Assembly: GCA_900177435.1 (NCBI GenBank)
Contig: FXAI01000007.1
Coordinates: 126,501-190,500, forward strand
Direction of reading: 5' to 3'
Source of the DNA: Alteromonadaceae bacterium Bs31
GTDB lineage: Bacteria > Pseudomonadota > Gammaproteobacteria > Pseudomonadales > Cellvibrionaceae
Length of the DNA stretch: 64,000 nucleotides
Positions 1-64,000 of this stretch are shown piece after piece. The number at the start of each line of letters is the position of its first letter. Within the stretch, counting starts at the first letter, position 1. The notes beneath the pieces are model-generated. The model searched no databases, was not told where the DNA came from, and was given only the letters and a program-made list of their open reading frames with translations. The translations under genes were made by a program, and so were the position numbers.

Positions 1-295
1 CGCCAACACCGAAGTTAACCGTAAGCTTGTAACTGCCATCGTTAGCGGAGTTTGAGGACATATACTCCATGCCTTCTACCCCGTTAACAGCATCCTCAAT
101 AACCTGACCAACAGCTTCCTCCATCACCGCTGCAGAAGCCCCTGGCCATTTCGCTTTTATCTCCACCCGCGGCGGAGCCACTTCCGGATACTCCGAAACA
201 GGCAAAATGAGATTGGCAATCAAGCCGGCAAGGGTGATAACGAGCGCTACCACCATGGCAAATTTAGGACGTTCGATAAAGACTCTACTGATCAC
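1..295 (-). CDS. RND efflux transporter permease, N-terminal part (cut by window edge)
   Basis: Inner-membrane pump of the HAE1/AcrB class, expected to form a tripartite proton-driven efflux complex with the adaptor encoded just upstream. About 98 residues are visible. They hold the typical start MISRVFIERPKFAMVV, the first transmembrane helix (about residues 12-32) and the beginning of the porter domain with KWPGAS and EEAVGQVIEDAVNGVEGM, all normal for the family. The GTG start at 293-295 overlaps the adaptor stop by 11 bases, which suggests translational coupling. The C-terminus lies beyond position 1. Substrate cannot be told from this fragment. Confidence 0.9.
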   Translation of the reverse strand, partial: MISRVFIERPKFAMVVALVITLAGLIANLILPVSEYPEVAPPRVEIKAKWPGASAAVMEEAVGQVIEDAVNGVEGMEYMSSNSANDGSYKLTVNFGVG

Positions 296-1418
296 TGGCT
301 TCACCCTTGTGCTCGGCAGTGGCTGGCTCGTAGGCCAGTGCTTTTACTGTATCGCCCACCCTTGCTTTTTGTAATCCACGCATAATAACGCGGGTTCCAG
401 CCTCCAAGCCGGAGTTGACCAAGGTGTTCTCGCCAAAGCGTTCCCCCGTTACCAGGTTTTTGCGCGTCACTTGGTTATTCTCATCCACCGCCAGAACATA
501 GGTACCCTGCTGATCTGCTTGCACGGCCGCCTGTGGCAGCATCAAGCCCATTACAGGTTCTTTTAGACGAAGAGCCACACGCACGAACATACCAGGTCGC
601 AAAAAGTCATCCGGGTTTGGCATCTCCGCCATAACCTCAACGGTGCCCGTTGTGGGGTCAACACGGTTAGCGAAATAGGAAAGGTTTCCTGTCTCAGAGT
701 ACTCACTACCGTCAGATAGCAGCAAGCCAACTTCAATGTCATTGAAGGTAACTATCTTTTCAGATCGACGCAGGTGAACTAACAAACGCTCGGGCAGCTG
801 AAACACAACATCCGTGCCCCCCTGCCCCACTAAGGTCGTCATTGCTCCCGAGTTTGGACCCACAATATCGCCAACGCTGGGTACCGAGCGCCCAATGCGC
901 CCGCTCTGAGGTGCAGAGATTTTGGTATACCCCAAATTAACTTCTGCCTGCTCGACAGCTGCCTCTGCGGATTTTACTGATGCGCTTGACTCCATCGCCC
1001 TCGCCTGGAGCTGATCAAACTCCGAATCGGAGATATAACCATCATCAATTAATTTTTTGCCGCGCTCAAAATTTTTCACAGCGTTAGTTTCTGCCGCCGT
1101 CGCTTTTGCCAACTCACCCGCAGCCTGAGAGAGCGCTGCCTGATAGGCTGACGGGTCTATATCAAAAAGCGGGTCGCCCTCCTTGATCTCGTCTCCCTCT
1201 TTAAAGTGAACCGCAATCAACCTGCCGGAAACTTGTGCACGAATATCCACATCGCTACTGGAGCGAATACGCCCATTAAAACCCCTCGAGGGTCGATAAG
1301 GCTGCTCCTGAACCGTAACCACAAATACTTCCGGAATTTCTGCTTCGGGGGCTTTCTTTTCGCTACAGGCGATTAAGCCAATACATGTGGTGGCTATTAG
1401 CGTGACAAGTACGCGCAT
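285..1418 (-). CDS. RND efflux periplasmic adaptor (membrane fusion protein), lipoprotein
   Basis: Periplasmic adaptor that links an RND permease to an outer-membrane channel. The 377-residue protein starts with a lipoprotein signal ending in the lipobox LIAC (Cys18). Then come a split biotinyl-lipoyl domain (RAQVSGRLIAVHFKEGDEIK near residue 60 and APQSGRIGRS near 170), a coiled-coil hairpin between them, a beta-barrel region, and a C-terminal membrane-proximal domain (VIMRGLQKARVGDTV). A good ribosome binding site (AGGAGACAGCA) precedes the ATG. It is co-transcribed with, and overlaps, the permease gene. No regulator is adjacent, so the inducer is unknown. Confidence 0.95.
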   Translation of the reverse strand: MRVLVTLIATTCIGLIACSEKKAPEAEIPEVFVVTVQEQPYRPSRGFNGRIRSSSDVDIRAQVSGRLIAVHFKEGDEIKEGDPLFDIDPSAYQAALSQAAGELAKATAAETNAVKNFERGKKLIDDGYISDSEFDQLQARAMESSASVKSAEAAVEQAEVNLGYTKISAPQSGRIGRSVPSVGDIVGPNSGAMTTLVGQGGTDVVFQLPERLLVHLRRSEKIVTFNDIEVGLLLSDGSEYSETGNLSYFANRVDPTTGTVEVMAEMPNPDDFLRPGMFVRVALRLKEPVMGLMLPQAAVQADQQGTYVLAVDENNQVTRKNLVTGERFGENTLVNSGLEAGTRVIMRGLQKARVGDTVKALAYEPATAEHKGEASDQ

Positions 1419-1798
1419 TGCTGTCTCCTAATGTTGGTGAGAGGTGAGTTCCGTATTTCCTTACAACGGACCGCCATTTTATTTATCCGAATATGTAACA
1501 GGCTAACGCTCGGAACTCCCCATTCCATCGGGTATATGGCTTACAAGAAGTGATAAATAGATTCGCAAGCGAGTATAGCTTGCACCACCACAGTCCACAA
1601 TCTAGCACAAGCTAAATACAACCGATTACTTTTAGTGCGTAGATTAAAAGACACCCATAAACTGAAGCACTTATTAGTGAAATACCCGTGCTATTCCGTA
1701 TAATGCCCGGGCACAGTAAATTACACCTCTTTGACGTCACTACTAAAGAGATTCCTCACTACATCACACGTTACCTGATTTAAAAACAGGAAGTCGAA
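1419..1798. promoter_or_regulatory. Divergent intergenic region between the efflux adaptor and fbaA
   Basis: No gene is visible in these 380 bases. On the plus strand a perfect TATAAT lies at 1699-1704, about 95 bases before fbaA, and could be its -10 element. The best upstream hexamer (TTAGTG at 1674-1679) is poor and 19 bases away, so the promoter call is tentative. The start of fbaA is preceded by AACAGGAAGTCGAA, a usable ribosome binding site. Confidence 0.3.
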
Positions 1799-2875
1799 AT
1801 GTCCAAAATACTAGAAGCAGTAAAACCCGGCGTTGCCACTGGCGACGATGTTCAAAAAATATTCGAAATCGCCAAAGCCAGTGGTTTCGCTCTGCCAGCT
1901 GTAAATTGCGTAGGAACAGATTCTGTTAACGCCGTAATGGAAGCCGCCGCGAAAGTTAAAGCGCCGGTTGTTATTCAGTTTTCGAACGGTGGCGCAGCTT
2001 TTTTTGCAGGCAAAGGCCTCAAACTGGAGGGCCAGCAGGCGCAAATTCTCGGAGCCATCGCGGGAGCAAAACATGTACATCAAATGGCAGAGGCCTATGG
2101 CGTGCCCGTGATTTTGCACACAGACCACGCAGCTAAAAAGCTACTGCCCTGGATTGATGGAATGCTGGACGCTGGCGAACAACACTTCGAGCAAACCGGT
2201 AAACCGTTGTTCAGCTCTCACATGATCGACCTTTCAGAAGAAAGCCTTGAAGAAAATATTGAGACTTGCGGTAAATACCTCGCACGTATGAGCAAAATGG
2301 GAATGACACTGGAAATAGAACTTGGCTGCACAGGCGGTGAAGAAGACGGTGTAGATAATACCGGCATGGACAGTTCGGAGCTTTACACTCAACCTGAAGA
2401 TGTTGCTTACGCTTACGAGCAACTGATTAAGATCAGCCCACGCTTTACCATCGCTGCGGCTTTCGGCAACGTTCACGGGGTATACAAACCCGGCAATGTT
2501 CAGCTCACGCCCAAAATTCTTGACAACTCACAAAAATATTGTGCAGAGAAATTCGGCCTGACAGAACAAGCCCTCGACTTCGTATTTCACGGTGGCTCCG
2601 GCTCTTCAGCCGAGGAAATTCAGGAGTCCATAGGGTATGGCGTTATCAAAATGAATATCGATACCGACACCCAGTGGGCAACCTGGGAGGGCATAATGAG
2701 CTACTACAAAGACAAAGAAGCTTACCTGCAAGGCCAGATCGGCAGCCCAGACGGCGATGATTCACCCAATAAAAAGTACTACGATCCTCGCGTATGGTTG
2801 CGCAAAGGGCAGGACTCCATGGTAGCCCGATTGGAACAGGCATTCGCGGATCTAAACTGCGTTGACGTGTTGTAA
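1799..2875 (+). CDS. fbaA: Class II fructose-bisphosphate aldolase
   Basis: Zinc-dependent cytosolic aldolase that interconverts fructose 1,6-bisphosphate with glyceraldehyde 3-phosphate and dihydroxyacetone phosphate. The 358-residue chain is near-identical in length to E. coli FbaA and follows it from MSKILEAVKPGVATGDDVQK to the end. Metal and substrate motifs visible are VILHTDHAAK, GNVHGVYKPGN, VFHGGSGS and KMNIDTDTQWA. It is followed at once by an intrinsic terminator, so it is probably monocistronic, with ispB and pgi downstream on the same strand. Confidence 0.98.
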   Translation: MSKILEAVKPGVATGDDVQKIFEIAKASGFALPAVNCVGTDSVNAVMEAAAKVKAPVVIQFSNGGAAFFAGKGLKLEGQQAQILGAIAGAKHVHQMAEAYGVPVILHTDHAAKKLLPWIDGMLDAGEQHFEQTGKPLFSSHMIDLSEESLEENIETCGKYLARMSKMGMTLEIELGCTGGEEDGVDNTGMDSSELYTQPEDVAYAYEQLIKISPRFTIAAAFGNVHGVYKPGNVQLTPKILDNSQKYCAEKFGLTEQALDFVFHGGSGSSAEEIQESIGYGVIKMNIDTDTQWATWEGIMSYYKDKEAYLQGQIGSPDGDDSPNKKYYDPRVWLRKGQDSMVARLEQAFADLNCVDVL

Positions 2876-2895
2876 AATAGCATTTAGTTATATCT

Positions 2896-2920
2896 GGCCC
2901 TCTCTATTGAGGGCCTTTTT
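2896..2920 (+). terminator. Intrinsic terminator of fbaA
   Basis: A perfect 7-bp stem GGCCCTC / GAGGGCC (2896-2902 and 2909-2915) with a 6-base loop is followed directly by five T. It lies about 20 bases after the fbaA stop. Confidence 0.85.
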
Positions 2921-3005
2921 ATGGGCCTTTTCTTCTTGAAATCTTGACACCAATCTCCCCGGCCCCTAGCATCCACAGCTCAAAAATAACAGGCAATAAC
3001 CCTTA

Positions 3006-3968
3006 ATGCAGTCTTTCCACAAGGTTGTAACAGCCGATTTCGATTCCGTAAACCAGCTGATTATTGAACAACTCTATTCTGATGTAGGGCTGGTTGAGAA
3101 TATTGGCCACTACATTGTCGACTCCGGCGGCAAGCGCTTGCGCCCGCTGTTGGTGCTGCTTACCGCCAATGCTCTGGGCTACAAAGGCGCTCAGCACATA
3201 GATCTGGCAACCATCATAGAGTTTATCCACACCGCGACTCTGCTGCACGACGACGTTGTGGACGTGTCATCACTGCGCAGAGGACGACCAACGGCCAACG
3301 CCAAGTGGGGTAATGCACCTAGCGTGTTAGTGGGTGATTTTCTCTATTCGCGTGCATTTCAGATGATGGTAAAAATCGGCAGTATGCCGATTATGGATAT
3401 TCTTTCACATACCACTAATGTTATTTCCGAAGGTGAAGTACAGCAGCTGGTGAATGTTAAAGACCCTGAAGTCACAGAAGCCAACTACATGCTGGTGATC
3501 CATAAAAAAACCGCAGCACTGTTCGAAGCAGCCTGTGAAACCGCTGCAGTTATTTGCCACTCAAGTGATGTAGATCGTGAGAAGGTACGCACTATCGGCT
3601 ACCATCTCGGCGTCGCATTTCAGTTGGTGGACGATGCCCTGGACTACGAAGGTGACGTGGAGCTTCTGGGTAAAAATGTGGGTGATGATCTGGCGGAAGG
3701 TAAGCCAACACTGCCCTTGATTCATGCCATCAGCCATTCAAGCGCAGCAGATGCCGAGCTGATCAAAGCGGCGATTCGGGACGGCGCTGTAGACAAACTG
3801 CAACAAATCGTCTCTATCGTGCAGAGCTGCGGCAGCTTGGACTACACCAAAAAATGCGCAAAAGACCACGCAGATAAAGCACTTCAATTGATCGCCACAT
3901 TACCGGCGAACGAATTTCAATCCGCGCTGGCGGATCTCACACGATTTTCAATTGACCGCTCCAGCTAG
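3006..3968 (+). CDS. ispB: Long-chain polyprenyl (octaprenyl-type) diphosphate synthase
   Basis: Trans-prenyltransferase that extends farnesyl diphosphate with isopentenyl diphosphate to make the side chain of ubiquinone and menaquinone. It has 320 residues, with GGKRLRP at 41-47, the first aspartate-rich motif HDDVVD (Asp82, Asp83, Asp86) and the second QLVDDALD (Asp209, Asp210, Asp213). Overall it matches E. coli IspB. In many gammaproteobacteria ispB stands opposite rplU-rpmA; here it lies between fbaA and pgi, so the neighbourhood has been rearranged. The chain length of the product (C40 or other) cannot be read from the sequence. Confidence 0.93.
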   Translation: MQSFHKVVTADFDSVNQLIIEQLYSDVGLVENIGHYIVDSGGKRLRPLLVLLTANALGYKGAQHIDLATIIEFIHTATLLHDDVVDVSSLRRGRPTANAKWGNAPSVLVGDFLYSRAFQMMVKIGSMPIMDILSHTTNVISEGEVQQLVNVKDPEVTEANYMLVIHKKTAALFEAACETAAVICHSSDVDREKVRTIGYHLGVAFQLVDDALDYEGDVELLGKNVGDDLAEGKPTLPLIHAISHSSAADAELIKAAIRDGAVDKLQQIVSIVQSCGSLDYTKKCAKDHADKALQLIATLPANEFQSALADLTRFSIDRSS

Positions 3969-4004
3969 CGAGACATTGAAGTCCCCAAACAGAGGGAGTA
4001 TCAA

Positions 4005-5648
4005 ATGCAGAAAAGACAACTTTCCGATCTTTACAACAACTGGGACCAACTCACCACCTCCGCCGCCAGCTGGAAAGAGAAAAAACTTAAAGATCTGTTC
4101 AGTGAAGACCGTAATCGTGCAGCACGGTATTCAGTCTCTGCCGCCGGGCTTTGCCTGGATTTTTCGAAAAACCATATCGATGAAAGCACCCTGTCTCTGT
4201 TGGTCAACAGCGCTCAGCAGGCGGATCTACAAGGTGCTATAAAACGCCTAATGCGTGGCGATCACGTGAACAACACCGAAAATCGCCCAGCTCTTCATTC
4301 CGCGCTGCGTTACAGCGGCAAAGCAAAAACAGACGAAGAAAAAAGCGTTGAAGCGACCCTGGAAAAAATGTCAGCGCTTATTGATACTGTCCACAGCGGT
4401 GACTGGAAAGGCTTCAAAGGGGACAAAATTACTGATGTGGTAAACATCGGCATCGGCGGATCAGACCTTGGTCCACGTATGGTGACCAAAGCCCTAACAC
4501 CCTTTCACACCGGTCACGTGAATGTGCACTTTATTGCCAATATCGATGGTGCAGAAATTTACGATCTAAGCCAGCAACTTAACCCGGCCAGCACCCTCTT
4601 CCTGGTGGCATCAAAATCTTTTTCCACCCTGGAAACACTGGAGAACTCGCTCACGGCTCGTGACTGGATGCTGAAAAATGGCTGCCCCGAAAACGAGCTC
4701 AAAAAGCATTTTATCGCCATCTCCTCTAAGGTCGATAAAGCCGTGGAGTTTGGTATCGCGGAAGAAAATGTTTACCCCTTGTGGGACTGGGTGGGCGGCC
4801 GCTACTCTCTGTGGTCCGCCATTGGTATGCCCATCGCCTTCGCCGTGGGTATGGACAATTTCAACAAACTGCGTGCTGGTGCTGGTGCTATGGACGAGCA
4901 CTTTGCTACAGCCCCTCTGGAAAAAAATATTCCTGTATTGATGGGCTTATTGATGTTCTGGTACAGCAACTTCATGGGCACAGACACTCAGGCCATCCTG
5001 CCTTACGCCTACCATCTACAACTCCTCCCTGCCTACTTACAGCAATTGGAAATGGAAAGTAACGGTAAGAGTGTTTGCAAAGATGGAGTCCGTGTGGACT
5101 ACCAGACCGGGTCCATCGTCTGGGGAACAGAGGGAACCAACGGCCAACACTCCTTCCACCAGTTACTGCATCAGGGCACCACTATGGTACCCATTGATTT
5201 TATCGCCACCCTGAAAGCACACCATCCCTACGACCATCAGCACAAATACCTATTTGCCAACTGTGTTGCACAGAGTCAGGCCTTAATGGCAGGTCGAGAC
5301 CTGGAAACCACAGTAGCCGAACTGCGAGCATCCGGGGCGAACGAAGAAGACATACAAACACTGGCGGAACATAAAGTTCACCCAGGTAATCGCCCCAGCA
5401 ACACAATCCTGATGGATCAGCTAACGCCAGAAACCTTAGGTGCGCTGATCGCCGCTTACGAGCAAAAGGTCTACACTCTGGGCGTGCTATGGAACATCAA
5501 CTCTTACGATCAGTGGGGCGTAGAGTTAGGTAAACTGCTAGGCACACACATTGCAACTTCAATATCGACTACTGACATCCCCGGCGACTGGGATTCTTCC
5601 ACCCAGACACTGGTCCGTAAATTTAATTCCGCCAACCAGAGCATTTAA
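4005..5648 (+). CDS. pgi: Glucose-6-phosphate isomerase
   Basis: Cytosolic isomerase interconverting glucose 6-phosphate and fructose 6-phosphate; it connects glycolysis with the glycogen genes elsewhere in the window. The 547-residue protein has the large-form bacterial layout, with VNIGIGGSDLGPRM, the PGI signature around WDWVGGRYSLWSAIG, and GTEGTNGQHSFHQLLHQGT. The start is chosen at MQKRQLSDLYNNW because GAGGGAGTATCAA precedes it at good spacing. It begins 36 bases after ispB on the same strand, so an ispB-pgi transcript is plausible. Confidence 0.98.
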   Translation: MQKRQLSDLYNNWDQLTTSAASWKEKKLKDLFSEDRNRAARYSVSAAGLCLDFSKNHIDESTLSLLVNSAQQADLQGAIKRLMRGDHVNNTENRPALHSALRYSGKAKTDEEKSVEATLEKMSALIDTVHSGDWKGFKGDKITDVVNIGIGGSDLGPRMVTKALTPFHTGHVNVHFIANIDGAEIYDLSQQLNPASTLFLVASKSFSTLETLENSLTARDWMLKNGCPENELKKHFIAISSKVDKAVEFGIAEENVYPLWDWVGGRYSLWSAIGMPIAFAVGMDNFNKLRAGAGAMDEHFATAPLEKNIPVLMGLLMFWYSNFMGTDTQAILPYAYHLQLLPAYLQQLEMESNGKSVCKDGVRVDYQTGSIVWGTEGTNGQHSFHQLLHQGTTMVPIDFIATLKAHHPYDHQHKYLFANCVAQSQALMAGRDLETTVAELRASGANEEDIQTLAEHKVHPGNRPSNTILMDQLTPETLGALIAAYEQKVYTLGVLWNINSYDQWGVELGKLLGTHIATSISTTDIPGDWDSSTQTLVRKFNSANQSI

Positions 5649-5666
5649 GAACTCGCAGTTAAAAAA

Positions 5667-5690
5667 AACGCGGTGGACGCCGCGTTTTTT
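5667..5690 (+). terminator. Intrinsic terminator of pgi
   Basis: AACGCGG (5667-5673) pairs with CCGCGTT (5680-5686) across a 6-base loop, and the stem runs into six T. An A tract precedes the stem, so it could also work from the other side. Confidence 0.85.
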
Positions 5691-5922
5691 CCTTCTACTT
5701 CACGCTATATTTAAGCTCTGTTAGCACAAAATGAACTTTCTGTTTTGACCTCGGTCAGATCGCTTACCATTATCTTACTGTAGAACAGCTCAAAATAGTG
5801 GCAACAAAGCTCTTACCGTCAAAGCCTGTTTGTTCTCTACAGACTTGCGACACACTCCCCAGCTTAGGGGTAACCTATATTAATAACTCCAATGATGGAG
5901 TTCCTATTTTCAGGAGTCATTC
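5691..5922 (+). promoter_or_regulatory. Promoter/leader region of the bufferin-type operon
   Basis: No gene is visible. There are three short inverted repeats: TGACC-TC-GGTCA at 5746-5757, CCCC-AGCTTA-GGGG at 5857-5870, and CTCC-AATGAT-GGAG just before the start. GTAACC at 5870-5875 resembles the -35 box of ECF sigma factors known to drive some DUF2282 operons, but no matching -10 is obvious. The bufA start has a clear Shine-Dalgarno (CAGGAG). Any regulatory role of the repeats is inference. Confidence 0.35.
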
Positions 5923-6201
5923 ATGAAAAACATGTCAAAAACACTCGCACTTTCCAGCGCAATCGCAGCAGGCGTTATGATGGCTGGCGCCAGCGACGTT
6001 TACGCGGGCAAACCTACCATGGAAAAATGCTACGGCGTTGCTAAAGCTGGCAAAAACGATTGCGCCATTAAAAGCCAGGGCACCAGCTGCGCAGGCCAGG
6101 CCAAAAAAGACGGAATTGCAGATGCCTGGGTTTACGTGCCTAAAGGTACTTGCGATAAAATCGTTGGAGGCAGCACTAAGCCAAAAGCTGCAGCCAAGTA
6201 A
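5923..6201 (+). CDS. bufA: Bufferin-type RiPP precursor (DUF2282), secreted Cys-rich peptide
   Basis: Small 92-residue protein with a Sec signal peptide (about 1-28, cleavage after DVYA). The mature part has four cysteines at 36, 47, 56 and 77 in the DUF2282 pattern [14 protein letters not shown] ... [10 protein letters not shown] ... [11 protein letters not shown]. Bufferins are a recently described group of peptides whose cysteines are modified by a DUF692/MNIO enzyme to bind copper in the periplasm. The signal peptide takes the place of a classic leader. The downstream genes supply exactly the expected enzyme, partner and membrane protein. Lys and Ala dominate the tail (KPKAAAK). That this member handles copper is inference from the family. 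Confidence 0.9.
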
Positions 6202-6214
6202 GCTGTTAATGTAT

Positions 6215-6235
6215 GGAGCCCACACACTGGGCTCC
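6215..6235 (+). other. Stable hairpin between bufA and bufB
   Basis: GGAGCCCA (6215-6222) and TGGGCTCC (6228-6235) form a perfect 8-bp stem with a 5-base loop CACAC. It sits 14 bases after the bufA stop and is followed by TCATTT rather than a long T tract. It may be a partial terminator or a 3' stabiliser that keeps the precursor mRNA more abundant than the enzyme mRNA. Confidence 0.6.
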
Positions 6236-6245
6236 TCATTTAGTT

Positions 6246-7106
6246 ATGCAAGCAAAGCACCCCGCACTGCCAAGCACTTCCGGAATTAGCCTAAAAGCGC
6301 AGCACTACCAGCAGATAATAGAAACTCTGCCAGACATTGGCTGGTTTGAAGTCCACCCGGAAAACTACATGTGCGAAGGTGGCCCACCCCACCGCTACCT
6401 CACCAAAATTCGTGAAAACTATCCTTTATCACTTCACGGCGTTGGCATGTCTCTGGGAAGTGATATTTCCGAGCAACATCTAAAGGCACTAAGCGTATTA
6501 ATAGAACGCTATCAACCCCAGCAGGTTTCAGAACATATTGCCTGGAGCCAGCACGGAGGCGCATTCTTCAACGACCTGCTCCCCTTACCTTACAGCAAAG
6601 AAAGCTTTTCTTGTGTGAGCGACAATATCGACAAAGCACAAAATTACTTAAAGCGCAGCATACTCGTTGAAAACCCATCAAGTTATGTGGGGTTTTCTGA
6701 GAACGATTTTTCCGAACCAGACTTTCTAAACACACTGTGTAAAAAAACGAGCTGTGGTTTACTACTGGATATCAACAATGTTTTTGTATCGGGCAGTAAT
6801 AATGGCATCGACCCCTATCGCTACCTGGATGAAATAAATCCTGACTATGTTGGCGAGATCCATTTGGCCGGACATTCCATAGTGACCTTAGCCAATGGTA
6901 CCCCTATGCGAATAGACGACCACGGCTCGGCTGTAAAAAAAGAAGTTTGGCAACTACTTAGCTATTTTATTGAAAAACATCAACAGCGCTTTCCCTGCTT
7001 AATTGAATGGGACAGCGATATTCCCGAACTGCAGACCCTGCTTGGCGAGGCACATAAGGCAAGCAAGCGAATCAAGCTGGCCCTGGAAAAAAATGCGCCT
7101 AGATAA
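6246..7106 (+). CDS. bufB: DUF692 multinuclear iron oxidase (MNIO), bufferin-modifying enzyme
   Basis: TIM-barrel enzyme of the MNIO (DUF692) family. These enzymes bind two or three iron ions and oxidise cysteines of a cognate precursor peptide in the cytosol. Expected motifs are present in order: GWFEVHPENYM, LSLHGVGMSLG, QVSEHIAWS, LVENPSSYVGF, GLLLDINNVFVS, EIHLAGHS, DDHGSAV and CLIEWDSD. These carry the His, Asp, Glu and Asn metal ligands. I start at 6246 (MQAKHPALPSTSGISLK, 286 residues), which fits the usual N-terminus; the in-frame ATG at 6213 would put the intergenic hairpin inside the gene. No strong ribosome binding site precedes either. The 3' end overlaps the next gene by 14 bases. 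Confidence 0.9.
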   Translation: MQAKHPALPSTSGISLKAQHYQQIIETLPDIGWFEVHPENYMCEGGPPHRYLTKIRENYPLSLHGVGMSLGSDISEQHLKALSVLIERYQPQQVSEHIAWSQHGGAFFNDLLPLPYSKESFSCVSDNIDKAQNYLKRSILVENPSSYVGFSENDFSEPDFLNTLCKKTSCGLLLDINNVFVSGSNNGIDPYRYLDEINPDYVGEIHLAGHSIVTLANGTPMRIDDHGSAVKKEVWQLLSYFIEKHQQRFPCLIEWDSDIPELQTLLGEAHKASKRIKLALEKNAPR

Positions 7107-7872
7107 AACTCAATCAAGCTTTGCTCGCTTTCTCAAAAATGGGAGTTGTTCCTTCGAGCTGGAAAAAGCCCTGAAGGATTACCCGCGGGAAGAGCTGGAT
7201 GACCGCCTTAACATTTATAGAAACAACGTTTTTCATTCAATGACGGAGGTACTGCAAGACACTTTCAGCTCTGTGGCTTCGGTTGTTGGCGATGATTTTT
7301 TTGAAGCACTGGCCACGGCTTTCATTAAGTCCTCCCCACCTTCACAGCCAGCCATGATACATTTTGGAGAAAACTTTCCAAATTTTATCGAAAATTTTGA
7401 GCACTCACGGCAATTACCCTACCTGGCAGATTTAGCCCGCCTGGAATGGGCTGAGCACAGCGCCTACTACAAGGCGGAAGCTCAAGCCTTGCCATTGGAG
7501 AGCTTTACATCCCTGAGCAATACTGAGCTGGCCAACGCAATATTTACCTTCCACCCCAGCTTTCATTTACTCCGTTCCAGCTATGCCATTTTTTCCATTA
7601 CAGAAATGTTGCGCAGCGAGGAGATCGCCGAGACCACAAATTACCAACACTCGGAAAACGTACTCATCATTCGCCCCGAATCGGTCGTTAAACGCTACAA
7701 GCTATCAAATGCCCTTTCACATTTTTTTGAACTTTTGGTGAGCAGAGTAGACTTAGAAACAGCCTTAGACGAAGCGCAACTTGTTGCCAACACACTGAAG
7801 GATGAATCATTTAACCCCAGTGAAGCTGTTGCCTTCCTCATAAATTCTCAATCTGTTATTGCTGTAGCCTAA
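7093..7872 (+). CDS. bufC: DUF2063 partner protein of the MNIO enzyme
   Basis: Predicted 259-residue cytosolic protein with an N-terminal DUF2063 domain (LDDRLNIYRNNVFHSMTEVLQDTFSSV, GDDFFEALATAFI, HFGENFPNFIENF, LPYLADLARLEWA). It also has a C-terminal domain with EMLRSEEIAE and VIRPESVVKRYKLSNALSHFFELLV. DUF2063 proteins accompany DUF692 enzymes and are thought to present the precursor peptide to them. Its ATG at 7093 lies inside the last codons of bufB, so translation is coupled and a complex is likely. It has no signal peptide or membrane segment. Confidence 0.88.
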   Translation: MRLDKTQSSFARFLKNGSCSFELEKALKDYPREELDDRLNIYRNNVFHSMTEVLQDTFSSVASVVGDDFFEALATAFIKSSPPSQPAMIHFGENFPNFIENFEHSRQLPYLADLARLEWAEHSAYYKAEAQALPLESFTSLSNTELANAIFTFHPSFHLLRSSYAIFSITEMLRSEEIAETTNYQHSENVLIIRPESVVKRYKLSNALSHFFELLVSRVDLETALDEAQLVANTLKDESFNPSEAVAFLINSQSVIAVA

Positions 7873-7912
7873 AGGCAAACAAGCAAAGCGCCGATTGCCA
7901 AGGAGATAATCT

Positions 7913-8371
7913 GTGAAAATATTTAGAACAGTCGAAAACCTTTCTAAATCCATTGGCGATTTTATTCCTGAGTTCGCACTTAATTTAGCTGCGCGCCTAT
8001 CCGTCTTTATGATTTTTTGGCTTTCCGCTCAAACCAAGCTGGGGGGCGAAAGCCTGTGGGGGCAGAAATGGATGTTTTGGAATGTAGCAGAAAATACTTT
8101 TATGCTATTTGAATATGAATACGCGCTGCCATTGATCCCTGCCAACATAGCCGCCTACATGGCCACCTTAGCCGAGTTTTGGCTGGCCATCTTTGTTTTA
8201 CTGGGTTTGTTTACCCGAACCAGCGCTTTAATGTTAATTATCATAACCTTGGTTATTCAGATTTTTGTTTATCCAGGATCGTGGGCTCAACATCTTCTGT
8301 GGCTTGTACCGCTTGTCTATTTATTAAAAGAAGGTGGCGGCCAACTCTCATTAGACAGAAAAATTACTTAA
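7913..8371 (+). CDS. bufD: DoxX-family membrane protein of the bufferin operon
   Basis: Integral membrane protein of 152 residues with four hydrophobic segments, at roughly residues 22-40, 70-90, 95-118 and 122-140. It has DoxX features such as LSVFMIFWLSAQTKLGG and AEFWLAIFVLLGLFTRTSALML. It starts with GTG at 7913 behind an excellent AAGGAGAT site, 40 bases after bufC. DoxX proteins are frequent last members of DUF2282/DUF692/DUF2063 operons; a redox or quinone role is proposed for the family but not proven here. An intrinsic terminator follows immediately. Confidence 0.85.
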   Translation: MKIFRTVENLSKSIGDFIPEFALNLAARLSVFMIFWLSAQTKLGGESLWGQKWMFWNVAENTFMLFEYEYALPLIPANIAAYMATLAEFWLAIFVLLGLFTRTSALMLIIITLVIQIFVYPGSWAQHLLWLVPLVYLLKEGGGQLSLDRKIT

Positions 8372-8375
8372 AAAA

Positions 8376-8402
8376 AAGGGGGCTGAAATTCAGCCCCTTT
8401 TT
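8376..8402. terminator. Bidirectional terminator between bufD and manB
   Basis: GGGGCTG and CAGCCCC pair around the loop AAATT, flanked by an A tract on the left and a T tract on the right. It can stop transcription from both convergent genes. Confidence 0.85.
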
Positions 8403-8422
8403 AATCACACAAACATTAAACA

Positions 8423-9784
8423 CTAAGCATCAAAGCGCTTAACCATACCGAGCAACTCCTCGGTTTTGGCCTCCATTAACGCTTGGTCTCCTGCACTCTC
8501 AATATTCAAACGCAGTACCGGCTCGGTACTGGACATGCGAATATTAAAACGCCAGTCATCAAACTCCATAGTAAGCCCATCGACCTTAGCTACTACCTTC
8601 GCAGAAAGCGTATAGTGCGCCTCGATCTCTGAAATAATTTTTTTCGGATCATTTACCGTGTTGTTAAGCTCACCACTGCAGGGGAACTTGGCCACACGAT
8701 CTTTAACCAGCTCAGAAAGTTTTTTACCTGTGCGGGACAACAACTCAGCCACCAGCAACCATGGGATGTTGCCGTTATCACAATAAGCGAAATCACGGAA
8801 GTAATGGTGCGCACTCATTTCACCACCATACACCGCATCTACAGCTCGCATTTTTTCCTTGATAAAGGCATGGCCGGTTTTACTGAGTACTGCCTCACCA
8901 CCACCTTGCTCTGTGATATCGATGGTATTCCAGGTTAAGCGTGGGTCGTGAACGATGTTCGCCCCGGGGTTTTTCTTCAGAAAAGCCTCGGCAAGCAGCC
9001 CCACCACGTAATAACCTTCAATGAAGCTACCAGTCTCATCAAAAAAGAAACAGCGGTCGAAGTCGCCATCCCATGCGAACCCCAAATCAGCGCCGGATTT
9101 TTTTACAGCCTCGATAGTTGCACTGCGTCTTTCCGGCAGAAGCGGGTTAGGGATTCCATTGGGAAACGAGCCATCAGGCTGATGGTGAACTTTTATAAAC
9201 TCGAAAGGCAAATGGGACTCGATACCGTCGATAACCGCACCAGCACCACCATTGCCCGCGTTACAAACCATCTTCAGTGGTTTGAGTACGGAGGGATCAA
9301 CATAAGTTAACAGGTGATCTATATATTCTGGTCGAATATTTCGCTTTTCAACGACACCCACTTTTTCGGGTGTATTAAACTCGCCTTTTTCTGCCATTGC
9401 ACGAATATCGACGAGACCAGTATCACCGGAAATGGGGCGCGAACCTTCGCGTACCAGCTTCATGCCGTTGTAATCCATCGGGTTATGACTGGCGGTAACA
9501 CAGATACCGCCGTCCACGCCCAAATGGAAAGTGCCAAAATAGACTTCTTCTGTACCCACCTGGCCGATATGAATAACGTCGGCGCCAGCTTCAGTAATAC
9601 CTTTTACCAGAGCGTCAGTTAATTGCTCACTGGTCAAGCGAATATCATGACCAACAACAACCGTTTTAGCGCCCAGAAAATCAACGAAAGCACGACCTAC
9701 GCGGTAAGCAACGTCTTCATTGAGTTGTTCCGGAACACGACCACGGATGTCGTATGCTTTAAAACAGCTAATATCAATTTCCAT
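8423..9784 (-). CDS. manB: Phosphomannomutase (possibly also phosphoglucomutase)
   Basis: Alpha-D-phosphohexomutase of 453 residues, interconverting mannose 6-phosphate and mannose 1-phosphate for GDP-mannose. It is closest in pattern to E. coli CpsG/ManB ([26 protein letters not shown]). Catalytic phosphoserine loop [13 protein letters not shown], metal-binding loop DGDFDRC, sugar-binding loop [10 protein letters not shown] and phosphate-binding [10 protein letters not shown] are all present. It lies 13 bases downstream of galU, so the two probably form an operon supplying nucleotide sugars for surface polysaccharides. A dual phosphoglucomutase activity, as in AlgC, is possible. Confidence 0.92.
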
Positions 9785-9797
9785 TGTCTATGTTCGC

Positions 9798-10622
9798 CTA
9801 TTCTTGAGAATAAAGGTTTTCATAGACGTAATTAGTGGCATTGACAAAACCGGCAACACTGCCGCAGTCGAAACGACGACCTTTAAATTTGTAGGCCAGT
9901 ACGCAACCGTCTCTGGCTTGCGATAGCAGGGCATCAGTCAACTGAACTTCGTCATTTTTACCTGGAGGGGTAGATTCGATAACGTCGAAAATATCTGGCG
10001 TAAGAATGTAACGCCCGATAATAGCAAGGTTACTTGGCGCGTCTTCTTTAGAGGGTTTTTCAACCATTTGCTCAACCTGAAAAATACCATCTTTGATTTG
10101 CTCACCAGCAATAACACCAAACTTGTGAATCTCATCATCTGGCACTTCCTGAACAGCGACAATACTGCAACGGAATTGTTTATATAACTTCACCATTTGC
10201 GCCAACACACCTTCTTCTGCAACACACAAGTCGTCGGAAAGGACTACACCGAATGGTTGATCACCGATCAGACGACGACCGTTAAGGATGGCATCACCCA
10301 GCCCACGCATCTCACTCTGACGAGTAAAAGAGAAAGAGCCCTTTGCCATAACTTCGCGAATGGAGGACAAGTATTGCTCTTTGGTGGAGCCAGCAATTTG
10401 ATGCTCCAACTCATAACTAACATCGAAGTGATCTGCGATAGCTCGCTTACCCCGGCCGGTAACAAAGCCAATCTCTGTTAATCCTGCTTCTAATGCTTCT
10501 TCCACGCCGTACTGAACGAGCGGCTTGTTAACAACTGGTAACATTTCCTTGGGCATAGACTTCGTCGCGGGAAGGAATCGTGTTCCGTAGCCAGCGACAG
10601 GAAACAGACATTTGCTAATCAT
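9798..10622 (-). CDS. galU: UTP-glucose-1-phosphate uridylyltransferase
   Basis: Cytosolic nucleotidyltransferase making UDP-glucose from UTP and glucose 1-phosphate. The 274-residue protein shows the GalU pattern: FPVAGYGTRFLPATKSMPKEMLP nucleotide loop, QSEMRGLGDAI, VVLSDDL, QMVEKP and GRYILTPDIFD. An AAGGAAAA site precedes the ATG. First gene of a galU-manB pair. UDP-glucose would feed exopolysaccharide and LPS synthesis, while the glycogen genes in this window use ADP-glucose instead. Confidence 0.96.
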   Translation of the reverse strand: MISKCLFPVAGYGTRFLPATKSMPKEMLPVVNKPLVQYGVEEALEAGLTEIGFVTGRGKRAIADHFDVSYELEHQIAGSTKEQYLSSIREVMAKGSFSFTRQSEMRGLGDAILNGRRLIGDQPFGVVLSDDLCVAEEGVLAQMVKLYKQFRCSIVAVQEVPDDEIHKFGVIAGEQIKDGIFQVEQMVEKPSKEDAPSNLAIIGRYILTPDIFDVIESTPPGKNDEVQLTDALLSQARDGCVLAYKFKGRRFDCGSVAGFVNATNYVYENLYSQE

Positions 10623-10765
10623 CGTGATGTTTTCCTTTATATTAAGTTAAGGGGAATCTTTGTATACAAGTAAGTTGAGCTAGAGCTCGTATTTATGTAG
10701 GCAGGAAATATACCACAGTCGTAACCGCGATATTATGTCCAAAAACGCTTCGGGCAGCAGCACAA

Positions 10766-10794
10766 CTGGACAAGCCCAGTCCAGACGGTAGAAT
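10766..10794 (+). promoter_or_regulatory. Putative fabA promoter with overlapping inverted repeat
   Basis: TGGACA (10767-10772) and TAGAAT (10789-10794) are 16 bases apart and make a reasonable sigma-70 promoter 55 bases before fabA. The inverted repeat CTGGAC-N7-GTCCAG (10766-10771 and 10779-10784) covers the -35 box and spacer, where a repressor would act. It does not look like the E. coli FadR site. Confidence 0.45.
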
Positions 10795-10848
10795 GGCGCA
10801 TTTTTCGAGGAATAAGCCCCTCAATATTCAACTGGGTAGCCAAGCGTT

Positions 10849-11373
10849 ATGAACTCACAAGCACAACAATCGTCCTATACTTTTGATGAACTCATTTCTT
10901 GCGGTAAGGGTGACATGTTTGGCCCTGGCAACGCACAACTGCCAGTGCCCAACATGCTAATGCTCAATCGAATCAGCCATATCAGCCAAACTGGCGGGGA
11001 ATTCGGCAAGGGTGAGATAGTCGCTGAGCTGGATATCAACCCTGACTTATGGTTCTTCGACTGTCACTTTCCAGGAGACCCTGTGATGCCGGGCTGTCTG
11101 GGCCTGGATGCCATGTGGCAATTGGTCGGCTTCTTCCTTGCTTGGAAGGGCAACCCGGGTCGAGGACGAGCTTTGGGCGCAGGGGAAGTAAAATTCACTG
11201 GGCAGATATTACCCAGTGCTAAAATGGTCACATACCATATTCATTTAAAACGTGTCATCGAACGCAAGCTGATTATGGGCATTGCCGATGGCAGAGTTGC
11301 AGTGGACGGCAAAGAAATCTACTTCGCAAAAGACCTGCGTGTGGGTCTTTTTGGCAATACAGAGACATTCTAA
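10849..11373 (+). CDS. fabA: 3-hydroxydecanoyl-[ACP] dehydratase/isomerase
   Basis: Hot-dog-fold enzyme of type II fatty acid synthesis that dehydrates 3-hydroxydecanoyl-ACP and isomerises the trans-2 product to cis-3, the branch point to unsaturated fatty acids. It has 174 residues, very close to E. coli FabA. The catalytic His lies in [13 protein letters not shown] and the catalytic Asp in [11 protein letters not shown]. fabB follows 79 bases downstream, the standard anaerobic unsaturated-fatty-acid pair. Confidence 0.98.
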
Positions 11374-11374
11374 G

Positions 11375-11391
11375 GGGTGCTTTACGCACCC
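11375..11391 (+). other. Hairpin between fabA and fabB
   Basis: GGGTGC (11375-11380) pairs with GCACCC (11386-11391) across TTTAC. No T tract follows, so it is more likely an mRNA processing or stability element than a full terminator. Confidence 0.4.
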
Positions 11392-11452
11392 ACGATGAAA
11401 CTTTGCTTATGGCATAATGCCGTCGCACTCAGATCTACTTAAGAGGAAACCT

Positions 11453-12667
11453 ATGAAACGCGTAGTGGTAACAGGCATGGGCATTGTGTCATGCATTGGC
11501 AACAATCTTGACACTGTTCTGTCGTCGCTAAAAGCGGGCAAATCTGGAATTCGCTTCAACGAAAGTTATCAGGAACAAGGCTTTCGCAGCCTGGTCTCCG
11601 GGTCTGTTGACATTAACCTGAAAGATCACATTGATCGAAAAATTTTACGCTTCATGGGCAATGCTGCAGGCTTTGCCTTTTTATCTATGGAGCAAGCCAT
11701 TCAAGACTCTGGCCTGGAAGAAAAACACGTTTCCAGCGAGAGAACAGGCATAATCATGGGCTCTGGCGGCGCATCGACACAAAGCGTCGTCGAATCTGCT
11801 GACATCATCCGCAGTCGCGGTGTAAAGCGTGCCGGGCCATACCGTGTAACGCAAACCATGGCCAGCACCACGTCTGCCTGCCTGGCAACCCCCTTTAAGA
11901 TTAAGGGCGTGAATTACTCCATTTCCTCTGCCTGTGCCACCAGCGCCCACTGTATTGGCAACGCCATGGAGCTCATTCAGCTGGGTAAGCAAGATGTTGT
12001 GTTTGCCGGTGGTGGCGAAGAAGAACACTGGACTCTCACCGGCCTGTTCGATGCTATGGGCGCCCTATCGACAAAATATAATGATACGCCCGAGCGTGCT
12101 TCCCGCCCCTATGACGCCAACCGCGACGGTTTTGTGATTGGCGGCGGTGGCGGATGCATGGTTATTGAATCTCTTGAGCACGCCCAGGCCCGTGGTGCCA
12201 AAATATACGCAGAATTAGTCGGCTATGGTGCCACGTCTGACGGCTACGACATGGTTGCCCCTTCTGGTGAAGGCGCAGCGCGTTGCATGCGCCAGGCGCT
12301 TAACGAAATCGACGGGAAAATTGACTACATCAATTCCCACGGAACCAGTACCCCTGTCGGCGATCTTGCTGAGCTTAAAGCGGTAAGGGAAGTATTCGGT
12401 AATGATGTACCGCACATCAGTTCTACGAAATCCCTCACCGGTCACTCCCTGGGCGCTACCGGCGTACAGGAAGCTATCTATTCGCTGCTGATGATGAAGC
12501 ACGGCTTCATTTCAGGCTCAGCAAATATAGAGGAGCTAGACCCGGAAGCAGAAGGTTTGAATATTGTGCCGGAAGCAATGGAAGCCGATATCAACCTGGC
12601 AATGTCCAACAGCTTTGGCTTTGGCGGTACAAACGCTACGCTGATTTTCAAAAAGTTCGAGGCTTAA
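11453..12667 (+). CDS. fabB: Beta-ketoacyl-ACP synthase I
   Basis: Condensing enzyme that elongates acyl-ACP, including the cis-3-decenoyl-ACP made by FabA, by decarboxylative condensation with malonyl-ACP. It has 404 residues, like E. coli FabB. The active-site Cys is in [14 protein letters not shown] and the two catalytic His are in [11 protein letters not shown] and [12 protein letters not shown] glycine-rich C-terminus [11 protein letters not shown] is present. I start at [10 protein letters not shown] (11453) because AAGAGGAAACCT precedes it; the in-frame start 36 bases earlier has no such site. Confidence 0.97.
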
Positions 12668-12674
12668 TTCAGAT

Positions 12675-12701
12675 AGGGCTGGGTATTACTCAGCCCTTTT
12701 T
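12675..12701 (+). terminator. Intrinsic terminator of fabAB
   Basis: AGGGCTG (12675-12681) pairs with CAGCCCT (12691-12697) and is followed by five T in all. Confidence 0.85.
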
Positions 12702-12724
12702 GCCACTCCCCTTTTTTAAGGCCC

Positions 12725-13612
12725 TTAGCGATCAAGTTTTCTCATATCCGGCACAAGCTTGCGATCATGCAGCCATCGCTTGATGAGGGATTTGAAGCCG
12801 TGGCGCCATGAGGGGTACTGAATTCCAAAGTCGTCCGTGCAGCGCCGCCCGAGTAAGTTGGCGCTTCCAGCCAACAAATGCTGACTCTCCCGACCACTAA
12901 TAACCTGAGGCAACTGCACATCAAAGCCTGCTTCGCTGTTCAACAAGCGAACGATAGCATCCACAAATTCTGCCTCAGAACAGAGGTCTGTGCTGCGCAG
13001 ATGCATCACTCCCCAGTTTTCTGCCCCACAGAAGATCTGGTTTATCATCGCAATCAGGCAGCGAATAACATAACCTGAAGACACACCATAAAACCGGTGA
13101 TGATCTGACACGGGCGCCAAAGAATCTTCGATCAAATGCGGAATCAAGCGGTCGAACAGGCAATCATCAACCAGGTCCAGCAACCAGGGTAAACGCAGCA
13201 CGACACTTTTAGGGGCTCGCAATGCAGCCTCTTCTGCTGCAAACAACAACCGTCCTCTCTCATCCTCAGGAGCTGGAACGTCGACCTCTTTTACACCCGA
13301 CACATTGTAAGCGCTCCCGAATACGAAAAATGAGGAGAGCGCGATCATTGGTGTGCCATGCTCAAGGCACGCACTTGCAAGGCTGTTCATAGCAAGCACA
13401 TCGCTTTGGTCCGCACTCAAATAGGAGCGGTTAAAATTAATCACCAGGCTTGGGTTTTTTTCGGAAAAATACGCCAACACAGCCTGGGAGTCAGCCCAGT
13501 CCAGCCGGTCAGGTTCAGGCGCCAGCAAGACATAGGGGTAATCTTCCATCACGCCAGAAAACAAGCTCGCAAGGTCGGTATCTGCTTGTCTGATCAATAT
13601 GCGGTAACTCAA
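12725..13612 (-). CDS. RmlD-like sugar-nucleotide-binding protein, degenerate
   Basis: A 295-residue protein that aligns by pattern with extended short-chain dehydrogenases of the RmlD (dTDP-4-dehydrorhamnose reductase) group. Visible signs are VINFNRSYLSADQ, NSLASACLEHGTPMIALSSFFVFGS, LRLPWLLD and a late GVMHLRSTDLCSEAEF. The N-terminal glycine-rich dinucleotide loop is replaced by RILIRQADTDLASLF, and the YxxxK active site is replaced by LLFAAEEAAL. It therefore probably lacks reductase activity. It stands alone, convergent with fabB, with no sugar genes beside it. Function unknown. Confidence 0.75.
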   Translation of the reverse strand: MSYRILIRQADTDLASLFSGVMEDYPYVLLAPEPDRLDWADSQAVLAYFSEKNPSLVINFNRSYLSADQSDVLAMNSLASACLEHGTPMIALSSFFVFGSAYNVSGVKEVDVPAPEDERGRLLFAAEEAALRAPKSVVLRLPWLLDLVDDCLFDRLIPHLIEDSLAPVSDHHRFYGVSSGYVIRCLIAMINQIFCGAENWGVMHLRSTDLCSEAEFVDAIVRLLNSEAGFDVQLPQVISGRESQHLLAGSANLLGRRCTDDFGIQYPSWRHGFKSLIKRWLHDRKLVPDMRKLDR

Positions 13613-13956
13613 AGACCACTCCTAAAAACTTCTTATATTGAAAGAATCCACCTTGTTCGAGGTAATTCCGTAGTAATCGCTAGGGGATTCTACTGCACTT
13701 CAATAACAAATGGCATTTGCAAAACAACTCATGCTAGTTTTTAAAGCTTACCCATTAGAATCTTAAAGCGCTAGATCACCACCCAGGCTAGAACAAGAGC
13801 GTAGAGACGGGAGAAAACATTCACTTCGCGGGTATTGAGCCCTTACATAGCAAGCCTGTTTCCGCCAAGCATAGACACATCAATACACCGCTTACAGGTA
13901 TGCTGCTGGAATTGGACTTTGTAAAGCTTTAGATTAAATAAATCATGTCGACGTCT
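13613..13956. other. Intergenic region without recognisable genes
   Basis: I see no convincing coding frame, RNA gene, repeat or terminator in these 344 bases. The short frames on both strands lack ribosome binding sites and family motifs. The stretch should carry the promoter of the minus-strand gene ending at 12725, but no good -35/-10 pair stands out. Confidence 0.4.
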
Positions 13957-14091
13957 TTAATGCAGTACTTGCAAGGAATTTACCTGGGCGGAAAACCAAT
14001 AAAAAAAATTGAACCATTCTGGATTGAGTATGTAATTCTTTTCTATCGGTGAAAATAGTTCACCCATGATATGTTGAAGAAAGTTTTTCAT
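13957..14091 (-). CDS. Possible small protein, 44 residues
   Basis: A minus-strand frame of 44 codons starting MKNFLQHIMGELFSP and ending SLQVLH. It is rich in aromatic residues (WFNFFYWF) and has no clear signal peptide. The support is its start: AGGAGT lies 6 bases before the ATG, a near-ideal Shine-Dalgarno. The ATG overlaps by four bases (ATGA) the stop of an open frame just upstream. I recognise no family. It is either a real small gene or a remnant. Confidence 0.4.
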   Translation of the reverse strand: MKNFLQHIMGELFSPIEKNYILNPEWFNFFYWFSAQVNSLQVLH

Positions 14092-14372
14092 ACTGCGACT
14101 CCTGTGTTATCACTAATGCTTAGTGAAACGCTTAGAGCAACAGCACGCATTAAATTAACGGCGCACACTGCAATCAAAAAAACACCCCGGTCGAAATGAT
14201 GTCCCGCGCGGACAGCTTTTACTCGTCCCGGTAATAATAATCTGAGTGTTGAAACAACAGCAGCACAAAATTCCGCGGCATAGTGAGCGATGCTATCGGC
14301 CAACTGCGATATCAAACAGGAAGGCGCGATACCTGAAGACAGGGATACGCTTAAGATAGAGCCTGTTAGCAC
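14088..14372 (-). CDS. Doubtful open frame, 94 residues
   Basis: Minus-strand frame beginning MLTGSILSVSLSSG and ending SISDNTGVAV, with a hydrophobic middle (DRGVFLIAVCAVNLMRAVAL). I see no known motif and no obvious ribosome binding site. It is listed only because its stop overlaps the ATG of the better-supported small frame at 13957-14091. It may be untranslated leader. Confidence 0.15.
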   Translation of the reverse strand: MLTGSILSVSLSSGIAPSCLISQLADSIAHYAAEFCAAVVSTLRLLLPGRVKAVRAGHHFDRGVFLIAVCAVNLMRAVALSVSLSISDNTGVAV

Positions 14373-14435
14373 TCAACAAATGAATACCAACCCGACCCTG
14401 TGCCTCTTACCCCGAGCGCAATGTAAGAAAAGGAC

Positions 14436-14468
14436 TAAAAAAATAAAGGCCTGCGTTAACAGGCCTTT
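14436..14468 (-). terminator. Intrinsic terminator of ssb
   Basis: AAAGGCCTG (14445-14453) pairs with CAGGCCTTT (14460-14468). Read on the minus strand, a T-rich run follows the 9-bp stem. It lies about 30 bases past the ssb stop. Confidence 0.8.
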
Positions 14469-14500
14469 AGGCGGGGGTTTACGGTGCTAGAACTCCAGGG

Positions 14501-15004
14501 CTAAAACGGAATATCGTCGTCAAAACTATCCATCGCAGGGGGTGGAGATTGAGGGGCCGACTGAGGAGCCGCCTGTGCAGCAGCTGGTGCACGCGCAGCT
14601 GCCGGTGCCGGCGAGGGAGAAGCTGCTTGCTGGTAACCACCACCGTAGTCTTGATTATCGCCGCCTTGTCTGGAATCGAGCATCTGCATCTCACTGCCAA
14701 CGATTTCTGTAGTGTAGCGATCCTGACCATCTTGCCCCTGCCACTTGCGGGTGCGCAGAGAACCTTCGACATATACCTTACTGCCTTTGCGCAGGTACTC
14801 ACCGGCGATCTCCGCCAAACGGTTAAAGAAAACAACCCGGTGCCACTCTGTGCGCTCCTGGGGCTGCCCTGTCTGCTTGTCTTTCCATGATTCCGAGGTG
14901 GCAATACTGATATTCGTTACCGCACCACCAGAGGGCATGAATTTGGTTTCCGGGTCTTGTCCACAATTACCCACTAATATGACTTTGTTTACACCTCTGG
15001 CCAC
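14501..15004 (-). CDS. ssb: Single-stranded DNA-binding protein
   Basis: Tetrameric SSB that covers single-stranded DNA in replication, repair and recombination. It has 167 residues: an N-terminal OB fold (about 1-110, [50 protein letters not shown]), a disordered Gln/Pro/Ala linker, and the acidic tip DDDIPF that recruits partner proteins. Its neighbours, an MFS gene and uvrA further on, are the usual Pseudomonas-type ssb context. Confidence 0.98.
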
Positions 15005-15091
15005 TTTCTGCCTCCTATATTGGGTTTTATCTTATTCAAATAATGATCGGTGGATTCTATCCATATTTTAAGAGATTTGCTCGGCTGATAT

Positions 15092-16456
15092 CTATTTGCG
15101 TGCAGTTTCCGGGCTCTCGGTAATCTCGCTAGCACCCAAAAGCGCTTTTAAGGCCTGCTCGTCAAAGGTTCTTTTGTCCACCTTGAGGTAAAGCAGTTTC
15201 TCCTCTGTTGCGAAAAGGGCTTCCTCAACACCGGGTACTGCGAGTACATCCATATTCGCATTACCGTCACTCACAGCAACACAGACACTACTGAGGTATC
15301 TGGGGCCACGCATAGAAGCCGCCACCAATAGCCAACAAAGTGTTAGCACTGCACCAGCCATAAACACTTGCTCCTGGCCATAGTGCTGCATCAAGCCTCC
15401 GCCAGCAATCCCCCCCGCAAAAGCCCCTAGAAACTGGCTGGTGGAATAAACACCCATTGCCGTTCCCTTGGCTCCCGCTGACGCTTCTTTGCTCACCAGG
15501 GAAGGTAAATTTGCTTCCAGCAGGTTAAACGCCGTGAAAAACAACAGCAATACAGCCAGCCAGCCCCATTTCGTCAGTTCCACAGTTGAAAGTACCGCCA
15601 AACTGGCACAGAGAATGGCGATAGCGAAGAGAAAAACTGTTTTAATACGACGCTTTCGTTCGGCAATCAGCACAAGCGGCAACATCAGTACGAAAGCAGT
15701 GAGCATAATAAATAGATACACTTTCCAATGGGCGCTGCGAGCAATACCCAGCTGAGCTTCCAAAGTGTTTGGGACCACCACAAAAGCAGCCATTAATACG
15801 AAGTGCAGGCAGAAAATACCCCAGTTCAAACGCAGTAACTGTCCATCTCTAAGGCAGCTTATTATCAGCGCAGGTATGGCACCACTGTCCCGATGAGACG
15901 AGTGTGCTGGCGGCGTAGGTAAGAAAACCAGCACCACTAGCCCAAATAAAGCGAGCACTGCCGACAGGCCAAATACGCCACTCAAGCCTGCAAAGCCAGC
16001 AACAGCTGGGCCAAGAAACATTGCCACAGAAAAGGACAGCCCAATAGAGGCACCAATGGCCGCCATCGCTTTGGTGCGATTTTGCTCTGAGGTCAGGTCG
16101 GCCACCATTGCCATAATGGCACTGGCAATTGCACCACTCCCCTGCAGAGCCCGGCCGAGGATCAAACCCTCAACCGTTTCGGCAGAGGCTGCGACTACGC
16201 TGCCGATGGCAAAGATTAGTAAACCGGTAGCAATAACTGGTTTTCGCCCAAAAATATCGGAAAGCAAGCCAAGCGGGATCTGGAAAACCGCTTGGGTGAG
16301 GCCATAGATGCCAAGAGCCAAACCCAGCAGGGCGGGAGATGCACCGCGATAGTCTGAGCCGTATAGCATCAGCACCGGCAGCACCATAAACAAGCCCAGC
16401 ATACGGAATGCATAGAGCGAAGCCAGTGAAGCAACGATTTTTACCTGTGAGTGCAA
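15092..16456 (-). CDS. yajR: MFS transporter of the YajR type with C-terminal cytosolic domain
   Basis: Inner-membrane transporter of 454 residues, the same length as E. coli YajR and like it along the whole chain (RMLGLFMVLPVLMLYG, GIYGLTQAVFQIPLGLLSDIFGRKP, GRALQGSGAIASAIMA, GTAMGVYSTSQFLGAFAGG). Twelve transmembrane helices are followed by a soluble alpha/beta domain (about 395-450: VPGVEEALFATEEKLLYLKVDK) matching the YAM domain. The substrate is unknown. It lies 87 bases upstream of ssb on the same strand. Confidence 0.88.
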   Translation of the reverse strand: MHSQVKIVASLASLYAFRMLGLFMVLPVLMLYGSDYRGASPALLGLALGIYGLTQAVFQIPLGLLSDIFGRKPVIATGLLIFAIGSVVAASAETVEGLILGRALQGSGAIASAIMAMVADLTSEQNRTKAMAAIGASIGLSFSVAMFLGPAVAGFAGLSGVFGLSAVLALFGLVVLVFLPTPPAHSSHRDSGAIPALIISCLRDGQLLRLNWGIFCLHFVLMAAFVVVPNTLEAQLGIARSAHWKVYLFIMLTAFVLMLPLVLIAERKRRIKTVFLFAIAILCASLAVLSTVELTKWGWLAVLLLFFTAFNLLEANLPSLVSKEASAGAKGTAMGVYSTSQFLGAFAGGIAGGGLMQHYGQEQVFMAGAVLTLCWLLVAASMRGPRYLSSVCVAVSDGNANMDVLAVPGVEEALFATEEKLLYLKVDKRTFDEQALKALLGASEITESPETARK

Positions 16457-16799
16457 AGTTTACCCCGAGCCGAGCGAAAAGATGCCGATTCTAACAGCCC
16501 TCAGCCCTTCTGACACAACTTCCAACAAAAGGTATCCGACGCTGGCAATTAATCGAGGAATGCGCTAGGCATCAAGAGAAGCGGGAAGTGCATATGGCGC
16601 GCATATCAACATAGCATTAGAAATTTGGATTTCCCCAGACTTAAGAATTAAATTTTTATAACATTGGCGCGAAAATGCAAGTAGATTTAGTACTGTGTGG
16701 AATGATTATGGGTTACAATGATCCATGATTCTCCGAAATTTGGAGAAGATAACAACAATAAATCAACTCATGCTTCTGCTAATCTTCTAACATTGAAGT
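16457..16799. promoter_or_regulatory. Regulatory region between yajR and the VpsT-like regulator gene
   Basis: No gene is seen in 343 bases. TACTGT (16691-16696) and TACAAT (16714-16719), 17 bases apart, form a weak candidate promoter for the plus-strand regulator. Downstream, the inverted repeat TTCTCC-GAAATTT-GGAGAA (16729-16747) lies in the expected 5' leader and may be an operator or an RNA hairpin. No good ribosome binding site precedes the ATG at 16800. Confidence 0.35.
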
Positions 16800-17486
16800 A
16801 TGAAAACAACATCAGGTACTCATGTGTCGATATTAGATTCAGACACCGCAGAACAAGATAAACAGATTGTTCTCTTTTCAGCCAACAGCAGCCTGCAAAC
16901 TGGCTTGCTTGCCAAGCTGATTGGTGACGAGCTTCAGCTAGACTGCAGCGTACACCGGGAGTTGAAAACCGTTCCGGAGAACGTCGATGTACTGTTGATC
17001 GATTGCAACGGGCAGGATTTGGAAACACTTGCCAAGTTTGTTCGCGAGATTCAGGATAGCTTCGACAAAGTTACCGCAGCCCTGCTCAATGCCGAATATG
17101 AGAGCGAACAGGAAAGCCTCTTAGAGTGGCCCTGTGTCTCAGGCTTGTTCTACGTGGATTCAGAACAAGAACAACTTATACGCGGCCTCAAGTGCCTGCT
17201 GGACGGAGACTTCTGGGTTCCCCGCCGTCTACTGCACACTTTTTTGGACAAAAACCGCAAAGCGCCGTCGAATATCAAGCGCCCCAACGTTAAATTAACA
17301 AAACGAGAAAGGCAGATTCTGAAGCTCATCAAGGATGGAGCAACTAACGCTGACATATCAGAAGCGCTGTCAGTCAGCGAGCATACAGTGAAAAGCCACC
17401 TTTACAATGTGTACAAAAAAATTGGCGTACGCAACCGTTTAGAGGCCAGTAACTGGGTGCGAGATATGGATGACCTTGGCGAATAG
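16800..17486 (+). CDS. LuxR-family regulator of the CsgD/VpsT type
   Basis: Transcription factor of 228 residues with a degenerate receiver-like domain (about 20-150) and a C-terminal LuxR helix-turn-helix (about 164-222: LTKRERQILKLIKDGATNAD, VSEHTVKSHLYNVYKKIGVRNR). The HTH and the preceding FLDKN segment match CsgD and VpsT, which control biofilm matrix genes. VpsT binds cyclic di-GMP through a W-[FLM]-[TS]-R motif; here the same place reads W139-V-P-R142, a variant with Trp and Arg kept. The receiver retains an Asp in LLIDCN. It is inserted between the usual yajR and uvrA neighbours. Target genes cannot be told from this window. Confidence 0.85.
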   Translation: MKTTSGTHVSILDSDTAEQDKQIVLFSANSSLQTGLLAKLIGDELQLDCSVHRELKTVPENVDVLLIDCNGQDLETLAKFVREIQDSFDKVTAALLNAEYESEQESLLEWPCVSGLFYVDSEQEQLIRGLKCLLDGDFWVPRRLLHTFLDKNRKAPSNIKRPNVKLTKRERQILKLIKDGATNADISEALSVSEHTVKSHLYNVYKKIGVRNRLEASNWVRDMDDLGE

Positions 17487-17515
17487 CCTCATATTCCTCC
17501 ATTAATAACTCTTTC

Positions 17516-17544
17516 AAAAAGCCTGGGTTTACTCAGGCTTTTTT
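17516..17544 (+). terminator. Intrinsic terminator of the VpsT-like gene
   Basis: AAAAAGCCTG (from 17516) pairs with CAGGCTTTTT around the loop GGTTTACT, continuing into a T tract. It separates the regulator from uvrA. Confidence 0.8.
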
Positions 17545-17629
17545 ATGTTTTTATATCTAAACTTCTTCACCTTCATCTGCGTATAATCCGCCTTTCGCCT
17601 GACTTACCTTGCCCTCGGAAACGCCTACT

Positions 17630-20458
17630 GTGGATACCATTGTTGTACGCGGTGCTCGCACCCACAACCTAAAAAACATCGATTTGGATTTACCTCGTGA
17701 TAAGCTCATTGTTATTACGGGTTTATCCGGTTCGGGAAAATCATCACTCGCCTTCGACACGCTGTATGCAGAGGGTCAAAGACGATATGTAGAATCTCTT
17801 TCCACCTATGCTCGACAGTTTTTGTCGATGATGGAAAAGCCCGATGTCGATCATATTGAAGGCTTAAGCCCAGCCATCTCAATCGAACAAAAATCCACCT
17901 CTCACAACCCTCGTTCAACCGTCGGAACAATTACTGAAATCTACGACTACCTGCGTTTGCTGTTTGCCCGCGTGGGAGAACCCCGCTGTCCGGAGCACAA
18001 CGAAACTCTGGCGGCGCAAACTATTTCAGAAATGGTTGACCAAGTGCTACAAATGCCCGAAGGCAGTAAAACCATGCTACTGGCACCCATTATTCAAGCA
18101 CGTAAAGGTGAGCACCTTCATGTGTTTGAAAGCTTGAGAAGGGACGGTTTTATTCGCGCCAGAATTGACGGGCTGGTTGTAGATCTCGACGATCTGCCAA
18201 ACCTCGACAAACGAAAAAAACACACCATTGAAGTGGTGGTGGATCGTTTCAAAATACGGGAAGACATAAAAATTCGACTGGCTGAATCCTTCGAGACAGC
18301 CATAAACCTTTCCGACGGCATTGCCATCATTGCCGATATGGACGGCCAACAGCAAGATCAGGTGTTTTCGGCCAAGCACTCCTGCCCTGTTTGTGACTAT
18401 GCCCTGGCAGAGCTTGAACCGAGATTGTTCTCTTTTAACAATCCCGCCGGTGCCTGCCCCGGCTGCGATGGCTTGGGTGTAAAGCAATTTTTCTCTGAAG
18501 ATAAACTGGTGCAATTTCCAGATTCATCATTGTCAGAAGGTGCCATCCGAGGCTGGGACAAGCGTAATTTATACTATTTTCATATGCTCAAGTCCCTTTC
18601 TACACATTATGGTTTTGATGTCGATAAACCCTGGAAACGCTTGGCGAAAAAATATCGTGAGACCATTCTCTACGGCTCCAACGGCGAGCTAGTAGACTTC
18701 AGCTATGTAAATGACCGTGGAGACACCTACAATAGAAAACACGCCTTCGAAGGTGTTATTCCAAACTTGGAGCGTCGCTACCGGGATACGGACTCCAACT
18801 CAGTACGCGAAGACCTTGCAAAATTTTTATCTACTATGAAATGCCCGCAGTGTTTAGGCACACGACTTAAAAAAGATGCCAGGCATGTATTCATTGATGA
18901 AAAAAACCTTCCGGAAATAACACATTTCCCGGTTGGCGAAGCCTACAAATATTTTGAGGGCTTGAAGTTCACTGGCTCCCGTCAGGAAATTGCAGAAAAA
19001 ATATTAAAAGAACTTAGAGATCGCTTCAGGTTTTTAGTGGATGTTGGCCTGAACTACTTAACTCTGGACAGAAGTGCGGATACCCTATCCGGAGGAGAAG
19101 CCCAACGCATTCGTTTGGCAAGCCAAATAGGTGCAGGCTTGGTTGGTGTAATGTACATCCTCGATGAACCCTCTATTGGCCTACATCAGCGCGATAACGA
19201 CCGCTTGTTACGCACGCTCACTCACCTTAGGGACTTGGGAAATACCGTAATCGTTGTTGAACACGATGAAGACGCTATTCGCAGTGCAGATTATGTTGTT
19301 GATATTGGCCCTGGCGCAGGCGTTCACGGCGGAGAAGTTGTTGCGAAAGGTACTTTTAAGCAAATTCTAAAGTCAAAACAATCTACCACTGCAGATTACT
19401 TGTCAGGCAGAAAAAAAATTGCCGTACCTGCAGTGCGTCAAAAAGCAGACGCAGATAAACACCTGGTACTGACTGGCGCGTGTGGCAATAACCTGCAGAA
19501 TCTTAAACTAAAAATTCCACTAGGCTTAATGACCTGTGTGACAGGCGTTTCTGGCTCGGGAAAATCAACACTTATAAACAGTACCCTATACCCACTCGCT
19601 GCCACCGAACTCAACGGAGCGACAACACTCACCCCAGCCAAGTACGGAGAAATTTCAGGTCTCGATCAATTGGACAAATGTGTTGATATAGACCAAAGCC
19701 CCATCGGTAGAACGCCGCGCTCCAACCCCGCGACCTATACAGGAATATTTACCCCTATTCGCGATATTTTTTCCGGCACACAAGAAGCGCGCTCAAGAGG
19801 CTATAAGCCAGGCCGTTTCAGTTTTAATGTTAAAGGCGGCCGCTGCGAAGCCTGCCAGGGTGATGGCGTTGTAAAAGTTGAGATGCATTTTTTACCAGAT
19901 GTCTATGTGCCTTGTGACGTATGCAAAGGCAAACGCTATAACCGCGAAACACTGGAAATCAAATACAAGGGTAAAAACATTCACGAATGCCTTGATATGA
20001 CCGTGGAAGATGCACGAGAGTTTTTCGATGCCATTCCAAGTATTTCGAAAAAATTACAAACCCTGATGGATGTTGGTCTTTCCTATATAAAACTTGGACA
20101 GGCTGCCACAACGCTCTCAGGTGGCGAGGCGCAACGGGTTAAGCTAAGTAGGGAACTTTCTAAAAGAGACACAGGAAAAACACTGTATATACTGGACGAA
20201 CCTACCACAGGTTTGCACTTCCACGACATCCAGCAATTATTGAATGTATTGCACCGGCTACGCGATCATGGAAATACCATCGTTGTAATTGAACACAACC
20301 TCGATGTAATTAAGACAGCAGATTGGATTGTTGACCTTGGCCCGGAAGGCGGAAGCGGAGGGGGGCAAATTATCGCAGAGGGCACACCAGAAAAAGTTGC
20401 TCGCAGCAAAGCATCTTTCACTGGCCATTATTTAAAGGAGCTTTTAAATAACAAATAA
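17630..20458 (+). CDS. uvrA: Excinuclease ABC subunit A
   Basis: DNA damage recognition ATPase of nucleotide excision repair; it dimerises, loads UvrB and leaves. It shows two ABC cassettes (Walker [10 protein letters not shown] near residue 30 and GVSGSGKST; signatures [12 protein letters not shown] and [12 protein letters not shown]). It also has zinc modules CPVC...CPGC and CEAC...CDVC and the UvrA signature [14 protein letters not shown] start at GTG 17630 ([16 protein letters not shown], 942 residues), which matches the E. coli N-terminus. An in-frame TTG at 17609 is possible, but only about 15 bases would follow the likely -10 TATAAT (17582-17587). I see no LexA box upstream. Confidence 0.97.
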
Positions 20459-20460
20459 GA

Positions 20461-20495
20461 TTAGGCCTGAAGTGAAAACATATTCTCAGGCCTAA
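20461..20495 (-). terminator. Terminator between convergent uvrA and glgA
   Basis: TTAGGCCTGA (20461-20470) pairs perfectly with TCAGGCCTAA (20486-20495) across a 15-base loop. On the minus strand a T-rich stretch follows, so it should end glgA transcription. The plus side lacks a T run. Confidence 0.65.
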
Positions 20496-20529
20496 AAGAA
20501 GCAAGGCATAGATCGGCCAGATAAAGCAA

Positions 20530-22089
20530 CTATGAATAAAGCAACTCCAGATACTGCTCTGCACTTTTCTGCCACGTAAAGCGTACTTCTGCTGCAGCGT
20601 GAGAAACTTTCTTCCAGGCCTCAGGGTTTTCTTCATAAAGCGCTTTAACTTCTTTAACCCGTTCTACCATGGCAACTGCCTGCTCCTGTATCGAAGCGCC
20701 GGTAAAGCAGAAACCTGTTTTTCCATCCGCCACGGTATCACGTAATCCACCAACACTATTTACCAGACAAGGCTGCGCTGAACGCATGGCCAACATTTGA
20801 CTAATACCACAAGGTTCAAAAGAACTCGGCATCAGAAATAAATCACCATAGCGATAGAGATAGGATGATAACTCGTTTGAATAACCGTTAAGAAAAATAA
20901 AATTTTCGTAATTACCACTAACTTTTGTTAAAAAATCTTCGTAGCATTTATTCCCGCTACCGAGGAAGAGCAAATAATTTTTTTCTCCCAGGGTACTTAG
21001 AATCATCTCCAAGGCGGTCTTTTCATCACGAACATAGTGAGTCAGCAACGCCACTTTCTGCTCCGTCACGCGGCCAACGTAGCTCATTACAAAACCACGC
21101 GTTTTTTTACTTTGCCACTGCTGTAATCGTTTTTCTGCGATGAAATGTGCGCTGCTTAACACAGGGCTTCGGCCAGCCCAGTAAAGAACATTTTGCTGGG
21201 CAAGAGCTGCAATTTTTTTCTTTGCTGGCGCCGCTTGTAAAGAATTTTTAGGGTACTCACAGCCATTAAGGATACCGAACAGGCGACCTTGATCACGACG
21301 TTGCTGTAAATCCTCTTCAAGCCCCTCTCCACCATAAACGCCTTTTTCCGCATCACTAGCCTGCAAAATTTCCGAGGCATAACTTGGAGAAACGGTATGA
21401 ACCTTGTCAGCCAATTTTATAGCGGCGCGTAAGGGGTTAACACAATCGGGAAAGCGAGGATCACATAGCTGCTTCGCCTCATAACCGAGCTCTGGATACC
21501 ATGTTTCCAGCGCAGATTCGTCACCTTTAAACGGCCTAACACCTTGCATAGCCAAATTGTGAATGGTAAAAACCGAAGCAATATTACTAAGGGCCTGCAG
21601 GTGAGCAGAATTTTTTAACAAAATTAATAGAAAAGCGGAATGCCAATCGTGACAATGCAGCACATCGGGTATCGGTAGCAAACCGCTGAGCATGGCTTCT
21701 GCAACTGCAGTACAGAAAAAAGCAAACTTGCTGGCATCCGTTGCAAATGGTCTATCATCGCTATCATTACAATAAACCGTTTCACCGTGAAGCGAAAACA
21801 GGGGGTGGTGCACAACGTAGTTTACTGCACCACCATTACTCTCACTGTACTGGAAGATATCAACACGCTCTTTACTACCGGCAAAGCTAAGCTCGAAGCT
21901 ACCCAATAGTTCCATGCCCGCGAGGCGAATCAGAAAGCCGTAGGATGGAATCACAACATCAATATCTTGCCCCTGCGCCACCAATGCCGGGGGCAAATCG
22001 CGTATCACATCGGCTACGCCTCCCACCTTTGCTCCGGGAAGGAAATCGTTTTCAGCCGCGACCATTAAGATTCTTTTTTTACTGTTCAT
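20530..22089 (-). CDS. glgA: Glycogen synthase (ADP-glucose, GT5)
   Basis: Cytosolic glucosyltransferase that extends alpha-1,4-glucan from ADP-glucose. It has 519 residues, somewhat longer than E. coli GlgA (about 477). N-terminal substrate loop PGAKVGGVADVIRDLPPAL, then PDVLHCHDWHSAF, VFTIHNLAMQG, KLADKVHTVSPSYA, YVGRVTEQK and the C-terminal PSSFEPCGISQMLAMR are in GT5 order. It is the last gene of the cluster. A strong terminator ends about 16 bases before its ATG and no Shine-Dalgarno is visible, so expression is likely limited or regulated. Confidence 0.95.
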   Translation of the reverse strand: MNSKKRILMVAAENDFLPGAKVGGVADVIRDLPPALVAQGQDIDVVIPSYGFLIRLAGMELLGSFELSFAGSKERVDIFQYSESNGGAVNYVVHHPLFSLHGETVYCNDSDDRPFATDASKFAFFCTAVAEAMLSGLLPIPDVLHCHDWHSAFLLILLKNSAHLQALSNIASVFTIHNLAMQGVRPFKGDESALETWYPELGYEAKQLCDPRFPDCVNPLRAAIKLADKVHTVSPSYASEILQASDAEKGVYGGEGLEEDLQQRRDQGRLFGILNGCEYPKNSLQAAPAKKKIAALAQQNVLYWAGRSPVLSSAHFIAEKRLQQWQSKKTRGFVMSYVGRVTEQKVALLTHYVRDEKTALEMILSTLGEKNYLLFLGSGNKCYEDFLTKVSGNYENFIFLNGYSNELSSYLYRYGDLFLMPSSFEPCGISQMLAMRSAQPCLVNSVGGLRDTVADGKTGFCFTGASIQEQAVAMVERVKEVKALYEENPEAWKKVSHAAAEVRFTWQKSAEQYLELLYS

Positions 22090-22104
22090 AAAACCAAACT
22101 TGCA

Positions 22105-22133
22105 GGAAAAAAATACCCCTAAAAAGGGGTATT
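22105..22133 (-). terminator. Intrinsic terminator between glgC and glgA
   Basis: On the minus strand AATACCCCT, a TTTT loop and AGGGGTATT (22133-22112) form a perfect 9-bp stem followed by six T (22111-22106). It sits 20 bases after the glgC stop and directly upstream of the glgA start, leaving no room for a promoter between. Confidence 0.85.
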
Positions 22134-22153
22134 TTGTGTTTTTTTTGGATTAA

Positions 22154-23422
22154 TTAACGAAGCGCTGCCGTTTGACCCAGCATTTCTTTCGTCACCAGTA
22201 CCACACCGCCCTTAGATACCCGGAAGCCCCGAGCGGCATCGTGCTCGTGATCGTGGCCAATCACCATGCCCTCTGGAATCACACATGCGCTATCAATAAT
22301 CGCTTTTTTGATTTTTGCATTTCGGTGAATCTCAACTTCTGGAAGAATCACTGATTGTTCAATATCGCTGAATGAGTGCACATGCACATCAGAGAAAACC
22401 AGGGACTTCTTAAGCTTACCACCGGAAATTACGCAGCCTCCCGACACCATGGAATCCACTGCATAACCTCGACGATTTTCATCGTCAAATACGAATTTTG
22501 CCGGAGGAAGATGAGTTTGATAGGTCCATATTGGCCAATCGTGATTATATAAGTTTAGCGCAGGGGAAGGCTCCACAAGCTCCATATTTGCTAACCAAAA
22601 AGAATCGAGTGTTCCAACATCGCGCCAGTATGAAGCCACGTCGGTATCATGGTCACGAAAGCGAAACGCCCTTACATTGCTGTTACCAATAATATGGGGA
22701 ATGATGTCGTTACCAAAATCATGCCCGGAATCTGGATCTTCCGCGTCTCTCCTGAGCTGTTCAAATAAAAATTCGGTGTTAAATATATAGTTACCCATCG
22801 ACGCAAGTGTCATTCCCGGTTGATCGTCGAGCTCTGTGGGATTTTTGGGTTTTTCATCAAAGCGAATTATTTGATTGCTATTATCAACCGTCATCACGCC
22901 AAACGCGCCTGCAGCTTCGTCAATCGGGACTTCTATACAGGAGACAGTGAGATCAGCACCTTTTTCAACATGGTAAGCAAGCATGGAACCGTAATCCATC
23001 TGGTAAACATGATCGCCCGACAACACCATCACATATTTGGGTGCTTCAGCTAAAATAATATCCAAGTTCTGATAAATAGCATCAGCAGTTCCTTGGTACC
23101 AGTTGGGAGAATAGCGTTGTGAAGCCGGTAGTATCTCTACATATTCGCCCAGCTCCTTTTTAAAGTGGCTCCATCCTCTCACCAGATGCCGAATAAGGGA
23201 GTGAGCTTTATACTGAGTGAGTACACCAACACGTCGAATCCCGGAGTTTACGCAGTTACTAAGGGGGAAATCGATAATACGAAACTTCCCTCCGAAATGC
23301 AGTGCAGGCTTAGCCCGCCAATCGGTCAACTCGTGCAGGCGGCTTCCTCTTCCTCCTGCCAGTATTAATGCCATGGTGTCACGTGTTAATCGACTAACGT
23401 AACGCGAATTCGGATCTAACAT
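22154..23422 (-). CDS. glgC: Glucose-1-phosphate adenylyltransferase
   Basis: ADP-glucose pyrophosphorylase, the committed and allosterically controlled step of glycogen synthesis. It has 422 residues. It shows the nucleotide loop [15 protein letters not shown], the activator-site region [21 protein letters not shown], the catalytic region GDHVYQMDY, the glucose-1-phosphate Lys in FDEKPKNP, and a C-terminal left-handed beta-helix. Regulation by fructose 1,6-bisphosphate is expected from its similarity to the E. coli enzyme but not shown here. It follows glgP by 40 bases. Confidence 0.97.
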
Positions 23423-23462
23423 CAGTGTCCTCCAATTTCCAGATTCATATTTTTCTGATTAT

Positions 23463-25946
23463 CTACAGCTTACAGCTTTTCAACTTCCATATTTCGTTTG
23501 CGTAATCCATGATTGTTCGGTCACTTGAAAAGTAACCGCTGGCTGCAGTATTTATAATACTTGATCGCGCCCAGCGATCTTTATCTGTAAACGCCTCTGC
23601 GGCTATGTGCTGAGTATCAATATAACTTCTAAAATCCGCAGCGACCATCCAGGGGTCCATTGGGTTACGAATGCTTTGTATAATAGGATCAAAAATGCCC
23701 GGCTCAAACATGCTGAAGTGGCCACACTCAATTAACCGTAGTACACGCTGCAAATCCTCATCCTGCTCGATAATCGCATTCGGTTGATTTTGCATACGGT
23801 AGTCTGCAATATCTTCTACACGAAGACCAAACAAGAAAAAGTTTTCTTCCCCAACAGCCTCTAAAATTTCGATATTTGCGCCGTCGTAAGTACCAATGGT
23901 CAAGGCGCCGTTCATCATAAACTTCATATTACCAGTACCGGAGGCTTCCTTACCGGCGGTCGATATCTGCTCCGATAAATCTGTACCCGGACAGATCACT
24001 TCCATAGATTTAACGCGGTAATTCGGCAGGAAAGCCAAACGTAAATACTTTGCCACTAGCACATCGGAATTGACCACCTGAGAGACGTTATTTGCCAGTT
24101 TAATAATGAGCTTGGCAAGGGCGTATCCTGGTGCAGCTTTACCGCCCAGAAGCACAGAGCGAGGTACAATACCCGCCACATCACCTCGAGTGATTCGATC
24201 ATACAAATGAATCACATGCAGTATATTCAACAGTTGGCGCTTGTACTCGTGAATTCGTTTAACTTGAACATCAAATATACTATCGAGATCGAACTCAACA
24301 TTACACTTCCTGATTACGCGTGCTCTAAGCGCTTCTTTATTTTTCCGTTTAACCTCCAACCAACGCGCACGAAACTCTGGATCGTCCGCAAAGGGGCGAA
24401 TTTTTTCTATCTCAGCTAGATCCGTTTTCCATCCGGGGCCAATGGCTTCGGTGACTATATCTCCTAGCCCTCTATTACAGTGAGCCAGCCAGCGGCGAGG
24501 AGTAACCCCGTTGGTTTTGTTGTTAAATTTTTCAGGCCATAACTCGTAAAAATCTTTAAACAAGCCCGTGGTCAGTAGTTTTGAATGCAGCGCCGCTACG
24601 CCATTCACAGAAAAGCTTCCAACTATACCAAGGTAGGCCATTCGCACTTGAGGAATAGTCCCTTCTTCAATAATCGACATACGCCTCTGGCGATCGACAT
24701 CACCCGGCCAACGATGGGCAACCAAAGCCAGAAATCGTGCATTTATTTCGTAGACTATTTCTAATATTCGCGGCAATAATTCCCCTAACAATTCTACAGA
24801 CCACTTCTCCAGAGCTTCTGGGAGCAAGGTATGGTTTGTATACGCCATTGTTTCGGTGGTAATGCCCCAGGCTTTATCCCAATCCAACTCATGTTCATCC
24901 ATGAGTAAGCGCATTAGCTCCGCAACAGCTAATGTTGGGTGGGTATCGTTTAGCTGAAAGCAATTGTACTGGGCAAATGCTTCAAAATTATCGCCGTTGT
25001 CTTTGATCCAATCTTCTATCACGTCCTGCAAACTGGCAGAAGCGAGAAAATATTGCTGCCGTAAGCGTAATTCCTTACCATTTTCACTAGAGTCATTAGG
25101 GTATAAGACCATGGTAATTTCTTCAGCCAGGTTTTTCTGCGCGACCGCATCGGCATAGTCCCCTTCATTAAATTCCTGAAGGTTAAACTCTTCAGTTGCA
25201 GCCGCTTTCCACAACCGTAAAGTATTTACTTTATTATTTTTATAACCGGGGATGGGCATATCATAGGGAACCGCAAGAACGTCCTGGGTATCTACCCAGC
25301 GCATGCAAAGCTTTCCTTTGTCGTTGGTGAAAGGCTCCGAACGTCCGTAAAACTTAACGCGGCGAGTATGGTTGTTGCGCTCTATTTCCCAAGGGTTACC
25401 GGCGATAAGCCAGTGATCAGGTTGCTCAATTTGACGCCCCTGCTGAAAGCTTTGCTGAAACATACCGTATTCATAGCGAATGCCGTAGCCAATTACAGGT
25501 AAGCCAAGAGAGGCACAGGAATCCATGAAGCAGGCCGCCAGCCGGCCCAAGCCACCGTTACCCAGCCCGGCATCCTTTTCTTCCATCTCTATATCTTCGA
25601 GAGTACAACCAAAATCCGCCAGCGCTTGTCTCACAGAATCCTGCATATTCAAGTTTAATATGGCGTTACCCAAGCTGCGCCCGAGCAAAAACTCCAACGA
25701 TAGGTAATACACTTTACGAATTTTGTCGCCTTGCTCATGAGCCTTGGTAATTCGCCAGCGCTCCATAAGCCTATCACGCACGGTCAAAGCCATTGCAGTG
25801 AGCATATAGCCTCTAATATCGTCGGTATCGAAGCGACCTAGAGTAAAGTTGAAATGCCGGTGTAAATCTTTGGTGACTTCTTGATGATCATTACTGAGGA
25901 CGGGCTCAGGTATCTTCTTATCCATTACTCTCTCCGTATTCGTCAC
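23463..25946 (-). CDS. glgP: Glycogen/maltodextrin phosphorylase
   Basis: PLP-dependent GT35 enzyme that releases glucose 1-phosphate from the non-reducing ends of alpha-1,4-glucan. It has 827 residues, similar to E. coli GlgP. Motifs: YYLSLEFLLGRSLGNA, DAGLGNGGLGRLAACFMDS, the phosphate site VKRIHEYKRQLLN, and the PLP-lysine signature EASGTGNMKFMMNGALTIGT. It lies 3 bases after glgX, so it is translated from the same mRNA. Substrate choice between glycogen and maltodextrin is open. Confidence 0.96.
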   Translation of the reverse strand: MTNTERVMDKKIPEPVLSNDHQEVTKDLHRHFNFTLGRFDTDDIRGYMLTAMALTVRDRLMERWRITKAHEQGDKIRKVYYLSLEFLLGRSLGNAILNLNMQDSVRQALADFGCTLEDIEMEEKDAGLGNGGLGRLAACFMDSCASLGLPVIGYGIRYEYGMFQQSFQQGRQIEQPDHWLIAGNPWEIERNNHTRRVKFYGRSEPFTNDKGKLCMRWVDTQDVLAVPYDMPIPGYKNNKVNTLRLWKAAATEEFNLQEFNEGDYADAVAQKNLAEEITMVLYPNDSSENGKELRLRQQYFLASASLQDVIEDWIKDNGDNFEAFAQYNCFQLNDTHPTLAVAELMRLLMDEHELDWDKAWGITTETMAYTNHTLLPEALEKWSVELLGELLPRILEIVYEINARFLALVAHRWPGDVDRQRRMSIIEEGTIPQVRMAYLGIVGSFSVNGVAALHSKLLTTGLFKDFYELWPEKFNNKTNGVTPRRWLAHCNRGLGDIVTEAIGPGWKTDLAEIEKIRPFADDPEFRARWLEVKRKNKEALRARVIRKCNVEFDLDSIFDVQVKRIHEYKRQLLNILHVIHLYDRITRGDVAGIVPRSVLLGGKAAPGYALAKLIIKLANNVSQVVNSDVLVAKYLRLAFLPNYRVKSMEVICPGTDLSEQISTAGKEASGTGNMKFMMNGALTIGTYDGANIEILEAVGEENFFLFGLRVEDIADYRMQNQPNAIIEQDEDLQRVLRLIECGHFSMFEPGIFDPIIQSIRNPMDPWMVAADFRSYIDTQHIAAEAFTDKDRWARSSIINTAASGYFSSDRTIMDYANEIWKLKSCKL

Positions 25947-25949
25947 AAT

Positions 25950-28166
<2,217 letters not shown>

Positions 28167-28194
28167 TTTGGTTACCTAAGCAGCATAACTCGAA

Positions 28195-30399
28195 CTAACA
28201 CGAGTCGCTTTCTCGACGAAACACTACAACCCCCAAGGGTGGCAGTTTTATTTGTATAGAATTTTCTCGATAGTGCCATGCTACTGCCTCAGATAAGATT
28301 GCGCCGTCATTACAATTATTACCGCCACCGTAAATATCTTTGTCGGTATTTAGTATTTCTTTGTAGCTTCCGGAGTCACTAACACCAACACGAAAATCTT
28401 CGCGTAAAATAGGAGTGAAATTACACACAAATAGCAGTTTGTCATCGCTATTTATGGCTTTGCGATAGAAAGCCAAAACAGAATTATGCCGGTCATCCGC
28501 CTCAACCCATTCAAAGCCATTCTCGTCACCATCCACTTCATACAAACAGGGGTTATTTACATACAGAAGGTTTAGATCACGTACCAAACGTTGAATCGAG
28601 CGATGCTCATTTAGTTCCAGTTGGTGCCAGCACAGACTGTTATCGTGATCCCATTCGGGGCCTTGGGCAAATTCGCAGCCCATAAACAATAACTTTTTAC
28701 CCGGGTGCCCCCACATAAAGGCGTAGTAGGCTCGCATATTGGCAAATTTTTGCCAGGCGTCGCCAGGCATACGCGTAAGTATTGAGCCTTTACCATGCAC
28801 AACTTCATCATGACTTAAGGGTAAAACAAAGTTTTCGCTAAATGCATAATAGAGGCTGAAGGTCACATCGTGATGATGGTATTGACGGTGTACGGGCTCC
28901 TTTGAGATATATTCCAGGCTATCGTTCATCCAGCCCATATTCCACTTAAAACCAAACCCAAGGCCGCCAAAATTAGTGGGCTTCGATACACCGGGCCAGG
29001 CTGTAGATTCTTCGGCAACCATCATCACATCTGGATGGTTTTTGTATACCCGCTCGTTTACCTGGCGAATAAAATCGATTGCTTCTATATTTTCTCTTCC
29101 ACCGTAGCGATTGGGTACCCATTCCCCAGAATTCCTGCTGTAGTCAAGATAAAGCATGGAGGCCACCGCATCCACCCGTAAGCCATCCAAATGAAACACA
29201 TCGAGCCAATATAAAGCGTTGCACATTAGGTAATTGGCAACTTCTTTTCGACCGTAGTTATAAATAAAGGTGTTCCAATCTGGATGAAACCCTTGGCGCG
29301 AGTCTGCATGCTCATATAAAGGTGTTCCATCGAATCTACCCAGCCCGTGTTGATCTGTGGGAAAGTGACCAGGCACCCAATCAACCAATACGGCGATTTC
29401 AGACTGGTGACATTGATCTACAAAATATTTGAAATCGTCGGGCGTCCCGTAACGGCTGGTGGGCGCGAACATACCTATTGGCTGATAGCCCCAAGAACCA
29501 TCAAAAGGAAATTCTGTAACCGGCATTAACTGGATATGTGTAAAGCCCATTTCTTTGACATAGGGTATTAGCTCGACAGCCAATTCTCGATAGCTAAGAT
29601 AGCGGTTACCTTCTTCGGGTTTACGCCGCCAGGAGCCCAGATGGACTTCATAAATAGAAACGGCTTTTTCGCGTTTTGTGTAAGCATAGCGCTTATTACT
29701 CCACTGCTGATCCTGCCACTGATAGCCCTTCATGCTATATACCACCGAAGCTTGTTCGGGCGGCCTCTGAGCATAAAAACCGTAGGGGTCTGCCTTGTGG
29801 GGCAGCAAATTACCATCAGCTGCTTTTAACTCATATTTATACTGGTCGCCTTGCTGAACACCCGGAACAAAGATATCCCAAATACCGCTGGGTATATTTT
29901 TGCGCATCATATGCATTCGACCATCCCAATGATTAAAATCACCCACGACAGAAACACGTTTGGCATTTGGTGCCCACACAGCGAAACTACAGCCCTCTAC
30001 CCCGTCGACGGAAGTAAGATGCGCGCCCATAAATTTATAGGCTTCCTCATGTGTACCTTCACCAAAAAGATAGAGATCTTGCTCTCCGATATGTGAACTA
30101 AAGCGGTATGGATCTTCTTTAAGAGACCAAGCGCCCTGGTAGCACACATTAACGAGGTATTTGGGCGCCTCCTTACAGCTCAACACTCCAGTAAAAAACC
30201 CGGCGTCATGCCCCCGCTCCAACTTAAGTAAGAGTGCCTTTTCTTCATAGGAGAAAATTTCAACTACGTCAGCACCAGGTAAAAACAATCGAAAGGCATA
30301 TTGCCCCTCTCCAAGTGAGTGGCAGCCCAAATAGGCAAAAATATCATCACAATTTGAATCGACAATTGATTGGATAATTTCCTTCGAAAGGGTATCCAT
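28195..30399 (-). CDS. glgB: 1,4-alpha-glucan branching enzyme
   Basis: Transfers alpha-1,4 segments to make alpha-1,6 branches in glycogen. It has 734 residues with the long two-module N-terminus (extra beta domain about 15-110, CBM48 about 125-225 with FAVWAPNAKRVSVVGDFNHWDG) and a GH13 barrel. Catalytic residues lie in GLRVDAVASMLYLDYSR, MMVAEESTAWP and LPLSHDEVVHGKGS. It begins 15 bases after malQ, so it belongs to the same operon. Confidence 0.97.
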   Translation of the reverse strand: MDTLSKEIIQSIVDSNCDDIFAYLGCHSLGEGQYAFRLFLPGADVVEIFSYEEKALLLKLERGHDAGFFTGVLSCKEAPKYLVNVCYQGAWSLKEDPYRFSSHIGEQDLYLFGEGTHEEAYKFMGAHLTSVDGVEGCSFAVWAPNAKRVSVVGDFNHWDGRMHMMRKNIPSGIWDIFVPGVQQGDQYKYELKAADGNLLPHKADPYGFYAQRPPEQASVVYSMKGYQWQDQQWSNKRYAYTKREKAVSIYEVHLGSWRRKPEEGNRYLSYRELAVELIPYVKEMGFTHIQLMPVTEFPFDGSWGYQPIGMFAPTSRYGTPDDFKYFVDQCHQSEIAVLVDWVPGHFPTDQHGLGRFDGTPLYEHADSRQGFHPDWNTFIYNYGRKEVANYLMCNALYWLDVFHLDGLRVDAVASMLYLDYSRNSGEWVPNRYGGRENIEAIDFIRQVNERVYKNHPDVMMVAEESTAWPGVSKPTNFGGLGFGFKWNMGWMNDSLEYISKEPVHRQYHHHDVTFSLYYAFSENFVLPLSHDEVVHGKGSILTRMPGDAWQKFANMRAYYAFMWGHPGKKLLFMGCEFAQGPEWDHDNSLCWHQLELNEHRSIQRLVRDLNLLYVNNPCLYEVDGDENGFEWVEADDRHNSVLAFYRKAINSDDKLLFVCNFTPILREDFRVGVSDSGSYKEILNTDKDIYGGGNNCNDGAILSEAVAWHYRENSIQIKLPPLGVVVFRRESDSC

Positions 30400-30414
30400 A
30401 GAACTATAGTTCCT

Positions 30415-32622
30415 CTATATACTCATTCTTTGCTGAGCAATCTGCTCAAATAATTTTTTGTTATCTTGTGAATTAAAAATGTTTTCCAGTTCTAATGCCA
30501 GCTTTCTCTTCCAATTAGGGTGTTCTTTATAGGTGCCAGGCACATTAACGGGTTCATCCATTAGTAGAACATCTTCAAGCTGAATTGCAAAAATCCGGGA
30601 AGAAACACGACTGACGGCAACCAACAATGCGTACACTAAGGCCTTGTCAGCAGCTTGCTCTATATTCCTTTCGTACCAGCTATCAGGCAATAGACCTTGC
30701 GCGGCAAGGAAATTAAAGACTTCGTGCTTATCTCTACTTCGTTGCTCAAGCATGCTTTGGTAGTCTACACCCTCCTCAAAAATATTGAGTTTATCCCTCA
30801 ATGCCAGGTCACTGCCGTCCCACCAGCTTTTTAAAGTTGGCACATCGTGATTGTTAACCATAGCCAAGGCATGTATATCGTAATTTTTGGGGTCTTTAAA
30901 ATAACTGTAATTTTCTTTCTCAAAATAGAAAACACGGTTAGTAAATATACCCGCTTCGGTAATTGCTTCACGGAATTCATGAGGGACCACGCCGAGGTCC
31001 TCGCCAATAATAGAACAAGTATTCAGGTGGCTCTCCAAGCAGAGAAGCGCCAGCATGTCTTCGAAGGGATAATACACATAGGCACCGTGATCTGCTGTTT
31101 TTCCTGGAGGGCACCACCACAGGCGCATCAAGCTCATCGCATGATCAATACGTAGTGCGCCACAACGGGACATGTTTTCTCGTAATATTTGAATAAAATG
31201 TTTAAACCCAGTGGACCTCAGATAAGCAGGGTCCATTGGCGGTAAGCCCCAGTTCTGGCCTTGCTCAGCAAGGGGATCTGGCGGAGCTCCAACAGAGGCC
31301 CCGCAACAAAATTGTTGTGGATTGGATAGAACCTCAGCGCCTCCGCCGTCAGCGCCAACCGCTAGGTCCCTTACCAAGCCAAGCTTCATCCCCGAGTGCA
31401 ATGCCGTTTGCTGGCACTCTTCCAACTGCTCGTGAGCTAGCCATTGCAAATAACAATGAAACAAAACGGCTTGTTGGTTTGCAGTAAAAACGGCAGTAAA
31501 ACTATTTGAGTCCGGTAAAGCCGCGAGGGCATCCTCTGGAATGTCGGCAAGAAACGAGCAGCCCTCCCAGCGGTTTTTGGCTGCTTCGTACAAGGCAAAC
31601 TGCTTTAGAGCGGCACCACAAACATGCATAAATTCTTTAAAGCGTTTATATCGCTTTGAATCTTGAGAAAGTTCTATGCTGCAAAATGTCCGAAACATTT
31701 CCTCAAAGTGACGGTACTTGAGGTTCTTCACTGCGGTGTAGTCTACTTCAGATGCCTCTCTTAAGGATTGCAGTGCTCGCTCTCTAAGCTCGATAAACGG
31801 CTGCATATGAAGTGCTTCCGCATTTTGGTAGTCATCGATGCTGGCGAGATCTATATAAAGAGGACTGATAAACCGCCGATCCGAAGGGCTGTAGGGACTG
31901 CAATAGTTTTCCACATCGGGAAGCAAGGCATGTAAGGGGTTTAGGCCGATTAAATCTGCCCCTATCTTCGCGGCGTATTCAACTAGCATCTTTAAATCGC
32001 CTAAATCACCCATACCCCAATCAGCTTTTGAGCGAAGCGTATAGAGCTGTACGATAAAACCCCAAGGCCTGTCACCCTTGTTGAGCCATTGTGGTTGATA
32101 AACAGTTTTTGGCGCGAGCGCTAAAATCCCACTGCCGCTTTCGCCGGGAGTCGTCGTATTCTTCTTAGTGTCACCAACAAGTGTTACCTTGAGCTGATAA
32201 TAACCGGGGGTAGCTAGCTCTAAACGGATGAGCCTTCGTGTATAACGAAGGCTCTTGAAAATGTAATTACCAATTTCAGGCGCATCTCCCAGTATACACG
32301 CACCATTTTCGACCAGCTCCCCATGCTGGTTTACTAGCTCCCACTGCAATTCACTGGCTTCTGCTTCGGGAGCTATGTTGATATAGAAACCACCAGAAGG
32401 ATCGAGGCGATAAGTTTGCAGTGGCGGGAAAAATTGCATCCAGGGGCCAATATCCAGTTCGAAGGATGCCTTCGCAACTAAAGCAGGGTCACTAACGTCC
32501 ACCCCCATAGTGGTAAGCAAGCGAAGCCTGTTTTCGAGAGGAACTTGAACAGACTCTCCCTTGTAGTTTAGATACTCTCCAGATATACCACGCCAATATA
32601 GTAGATGATCAAGGTCGCTCAT
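30415..32622 (-). CDS. malQ: 4-alpha-glucanotransferase (amylomaltase, GH77)
   Basis: Disproportionating enzyme that moves maltosyl and longer units between alpha-glucans, recycling short dextrins from glycogen breakdown. It has 735 residues. GH77 motifs: YSPSDRRFISPLYIDL near residue 235, GALRIDHAMSLMRLWW (nucleophile Asp), CSIIGEDLGVVP (acid/base Glu) and NNHDVPTLKSWWDG (third Asp). An N-terminal beta-rich extension of about 180 residues is present, as in E. coli MalQ. It is the first gene of the glycogen cluster. Confidence 0.95.
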   Translation of the reverse strand: MSDLDHLLYWRGISGEYLNYKGESVQVPLENRLRLLTTMGVDVSDPALVAKASFELDIGPWMQFFPPLQTYRLDPSGGFYINIAPEAEASELQWELVNQHGELVENGACILGDAPEIGNYIFKSLRYTRRLIRLELATPGYYQLKVTLVGDTKKNTTTPGESGSGILALAPKTVYQPQWLNKGDRPWGFIVQLYTLRSKADWGMGDLGDLKMLVEYAAKIGADLIGLNPLHALLPDVENYCSPYSPSDRRFISPLYIDLASIDDYQNAEALHMQPFIELRERALQSLREASEVDYTAVKNLKYRHFEEMFRTFCSIELSQDSKRYKRFKEFMHVCGAALKQFALYEAAKNRWEGCSFLADIPEDALAALPDSNSFTAVFTANQQAVLFHCYLQWLAHEQLEECQQTALHSGMKLGLVRDLAVGADGGGAEVLSNPQQFCCGASVGAPPDPLAEQGQNWGLPPMDPAYLRSTGFKHFIQILRENMSRCGALRIDHAMSLMRLWWCPPGKTADHGAYVYYPFEDMLALLCLESHLNTCSIIGEDLGVVPHEFREAITEAGIFTNRVFYFEKENYSYFKDPKNYDIHALAMVNNHDVPTLKSWWDGSDLALRDKLNIFEEGVDYQSMLEQRSRDKHEVFNFLAAQGLLPDSWYERNIEQAADKALVYALLVAVSRVSSRIFAIQLEDVLLMDEPVNVPGTYKEHPNWKRKLALELENIFNSQDNKKLFEQIAQQRMSI

Positions 32623-33020
32623 GGGCGGTCCAATTATCCTTAGTTAAGCTTACAAGTAAGTACTTGCAAACTAACTGCCAATTATGAGGGTGAATCATAG
32701 AAATGGAAGCAGTTAACCAATTTAGCGACTAGTTAACTCGCAGAAAAATCCTGTTCTAGGGAGAATCGACCCAGGTTTTTACAGGCAGTCGAGGAACACA
32801 CTTCCTTATGATTAAACCAGAACAGCGCTGATAGCGCACGGGCTAATCATAACTGAATATTATCAGACAAATTTATTACAAAGCGTTGATCACTTGCATG
32901 CCTAGCCTCAAACCCGAGGAGAAACGACACAGCAAAGGAAAAGAATAATAATAGACCCATCATAGGGGATCCGCCACCAAGCGCCTTGACACCATTCAAA
33001 GCAATAGCAATTTTTAATCA
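32623..33020. promoter_or_regulatory. Intergenic region upstream of the glycogen cluster
   Basis: About 400 bases without a recognisable gene. Close to malQ, the inverted repeat CAAGTA-AG-TACTTG (32653-32666) is centred about 37 bases before the ATG and could be an operator for the glycogen operon. A CATAAT hexamer on the minus strand lies near 32685, but no convincing -35 accompanies it. The rest shows nothing I can name. Confidence 0.3.
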
Positions 33021-33053
33021 AAAAAAAACGCCAGGCTTCAAACTGGCGTTTTT
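33021..33053 (-). terminator. Intrinsic terminator of the alpha ribosomal operon
   Basis: AACGCCAG (33027-33034) and CTGGCGTT (33043-33050) form an 8-bp stem. On the minus strand a long T tract follows. It is placed 25 bases past the rplQ stop and ends the ribosomal superoperon. Confidence 0.85.
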
Positions 33054-33077
33054 ATATATAGAGGCTATGAGTAAAGA

Positions 33078-33473
33078 CTAGTCTTCTGAGCCCGCTTCTT
33101 CCGAAGTTGCTGTCTGAGGGCGGTCGACCAACTCTACGTAAGCCATGGGCGCCTTATCACCAGTACGGTATCCACATTTCATTATGCGCAGATAACCACC
33201 CGGTCGGCCCTCGTATCTTGGCCCTAACTCTGAAAATAGCTTACCAACGCTCGCCTTATTTCGCAGCCTGTCGAAAGCCAACCTTCGATTTGCTACCGAA
33301 TCTACCTTAGCCAAGGTAATTAACGGCTCTGCATAGCGTCGAAGTTCCTTCGCTTTTGGCAGTGTTGTCTTGATTAATTCGTGCTCTACCAGAGAAGACA
33401 CCATGTTTTTAAACATGGCTTTCCTATGGGAGCTGTTTCTGTTCAGCTGACGGCCACTATGACGATGACGCAT
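33078..33473 (-). CDS. rplQ: 50S ribosomal protein L17
   Basis: Large-subunit protein near the exit tunnel. The 131-residue chain starts [20 protein letters not shown] and contains [20 protein letters not shown], the L17 signature region. Its short tail [10 protein letters not shown] is acidic. Last gene of the alpha operon, immediately before an intrinsic terminator. Confidence 0.98.
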
Positions 33474-33548
33474 GACTTAAACCCTTCACCTAATTGCTAT
33501 CGCAGCAAGTTAATCTTTTGCTGTACGAGTCAAACTAGCGACTCAATA

Positions 33549-34538
33549 CTAATCGTTGTTTTTTAAGCTGGCTGGAGGCCAGTTTTCCAAACGCATACCC
33601 AGAGACAAGCCGCGAGATGCGAGAATATCTTTGATCTCGGTAAGGGATTTCTTACCAAGATTTGGTGTTTTCAAAAGCTCAACTTCTGTACGCTGAATCA
33701 AATCACCAATGTAGTAAATGTTTTCTGCCTTAAGACAGTTAGCCGAACGAACGGTAAGCTCAAGATCATCAACCGGGCGTAAGAGCACCGGATCGATCTG
33801 ATCTTCCTTCTGCTCTGGCTCAACCTCTTTCTCGCCTTCAAGGTCCACAAACACAGCCAATTGCTGCTGGAGTATTGTCGCTGCGCGACGAATAGCTTCC
33901 TCAGGATCAATAGTGCCGTTGGTCTCCAAATCAAGAACCAGCTTGTCCAGGTCAGTACGCTGTTCCACACGTGCGCTCTCAACAGTGTAAGCCAGGCGAC
34001 GAACAGGGCTGAAAGACGCATCTAGCTGCAGACGACCAATCGCTCGTGTCTCATCTTCATCTGAACTACGAGCATCAACCGGTTGATAACCGCGACCACG
34101 AGCCACAGAAATTTTCATATCCAAAGTAACGTCGCCGGTAATATTAGCGATAACCAACTCTGGATTGGCAATTTCCACTTCGTGATCTAGCTGAATATCA
34201 CCTGCAGTAACGACACCTGGACCAGATTTCACCAAAGACAGTGTTGCATTGTCTTTACCGTGCATAAGGACTGCGACGTTCTTCAGGTTCAGCAGGATTT
34301 CTATAACGTCTTCCTGAACCCCTTCTATGGCACTGTACTCGTGCTGGACGCCGCTGATTTCTACATCAGTTACGGCACAACCGGGCATAGAAGATAACAA
34401 TATTCTGCGCAAGGCGTTACCCAAAGTATGACCAAAACCGCGCTCTAACGGCTCTAACACTACCTTTGCACGAGTAGGAGCAACTTCAGTTACGTCTATG
34501 TGACGGGGAGTCAAAAATTCGTTAACTGCACTCTGCAT
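33549..34538 (-). CDS. rpoA: RNA polymerase subunit alpha
   Basis: Core RNA polymerase subunit, 329 residues as in E. coli. The N-terminal assembly domain (about 1-235, [23 protein letters not shown]) is followed by an acidic linker ([14 protein letters not shown]) and the C-terminal domain that binds UP elements and activators (about 250-315, [35 protein letters not shown]). Between rpsD and rplQ, the normal position. Confidence 0.99.
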
Positions 34539-34586
34539 ATAAGCACCTGTCTAATTGAAGAATTCCTAATAAACCCATTAACGCGA

Positions 34587-35207
34587 TTACTTAGAGTAAA
34601 GTTCCACGATCAGGTTTTCGTTGATATCGGATGGTAAATCAACGCGATCAGGTACACGCTTGAACGCGCCTTCCTTCTTATCGCTGTTTACATCAACCCA
34701 TTCAACATCTGGACGCTGCGCGGCAATACCCATAGCGTTTTGTATACGTAACTGGCTCTTGGCTTTCTCACGAATAGAAACCACATCACCCACCTGAACT
34801 TGATAGGAAGGTATGTTCAATGTTTTTCCATTCACCAAAATCGCTTTGTGCGAAACCAACTGACGTGACTCTGAACGCGTAGAGCCGAAACCCATGCGGT
34901 AAACCACATTATCCAAGCGACATTCCAGCAATTTCAGCAGGTTTTCACCAGTCGCGCCTTTACGGCGTGCAGCTTCTTTATAGTAGCTGCGGAACTGTTT
35001 TTCCAATACACCGTATGTACGGCGAACCTTTTGTTTTTCTCGTAGCTGAACACCGTAGTCAGATAAACGGCCTCGACGCTGGCCATGTTGACCAGGGCCG
35101 TTTTCAGCTTTACATTTTGACTCTAATGGTCGTACACCGCTTTTAAGAAACAGATCTGTTCCTTCACGGCGAGACAGTTTACAAGTAGGACCTATATAAC
35201 GTGCCAC
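34587..35207 (-). CDS. rpsD: 30S ribosomal protein S4
   Basis: Primary 16S rRNA-binding protein and, in E. coli, translational repressor of the alpha operon. It has 206 residues with an S4 RNA-binding domain ([35 protein letters not shown]). The N-terminus [20 protein letters not shown] has no four-cysteine zinc site, so it is the zinc-free form. Between rpsK and rpoA. Confidence 0.98.
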
Positions 35208-35219
35208 TTTCGTTCCTCC

Positions 35220-35615
35220 TTATACTCGACGCTTTTTGGGTGGGCGACAGCCGTTGTGCGGGATCGGCGTGACATCAGTAATGTTGGTAATTTTGTAACC
35301 AACGTTATTTAAAGCGCGAACCGCAGATTCGCGACCAGGGCCAGGCCCTTTTACTTCAACATCGAGGTTCTTTAAACCGTACTCCTGCGCGGCTTGACCA
35401 GCGCGCTCCGCAGCAACCTGCGCAGCGAAAGGAGTGCTCTTGCGAGAACCACGAAAGCCCGAACCACCAGCAGTGGCCCAAGACAATGTATTACCCTGAC
35501 GATCTGTAATCGTCACGATTGTGTTGTTAAATGAGGCATGAATATGCGCAATACCATCGACGACGGTCTTTTTGACCTTCTTCTTCGTCGTGCTTTTACC
35601 ACCAGGCTTTGCCAT
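35220..35615 (-). CDS. rpsK: 30S ribosomal protein S11
   Basis: Platform protein of the small subunit, lining the mRNA exit. The 131 residues include [40 protein letters not shown] and the C-terminal signature [16 protein letters not shown]. Twelve bases separate its stop from rpsD. Confidence 0.98.
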
Positions 35616-35657
35616 AGTAATTATTCCCGAACTTTTAAGTTAGAGTGAAACCTAAGC

Positions 35658-36014
35658 TTACTTCTTAATAGGCTTACGAGGGCCCTTGCGGGTACGCGCA
35701 TTGGTCTTACTTCTTTGACCACGTACAGGCAGGTTGCGACGATGACGCAGTCCGCGGTAACAACCCAAGTCCATCAATCGCTTGATGTTCATGGAAACCT
35801 CGCGGCGCAAATCACCTTCTACGCTTAGCTTTGCAACCTCTGCGCGAACTATATCCATAGTGCTTTCGTCCAACTCACCAATCTTGGTGGTCTCGGCGAC
35901 ACCGGATGCAGCGCAAATCTCTTTGGCCTTTGTTTTACCCACCCCAAACACATAGGTAAGGGAGATAACGGCATGCTTATGGTCTGGTATATTGACACCA
36001 GCGATACGAGCCAT
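35658..36014 (-). CDS. rpsM: 30S ribosomal protein S13
   Basis: Head protein of the small subunit that contacts the large subunit and P-site tRNA. The 118 residues start [19 protein letters not shown], carry the helix-two-turn-helix region and end in the basic tail [18 protein letters not shown]. First gene of the alpha block, preceded by a roughly 200-base structured leader with SD GGAG. Confidence 0.98.
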
Positions 36015-36219
36015 TCAACTTACTCCAACTTGATAAGATATTCAGTGTTAACAGCGGCTTTGGCCATCCACACCCTGTAAAAGGGCGCGAAGGATAGCGG
36101 TAAAGCCACTAGAAAGCAATAGCGCAGACGTTTCCGGCAGCGCGACAGTTAACACCTCCGATTTATCAGGGCTTGGTACCCTGAAAGGTTTTACAGCCTA
36201 AGGCCGCAACACCCAGTAA
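36015..36219 (-). promoter_or_regulatory. Leader region upstream of rpsM (alpha operon)
   Basis: The 205 bases between rpmJ and rpsM hold no gene but several complementary segments. TCAGGG-N7-CCCTGA at 36166-36184 forms a hairpin. CCCT and AGGG around 36074-36085 form another. The 6-base complement GGCTTT / AAAGCC (36103-36108 and 36056-36061) could close a larger fold. In E. coli this position carries the S4-binding pseudoknot that represses the operon; an analogous element here is inference. Confidence 0.4.
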
Positions 36220-36336
36220 CTAGCCCTGTCTTTGCTTATGACGAGGCTCAACACTGCAAATCACACGAAGTACGCCTTTACGACGAACAATCTTGCAATT
36301 GCGGCATACTTTTTTTACTGAAGCACGAACTTTCAT
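36220..36336 (-). CDS. rpmJ: 50S ribosomal protein L36
   Basis: Smallest ribosomal protein, 38 residues, [20 protein letters not shown] to HKQRQG. The zinc ligands Cys11, Cys14, Cys27 and His32 are all present, so it is the zinc-binding form. It lies between secY and the alpha operon leader, its usual place. Confidence 0.97.
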
Positions 36337-36367
36337 TTTAACTACTCCAAACCTGGCCGGGATTCTC

Positions 36368-37714
36368 TTAGCGAACGCCGCGCCCGTAACTCTGTAAATT
36401 AGCTTTTTTCATTACCGATTCATACTGGTTGGACATTAAATGTGACTGAACCTGAGACATAAAGTCCATCACTACCACCACTACGATCAACAATGACGTT
36501 CCTCCCAAATAGAACGGAACGTTTGCTGAAACCATTAAAAACTGAGGCAACAAGGCTACGCCAGCAATATAAATGGATCCTACTACCGTCAGACGTGTGA
36601 GCACATTATCAATGTACTTTGCTGATTGCTCCCCCGGACGTATACCAGGAATATAAGCACCACCACGCTTCAAATTGTCGGCAACTTCCTTTGGGTTGTA
36701 CATCATTGCTGTATAGACGAAACAAAAAACCACGATTAATACTGCAAAAATAACAAAGTTCAAAGGCTGGCCTGGACCAATAGCCAACGCAATTTCTTGT
36801 AAAATCTCGCCCGCCTTACCTTCGCTGGCATTACCGAACCATTGCGCTATAGAGGCTGGGAACAACAAAATACTACTAGCAAAAATAACCGGAATCACGC
36901 CCGCCATGTTAATTTTTAATGGCAGATGGCTAGTCTGAGCAGGACCCTGACCACCTCGGCCGCCAGCCTGTCGACGTGCATACTGAATCGTTATGCGGCG
37001 CTGCCCACGCTCCATACGCACGACAAACCACACTATAGCCACCGCCGCGAACAACAGAGCTAATAGCATTAACACGTGCAAGTCCCCTTGCCTGGCACTT
37101 TCAAAGGCCTGGCCGACCGCTGAAGGTAAGCCCGCTACAATACCTGCGAATATGAGCATCGAGATACCATTACCAATACCTCGCTCTGTAATTTGCTCAC
37201 CCAGCCACATCATAAAAACCGCGCCAGTAACAAGTGACGTGACAGCGATTATATAGAAACTCAGCGGAGCCAAACCGCCATAAGCCATTCCCTGACCGGA
37301 CATACCCGCTACCATAACAAAGGCCTGAATCGTGGCCAAAGCTACCGTTAAGTAACGCGTGTACTGACTAATCTTTTTACGCCCGGCTTCTCCCTCTTTC
37401 TTGAGGGTCTCCAGCGAGGGCGTTACGGCGGTCATCATCTGCATGATAATCGACGCAGAGATATAGGGCATGATCCCCAGTGCAAGGATACTCATGCGCT
37501 CCAAAGCACCCCCTGAGAACATATTAAACATTCCCAAAATAGTGCCCTGATTTTGATTAAACAGCTGAGCCACCTGTTCGGGATCAATACCCGGTACTGG
37601 AATATGAGTTCCAAGACGGTACACAACAATAGCCAAAAACAAAAACTTAAGGCGAGCCCAAAGCTCGCCTAAACCTTTTTGACCACCCAGAGCTAAGTTA
37701 CCCGGCTGTGCCAT
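36368..37714 (-). CDS. secY: Preprotein translocase subunit SecY
   Basis: Channel-forming inner-membrane subunit of the SecYEG translocon. It has 448 residues with ten transmembrane helices. Motifs: [20 protein letters not shown] at the start, [30 protein letters not shown], the plug/gate helices, and [20 protein letters not shown] in the cytosolic loop that meets SecA and ribosomes. Between rplO and rpmJ, as in other gammaproteobacteria. Confidence 0.99.
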
Positions 37715-37748
37715 TTAATCCTCGCTTTTAAAAAGGCGGTTTAACCGC

Positions 37749-38183
37749 TTATTCTTCTACTTTTCCGCCAGCAGCTTCGATTGCAGCTTTAGCGCCTTTG
37801 GTAACAGCAAGTCCTTTTACAGTAACCGCTTTTTTCAACTCACCGGAGAGAAACACCTTGGCGCGCTTTACACCCACGCCAATTAGATCTGCGGCTAATA
37901 GTGCTGCTAAATCAATGATTTCAGCATCTACTTTATTCAACTCTGCCAATCTGATTTCAGCTGAGACGCGACCAACACGACTGGTGAAACCAAATTTAGG
38001 CAGGCGCTTCTGCAAAGGCATTTGTCCACCCTCGAACCCGGGCTTCACAGAACCACCAGAGCGAGATTTGAGACCTTTATGACCACGACCAGCAGTCTTA
38101 CCTAAACCAGAGCCTATGCCACGACCAACACGCTTTTTGCTTGTTACGCGGCCAGGAGCAGGACTTAAAGTATTTAAACGCAT
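37749..38183 (-). CDS. rplO: 50S ribosomal protein L15
   Basis: Late-assembly 23S rRNA-binding protein, 144 residues from [20 protein letters not shown]. The Gly/Arg/Lys-rich N-terminal arm ([18 protein letters not shown]) and [17 protein letters not shown] identify it. I start at ATG 38183; an in-frame GTG three codons upstream overlaps rpmD and is less likely because GAGGGTGAG sits at correct distance for the ATG. Confidence 0.97.
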
Positions 38184-38184
38184 A

Positions 38185-38370
38185 TTACTCACCCTCTACC
38201 TTAACCATGTAATTAACTTTGTTGATCATCCCACGAACGGAAGGAGTATCTTCTACTTCGACAGTTTGGCCAATGCGGCGCAAACCTAAACCCTTCACGC
38301 AAGCTTTGTGGGCTTGCAAACGGCCATTAATACTTTTAACTTGTGTAACTTTTACAGTTTTTTTAGCCAT
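38185..38370 (-). CDS. rpmD: 50S ribosomal protein L30
   Basis: Small large-subunit protein, 61 residues with [20 protein letters not shown] and [20 protein letters not shown]. It ends one base before the rplO start, so the two are translationally linked. Confidence 0.97.
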
Positions 38371-38416
38371 GATCGTCTACCTAGAACAAAATTCTATAGA
38401 GCTTACAGAACTCTGC

Positions 38417-38932
38417 TTAATTTAAAATTTCCTCTACAGACTTGCCGCGTTTTGCTGCGACAGAATCTGGCGATGACATCGCACGTAGAGCTTCAAACGT
38501 AGCGCGTACAACGTTTACTGGATTGGTTGAACCATAGCATTTAGCCAAAACGTTCTGTACGCCCGCAATTTCAAGAACTGCACGCATCGCACCACCAGCA
38601 ATTACACCAGTACCTTGTGAGGCCGGCTGCATATAAACTTTAGAAGCACCATGTCTGCCTCGGGTTGGGTACTGGATGGTATCTCCATTGAGCTCAACCT
38701 GAATCATATTTCGGCGTGCAGCCTCCATTGCTTTTTGAATTGCAACTGGAACTTCACGAGCTTTACCGCGACCGAAACCCACCTTTCCGTTACCATCACC
38801 AACTACAGTCAATGCGGTAAAACCGAATATGCGACCACCTTTAACGGTTTTAGCAACGCGATTTACCTGAACCAACTTTTCTTGTAAACCTTCGGCCGTG
38901 TTTTCGTCTTTCTTACTGGCTTGTTGTGACAT
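38417..38932 (-). CDS. rpsE: 30S ribosomal protein S5
   Basis: Small-subunit protein involved in decoding accuracy and mRNA helicase activity. It has 171 residues. RNA-binding domain [20 protein letters not shown] and [20 protein letters not shown] are present, as are the second-domain [17 protein letters not shown] and [10 protein letters not shown]. In spc-operon order between rplR and rpmD. Confidence 0.98.
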
Positions 38933-38943
38933 AATTCAACCTA

Positions 38944-39294
38944 TTAGAATTCCAATCCGCCTTCACGTGCCGCATCAGCCAAAGCCTTAACACGTCCGTG
39001 AAACTTGAACCCGCTTCTATCAAAAGCAACTTTTGAAACACCGGCCGCTTTAGCGCGCTCAGCGATCAACTTGCCAACTTCTACAGCGGCATCGGCGTTA
39101 CCGGTTTTACCACTACGCAGATCTTTATCTAGCGTTGAAGCCGTCGCCAAAACCTTGTCACCTTCAGCGGCAATTATCTGCGCATAGATGTGACGCGGTG
39201 TTCTATTTACGCAAAGTCTCACTTCACGCAGCTCGCGAATCTTAACTCGAGAGCGCGTAGCGCGACGTATTCTGGATTGCTTCTTAGCATTCAT
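38944..39294 (-). CDS. rplR: 50S ribosomal protein L18
   Basis: 5S rRNA-binding protein of the central protuberance. It has 116 residues with [40 protein letters not shown] and [21 protein letters not shown]. Eleven bases separate it from rpsE. Confidence 0.98.
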
Positions 39295-39333
39295 AATTAA
39301 AAAACCTATTTCCCAGTTAGCCGATTTTACGGC

Positions 39334-39867
39334 TTACTTCTTCTTAGCTTCTTTACGTCGTACATATTCATCCGCATATCGAACACCCTTACCCTTGTAA
39401 GGCTCTGGCGGACGGAAAGCTCGTACTTCGCTGGCTGCCTGGCCTAACAACTGTTTATCAGCACTTCTCAAAACAATTTCGGTTTGTGAAGGCGTCTCAG
39501 CAGTTACGCCTTCAGGCAATTCGTAGTCAACAGGGTGTGACAAACCCAAGCTCAGGTTAATAGAATTACCTGAAGCTTTGGCACGATAACCAACACCGTT
39601 AAGGATAAGCTTTTTCTCAAAGCCTTCACTTACACCCTTTACCATATTGTTAACCAAGGCGCGCATGGTACCCGCAAGAGCACGAGACTCTTTTTCGGTA
39701 TTTTTTGCCGCAAAGGTGACAACATTGTCCTCAAGCTTAACTTCTACAGACTCATGAACCTGAAGGCCCAAAGTGCCTTTACCACCTTTAACAGTGATCT
39801 CTTGGCCGCTTTGCTTAAGGTCTACGCCCTTGGGCAATTCGACAGGGCTGTTAGCAACACGTGACAT
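39334..39867 (-). CDS. rplF: 50S ribosomal protein L6
   Basis: Large-subunit protein near the sarcin-ricin loop. The 177 residues contain two tandem L6 folds, with the signature [19 protein letters not shown] near the end and [12 protein letters not shown] at the start. Confidence 0.98.
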
Positions 39868-39904
39868 AATTCCTACCCGTTAATTTTCTCGTCTCAAATG
39901 AGAA

Positions 39905-40297
39905 TTAGAAAACAGTACAAATAACTTCACCACCAATACCGGCAGCGCGAGCTGCGCGATCGGTCATAACACCTTTACTGGTGGACATAATGGCAATACC
40001 CAAGCCGCCTCGAACAGAAGGAAGTTCGTTCTTGCTTGCATAAGCGCGAAGGCCTGGACGGCTAATTCGTTCCAGCTCAGCGATTACAGGCTTACCCTCA
40101 AAATACTTTAGGTTAAGTGTTAGCTCCGCTTTCGCACCTTCCGATACAGAAAAGCTTTCTACATAACCTTCTTCGGTCAATACACTGGCTATGCTTTTCT
40201 TCAGATTGGAAGAAGGCATTGTAACGTCGGTTTTACCTACCATCTGCGCATTGCGGATGCGTGTAAGCATATCGGCGATCGGATCTTGCATACTCAT
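39905..40297 (-). CDS. rpsH: 30S ribosomal protein S8
   Basis: 16S rRNA-binding protein and, in E. coli, the spc-operon translational repressor. It has 130 residues with [20 protein letters not shown] and the signature region [20 protein letters not shown]. Whether rplE carries the S8-binding mRNA hairpin here was not resolved by eye. Confidence 0.98.
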
Positions 40298-40325
40298 AAA
40301 ATTCTGCTCCTACTATTACCTGGTT

Positions 40326-40631
40326 CTACCAACTGGCTTTTACCAGGCCAGGCACATCACCGCGCATGGCGGCTTCGCGCAACTTGTTTCTGCACAGACC
40401 AAACTTGCGATAAACCGCGTGTGGTCGCCCGGTCACACGACAACGGCGCTGGCCACGAGCCGCACTGCCATCACGAGGTAATTTTTGCAGTTTGATCATT
40501 GCTTCCCAGACCTGATCATCACTAGATTCAGGACTGTTAATTGTTGCTTTCAATTCGGCACGCTTTGCTGCGTACTTTTCAACTGCTTTGGCACGTTTAA
40601 CTTCACGAGCAACCATTGATTTCTTAGCCAT
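40326..40631 (-). CDS. rpsN: 30S ribosomal protein S14 (long, zinc-free form)
   Basis: Small-subunit head protein, 101 residues. It has the C-terminal core [20 protein letters not shown] but only isolated cysteines instead of paired CxxC motifs, so it is the long zinc-independent paralogue usual in gammaproteobacteria. Normal position between rplE and rpsH. Confidence 0.97.
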
Positions 40632-40641
40632 TAATCAACTC

Positions 40642-41181
40642 CTAGCCTTTAAACGGGAAGCTAAATGCTTTCAATAACGCGCGACCTTCGTCGTTTGTTC
40701 GCGCAGTGGTGGATATACAAATATCCAAACCACGCAGCTTGTCTACTTTATCGTAATCAATTTCTGGAAATATAATTTGCTCATTTACGCCCATTGAGAA
40801 ATTACCACGACCATCAAACTGCTTCGGGCTTATTCCCCGGAAATCTCGTACACGAGGAATCGCGATACTTACCAGGCGATCCAAAAACTCGTACATACGC
40901 TCCCGGCGCAAAGTCACTTTACAACCAACAGGCCACCCTTCACGTACTTTGAAGCCAGCAATAGATCGGCGAGCCTTTGTTACCACAGGCTTTTGACCAG
41001 CAATCTTTTCCAGATCCGCCACTGCGCTCTCTAGAACTTTCTTATCACCGATAGCCTCACCAACACCCATGTTGATAGTGATTTTGGTGATACGAGGGAT
41101 TTCCATCACATTTTCTAACCCCAGCTCTTCTTTGAGCTTTGGAGCAATCTCTTTTAGATAAATTTCTTTCAGCCTGGCCAT
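40642..41181 (-). CDS. rplE: 50S ribosomal protein L5
   Basis: 5S rRNA-binding protein that contacts P-site tRNA. It has 179 residues with [40 protein letters not shown] and [16 protein letters not shown]-type end ([17 protein letters not shown]). In spc-operon order. Confidence 0.98.
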
Positions 41182-41199
41182 TATATTTACTCAGTCCGC

Positions 41200-41517
41200 T
41201 TATGCGTCTATAGCTTCGCCGTTGGATTTGAAAACTCGAATCTTGTTTCCATCTTCCAACACCTTAAATCCAACTCGATCCGCTTTTTGCGTGCTTGGAT
41301 TGTAGATTGCCACATTAGAAACCTGTATAGGGGCTTCTTTTTCAACAATTCCGCCAGGTACACCCAGTTGGGGGTTCGGCTTCTGGTGCTTTTTAACCAT
41401 TTGCACACCAGAAACAATCAGGCGGTTATCAGGCAGTATTTTACTTACTCGGCCACGCTTACCTTTATCGCGGCCGGTAATTACTACCACTTCGTCATTA
41501 CCTTTAATCTTGCGCAT
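41200..41517 (-). CDS. rplX: 50S ribosomal protein L24
   Basis: Assembly initiator protein at the tunnel exit. It has 105 residues with a KOW motif at the start ([20 protein letters not shown]) and [20 protein letters not shown]. Between rplN and rplE. Confidence 0.98.
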
Positions 41518-41547
41518 AACTTAACCCTTCTGTCTCCGTGCGGTGTA

Positions 41548-41916
41548 CTAAAGTACTTCTGGCGCCAGAGAAATAATCTTCATGAACTTCTCACCACGCA
41601 GTTCACGTGTGACAGGTCCGAAGATACGCGTACCAACAGGAGCCTCCTGGTTGTTTAACAACACAGCGGCATTGTCATCGAAGCGAATGATTGAACCGTC
41701 CGGGCGGCGAACACCTTTTTTGGTACGCACAACCACGGCTTTCATCACTTGCCCTTTTTTCACTTTACCGCGAGGGATAGCCTCTTTTACGGTTACTTTG
41801 ATCACATCGCCAACGCTCGCATAGCGACGATGTGAGCCGCCGAGCACTTTGATACACATCACTCTTCGTGCACCACTGTTATCGGCTACTTCCAAATAAC
41901 TTTCTGACTGAATCAT
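41548..41916 (-). CDS. rplN: 50S ribosomal protein L14
   Basis: Highly conserved intersubunit protein, 122 residues from [20 protein letters not shown] to [11 protein letters not shown]. The signature [20 protein letters not shown] is present. First gene of the spc block, 58 bases after rpsQ. Confidence 0.99.
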
Positions 41917-41974
41917 CGTCTTTCTCCGAAACTCTAAGCGGGCCCATCACTAACAACAGCCCGATGCGATTCAA

Positions 41975-42241
41975 TTAAATTTCAGTTGCGCGCTCTTCAA
42001 TTTTAACCAAAGCCCAAGACTTGGTTTTGGAGAGCGGGCGGGATTCAGCAATTGTTACTGTATCACCAGCTTTACACTCATTCTTTTCATCGTGAGCCTT
42101 TAGCTTCGATGATTTACTAACGTACTTCCCATAAACCGGGTGCTTAACACGACGCTCGATTAAGACAACGATGGACTTATCCATTTTGTCACTAACCACT
42201 CGACCCGTTAGTGTGCGTACTAATTTTTCTGCTTCAGCCAT
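41975..42241 (-). CDS. rpsQ: 30S ribosomal protein S17
   Basis: OB-fold 16S rRNA-binding protein. It has 88 residues with [20 protein letters not shown] and the signature [20 protein letters not shown]. Last gene of the S10 block. Confidence 0.98.
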
Positions 42242-42251
42242 GCTTCTTTAC

Positions 42252-42443
42252 CTACGCGCCTGCTTTCTGACGCAAAACCGTTTTGATGCGAGCTATGTCG
42301 CGGCGGGCTTGCTTCATCAAATGAGATTGATTCAACTGACCGGTACTTTTCTGCATGCGCAGCTTGAATAACGCTTCCAACTGGGACAGCAATTCCGTGT
42401 TCAGGTCTTCAACTGTTTTTTCGTTTAGTTCTGACGCTTTCAT
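42252..42443 (-). CDS. rpmC: 50S ribosomal protein L29
   Basis: Two-helix protein at the tunnel exit that helps bind trigger factor and SRP. It has 63 residues, [20 protein letters not shown] to VLRQKAGA. Its ATG shares one base with the rplP stop (TAATG), a coupled junction. Confidence 0.97.
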
Positions 42444-42856
42444 TACATTACCGACCGTTTAACAAAAGTTGTACCTAATGGCAGCTTTGCAGCGGCCAGA
42501 GCAAAAGCCTCACGAGCCAACTCTTCAGTAACACCTTCCATCTCGTAAAGAACTTTTCCGGGCTGTATTTGAGCAACCCAGTATTCCACATTACCCTTAC
42601 CTTTACCCTGACGAACTTCCAAAGGCTTTTCAGTAATAGGCTTATCTGGAAAAACACGAATCCAGATTTTTCCGCCACGCTTAACGTGACGAGTCATCGC
42701 ACGACGAGCAGCCTCAATTTGGCGCGCAGTTATGCGCCCACGATGAGTTGCTTTTAATCCGAATTCACCAAAACTAACTTTAGAACCGCGATGAGCTAAA
42801 CCTCGATTACGGCCCTTCATTTGCTTCCGGAATTTTGTACGCTTTGGCTGCAGCAT
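42443..42856 (-). CDS. rplP: 50S ribosomal protein L16
   Basis: Late-assembly protein near the A site. It has 137 residues with [20 protein letters not shown] and the signature region [20 protein letters not shown]. Between rpsC and rpmC. Confidence 0.99.
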
Positions 42857-42886
42857 TTTGCTTAACCCTTCTCTTCTTTAACGCGC

Positions 42887-43564
42887 TTAAGACTTAGCGC
42901 CTTTTTTCTTCTGGTTTTGCTCGACCTCTTCCAGGCCACCAATAACTTCGCCTTTGAAGATCCAAACTTTGACACCAATAATGCCGTAAGTCGTAGATGC
43001 TTCCGCGGTCGCGTAATCGATATCTGCACGTAAAGTATGCAGAGGCACACGACCCTCGCGGTACCATTCGGTACGAGCAATTTCTGCACCGCCCAATCGA
43101 CCGCCCACCTGGATTTTTACACCCTGAGCACCTTGACGCATTGCGTTCTGAACAGCGCGCTTCATAGCACGACGAAACATCACGCGACGCTCCAACTGCT
43201 GAGCAACACCTTGAGCAACCAGCAATGCATCAAGATCCGGCTTGCGAATCTCTTCGATGTTAATGTGCACAGGCACACCCATCTGCTTACTGATTTTTGC
43301 TCTCAGTTTTTCTACGTCCTCACCCTTTTTACCGATCACGATACCAGGACGAGCAGTATGAATGGTAACGCGTGCAGTATTTGCTGGACGCTCGATATCA
43401 ACCCGACTAACCGACGCATGCGACAAAGCTTTTTTAATGAATGCTCGGACTTCTAAATCCTGATTCAACTTGTCTGCATAATCAGCACTGCCCGCATACC
43501 ATGTAGACGTATGCTTTTTAACAATGCCGAGTCGAATACCTGTTGGATGTACTTTCTGACCCAT
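42887..43564 (-). CDS. rpsC: 30S ribosomal protein S3
   Basis: mRNA-entry-channel protein of the small subunit. It has 225 residues. KH domain ([20 protein letters not shown]), signature [20 protein letters not shown], and a C-terminal domain ending [20 protein letters not shown] plus a short basic tail. Start [13 protein letters not shown] is standard. Confidence 0.99.
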
Positions 43565-43576
43565 AAGTCTGCTCTC

Positions 43577-43909
43577 TTATTGATCCGCTACTTTAACGGT
43601 GATGTGGCAAGTGCGCTTCAAGATACGATCCGCACGACCCTTAGCGCGAGGTCTGATGCGCTTCATCGTCAAACCTTCGTCCACAAAAATGGTGGACACC
43701 TTCAGCTCGTCAACATCAGCACCTTCGTTGTGCTCAGCGTTGGCAATTGCTGATTCCAAAACTTTCTTAATGACTGCAGCGCCTTTCTTTGGGCTAAATG
43801 CCAACAAATCTAAAGCTTCTTCTACCGCCTTGCCGCGAATCTGGTCTGCAACCAACCGCGCCTTCTGAGCGGACATTCCAGCGCCACGTAATTTAGCTGC
43901 TACTTCCAT
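43577..43909 (-). CDS. rplV: 50S ribosomal protein L22
   Basis: Globular 23S rRNA-binding protein with a beta-hairpin in the exit tunnel. It has 110 residues from [20 protein letters not shown] to the signature [20 protein letters not shown]. The start is the ATG at 43909; a GTG codon just before it would add one Met and is unlikely. Confidence 0.98.
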
Positions 43910-43932
43910 CACTAATTCCTCGCCAGAGCGCC

Positions 43933-44208
43933 TTAGCGCTTCGCTTTCTTATCTGCTACGTGACCACGATAGGTACGCGAAGCCGCGAACTCACCCAATT
44001 TATGGCCAACCATTTCTTCACTAACCAGCACCGGTACGTGCTGACGACCGTTGTGCACAGCTATAGTCAAACCAACCATGTCTGGCAGGATCATCGAGCG
44101 TCGAGACCAGGTTTTGATCGGACGACGGTCGTTTTTCTCCGCGGCGACTTCCACTTTTTTCAAAAGATGGTGGTCTACAAAAGGACCTTTCTTTAGCGAA
44201 CGTGGCAC
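43933..44208 (-). CDS. rpsS: 30S ribosomal protein S19
   Basis: Head protein of the small subunit. It has 91 residues, [40 protein letters not shown], and the basic end. Usual place between rplB and rplV. Confidence 0.99.
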
Positions 44209-44243
44209 TGCACTTTCCTCTTTTTAACTATATTAGCCGGCGC

Positions 44244-45071
44244 TTATTTTTTATCGCGACGACGAACAATCATATTATCGGTACGCTTATTACTGCGTGT
44301 TTTATAACCCTTGGTTGGAGTACCCCATGGAGACACTGGATGACGCCCCCCAGAAGTACGACCCTCACCACCGCCATGCGGGTGATCAACCGGGTTCATG
44401 GCAACACCGCGGACTGTTGGGCGAACACCTCTCCAACGCGTAGCGCCGGCCTTACCCAAAGATCGCAAGTTATGCTCTGAATTGGACACCTCACCCAAAG
44501 TTGCCCGACATTCCGACTCAACCTTGCGCATTTCGCCACTGCGCAATCGCAGAGTAGCGTACTGACCTTCCCGAGCGACCAACTGAACCGCAGCACCAGC
44601 AGAACGTGCCATCTGGGCACCCTTTCCAGGCTTCAGTTCGATACAATGGATAACACTACCCACCGGGATATTTCTTAGCGGCAAGGTATTACCACTTTTT
44701 ATCGCTGCCGCATCACCGGACTCAACTGTATCGCCGGCTTTCAGCCCCTTAGGCGCGATAATATAACGACGCTCACCATCGGCGTAACATACCAGCGCGA
44801 TATAAGCACTGCGATTAGGATCGTACTCAATACGCTCAACCTTCGCAGGTATACCGTCTTTAGCTCTTTTAAAATCCACCTTTCTGTAGTGCTGCTTATG
44901 ACCACCACCAATGTGACGCGTGGTAATTCGGCCATTATTGTTGCGACCACCAGATTTAGACTTTTTCTCCAACAGAGGAGCATACGGCTCGCCCTTGTGG
45001 AGATCTGGATTTACGACACTAACAACAAAGCGGCGTCCAGCTGAGGTTGGCTTGCGCTTTACAATCGGCAT
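44244..45071 (-). CDS. rplB: 50S ribosomal protein L2
   Basis: Core large-subunit protein needed for peptidyl transfer and subunit joining. It has 275 residues. OB and SH3-like domains are followed by the C-terminal signature [20 protein letters not shown], which holds the conserved His near the peptidyl transferase centre. Confidence 0.99.
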
Positions 45072-45084
45072 GTCTCTCCGCTCC

Positions 45085-45381
45085 TTATTCCGCTGCTTCG
45101 AAGTTTATCTCTGAGCCTTCGGCCAGAGACACGTATGCTTTTTTCCAATCGCTGCGACGACCCATGCCGTAACGCGTGCGCTTGGTCTTACCTTTAACAT
45201 TAAGGACGCGTACACCCTCAACACTAACATTAAACAATTTCTCAACTGCAGCTTTAACTTCAGCCTTGTTCGCGTCAGCGACCACTTTGAAGACAACCTG
45301 ATTAGCGATGTCTGCAACGATTGCCGCCTTCTCCGAAACTACCGGGCCTAGCAAAACTTTATATAGGCGCTCCTGGTTCAT
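45085..45381 (-). CDS. rplW: 50S ribosomal protein L23
   Basis: Tunnel-exit protein that docks trigger factor and SRP. It has 98 residues, [20 protein letters not shown], and [20 protein letters not shown]. Its ATG overlaps the rplD stop by four bases (ATGA). Confidence 0.98.
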
Positions 45382-45992
45382 ACCAGCACCTCCTCAAGTT
45401 TTTTCAAAGCAGGAACGGTCACCATCACCTTATCAAAACGAATCAAGCTAACCGGATCAACGCCCTGCACATCTCGAACATCTACCTTATGCAAATTGCG
45501 AGAAGCCAAGTAAAGGTTCTCACTCACTACATCAGAAACAATCAACACATCAGACAAATCATATTGAGCTAACTTTTGCACCAGGCTTTTGGTCTTGGGA
45601 GCCTCAACATCAAACTCCTCAACAACAACCAAGCGCTCCTGACGAGCCAACTCCGAAAGAATGCAACGCAAAGCAGCGCGATACATCTTTTTATTCAACT
45701 TCTGCTCAAAATCGCGAGGCTGCGCAGCAAAAGTAACGCCACCTGAACGCCAGATTGGACTACGAATAGTTCCAGCACGCGCTCGGCCAGTACCTTTTTG
45801 ACGCCAAGGTTTCTTACCGCCACCCCGAACATCTGCACGATTCTTTTGCGCCTTACTTCCCTGACGAGCACCGGCCATATAAGCCACTACCGCCTGATGA
45901 ACAAGGTCTTGGTTAAACTCTTTACCAAAAGCCACTTCAGAGACATCAACCGTGCCCTTAGCGCCTTGAGGTGTAGCAATATTTAATTCCAT
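45378..45992 (-). CDS. rplD: 50S ribosomal protein L4
   Basis: Tunnel-lining protein; in E. coli also a regulator of the S10 operon. It has 204 residues from [20 protein letters not shown], with the long loop [21 protein letters not shown] start at ATG 45992 because GGAG lies at right distance; an in-frame TTG four codons upstream is rejected. Confidence 0.98.
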
Positions 45993-46012
45993 GGTCGACT
46001 CCAACGGGACAC

Positions 46013-46657
46013 TTATGCTTTGTTACGCAACTTGACTGCGGGACGCACAACAACGTCACCACCAGGGGCACCAGGTACAGCACCCTTTATAAGCAATAAA
46101 TTGCGCTCAACATCGACCTTGACCACTTCCAGGTTCTGAGTCGTAGTGCGCTCAGAGCCCATGTGACCAGCCATTTTCTTACCTTTAAATACACGCCCCG
46201 GAGTCTGACACTGACCAATAGAACCAGGGGCCCGGTGAGAAAGAGAGTTGCCGTGCGTAGCGTCTTGCATGCTGAAGTTCCAGCGCTTAACACCACCAGC
46301 AAAACCTTTACCTTTCGAAGTGCCCGTAACATCAACCTTCTGACCAACCTCAAAGGTTGCCACAGTAAGCTGACCACCAACCTCAAACTCAACACCGCCA
46401 TCGTTACGCAACTCCCAAACACCACGACCGGCTTCGGTTTGCGCTTTGGCGAAATGCCCAGCTTCTGATTTAGTAACACGGGAGGCTCGACGAGACCCTA
46501 CGGTAACCTGCACTGCTGCATAACCGTCGGTTTCTGCGCTCTTAACCTGAGTGATGCGATTGGGATCAACCTCAACCACAGTGACAGGAACGGATAAACC
46601 ATCGTCAGTAAAAATGCGCGTCATGCCGCTTTTGCGGCCGACTATTCCAATCGTCAT
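46013..46657 (-). CDS. rplC: 50S ribosomal protein L3
   Basis: Early-assembly large-subunit protein. It has 214 residues with the signature [20 protein letters not shown] and the Gln-containing loop [20 protein letters not shown] that approaches the peptidyl transferase centre. It starts 130 bases after rpsJ; that gap contains two small hairpins (GGGG-CTTT-CCCC and CAGCA-AACT-TGCTG). Confidence 0.99.
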
Positions 46658-46787
46658 TTTCTTAAACCTCTCAGTGTACGGGGCTTTCCCCTACCAGCAA
46701 ACTTGCTGATGGACCCGCTATGGCCGCCCATTTCAGAGCGTTACACAAAACCCACAAGTAAAATCACCTGCGGAACTAATTTGAAAC

Positions 46788-47132
<345 letters not shown>

Positions 47133-47174
47133 TCAGTCGCACACAGTTTGTGGGCTGGCTGAAATGAGGGCGCA

Positions 47175-47203
47175 ATTCTAATGACTGCCCCCTAGGCTGT
47201 CAA
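47175..47203 (-). promoter_or_regulatory. Strong sigma-70 promoter of the S10 superoperon
   Basis: On the minus strand TTGACA (47203-47198) and TAGAAT (47180-47175) are exactly 17 bases apart, the -35 box being perfect and the -10 differing at one position. The expected transcript leader is only about 70 bases, too short for the E. coli-type L4-binding S10 leader. Confidence 0.8.
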
Positions 47204-47247
47204 CAAGCAAAACAATTATTTTCAGCGGCCTGTAGAGGACGCCTTAA

Positions 47248-48675
47248 CTAACTGCTCGGAGCCTTCAGCAAGAGGTCGATCCTACGATTGCGCTTGCGAC
47301 CTTCGCGGGTCTCATTGTTGGCTATCGGGCGCGTCTCACCGTAGCCATGAGCCTCACAGCGGCCAATTGAGAGCTCCTTCATGTTTACCACAAGGTAGTG
47401 CCTCACAGCATTCGCTCTATCCAGCGACAACGACTGGTTCGCACCTGTACTGCCAAAAGAATCCGTATGCCCTTCAACGACCACCGTGTACTCTGGGTAC
47501 AGCCGTATGGCCTGCTCCAATTTTCGCAATAGCCTTTTGTTTGCCTCTGAGAGTCGAGAGCTACCCGGCTCAAAATTAAGCCCCACCATACGAACCAATA
47601 CATTCAGGCCCTGCTTACCTTGAGTAAGCACCATCGCTTCGCTCTGAGAGAAGTAGCTGTTCACCTTTTTTAAGCGCTCCCTGGACTGCTCCTCTATTTG
47701 CAGCCGCTCAGACTGGATCCCCAAACGGGTCTCAAGCGCAGCATACTCCTGCAACAAGCCATTGTTTTTATTCTTTAGCTCCTCCAGTTCCAGAGAGCTT
47801 TGCACCAGCTGGCGCACAGCAATAGTCACAGACTCACCTACCGAGTCAAAACCCTTATCAAACTCTGCGACCACATCCACCTCTCCAGCCAGCCCTGCCA
47901 AGGGGGCTTCCAGCTCCAGTATCAAGTCCTCTGGCGACTTATCTTTTTTTAGCGACTGGATCTCCTTCGCCAGATAGATGGAGTGGCGAGCCTCATAGTA
48001 GGCATCCTTCACCAACGCGCGCGGGTAGTCGGTGTCGTAGCGATTTTCACTTAACTCTTTTTCCGCAGCCGCAAGCAAGCTAATCGCCCGCTCAAGTGTT
48101 TTTGGTGCGTAACGCTTTACCTTTAGCTTTTGAGCTTCGACTATTTTCGCTCTTGCCTGATTGAGATACTGACCTTTAATGGCAACCAGCTCGGCATCCC
48201 TGTATAGCTTTTCCGCATCAGCCGCTTTTTGCCGGGCACTATTTATATTCCCGGTCTCCAGGGTACGAGTTGCCGACAGAAACTTATCTTCCGCCTTTTG
48301 CCACTCATCAACTGCCAGCTCCTTTGCATCCACACTCTTCGCATCGGTGCGGGCCTGGATGGGCCCCCCAAAGGTAAGCTGCGCCAAGCGGGCATTTTTG
48401 ACAGCAAGCACAAAGTATTTTTCAGCCGTCGCCAAGTCGCTCTCTATGCGTGAAACCTTGTGGCTTTTTTTATACCGAGCTTTGGCGCTACTATAGGCCT
48501 TCGCGCCCTTCTCATAGCTCACCGGCGCCAGCACCATCGCGAGTTCCGTATTCGCCTCCCTTAGGGAAGACTTAGCAGAAGCAAAGAGCGTTTCCATTAG
48601 CTCATCCGCCAACAAACCCTGAGAACTCAGCAGCAAGCCAAGCCAAATGGATACACCAAGCACTCTCACTCTCAT
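47248..48675 (-). CDS. OmpA-family outer-membrane-associated protein with DUF4398-like N-terminus
   Basis: Predicted periplasmic or outer-membrane protein of 475 residues. Signal peptide 1-23 (cleavage after GLLA). Then there are long Ala/Lys/Glu-rich helices with repeated AxxKYxxA patterns, like DUF4398, a coiled coil (about 285-345), and a C-terminal OmpA peptidoglycan-binding domain (about 355-470, VVEGHTDSFGSTGANQSLSL, RANAVRHYL, GYGETRPIANN). I start at MRVRVLGVSIWLG (48675) behind ACGGAG; longer in-frame starts lack a site. It probably ties the envelope to peptidoglycan. It lies between pntB and the S10 promoter with no clear terminator after it. Confidence 0.85.
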   Translation of the reverse strand: MRVRVLGVSIWLGLLLSSQGLLADELMETLFASAKSSLREANTELAMVLAPVSYEKGAKAYSSAKARYKKSHKVSRIESDLATAEKYFVLAVKNARLAQLTFGGPIQARTDAKSVDAKELAVDEWQKAEDKFLSATRTLETGNINSARQKAADAEKLYRDAELVAIKGQYLNQARAKIVEAQKLKVKRYAPKTLERAISLLAAAEKELSENRYDTDYPRALVKDAYYEARHSIYLAKEIQSLKKDKSPEDLILELEAPLAGLAGEVDVVAEFDKGFDSVGESVTIAVRQLVQSSLELEELKNKNNGLLQEYAALETRLGIQSERLQIEEQSRERLKKVNSYFSQSEAMVLTQGKQGLNVLVRMVGLNFEPGSSRLSEANKRLLRKLEQAIRLYPEYTVVVEGHTDSFGSTGANQSLSLDRANAVRHYLVVNMKELSIGRCEAHGYGETRPIANNETREGRKRNRRIDLLLKAPSS

Positions 48676-48768
48676 ACGAAAACTCCGTAATTTATGGAAC
48701 ATAGGGACTTTAGCGGAAGACGCGACGACTAAAAAGGGAATGCTGCACAAGTTTTGATCTAAGAAGGG

Positions 48769-48792
48769 TGCTGGCGCCACACGACGCCAGCA
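48769..48792 (-). terminator. Hairpin after pntB, probable terminator
   Basis: TGCTGGCG (48769-48776) and CGCCAGCA (48785-48792) form a perfect 8-bp stem 15 bases past the pntB stop. The T run that should follow is short and interrupted (CCCTTCTTAG), so termination may be incomplete. Confidence 0.5.
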
Positions 48793-48806
48793 ATAATGAT
48801 ATAGCG

Positions 48807-50195
48807 CTAGCCCATACTGCGAATTATACCCTCGACCATTTTCTTCGCATCACCAAAAAGCATCATGGTGTTATCACGGAAAAACAGTTCATTTTGAACA
48901 CCAGCATAACCCGCCGACATGCCTCGCTTAACGAACAGCACCGTACCGGCTTTTTCAACATCCAGAATCGGCATACCGTAAATAGCGCTTTGTGGATCGG
49001 TTTTCGCGGCCGGATTGGTCACATCGTTCGCGCCAATAACAAAGGCGACATCAGCCCCCTGGAACTCACTATTAATATCCTCCAGCTCGAACACTTCGTC
49101 ATATGGCACATTTGCCTCGGCAAGCAAAACATTCATATGACCGGGCATACGGCCAGCAACCGGATGAATCGCATATTTTACATCCACACCGGCCTCTTTG
49201 AGCGCATCAGATAATTCCCGCAGCGCATGCTGCGCCTGAGCAACGGCCATTCCATAGCCAGGAACAATAATGACGGAGCCTGCATTCTTCATAATAAAGG
49301 AAGCATCTTCCGCACTGCCTTGCTTAACCGGGCGATCTTCCGCACCAGCAACAGCAGCCGTGGCCGTATCACCACCAAAGCCACCGAGAATCACGTTAAC
49401 AAAGGAACGGTTCATCCCCTTACACATAATGTAAGAAAGAATAGCGCCAGAGGAGCCGACCAAGGCCCCCGTGACAATGAGCGCATTATTGTGCAAGGTA
49501 AAGCCAATGCCCGCCGCAGCCCAGCCGGAGTATGAGTTGAGCATGGAAACCACAACAGGCATGTCAGCCCCGCCAATAGGGATGATAATGAGCACACCTA
49601 TCACAAAAGCGAGTGCCGTCATTGTCCAGAATATACTCGGCGACTGGTTGAAGTAAAAAACCACCATCAAAGCGATAATAATCAAACCAATCAGAGCATT
49701 GAGCAGATGCTGGCCCTTAAACACCAGCGGAGCACCTGATACAAGTCCCTGTAATTTGGTGAACGCCACCACGGAACCAGAGAAAGTAATCGCCCCAATA
49801 ACAACACCCAGCGACATCTCTATGCGACTAGCATAGAAAATCTCACCGGAAACGTTGAGCAGCTTGAAAGCACCAGGGTTGGAGTAGGCCGCAGCCGCCA
49901 CCAATACAGCAGCCATACCTACCAGGCTGTGGAAGGCCGCCACCAACTGCGGCATTGCCGTCATGGCGATGCGCGAGGCAATGGTTATACCAATAGCTGC
50001 GCCAATGGCGAGCGCCACCACAATCCACAAATACGACTTGATGTCCGGGCTTATGATTGTGGTCACTATGGCAAGAGCCATACCCACCATACCCAAAAAG
50101 TTTCCACTGCGAGAGCTTTCAGGAGAACTTAAACCCCGCAACGCAAGAATAAAAAGTACAGATGCAACCAAGTATGCAAAAGCTGTGAAATCCAT
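48807..50195 (-). CDS. pntB: NAD(P) transhydrogenase subunit beta
   Basis: Inner-membrane subunit of the proton-translocating transhydrogenase that makes NADPH from NADH using the proton gradient. It has 462 residues: about nine transmembrane helices (1-270), then the cytosolic NADP(H)-binding domain III (about 290-462: VIIVPGYGMAVAQAQHAL, HPVAGRMPGHMNVLLAEANV, VIGANDVTNPAA, FVKRGMSAGYAG). It follows the small alpha subunit by 9 bases. Confidence 0.97.
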   Translation of the reverse strand: MDFTAFAYLVASVLFILALRGLSSPESSRSGNFLGMVGMALAIVTTIISPDIKSYLWIVVALAIGAAIGITIASRIAMTAMPQLVAAFHSLVGMAAVLVAAAAYSNPGAFKLLNVSGEIFYASRIEMSLGVVIGAITFSGSVVAFTKLQGLVSGAPLVFKGQHLLNALIGLIIIALMVVFYFNQSPSIFWTMTALAFVIGVLIIIPIGGADMPVVVSMLNSYSGWAAAGIGFTLHNNALIVTGALVGSSGAILSYIMCKGMNRSFVNVILGGFGGDTATAAVAGAEDRPVKQGSAEDASFIMKNAGSVIIVPGYGMAVAQAQHALRELSDALKEAGVDVKYAIHPVAGRMPGHMNVLLAEANVPYDEVFELEDINSEFQGADVAFVIGANDVTNPAAKTDPQSAIYGMPILDVEKAGTVLFVKRGMSAGYAGVQNELFFRDNTMMLFGDAKKMVEGIIRSMG

Positions 50196-50204
50196 CGTTG
50201 CCCC

Positions 50205-50489
50205 CTACTTCTTCTTTTTATACATGGCGAGCATTCGCTGAGTAACAGCAAAACCACCAAAGATGTTAACAGCCGCAAGAACCATGGCTATAAACCCCAG
50301 AGCCTTGGCCAAACTGAAATCTGCCGGCCCGGTAGCAATGATTGCCCCCACGATAATTACACTGGATATGGCGTTTGTTACCGCCATAAGCGGCGTATGA
50401 AGCGCTGGAGTCACACTCCAAACTACGTAGTAGCCTACAAACACTGCCAATATGAATATGGATAGCTGAGATACGAAATCACCGTGCAT
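50205..50489 (-). CDS. pntAB: NAD(P) transhydrogenase subunit alpha, membrane part
   Basis: 94-residue membrane subunit with three hydrophobic helices (about 8-26, 34-55, 62-82) and the conserved NIFGGFAVTQRMLAMYKKK end. In E. coli this is fused to the C-terminus of PntA; here it is a separate gene, as in Rhodospirillum. It starts two bases after the catalytic alpha gene. Confidence 0.95.
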   Translation of the reverse strand: MHGDFVSQLSIFILAVFVGYYVVWSVTPALHTPLMAVTNAISSVIIVGAIIATGPADFSLAKALGFIAMVLAAVNIFGGFAVTQRMLAMYKKKK

Positions 50490-50491
50490 AA

Positions 50492-51649
50492 TCAGTCCTC
50501 CCCTCCGGTAAATTGTGGGTGAACAATTTTGCCATCGCGCGCCAATACTGTTGCAGCAACGATTTCATCCTCCCAGTCAAAATTGATTACCTTTGTTTCG
50601 TCATTGATATGAGGCTCTAGAAACGCAAACAAATTTCGCGCATACAAAGAACTTGCATCAGCCGCTAGGCGACTGGGAAGATTGAAGTGCCCCACAATAG
50701 TGACCCCATCCACTTCAACAACCTCTCCAGGCTTTGCTAGCTCACAATTGCCACCCTGCTCCACGGCCAAATCCACAATCACAGAACCCGCTCTCATAGA
50801 GCGAACCATTTCCGCGCTGATTAAGGTTGGCGCAGGTTTTCCGGGAATCAATGCCGTACATATGACGATATCCTGTTTGGCCAAGGTTGCCGAAACCAGC
50901 TCCGCTTGCTTTCGTTTGAAATCTTCGCTCATCTCTTTGGCATAACCGCCAGACGTTTCTGCATTCGCCATCTCATCGGAGTCGACCATCACGAATTTCG
51001 CCCCCAGGCTTTCAACCTGCTCCTTAGCAACAGGGCGCACGTCTGTAGCAGAGACTATTGCACCCAGACGCCGAGCAGTAGCGATTGCCTGCAAGCCTGC
51101 TACACCCGCCCCAAGAACCATCACTCTCGCCGGAGCAACGGTTCCAGCCGCGGTCATCATCATAGGCATCGCGCGCCCATATTCGTATGCAGCATCCAGC
51201 ACCGAGCGATAGCCTGCCAGGTTACTTTGAGAGCTGAGTACATCCATACTCTGAGCCCGCGTTATTCTCGGCACAAACTCCATCGCCAAGGCGGTTATGC
51301 CTGCATCCGCATAATGAGCAAGGGATTCTGGCGCATTAAAAGGGGAAAGCACTGAGATTACCGCTGCACCATGCTTTAAGCCGGACAGTTCATTTAGCTC
51401 ACCCTCGCCCGAAAGCAGAGGGCGCTGCACTTTTAGCAGAATATCGGCAGATTGAAGCAACTCGACGGGATTGCTAATAACTTGAGCGCCAGCATCCAGA
51501 TACATTTGATCCGAATAGCGGCTAGCACTTCCTGCTCCGGCCTCAATCAACACTTCAAGACCTTTTGCTATAAACTTCTTGGCTGTCTCGGGTGTCGCAG
51601 CAACACGCTTTTCGTGTTCTCTGCGCTCCCTTAGCACCGCTATCTTCAT
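50492..51649 (-). CDS. pntAA: NAD(P) transhydrogenase subunit alpha, NAD-binding part
   Basis: Cytosolic domain I of the transhydrogenase, 385 residues, hydride exchange with NADH. Alanine-dehydrogenase-like fold: MKIAVLRERREHEKRVAATP, GAGSASRYSDQMYLDAGA, the dinucleotide loop VLGAGVAGLQAIATARRLGA, and the mobile loop SGGYAKEMSE. First of the three-gene pnt operon (pntAA-pntAB-pntB). Confidence 0.97.
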   Translation of the reverse strand: MKIAVLRERREHEKRVAATPETAKKFIAKGLEVLIEAGAGSASRYSDQMYLDAGAQVISNPVELLQSADILLKVQRPLLSGEGELNELSGLKHGAAVISVLSPFNAPESLAHYADAGITALAMEFVPRITRAQSMDVLSSQSNLAGYRSVLDAAYEYGRAMPMMMTAAGTVAPARVMVLGAGVAGLQAIATARRLGAIVSATDVRPVAKEQVESLGAKFVMVDSDEMANAETSGGYAKEMSEDFKRKQAELVSATLAKQDIVICTALIPGKPAPTLISAEMVRSMRAGSVIVDLAVEQGGNCELAKPGEVVEVDGVTIVGHFNLPSRLAADASSLYARNLFAFLEPHINDETKVINFDWEDEIVAATVLARDGKIVHPQFTGGED

Positions 51650-51782
51650 AGTCCCCCCCTAAACTTAATATGTGAAGCAATCACAAACCGGCGCACTCTA
51701 CCTTTATATGCGGAATGAAGTATTGACCTGCAGCATGATCACTTATTTTTATTTGAAATCAGCAGAAGCATAAACTTTAGAC

Positions 51783-51819
51783 ACAAAAAAAGCAGCACCT
51801 TTTCAAGCGCTGCTTTTTT
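51783..51819 (-). terminator. Terminator downstream of uxaA
   Basis: AAAAAAAGCAGC and GCTGCTTTTTT (51785-51796 and 51809-51819) form a stem with A and T tracts on both sides. Read on the minus strand it ends the altronate dehydratase transcript; it can also act on the plus strand. Confidence 0.8.
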
Positions 51820-51867
51820 ATACAAACTGTATCTACAATTTTTTAACGGGGAGAATGGCTGCTTACG

Positions 51868-53394
51868 CTAGACCACAGCTCCGATTTTCCAAGGGTTAAA
51901 CTCGTTATCCCCGTAACCCAGAAGCTCACTCTGGCTCATCTCACCTGATGCCACCGCAAGCACTTTTTGGAAGATTCGCTCGCCCGACTCTTCTATCGAC
52001 TCACCATCATCCAAAATAGAGCCGCAATTTATATCCATATCTTCTTTCATGTGCTCATACATGGGCGTATTGCTCGATAGCTTGAGACAAGGCACAGGCT
52101 TAAAGCCAAACGCCGAGCCTCTGCCTGTGGTAAAGCAGATAACATTCGCTCCAGAAGCCACCTGACCGGTGACAGAAACCGGGTCAAAACCAGGGCTGTC
52201 CATAAAAACCAAGCCATTGGTTTTGAGCAGCTCACCATAATGCAGTACATCGGTAAGTACTGTTGAACCACCCTTCGCCTGAGCCCCTAATGACTTCTCC
52301 AGGATGGTAGTCAAACCGCCCTCTTTATTGCCCGGGGATGGATTGTTATTCAACTCAAAACCATTCGAGCGGGTGTACTCTTCCCACCAGCTTATTCGCT
52401 CAAGAAGCTTATCTGCAATTTCCGGCGTTTGCGCTCTCTGGGTAAGTAAATGCTCAGCACCAAATATTTCTGGCGTTTCAGAATAAATCACTGAACCACC
52501 ATTTTTAACCAACAAATCGGAAGCCGCTCCCAATGCTGGGTTAGCTGTAATGCCAGAAAACGCATCAGAGCCACCGCACTGAACAGCCAGAGTTAATTCA
52601 CTGGCTGGGCACTCTGTACGCTGCTCTGCATTAACCTTGGGCAACAGTGTCTTGAGTGCATCAATACCCTTTTCAATGGACTTTCTGGTACCACCAACAT
52701 CCTGAATGGTATAGCTCAAGAAGGTTTCTGAGTTCTCTAAGCCAGACTCTTCCAGCAGGCGCTGAACCTGCATGGACTCACAACCAAGGCCAACCAGCAA
52801 TACACCACCAAAATTAGGGTGGCGTACGAAGCCTTCAAATGTGCGGCGCAGTACATCATAACCAGCGCCCTCGGTACGCATACCGCAACCAGTCTCATGC
52901 CCAAGAGCGACAATACCATCCACATTCGGATAATCAGCCAGGGCTTCCGGGCCAGCAAATGCTTTTGCTATATAGTGGGCTACCGTTGCGGAGCAGTTGA
53001 CCGTTGTAAGCACACCTATATAGTTGCGCGTCCCGACCTTACCAGAAGGGCGGCGATAACCTTTGAAAGTGGCCTGTTTAGCAGGCTCAACAAACTCTGT
53101 TGGCTTGGCCAAGCTGCAAGGAGCATAATCCTTCTCTACGTCACCCACTACACAGTTGTGAACGTGAATTTGTTCACCTGGGCCAATATCACCCTTCGCA
53201 AAACCTATCACTTGCCCGTATTTTACGATCGGGTCGCCGTCTTTTATGTGCCCTGCTGCGATTTTATGCATACGACCAACCGTATCACGCATTTCAAGCA
53301 TGCCTCCTTCAAAAGGAAGCAACTCGGTTTTCGTGAGGTTGGCAAGCGCAACGAGTACATTATCGTTTTTGTCCAGCCGAATAACCTTTGCCAT
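51868..53394 (-). CDS. uxaA: Altronate dehydratase (UxaA/GarD family)
   Basis: Dehydrates D-altronate to 2-keto-3-deoxygluconate, the last unique step of galacturonate breakdown. It has 508 residues: an N-terminal SAF domain (about 1-95, KIAAGHIKDGDPIVKYG, HVHNC) and a C-terminal UxaA domain with GYRRPSGKVGTRNYIGV, ALGHETGCGMR, LAVQCGGSDAFSGITANPA, MDSPGFDPVSVTGQVASGAN and CFTTGRGSAFG. A good AGAGGAAAACA site precedes the ATG. It is divergent from the GntR gene of the pectin locus. The related galactarate dehydratase GarD has the same fold; context favours altronate. Confidence 0.88.
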   Translation of the reverse strand: MAKVIRLDKNDNVLVALANLTKTELLPFEGGMLEMRDTVGRMHKIAAGHIKDGDPIVKYGQVIGFAKGDIGPGEQIHVHNCVVGDVEKDYAPCSLAKPTEFVEPAKQATFKGYRRPSGKVGTRNYIGVLTTVNCSATVAHYIAKAFAGPEALADYPNVDGIVALGHETGCGMRTEGAGYDVLRRTFEGFVRHPNFGGVLLVGLGCESMQVQRLLEESGLENSETFLSYTIQDVGGTRKSIEKGIDALKTLLPKVNAEQRTECPASELTLAVQCGGSDAFSGITANPALGAASDLLVKNGGSVIYSETPEIFGAEHLLTQRAQTPEIADKLLERISWWEEYTRSNGFELNNNPSPGNKEGGLTTILEKSLGAQAKGGSTVLTDVLHYGELLKTNGLVFMDSPGFDPVSVTGQVASGANVICFTTGRGSAFGFKPVPCLKLSSNTPMYEHMKEDMDINCGSILDDGESIEESGERIFQKVLAVASGEMSQSELLGYGDNEFNPWKIGAVV

Positions 53395-53768
53395 TGTTTT
53401 CCTCTACCTACTACTTATAACGCCCCTCACCGCGGACATTCATAGGCCTGAAGCCTAGAGCCTGGGGCACTTACGTAAATTACTGCTGAAATTTAACAGC
53501 TTATTGGTCAGACCGCAATACAAGTTTGGTAAGACTAAAACCCAACAAACTGCCTTGTTAGTACACAATCTTCTTTGCTAAACTCAGCTACAGGCTTGTA
53601 TAGACAAGAGTTTCTCACCTTATTAACGCCGAAGAGCTGTCTGACCGCTGAAAATACCCGCCCACGTGCTTGGCGCTAAAACCAACTAAAGGCAGCTGTA
53701 CGACACCGAGCAAATATAACAATCCAACAACTCAAGCCGGTGGGGAAACAGAATGAGATCTAAAAACA
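53395..53768. promoter_or_regulatory. Divergent regulatory region between uxaA and the GntR gene
   Basis: No gene is visible in 374 bases. Candidate operators: GGTC-A-GACC within TTGGTCAGACCGCAA (53504-53518), a form typical of FadR/FCD-type regulators; ATACAAG at 53518-53524; and CTTGT-ATAG-ACAAG (53595-53608), which contains CTTGTAT. The same CTTGTAT half-site recurs between the GntR gene and the GH28 gene. Binding by the GntR protein is inferred. Confidence 0.5.
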
Positions 53769-54533
53769 ATGATAATTATGAATGACTCTGTACAAACAAC
53801 TCGAAGCCGCCTTTATCAAAAAGTAGCAGAGCTTCTGGCAACCGCAATCCGTGACGGCGAATATCCGCCAGCTTCGCGCTTACCTGCGGAAAGAAAGCTA
53901 GCAGAACGCTTTGATGTGAGCCGCCCGACGATAAGAGAAGCGATTATTGCCCTCGAGATTGCAGGATACGTTGAAGTTAGAGGCGGGTCCGGCGTTTATG
54001 TTTGTAGTGAGGGGCCAAAACAAGCTGCCACCCCGGATCTCGATATCGGCCCTTTCGATATTTTAGAAGCTCGCATTCTTTTCGAAGGGGAAGCTGCAGA
54101 ACTGGCAGCAAAGCTGATCACAGACGAAGAGCTACAGGAACTGCGCGACGCCCTCGACGCCATGGTTGCAGAAAACCAGGGCGAACCAAGATTTGAAAAA
54201 GCCGACCAGAATTTTCACATGATTATCGCGCGCGCAACAAAAAACGAAGCCATCGTCTCCGTATGCGAACACCTCTGGCACCTTCGCAACAGCTCGCCCA
54301 TTTCGGCCCGTATTTTGGAAAAAGTGCGCCAGGCGGGCTCTTTACCGAGAATTGAAGAACACAGAGAAATTTTGGATGCCCTGGAACGCCGAGATTCACC
54401 GGACGCTCGCACCGCCATGAGAGAACACTTAACACGCGTTATTCAACAGCTTCTCGATGCCACTGAAGCAACGGCTGTTGAAGAAGCACGTCGCAGCGTT
54501 GAAAGAAATCGCTCGCGGTTTTCGATGATATAA
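53769..54533 (+). CDS. GntR-family (FadR/FCD) regulator of the uronate locus
   Basis: DNA-binding regulator of 254 residues: N-terminal winged helix (about 12-78, RDGEYPPASRLPAERKLAER, VSRPTIREAIIALEIAGYVE, RGGSGVYV) and an alpha-helical FCD ligand domain (about 95-230) whose Asp/His metal-type positions are suggested by ARILFEGEAAELAA, FHMIIARATKN and EEHREILDALERRD. It resembles ExuR/UxuR. It is divergent from uxaA and upstream of the GH28 gene, so it most likely senses a uronate or keto-deoxy acid. Whether the first or the fourth codon (both ATG) starts translation is uncertain. Confidence 0.88.
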   Translation: MIIMNDSVQTTRSRLYQKVAELLATAIRDGEYPPASRLPAERKLAERFDVSRPTIREAIIALEIAGYVEVRGGSGVYVCSEGPKQAATPDLDIGPFDILEARILFEGEAAELAAKLITDEELQELRDALDAMVAENQGEPRFEKADQNFHMIIARATKNEAIVSVCEHLWHLRNSSPISARILEKVRQAGSLPRIEEHREILDALERRDSPDARTAMREHLTRVIQQLLDATEATAVEEARRSVERNRSRFSMI

Positions 54534-54708
54534 ACAGACAGCGAGCTCGCCTCGCCGAATACAAGCAAACAAAAACTACAAACCTCTATAACTAGTCTAT
54601 ACTTCAGCGTAACTAGGCTTGTATCAATAATCAGTTACCCTGAATCAGTGAAAATGCTCTCCTCCATCAGCCCAGTTTGGCAACAAAAATAAGCTCGGAG
54701 CATAGTGT
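54534..54708 (+). promoter_or_regulatory. Upstream region of the GH28 gene with repeated half-sites
   Basis: ATACAAGC at 54559-54566 and GCTTGTAT at 54617-54624 are exact inverted copies of each other, 50 bases apart, and match half-sites in the uxaA/GntR intergenic region. This suggests one operator family for the locus. The GH28 start is preceded by CTCGGAGCATAGTGT. Confidence 0.45.
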
Positions 54709-56136
54709 ATGAGCCTCGATAGACGTGCCTTATTGCAGGGAATAGCTGCACTATCTCTTCCCTGCGCCTTCTCAAGCTCCATTTTTGCCCTGGCTGGCTG
54801 CACACCAACGCCTAAAATCCACCAGAAAGTTAACTGGAACGATGCAAATAGAATTATCGCCGCTATTCCAGAGCTATCATTTCCGGAGCAAACCTTCGAC
54901 ATAAGAGAATTCGGCGCAAAACCAGGGGAAGACTGTTCAGCAGCTATCGCCAAGACCATTGAAGCTTGCAGCAACGCAGGCGGAGGCAAAGTGCTTATTG
55001 ATGGTGGCAACTACCACTGCGGGCCAATTCATTTAAAGTCCAATATCAATCTACATATAAATGAGGGTGCAGTACTTAAGTTCTCGAATAACCCAAAAGA
55101 TTACCTCCCCGCTGTGCTTACACGATGGGAGGGCGTAGAACATATGGGCTACTCCCCCCTCGTTTATGCCTACGGCCAGGAAAATATCGCCATTAGTGGA
55201 AAAGGCACCCTCGACGGCCAGGCTGACGCCACTCACTGGTGGGCGTGGAAGGGCAATAAAACCTGGGGGATAGACGGCTACCCGTCACAAAAAGCCAGTC
55301 GCGATCAACTCTTCGCCGACGCTGAAGCGGGCATCCCTCCAGAAAAGCGTATGTATGCGGAGGGTCACTACCTAAGGCCTCCATTCATACAACCTTACCT
55401 GTGCAAGAATATAGTCATTCGAGATATCACCATCGTCAGTGCCCCCTTCTGGCTTATTAACCCGGTACTCTGTGAAAACGTAAAGGTACAGGGTGTGCAC
55501 TTGGAAAGCCTGGGCCCAAACTCAGACGGCTGTGACCCGGAAAGCTGTAAAAACGTCCTTATTGAGGACTGCTACTTCGATACAGGCGACGACTGCATCG
55601 CCATAAAATCTGGCCGAAATAACGATGGCCGTCGAATTGGCGTTCCAACAGAAAATATCGTGATACGTAACTGTAAAATGCGTGCGGGCCACGGCGGCGT
55701 GGTTATAGGCAGCGAAATCTCCGGCGGCGTTAGAAACGTCTTCGCTGATAATAACGAAATGAGTAGCCCGGACCTCGATCGCGGGTTTCGCATTAAAACC
55801 AACTCCGTGAGGGGTGGTGTACTAGAAAATATTTTTATGCGCAACACCAAAATTGGCCAGGTGCGCGACGCCATTGTTATTAACTTCCACTACGAAGAAG
55901 GCGATGCAGGTCAATTTGACCCGCTCGTACGCAATGTGCAAATAGAAAACATAGACTGCCTAAACGCAGAACAGGTATTTAAAGTGCGAGGTTTTAAGCG
56001 CGCGCCCATTGAAGGCCTGAGCGTAACACATGCAGCCTTCCATAAAGCCAGGAAAAATGGGGTTCTTGAGCATGTTAATGACCTGCATCTTGAGGACATA
56101 ATGATAAATGGTGAAACCTTTTCAGCAGGAGGATAA
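54709..56136 (+). CDS. GH28 polygalacturonase, predicted Tat-exported lipoprotein
   Basis: Pectin-degrading glycoside hydrolase of 475 residues, cleaving alpha-1,4 galacturonosyl bonds, probably from chain ends. GH28 catalytic motifs are complete: N271-S-D273, the pair D294-D295, G327-H328-G329 and R361-I-K363. The N-terminus has a twin-arginine-like segment LDRRALLQG and then a lipobox LAGC (Cys31), so it is likely exported folded and lipid-anchored. Residues 60-110 (FDIREFGAKPGED) form the usual pectate-lyase-superfamily N-cap. It precedes the TonB receptor on the same strand. Confidence 0.92.
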   Translation: MSLDRRALLQGIAALSLPCAFSSSIFALAGCTPTPKIHQKVNWNDANRIIAAIPELSFPEQTFDIREFGAKPGEDCSAAIAKTIEACSNAGGGKVLIDGGNYHCGPIHLKSNINLHINEGAVLKFSNNPKDYLPAVLTRWEGVEHMGYSPLVYAYGQENIAISGKGTLDGQADATHWWAWKGNKTWGIDGYPSQKASRDQLFADAEAGIPPEKRMYAEGHYLRPPFIQPYLCKNIVIRDITIVSAPFWLINPVLCENVKVQGVHLESLGPNSDGCDPESCKNVLIEDCYFDTGDDCIAIKSGRNNDGRRIGVPTENIVIRNCKMRAGHGGVVIGSEISGGVRNVFADNNEMSSPDLDRGFRIKTNSVRGGVLENIFMRNTKIGQVRDAIVINFHYEEGDAGQFDPLVRNVQIENIDCLNAEQVFKVRGFKRAPIEGLSVTHAAFHKARKNGVLEHVNDLHLEDIMINGETFSAGG

Positions 56137-56168
56137 AAACACTAGTAGTAAAGTTTCAATATACTCAG

Positions 56169-56336
56169 GTGCCTTACCGAAATCACCTGCAATTGGTAAA
56201 GCAGCAAAAGTTGATTGGTAGAACAATCTATGCCAGTATTGGCCTTGCATTTACTGCAGTATTGGTAATGGTGGTGTTCTACACCTACCAATTCAAGATC
56301 ATCCGTACACAAATAATTAATGGGGATAGGAAATAA
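56169..56336 (+). CDS. Possible small single-pass membrane protein coupled to the TonB receptor
   Basis: An open frame reads through the whole GH28-receptor gap. From the GTG at 56169 it gives 55 residues: a basic N-terminus (RNHLQLVKQQKLIGR), a clean hydrophobic span (IYASIGLAFTAVLVMVVFY) and a basic tail ending INGDRK. Its stop overlaps the receptor ATG as TAATG, a typical coupling. The frame stays open upstream to about 56130, where an AGGAGG sequence lies, but no ATG exists; the start is uncertain. I recognise no family. It could be a real small gene or the remnant of a larger one. Confidence 0.4.
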   Translation: MPYRNHLQLVKQQKLIGRTIYASIGLAFTAVLVMVVFYTYQFKIIRTQIINGDRK

Positions 56337-59050
56337 TGAACACATTTAAGATGAAGCCGTTGGTTGCGGCAATATCATTAACACTAGCAGCATCGGCAGT
56401 AGCTCAGGAAGCTGAAAACGTAGAAGAAGTCTACGTAACTGGCTTTCGTGGTTCTCTGCAAAACTCTCTTGATGCAAAGCGCGCCGCTACCGGCGTAGTT
56501 GACGCTATTTACGCCGAAGATATCGCAGACTTTCCAGATAACAACCTGGCAGAATCTCTGCAGCGTATCCCGGGTGTAGCCATTACACGCTCTGGTGGTG
56601 AAGGCCGCAACATTTCTGTTCGAGGTCTCGGCCCAAGCTTCACTCGCGTTCGCATCAATGGCATGGAGTCTATGTCTTCCACTGGCGGCACAGACGCCAC
56701 CGGCGGCAACAACCGTGGCCGTGGCTTCGACTTCAACACTTTCTCTTCAGAGTTGTTTAACAACCTGGTTGTCCAGAAAACAAACAACGCTCAAACCGAA
56801 GAAGGCTCTTTGGGTGCTACTGTAGACCTGCGTACCGCACGTCCAATGGACTATGATGACTTCACTTTGGCTGTCTCCGGCCAGGCGGGTTACAACGACA
56901 AATCCGAAGAAACCAGCCCTAAAGTTTCTTTCTTGGTAAGCAACCAGTTCACTGATACTTTCGGCGCATTACTGTCTGTTTCTTACTCAGACCGCACTGT
57001 TGTGGACGAAGGTAGCAGTACTGTTCGTTGGTCTAATGCTGAGAGCTTTGGTTCGGTAGGCGGTGTAGATTGCGTAGCCAACCCTACAGACGCTGGCTGT
57101 ACGGAAGTAAACGGCGGCGCTTTCCACCCACGTATTCCTCGTTACGACTCCTACACCCATGAAATTCAGCGCACGGGAGCGGCTCTGACCTTACAATGGC
57201 AGCCAGGTGACGCAACTGATGTTGTTCTTGATGTATTGTATGCCCAACACGAAGCAACACGTGCTGAAATCTTCATGCAGGGTGTTATGAACAGCGGTAG
57301 TGCTTTCGCTGGTTATGACCTGACCAACTACACTATAGAAGGTAGTACCCTTGTTAATGCTAACGTTGATGGTGCAAACCTTAAGTCCGAAAACCGTTTC
57401 GATGAAATGAGTACAGACTTCACTCAAGTAACATTGAATTTCAGTCATGACTTTAGCGACCAGCTCACCATGAACGCTATGCTGGGCACCTCTTCATCTG
57501 AATTTTCTAATCCCGTTCAGAGCACCATCATCATGCAAGCCACTGACGCAAGCATGTCTTGGGATTATAGCGGCAGCAGCTCTGACGCTGGCCTAACCTT
57601 TGGTCCAGAAGCTTATGTAGCGGCCAATTGGGATGCTAATAGCATGCGTCAACGCCCTCAAGGCACTAACAATGACTTCACTACAGCCATGGCAGAGCTT
57701 GCTTATGACTTTAATGATTCCTTGACCTTGAAAGGTGGAGTAAACGTAAAAAGCTTTGAGTTCGACACTTACCAGTCCCGTTATGCTAGTGAGGGCGCTG
57801 GTGGCATCGACATGCAAACAGAAGGTTACATTACTACGTTTGACTCAGGTTTAGGGGCTGGGCCAGCTTGGCTAATCCCAAACCGAAGTGCAATCGTAGC
57901 TAACGAAGGCCTGCTTAGCAATCAAGGCGACTGGGAAGTATTTCCACGTGAACGCGACACCTACTCTGTAACAGAAGACACTACCTCTGCATTCCTGCAG
58001 TTGGACTTCTCTTCCGAGCTCGCTGGCCGTCCAATTTCGGGTGACATCGGCTTCCGTTACTTCAGTACTGATCAGTCTACTACAGGCTGGTTCGATGAAG
58101 ACGGCGACGGCACCAACACGCAAGTTTGGGTAGACCACACCTACGACGACATTCTGCCATCCGCTAACCTGCGCTTTGAAGCTATGGACGACGTAGTAAT
58201 CCGCTTGGGTATGTCTGAAGGTATTGCACGTGCTGGACTTTCTTCACTCAAAGCAGACCAGTCTATTTCTGTATCAGGTACTAGCCGCTCAATTTCTGGT
58301 GGTAACCCACTGCTTGAGCCAACTAAAGCTCTTAGCTATGACGCAGCAGTTGAACTGTACTTCTCTGATGATGCAGCCATGACTCTTGCTATATTCCGTA
58401 AAGATATCGAAAGCCACGTTCAAAGCCTGAAAGATCAACAGAAGCCTACCGATTTGGGTATTCCTACAGCCATCATCGAAGATGAATGTAACGGCGGCCC
58501 TGACGGATATGGCGCGGACTGTAACGAAAACCTTCTTTGGGACCGCAGCGTACCTTTGAACGGCCCTGGTGGAGACCTGCACGGTTTCGAATGGCAGTAT
58601 CAAACGACCTTTGGCTTCATGGGTGATGTGGGTGAGTACTTCGGCTTCATTGGTAACTACACCTATGTTAAATCTCAACTGGCCTACCTTGACCGTGACG
58701 GCAATGTTGATGTGGTTGCAGACCTGTTAAACTTGAGTGAAGTTACGCAAAGTGCCACCGTTTACTTCGAAAACGACAATTGGAGCGCCCGTTTTGCTTT
58801 GGTTGAGCGCAGCGATTACCTGACCGATGCCCGCGGCCGTAACGGCAATGTTCAACATGGCACCTACGGTACCAGCAACCTGGACTTCTCTGCCGCCTAT
58901 ACCCTGAGCGACAACTGGAAATTCACTTTCGAAGCGCTTAACCTTACCGGCGAAGCTGACGACCAGTGGGTTGACGTGAACGACAAGCGTCTGTCTTACT
59001 ACCACGAGACTGGCACTCAGTTCTATGTTGGTGCTCAATACAAGTTCTAA
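56336..59050 (+). CDS. TonB-dependent receptor (Xanthomonas/Caulobacter type), oligogalacturonide uptake
   Basis: Outer-membrane transporter of 904 residues. Signal peptide 1-23 (ASAVA-QE), then a short TonB-box region, plug domain (about 30-160: VEEVYVTGFRGSLQNSLDAK, IADFPDNNLAESLQRIPGVA, ISVRGLGPSFTRVRINGMES) and a 22-strand barrel ending in Phe (FYVGAQYKF). The pattern is that of the TonB_Xanth_Caul group used for plant and algal glycans. Its position between GH28 and GH105 genes points to pectin oligosaccharides as substrate. An intrinsic terminator follows. Confidence 0.93.
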   Translation: MNTFKMKPLVAAISLTLAASAVAQEAENVEEVYVTGFRGSLQNSLDAKRAATGVVDAIYAEDIADFPDNNLAESLQRIPGVAITRSGGEGRNISVRGLGPSFTRVRINGMESMSSTGGTDATGGNNRGRGFDFNTFSSELFNNLVVQKTNNAQTEEGSLGATVDLRTARPMDYDDFTLAVSGQAGYNDKSEETSPKVSFLVSNQFTDTFGALLSVSYSDRTVVDEGSSTVRWSNAESFGSVGGVDCVANPTDAGCTEVNGGAFHPRIPRYDSYTHEIQRTGAALTLQWQPGDATDVVLDVLYAQHEATRAEIFMQGVMNSGSAFAGYDLTNYTIEGSTLVNANVDGANLKSENRFDEMSTDFTQVTLNFSHDFSDQLTMNAMLGTSSSEFSNPVQSTIIMQATDASMSWDYSGSSSDAGLTFGPEAYVAANWDANSMRQRPQGTNNDFTTAMAELAYDFNDSLTLKGGVNVKSFEFDTYQSRYASEGAGGIDMQTEGYITTFDSGLGAGPAWLIPNRSAIVANEGLLSNQGDWEVFPRERDTYSVTEDTTSAFLQLDFSSELAGRPISGDIGFRYFSTDQSTTGWFDEDGDGTNTQVWVDHTYDDILPSANLRFEAMDDVVIRLGMSEGIARAGLSSLKADQSISVSGTSRSISGGNPLLEPTKALSYDAAVELYFSDDAAMTLAIFRKDIESHVQSLKDQQKPTDLGIPTAIIEDECNGGPDGYGADCNENLLWDRSVPLNGPGGDLHGFEWQYQTTFGFMGDVGEYFGFIGNYTYVKSQLAYLDRDGNVDVVADLLNLSEVTQSATVYFENDNWSARFALVERSDYLTDARGRNGNVQHGTYGTSNLDFSAAYTLSDNWKFTFEALNLTGEADDQWVDVNDKRLSYYHETGTQFYVGAQYKF

Positions 59051-59087
59051 CCAAAAACTTAGTTTTTAGGTTTAACGTGTGAATCAC

Positions 59088-59116
59088 AAGCGCCAGTTTT
59101 TACTGGCGCTTTTTTA
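59088..59116 (+). terminator. Intrinsic terminator after the TonB receptor gene
   Basis: AAGCGCCAGT (59088-59097) and ACTGGCGCTT (59102-59111) form a perfect 10-bp stem with a TTTT loop, followed by T. Only 22 bases separate it from the next ATG, so the downstream genes depend on read-through. Confidence 0.85.
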
Positions 59117-59138
59117 ATTCTAATAAGAGGGTTATTTA

Positions 59139-61640
59139 ATGACTAAGAATCTTCATCGACTGGCTATTCTCAGTGGCAGCCTAGCATTACTGGGAGGCTG
59201 CGACTCCGAGCCTGCCAGCTCTATTGAGAATTCACCGGCAAAACAAACACCCATTACACAATCAGTTGCACAAATAGAAATTAGTAACCCCTCCTCCTTC
59301 GACCGACCTAACACCAACCAATACTTAAGCTTCTACGATCTCGGCTTAGCAGAAAATGCAGATATCAACAATCAACTGGTTGTGCTGCAGGGGGAAAACC
59401 AGCTACCCAGCCAATTGATCGACAAGGACGCCAACGGAGAAATAGACGGAATCACCTTTTCAGTTGATTTATCTGCGGCACAAACCCTAAACCTGGAAAT
59501 TGTTGCCGACGCAGTTAAATCACAAACCACATTTAAAAAACTTACCCAGGCCGAAATCTCCACTAAAGACGGCGGAAATTGGGTTCAGCATGAAAAGAGC
59601 GAAAATCACAAACAGTACGAAGGTGGCTCGTTCAAAAACGTGAGTTCTTTAACACCTCCAGAGTATTACACCGATCACTCAAACTGGATTCGCTACGAAG
59701 GCCCGGGCATTGAGTCTGACAAGGTTGCCTATCGCGTTTATCTAGACTGGCGAAATGGCTTTGATATTTTTGGTAAAAGCGTCGCAGAACCCGTACTGCA
59801 AAAAGTGGGGCAGGACGGCTACGAGTCCTACCATCACATGCAGCCTTGGGGCATGGATATTCTCAAAGTTGGTCAGTCCCTCGGTGCGGGCGGCTTTGGC
59901 TTTTGGGACGGTGAAAAAGTTCATATCGTAAAAGACACCTCCAGCCGCTCAGCCACGATAACCAATAACGGCCCTTTGCTCTCATCGTTTAACCTTTTGT
60001 ACAAAGACTGGAATATAAATAACCAAACCCTGGACCTGGACGCAAACTTTGCCATGTCAGTGGGAAGCAGGTTAGTGCACACAGAACTTAAGGTTTCAGA
60101 GAGCGTTCCAAATATCGCCATTGGTGTTGTTAAACATAAAAACACCGAGGCAATTACTGGCAACCAGGACATAACGGGTGACGCCTACACCTACCTTGCC
60201 AGCTGGGGAAAACAAAGTTTGGCGGAAGACAATCTTGGCATGGCTGTATTCTTCCGAATGCGAGACTTCAATAAAATTGTTAACGATGAGAAGTCCTATA
60301 CCGCGGTAATGGAAGCTCGTGGCGATTACCTGGATTACTACTTTGGCGCAGCCTGGCAAGGCGAGCATGGTAAAGGCGTAAGCTCTAAAGAAGAGTTCGT
60401 TGCCTGGCTGGATAAACAAGCAGAAATCCTAACGCTCACGCCGCGCATTCGAATTAAAAGCGCTCTTTCCAAACAAGCTAAATCAGATAAGCTAACGGCG
60501 GAACAAGCGCTGGAGTGGAGCAAGAAACTGGCTGATTCGGAGCTCAAACGCAAAGCTTTGGGTTACCATGCTGGCGGCTGGGATGTGAACCGCCGCCGCA
60601 GCCCCAAGTTCGAGTACGACATTATTGGCTTACAGCCAAAAGCCTTTTACCGTCTCTCCGAAGTAAGCGGGGATAAAGCTCACGAGCAAGTGCTTGAGAA
60701 AGTTACCGGCAGCTTTATCAAAGACAACGGTGATATCCACGCGTACAAAATGTCCAATTACAACATCGATGCTGTAGCCCCGGGCCGAGCGGTGTTACAA
60801 CTTTATAAAGATACCGGTGAAGAAAAATATAAAATCGCTGCGGGCCATCTGCGCAAGCAACTAGAAGGCCAGCCGAAAACGTCCGAAGGTGCCTTTTGGC
60901 ACAAGAAAAAGTATGACTGGCAGCTTTGGCTGGATGGCGTTTACATGGGTATGCCCTTCCTGGCTGAGTATTCAGCCATGTTTGAAGATAATCACAGCAT
61001 GCACGAAGTGGTTACTGAATTTGTGCTTACACGCAAGTACCTGCGCGACAGTGAAACCGGACTTTACTATCACGCCTGGGACGAAAAGAAACAACAGGTA
61101 TGGGCTGATCCTGAAACAGGCCTGTCTCCTGAATTTTGGGCTCGCGGTGTCGGTTGGCTGGCGATGGCGCTGGTAGATGTGCTGGAGCTTCTACCTGAAG
61201 ACGATAAAGAGTTGCGCGAACCACTGCTGCAAATGTCTGCGGAACTTGCTGAGGCACTGGTAAAATATCAGGACAAAGAAACAGGTACCTGGTGGCAAAT
61301 TATGGATGCGCCCGGAAAAACCGGCAACTATCGAGAATCAAGCGCAACCGCTATGTTCAGCTATTTCCTTTCGAAAGGTATTCGCCTGGGCTATATCTCC
61401 GACGAATACAAGCAAACGGCTATTCATGCCTACCAAGGCATGATAAATGAGTTTGTAAACGTGCATGCAGATGGCACCATATCCATGACTAATCAATGCC
61501 TTGTGGCAGGACTGGGCTTCGGCCGTGATGGCAGTTATGGCTACTACATGAGCGAGATGATCTTCGAAAACGACCCGAAAGGTAATGGACCGTTCATTCT
61601 TTCCGGAATTGAAATGTATAAGTTGTTAAAAGGGGTTTAA
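59139..61640 (+). CDS. DUF4861-GH105 fusion lipoprotein (unsaturated uronyl hydrolase)
   Basis: Two-domain protein of 833 residues. Lipoprotein signal ends in LLGGC (Cys21) with Asp at +2, which in E. coli rules means inner-membrane retention. Residues about 40-440 match DUF4861 (SNWIRYEGPGIESDKVAYRV, DILKVGQSLGAGGFGFWDG, WQGEHGKGVSSKEEF). Residues about 460-833 form a GH105 alpha/alpha barrel with catalytic Asp599 in WLDGVYMG, plus FWARGVGWLAMALVD and GYYMSE. GH105 enzymes remove the 4,5-unsaturated galacturonyl end from pectin-derived oligosaccharides. kduI follows one base after the stop, consistent with the product being its substrate. Confidence 0.88.
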   Translation: MTKNLHRLAILSGSLALLGGCDSEPASSIENSPAKQTPITQSVAQIEISNPSSFDRPNTNQYLSFYDLGLAENADINNQLVVLQGENQLPSQLIDKDANGEIDGITFSVDLSAAQTLNLEIVADAVKSQTTFKKLTQAEISTKDGGNWVQHEKSENHKQYEGGSFKNVSSLTPPEYYTDHSNWIRYEGPGIESDKVAYRVYLDWRNGFDIFGKSVAEPVLQKVGQDGYESYHHMQPWGMDILKVGQSLGAGGFGFWDGEKVHIVKDTSSRSATITNNGPLLSSFNLLYKDWNINNQTLDLDANFAMSVGSRLVHTELKVSESVPNIAIGVVKHKNTEAITGNQDITGDAYTYLASWGKQSLAEDNLGMAVFFRMRDFNKIVNDEKSYTAVMEARGDYLDYYFGAAWQGEHGKGVSSKEEFVAWLDKQAEILTLTPRIRIKSALSKQAKSDKLTAEQALEWSKKLADSELKRKALGYHAGGWDVNRRRSPKFEYDIIGLQPKAFYRLSEVSGDKAHEQVLEKVTGSFIKDNGDIHAYKMSNYNIDAVAPGRAVLQLYKDTGEEKYKIAAGHLRKQLEGQPKTSEGAFWHKKKYDWQLWLDGVYMGMPFLAEYSAMFEDNHSMHEVVTEFVLTRKYLRDSETGLYYHAWDEKKQQVWADPETGLSPEFWARGVGWLAMALVDVLELLPEDDKELREPLLQMSAELAEALVKYQDKETGTWWQIMDAPGKTGNYRESSATAMFSYFLSKGIRLGYISDEYKQTAIHAYQGMINEFVNVHADGTISMTNQCLVAGLGFGRDGSYGYYMSEMIFENDPKGNGPFILSGIEMYKLLKGV

Positions 61641-61641
61641 T

Positions 61642-62484
61642 GTGACTACCAATATTGAAGAACGCTTTGCCGTTCATATCGACGACTACAAGCACTACGA
61701 CACAGATAAAATCCGTAAGCATTTTCTCATCGAAAATATGTTTACTGCTGACGAAGTGAACTTTGTTTACACCCACTACGACCGCGTAATGGTCGGTGGT
61801 GCAATGCCTGTCAATAAAGCGCTTCCCTTGGAAGCTATGGATCAGCTGCGTGCAAAATATTTCCTTGAGCGGCGCGAGCTCGGCACCATCAATATTGGCG
61901 GAAAAGGGGTAATCACTGTAGACGGCGAAAGCTATGACATCGAAAACAGTGAAGCCCTTTATATAGGCAAGGGCGCCAAAGACGTAAGTTTTGCCAGCGT
62001 TGACGCTGCCAACCCAGCCAAATTTTATATTAACTCAGCAAATGCGCATCAGGCCTACCCTCACAAAAAAGTAGGTATGGCCGACGCGAACGTGCTGGAA
62101 ATCGGTTCCTCAGAAACCTGCAATGAGCGAAAGATTAACCAGCTCCTTATCAGTGGCGTGGTTGAAACTTGCCAGTTGCAGATGGGTATGACGGAATTCA
62201 AACCAGGCAGTGTCTGGAATACCATGCCAATGCATACACACAGCCGCCGAATGGAAGCTTATTTTTATTTTAATATTCCTGAAGAATCTGCAGTATGCCA
62301 TTTTATGGGGCCCGCTGAAGAAACTCGTCATATTTGGGTTGGTAATGAGCAAACCGTTATATCACCCCCTTGGTCCATGCACTCAGGCGTAGGCACCGCG
62401 AGCTACACATTTATCTGGGGCATGGCTGGCGAAAATCTGGATTATACGGATATGGATCACCATTTACCGTCGACTTTAAAATAG
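61642..62484 (+). CDS. kduI: 5-keto-4-deoxyuronate isomerase
   Basis: Cytosolic zinc isomerase converting 5-keto-4-deoxyuronate to 2,5-diketo-3-deoxygluconate in pectin breakdown. It has 280 residues, close to E. coli KduI (278) along the chain: FLERRELGTINIGGKGVITV, LYIGKGAKDVSFASVD, VETCQLQMGMTEF, metal ligands in MHTHSRRMEAYFYF and PPWSMHSGVG. It starts with GTG at 61642 behind AAAAGGGG; the ATG at 61640 is out of frame. One base separates it from the GH105 gene. Confidence 0.96.
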   Translation: MTTNIEERFAVHIDDYKHYDTDKIRKHFLIENMFTADEVNFVYTHYDRVMVGGAMPVNKALPLEAMDQLRAKYFLERRELGTINIGGKGVITVDGESYDIENSEALYIGKGAKDVSFASVDAANPAKFYINSANAHQAYPHKKVGMADANVLEIGSSETCNERKINQLLISGVVETCQLQMGMTEFKPGSVWNTMPMHTHSRRMEAYFYFNIPEESAVCHFMGPAEETRHIWVGNEQTVISPPWSMHSGVGTASYTFIWGMAGENLDYTDMDHHLPSTLK

Positions 62485-62503
62485 GCACAATATTTTCTTA
62501 ATA

Positions 62504-62538
62504 AAGCCGCTAGCAATCGTCTAGCGGCTTCTGTTTTT
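62504..62538 (+). terminator. Terminator-like hairpin between kduI and kduD
   Basis: AAGCCGCTAG (62504-62513) and CTAGCGGCTT (62521-62530) form a perfect 10-bp stem with a 7-base loop; CTG and five T follow. Partial or full termination is likely. Confidence 0.65.
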
Positions 62539-62566
62539 ATTAATTTCTTCTTTGGATGATTACACT

Positions 62567-63370
62567 ATGATTAACGATCTTTTTGACCTTAAAGGCAAAG
62601 TAGCCCTCATTACTGGCGGCACTCACGGAATCGGTTTTTCGATAGGCCGCGTTTTAGGCCTAGCTGGCGCAAAAGTGTGCGTAAACGATATTTCTCAAGA
62701 AAAGCTTGATGCCGCCAAGCTTGAGTACGCAAAAGATGGCATAGAGGTTTATACGCTGGTTTTTGATGTAACCGATGAAGAGCAAGTAGATAAAGGTATT
62801 TCCGAAATTGAAAGCAACGTCGGCTCTGTAGATATTCTGGTTAACAATGCAGGGATTATTAAGCGTATTCCTATCTTGGAAATGGACGTAGCAGACTATC
62901 GTCAAGTAATCGACGTAGATTTAGTTTCGCCGCTTATTATGTCCAAGCGTGTTGCGCCCAAGATGATTGAAAAGCGCGCAGGCAAAATAATTAATATGTG
63001 CTCCATGATGAGTGTGTACGGTCGCAGCTCGGTCTCTGCATACGCATCAGCCAAAGGCGGCCTGAAGCTACTTACCCAAAACATGTGTTGTGAGTGGGCG
63101 AAATTCGGTTTGCAAGTCAATGGCATTGGGCCGGGCTACATCGCTACCGCGCAAACGGCGCCTATTCGTGAAAATGGTCACCCTTTTAATGACCTGATCA
63201 TGACGCGTACTCCAGCAGCTCGCTGGGGCCAGCCAGAAGATATCGCCAATGCGGCCCTCTTTCTGGCCTCTCAGGCATCCGAGTTCATTAATGGACAGGT
63301 GATCTATGTCGACGGCGGTATTTTAGCCAACTTCGGCTACGTAAAAGGCGAAAACGACCTGCCTGCATAA
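62567..63370 (+). CDS. kduD: KduD-like short-chain dehydrogenase
   Basis: NAD(P)-dependent SDR of 267 residues, predicted to reduce 2,5-diketo-3-deoxygluconate to 2-keto-3-deoxygluconate, the step after KduI. Cofactor loop TGGTHGIG, NNAGIIKR, catalytic Ser in NMCSMMSVYGRSS, YASAKGG for Tyr and Lys, and ARWGQPEDIANAALFLASQA with VDGGIL near the end. Many similar proteins are annotated gluconate 5-dehydrogenase, so the name rests partly on context. I start at ATG 62567 (MINDLFDLKGK) rather than an in-frame TTG five codons upstream; GGATGA lies at suitable distance. Confidence 0.87.
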   Translation: MINDLFDLKGKVALITGGTHGIGFSIGRVLGLAGAKVCVNDISQEKLDAAKLEYAKDGIEVYTLVFDVTDEEQVDKGISEIESNVGSVDILVNNAGIIKRIPILEMDVADYRQVIDVDLVSPLIMSKRVAPKMIEKRAGKIINMCSMMSVYGRSSVSAYASAKGGLKLLTQNMCCEWAKFGLQVNGIGPGYIATAQTAPIRENGHPFNDLIMTRTPAARWGQPEDIANAALFLASQASEFINGQVIYVDGGILANFGYVKGENDLPA

Positions 63371-63381
63371 GATTCTCTGCG

Positions 63382-63406
63382 CAGCGCTTGCTTCCTGCAA
63401 GCGCTG
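63382..63406 (+). other. Strong hairpin between the two SDR genes
   Basis: CAGCGCTTGC (63382-63391) and GCAAGCGCTG (63397-63406) pair perfectly over 10 bp with the loop TTCCT, followed by AATTTT. It is either a weak terminator or an mRNA stabiliser, 12 bases after the kduD stop. Confidence 0.6.
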
Positions 63407-63446
63407 AATTTTCACATCCCAACTAATTGTATGTAAAGCTCTCAAA

Positions 63447-64000
63447 ATGACACACTCTTTATTCGACCTTAGCGGAAAGGTTGCGCTCATTACTGGCGCG
63501 ACTCACGGACTCGGAATGACTATGGCTAAAGGCCTGGCCAGTGCCGGAGCAACTATCGTGGTTAATGGCAATTCATCACAGGAAAAAATTGATGCTGCTG
63601 TCAAGGAATACCAGGCTTGCGGCTACAATGCGCACGGTTATCGTTTTAACGTTACCGACGAACAGGAAGTTGAACAAGCCGTTAAAAAAATTACTGAAGA
63701 CGTTGGTCCTGTAGATATTCTGGTAAACAATGCCGGCATTATTAGGCGCACTCCTCTGTTAGAAATGCCTCTAGCTGAATGGGAGCTGGTGATTAAAACG
63801 GATTTGACGAGTGTGTTTACCGTGACAAAACCCATCGCCAAGCAAATGGTCGAACGAGGCGGCGGTAAGATTATTAATATTTGCTCCATGATGTCCGAGC
63901 TTGGCAGAGACTCTGTAGGTGCTTATGCTGCGGCAAAAGGTGGCCTGAAGATGCTCACTCGAAATATGGCCACGGAGTGGGCAAAATTTAATGTGCAGGT
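63447..64000 (+). CDS. Second KduD-like short-chain dehydrogenase, C-terminus beyond window
   Basis: About 184 residues visible. It is a clear paralogue of the preceding gene, similar at more than half of positions by eye: MTHSLFDLSGKVALITGATH, TGATHGLG cofactor loop, VDILVNNAGIIRRTPLLEM, catalytic NICSMMSELGRDS and YAAAKGGLKML. It probably also acts on a keto-deoxy or keto-gluconate type acid. Tandem duplication followed by divergence is likely; the different residues after the cofactor loop (VVNGNSSQEK against CVNDISQEK) could change coenzyme preference. The end of the gene lies outside. Confidence 0.88.
   Translation, partial: MTHSLFDLSGKVALITGATHGLGMTMAKGLASAGATIVVNGNSSQEKIDAAVKEYQACGYNAHGYRFNVTDEQEVEQAVKKITEDVGPVDILVNNAGIIRRTPLLEMPLAEWELVIKTDLTSVFTVTKPIAKQMVERGGGKIINICSMMSELGRDSVGAYAAAKGGLKMLTRNMATEWAKFNVQ

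Follow-up and report, generated by a model that had tools for sequence, protein, structure and literature searches.

The DNA analysed here, a window of 64,000 nt from the genome of Alteromonadaceae bacterium Bs31, contains an ordinary four-gene bufferin operon, which confirms the observation made in a sequence-only reading of this region. It is a bufferin-1 (Buf1) operon, bufABC-doxX, and most likely belongs to the RpoE (sigma-E/AlgU) envelope-stress regulon. What was observed directly comprises the genes and the families they fall into, the pattern of cysteines, the conservation of the locus and the sharing of a promoter motif; the remainder of the account draws on inference from the family. 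The features are listed in Table 1.

Table 1. Features of the bufferin operon and its borders, in window coordinates
Feature	Position	Strand	Basis
Terminator-like stem-loop 3′ of pgi, upstream border of the unit	5663..5690	+	12 pairs, then T-rich sequence
Predicted sigma-E/AlgU-type promoter GAACTT-N15-GTCAGA	5733..5759	+	Motif counts; same element before own rpoE
Small 5′-leader hairpin	5885..5902	+	7 pairs; statistical support weak
bufA (DUF2282 bufferin-1 precursor)	5923..6201	+	ORF, PF10048; predicted signal peptide, Cys36/47/56/77
Intercistronic stem-loop bufA-bufB	6215..6235	+	8 pairs, 6 G-C, no T-run
bufB (MNIO bufferin maturase)	6246..7106	+	PF05114, NF050167; conserved His/Asp/Glu positions
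bufC (DUF2063 partner protein, PME type 1)	7093..7872	+	PF09836, structure model; 14 nt shared with bufB
doxX (DoxX-family membrane protein)	7913..8371	+	PF07681; GTG start
Terminator-like stem-loop, gap between doxX and convergent pgm	8379..8397	.	T-runs on both sides

The four genes are those of the published bufferin core, in the published order (PMC12452194), and each product scored above the curated Pfam cut-off for its family. In a profile check set beforehand, 5923-6201 was placed in DUF2282 and 6246-7106 in DUF692/MNIO. The unit had been described as minimal; it does consist of four genes, but the published core comprises the same four and no others (PMC12452194), so that its small size is nothing unusual. 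The operon is flanked by fba, ispB and pgi on its upstream side and by pgm, galU and fabA on the other, in agreement with the earlier statement that no ECF sigma/anti-sigma pair is adjacent. A profile search found no NrsF in the genome, and the locus therefore differs from bufferin-1 clusters that carry an adjacent SigF-NrsF pair. The intrinsic terminators proposed at the borders correspond to the two terminator-like stems in Table 1; the downstream one is listed in the terminator scan on the minus strand, and on the plus strand TTTTT comes after the same stem. Eight terminator-like sites were observed between 5500 and 8600, where shuffled sequence gave 3.9 on average (sd 2.0), and nothing between 5600 and 8500 exceeded the Rfam gathering scores.

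Such clusters are common. MNIO proteins were found in 48 of 58 related genomes and DUF2282 proteins in 77 of 274 genomes of the class, with Bs31 included in both counts; Bs31 itself has one of each (profile searches, covering precursor types that have a Pfam model). Each of the seven other same-genus genomes carries one bufA-bufB-doxX locus whose fetched stretch includes pgm; in six of the seven it includes pgi too. The stretch fetched from one family member (G034) is identical to that of a Marinagarivorans MAG.

BufA (92 aa) scored 88.6 bits against PF10048 (DUF2282; cut-off 22.4), and a signal-peptide cleavage site after V-Y-A28 was read by eye. Its four cysteines lie exactly at the positions claimed for them (36, 47, 56 and 77), so that the protein carries the features of a Buf1 precursor: a DUF2282 domain, a predicted Sec signal peptide at the N terminus and the conserved set of four cysteines. 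The same cysteine layout was present in all 23 parsed bufA loci, that of the window included, with spacings of 11, 7-9 and 21; because the pattern used to select the loci sets the first spacing to 11, only the spacings of 7-9 and 21 were free to vary. These 23 loci, which include second copies from four genomes, were drawn from 25 bufA matches, leaving out L076, which runs into a contig end, and L082, which the search motif did not match. A PDB sequence search with BufA returned no match up to E 1, and its structure prediction (pLDDT 49) was too poor to be used and was discarded. By analogy with its relatives, BufA is likely to be a small secreted peptide with modified cysteines that absorbs copper.

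The BufB query, taken from the upstream start at 6213 given in the ORF list, scored 321.2 bits against PF05114 and 349.7 bits against NCBIfam NF050167 (MNIO_BufB; curated cut-off 310). The ATG at 6246 agrees with the relatives, in which the gene starts 3′ of the intercistronic hairpin. Judged by NF050167 and gene order, a bufferin-maturase-type MNIO thus directly follows the precursor, as in Buf1. Nine residues (His64, His97, Glu142, Asp175, His206, His210, Asp224, His226 and Glu254) are invariant among six aligned BufB homologues, and the same nine are present in 3bww in the alignment. The DUF2063 gene, bufC, does overlap bufB as described, from its ATG at 7093. BufC (259 aa) scored 76.5 bits against PF09836; a PDB sequence search found nothing up to E 1. 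Along most of the protein, its structure model (pLDDT 84) can be matched to TglI (8hi7_A; Foldseek E 4.9e-06) and NGO1945 (3dee; E 2.8e-03), both with probability 1.00. In predicted structure, then, BufC is similar to the MNIO partners TglI and NGO1945, the latter having been described as a partner protein (PMC13097082). Its length and DUF2063 domain, together with an RRE-like domain inferred from the structural match, correspond to PME type 1 (about 250-260 residues). DoxX scored 48.5 bits against PF07681, as expected of the DoxX of the Buf1 core cluster. Identity as an oxazolin (HvfABCX) system was rejected, since the NCBIfam equivalog cut-offs were missed for HvfB (198.4 against 360), HvfC (56.7 against 142) and HvfX (37.8 against 80), and the BufA precursor contains no EGKCG repeats.

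The earlier reading had identified the four genes but overlooked both the bufA-bufB stem-loop and a predicted promoter, and had called the inducer unknown. Prediction from sequence now makes an RpoE (sigma-E/AlgU) promoter the likely answer. Read as GAACTT-N16-TCAGA, the candidate element differs by one base, at a lower-case -10 position, from the AlgU consensus GAACTT-N16/17-TCtgA (PMC10651043), and it was accepted as a match. The same promoter element precedes the rpoE-rseA-rseB genes of this genome, whose RpoE scored 326.6 bits against TIGR02939 (cut-off 236.15), with RseA_N and MucB_RseB coming after it. At a spacer of 15, the motif class was found in 8 of 23 bufA, 16 of 23 rpoE and none of 52 housekeeping control upstream regions, although many of these controls (those of pgi and ispB, for example) are coding sequence of the preceding gene and compare poorly with a promoter region. 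The Fisher p of 2.9e-05 for bufA versus control is optimistic, because the loci are related and it was in these very sequences that the motif was first spotted by eye. A further 2 of the 23 rpoE upstream regions have the motif at spacer 16, the remaining loci having it at neither spacing; among the bufA upstream regions, neither the other spacers scanned (11-14 and 16-19) nor the reverse strand gave a match. Single matches were also seen in one rpoE region (spacer 19) and one control (reverse strand, spacer 12).

The motif is missing from 15 of the 23 bufA upstream regions, including three of the eight main loci of the same genus (G003, G005 and G006), and from 25 of 26 parsed bufA loci of the wider class, for which the best-scoring 29 loci were fetched and three were unparsed. 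Away from bufA, GAACTT-N15-GTC occurred three times in 21 stretches, at one homologous place, with 2.4 occurrences expected in all. A genome-wide scan allowing one mismatch gave 64 sites, fewer than the 86 in the reversed control. Two other promoter candidates were dropped: the sigma-70 scan gave no signal (4 sites, 4.0 expected), and a SigF-type GTAACC element noted by eye near 5876 (GGGGTAACC) lacks the CGAA half at the right spacing. No paper that brings bufferin together with envelope stress, a sigma factor and copper turned up in a literature search; three papers mention DUF2282 along with RpoE, while in a broader search that also covered AlgU and sigma E the matches listed contained neither bufferin nor DUF2282. 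The motif data suggest that the operon may be switched on by the general envelope-stress sigma factor and not by a dedicated adjacent one; a sigma-E promoter would be a plausible regulatory variation on a known cluster type.

Comparison with known systems bears on this point. The Buf1 cluster of Caulobacter vibrioides, CCNA_03363-03366 (CC3254-CC3257), likewise encodes DUF2282, DUF692/MNIO, DUF2063 and DoxX proteins in the same order (PMC12452194, PMC8224329, PMC3511200), but it neighbours SigF-NrsF and has a GTAACC-N16-CGAA promoter (PMC3511200), whereas NrsF is missing from Bs31 and its predicted promoter is sigma-E-like. The copper-induced gigPABT cluster of Cupriavidus metallidurans (PMC10304878), termed a bufferin cluster in PMC12452194, shares the four-cysteine precursor, the DUF2063 and DoxX-like genes and, in the position of the MNIO, a metal-binding GigA, but is divergent from the ECF gene rpoQ (PMC10304878), a neighbour that the window operon lacks. 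The RpoE2-dependent DoxX cluster of Haemophilus influenzae and Neisseria NMB2140-2145 are further cases in which an ECF sigma factor governs MNIO/DUF2063/DoxX genes (PMC7907618, PMC2893595); in Haemophilus the sigma gene is situated elsewhere and not at the cluster (PMC7907618). The sigma factors of these two are paired with small ZAS-type anti-sigma proteins (PMC7907618, PMC2893595), unlike the RpoE-RseA-RseB type found here, and the Neisseria promoter, GTMAGBWTT/CGTCTAAH (PMC2893595), is unlike that predicted in the window. Captophorins/oxazolins (fontiphorin, oxazolin and Microbulbifer Mmr) likewise combine an MNIO with a DUF2063 partner, their cysteines being converted to thiooxazole (or isomeric) copper ligands (PMC13097082, PMC12538549); their precursors have EGKCG-type repeats, in contrast to the single DUF2282 domain and four cysteines of BufA.

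The many bufA loci without GAACTT would be explained if the bufferin operon answered to another copper- or redox-responsive regulator (of CueR or CopR type, or another, trans-acting ECF sigma factor), with the motif coincidental or minor. Candidates for such a sigma factor exist in six further TIGR02939 matches below the cut-off in this genome; the gig genes of C. metallidurans, which are copper- and gold-induced, are thought to respond to periplasmic signals (PMC10304878), and in Caulobacter, where the operon is SigF-dependent, sigma-E was ruled out as the driver of sigF (PMC3511200). Nonetheless, this explanation appears rather unlikely given the lack of NrsF, the occurrence of the motif at exactly one spacing, common to the rpoE promoters of the same genomes, and the fact that no other fixed-spacing element upstream of bufA was noticed by eye among the relatives. 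Somewhat less likely again is a role directed mainly against oxidative (hypochlorite-type) envelope damage or non-copper metals, with copper binding secondary. Caulobacter Buf1 has been reported to be a copper chelator that aids growth under copper (PMC12452194), and the cysteine pattern of BufA is that of Buf1, both of which argue against such a role, even though a predicted sigma-E promoter is consistent with general envelope stress, the homologous DoxX/DUF2063 cluster of H. influenzae is induced by hypochlorite, but not significantly so without RpoE2 (PMC7907618), and the Neisseria sigma-E controls its own version together with MsrA/MsrB (PMC2893595).

In each of the 10 loci with a link to pgi or pgm, a hairpin could be drawn in the bufA-bufB gap, its sequence varying among them. 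Fold z was below -2 in 6 of these 10 gaps, compared with none of nine ispB-pgi gaps from the same loci; fba-ispB gaps reached this level in five of five, and strong hairpins are therefore not special to the bufA-bufB gap. The hairpin was absent from those DUF2282 clusters whose gap, as measured by script, came to 0-38 nt (L004, L022, L024, L041, L044, L048, L054 and L057). For the 5′-leader hairpin, the last 70 nt gave z below -2 in one of nine pgi-bufA gaps, and that claim was dropped. It is improbable that the intercistronic hairpin is a true terminator, with bufBC-doxX served by a promoter of its own: its stem of eight pairs, six of them G-C, is listed as terminator-like, and T-runs occur in some relatives (e.g. 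L018), but the tail in the window, TCATTTAGTT, has no T-run, and the scan shows no plus-strand sigma-70-like promoter within the gap.

With the operon placed in the RpoE regulon, the following course may be proposed. Envelope stress, of which excess periplasmic copper is one possible cause, would free RpoE from RseA, and RpoE would initiate transcription at the predicted GAACTT-N15-GTCAGA promoter. The stem-loop 3′ of bufA would allow the precursor message to accumulate above the enzyme message. BufC would hold the precursor for BufB, which, from work on Caulobacter Buf1 and the captophorins, would oxidise the central Cys47 and Cys56 to 5-thiooxazoles. After export by Sec and removal of the signal peptide, the mature peptide, with a probable Cys36-Cys77 disulphide, would chelate Cu(I)/Cu(II) in the periplasm.

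The operon adds one bufferin cluster to a widespread, recently described class. The chances appear about even that, in many genomes of the family, the main bufferin-1 operon belongs to the RpoE-RseA-RseB regulon, with no dedicated ECF sigma factor (SigF-NrsF, RpoQ or RpoE2), and that a hairpin kept in position but changing in sequence separates precursor from enzyme output. If the promoter reading is true, it offers a testable answer to what activates stand-alone bufferin clusters, and copper-binding RiPPs would be tied to the core envelope-stress response and not to a dedicated sensor; the sigma-E response would then include, as a regular component, a RiPP that buffers copper.

The operon at 5923-8371 is a real bufferin operon and ordinary in kind; the table lists its four genes. 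HMM searches placed bufA in DUF2282 and bufB in DUF692/MNIO, as the sequence-only reading had proposed, and with 349.7 bits bufB also exceeded the cut-off of 310 set for the NCBIfam model 'MNIO family bufferin maturase'. The four cysteine positions given there for the bufA peptide were exact, and its start for bufB agrees with those of relatives, whereas the mechanically derived ORF list begins the gene at 6213. Terminator-like stems flank the operon on both sides, with pgi upstream and pgm, convergent, downstream.

Features of the bufferin operon and its putative control region (window positions)
Feature	Start	End	Strand	Family match or description
Candidate promoter	5733	5759		GAACTT-N15-GTCAGA
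bufA	5923	6201	+	DUF2282, 88.6 bits (cut-off 22.4)
Stem-loop	6215	6235		between bufA and bufB
bufB	6246		+	MbnB_TglH_ChrH, 321.2 bits
bufC	7093	7872	+	DUF2063
doxX	7913	8371	+	DoxX

According to Antoine et al. (2025, PMC12452194), a bufferin cluster has at its core precursor, MNIO, DUF2063 and DoxX genes, Buf1 precursors carry four conserved cysteines, the central ones modified and the outer ones forming a disulphide, and Caulobacter Buf1 binds copper via thiooxazoles. The window agrees with the Buf1 clusters described there on every point testable from sequence. Four cysteines spaced 11/7-9/21 were found in every one of the 23 bufA loci parsed, that of the window among them; the pattern that selected these loci fixes the first spacing at 11. 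The predicted BufC model (pLDDT 84) has structural matches to TglI (8hi7) and NGO1945 (3dee). Alignment of BufB revealed nine His/Asp/Glu positions common to 3bww and five other loci, putative metal ligands.

No ECF sigma or NrsF gene was detected among the operon neighbours scanned, in keeping with the earlier statement that no ECF sigma/anti-sigma pair is adjacent, and a search of the whole genome found no NrsF. The genome does encode RpoE (326.6 bits, cut-off 236.15), followed by rseA and rseB, and the sequence upstream of rpoE reads GGAACTT-N15-GTCTCT. Set against the AlgU consensus, GAACTT-N16/17-TCtgA (PMC10651043), the region upstream of bufA reads GAACTT-N16-TCAGA. When bufA upstreams were read side by side, GAACTT and GTC stood at a single fixed distance. 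A first count (300 nt upstream, spacers 10-21) found the motif at 7 of 22 bufA loci, always with spacer 15, and neither at other spacers nor on the reverse strand. A second count, which added one locus, relaxed the -10 pattern slightly and extended the search to 320 nt, gave 8/23 for bufA and 16/23 for rpoE at spacer 15 (two more rpoE upstreams at 16, one at 19), and 0/52 for six housekeeping genes from the same stretches, where one reverse-strand match (spacer 12) occurred. Across seven loci, GAACTT precedes the bufA start by anything between 95 and 190 nt, and the match is therefore more than conserved flanking sequence. What argues for a putative sigma-E promoter is where the motif lies, its spacing and its agreement with the sequence before rpoE. 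An exact TGAACTTT-N14-GTC was also found at another locus, L083 (G000:C21:42387), 51 nt before the start of a small ORF that by eye is lipoprotein-like, a candidate further sigma-E target.

Several results weigh against this promoter. The motif was first seen by eye and then counted on the same, mutually related sequences; it is absent from 15 of the 23 bufA upstreams, three of them same-genus main loci. With the pattern and length of the 23-locus count, it occurred in only 1 of 26 parsed loci among the 29 best-scoring DUF2282 loci fetched from the wider class. Within 1300 nt upstream of MNIO loci it was found in 4 of 30, every one with a DUF2282 precursor; the precursor at locus L029 is a BufA relative (76% identical). 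The 21 stretches of the first count held eight GAACTT-N15-GTC sites (2.4 expected), five before bufA and three in one other, homologous place. A genome-wide scan allowing one mismatch returned 64 matches, fewer than the reversed control (86), so that the motif alone predicts little.

ECF control of bufferin-type clusters has precedents: SigF in Caulobacter (PMC3511200, PMC8224329), sigma-E in Neisseria (PMC2893595) and RpoE2, encoded elsewhere in the genome, in Haemophilus (PMC7907618). As described there, none of these is of the RpoE-RseA-RseB type, and the promoters of Neisseria (GTMAGBWTT/CGTCTAAH, spacer 12-13; PMC2893595) and Caulobacter (GTAACC-N16-CGAA; PMC3511200) differ from the window's; sigF expression was unchanged in a Caulobacter rpoE mutant (PMC3511200). 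In the portions of the open-licence literature consulted, no report of RpoE-RseA-RseB-type control of bufferins was found.

The stem-loop between bufA and bufB is not followed by a T-run. A hairpin could be drawn in this gap at all ten pgi- or pgm-linked loci, with differing sequences, and fold z fell below -2 in 6/10 bufA-bufB gaps, as against 0/9 for ispB-pgi and 5/5 for fba-ispB. In other operons, such stems can raise the upstream message over the downstream one; it is a reasonable reading that the putative role here would be to provide more bufA than bufB message. At four fetched loci (L018, L014, L030 and L049), non-DUF2282 MNIO clusters included, the precursor-MNIO gap was seen by eye to hold a hairpin followed by a T-run, which suggests that partial termination may occur there.

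The genome carries one MNIO and one DUF2282 gene. With this genome counted, MNIO was present in 48 of 58 related genomes searched, a BLAST-level BufA relative in 20 of 38, and DUF2282 in 77 of 274 of the class sample. By eye, a pgi-linked locus in genome G033 (L055, ~5190-6820, - strand) has pgi, then MNIO and a DUF2063-like gene, with no bufA or doxX found; since Asn and Gln replace His64 and His226, this MNIO appears to be an orphan, either decaying or re-purposed. An MNIO match split into three pieces (G057:C141:9153-10476) points to a disrupted gene or an error in the assembly. All seven other same-genus genomes have a bufA-bufB-doxX locus with bufC, and with pgm inside the fetched stretch; pgi is also present in six, and was not found in G001 (L038), where the stretch extends 5.6 kb past bufA. 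From its recurrence in these genomes we infer that the bufferin locus is of long standing in this group, where it has been inherited vertically, and is no recent arrival.
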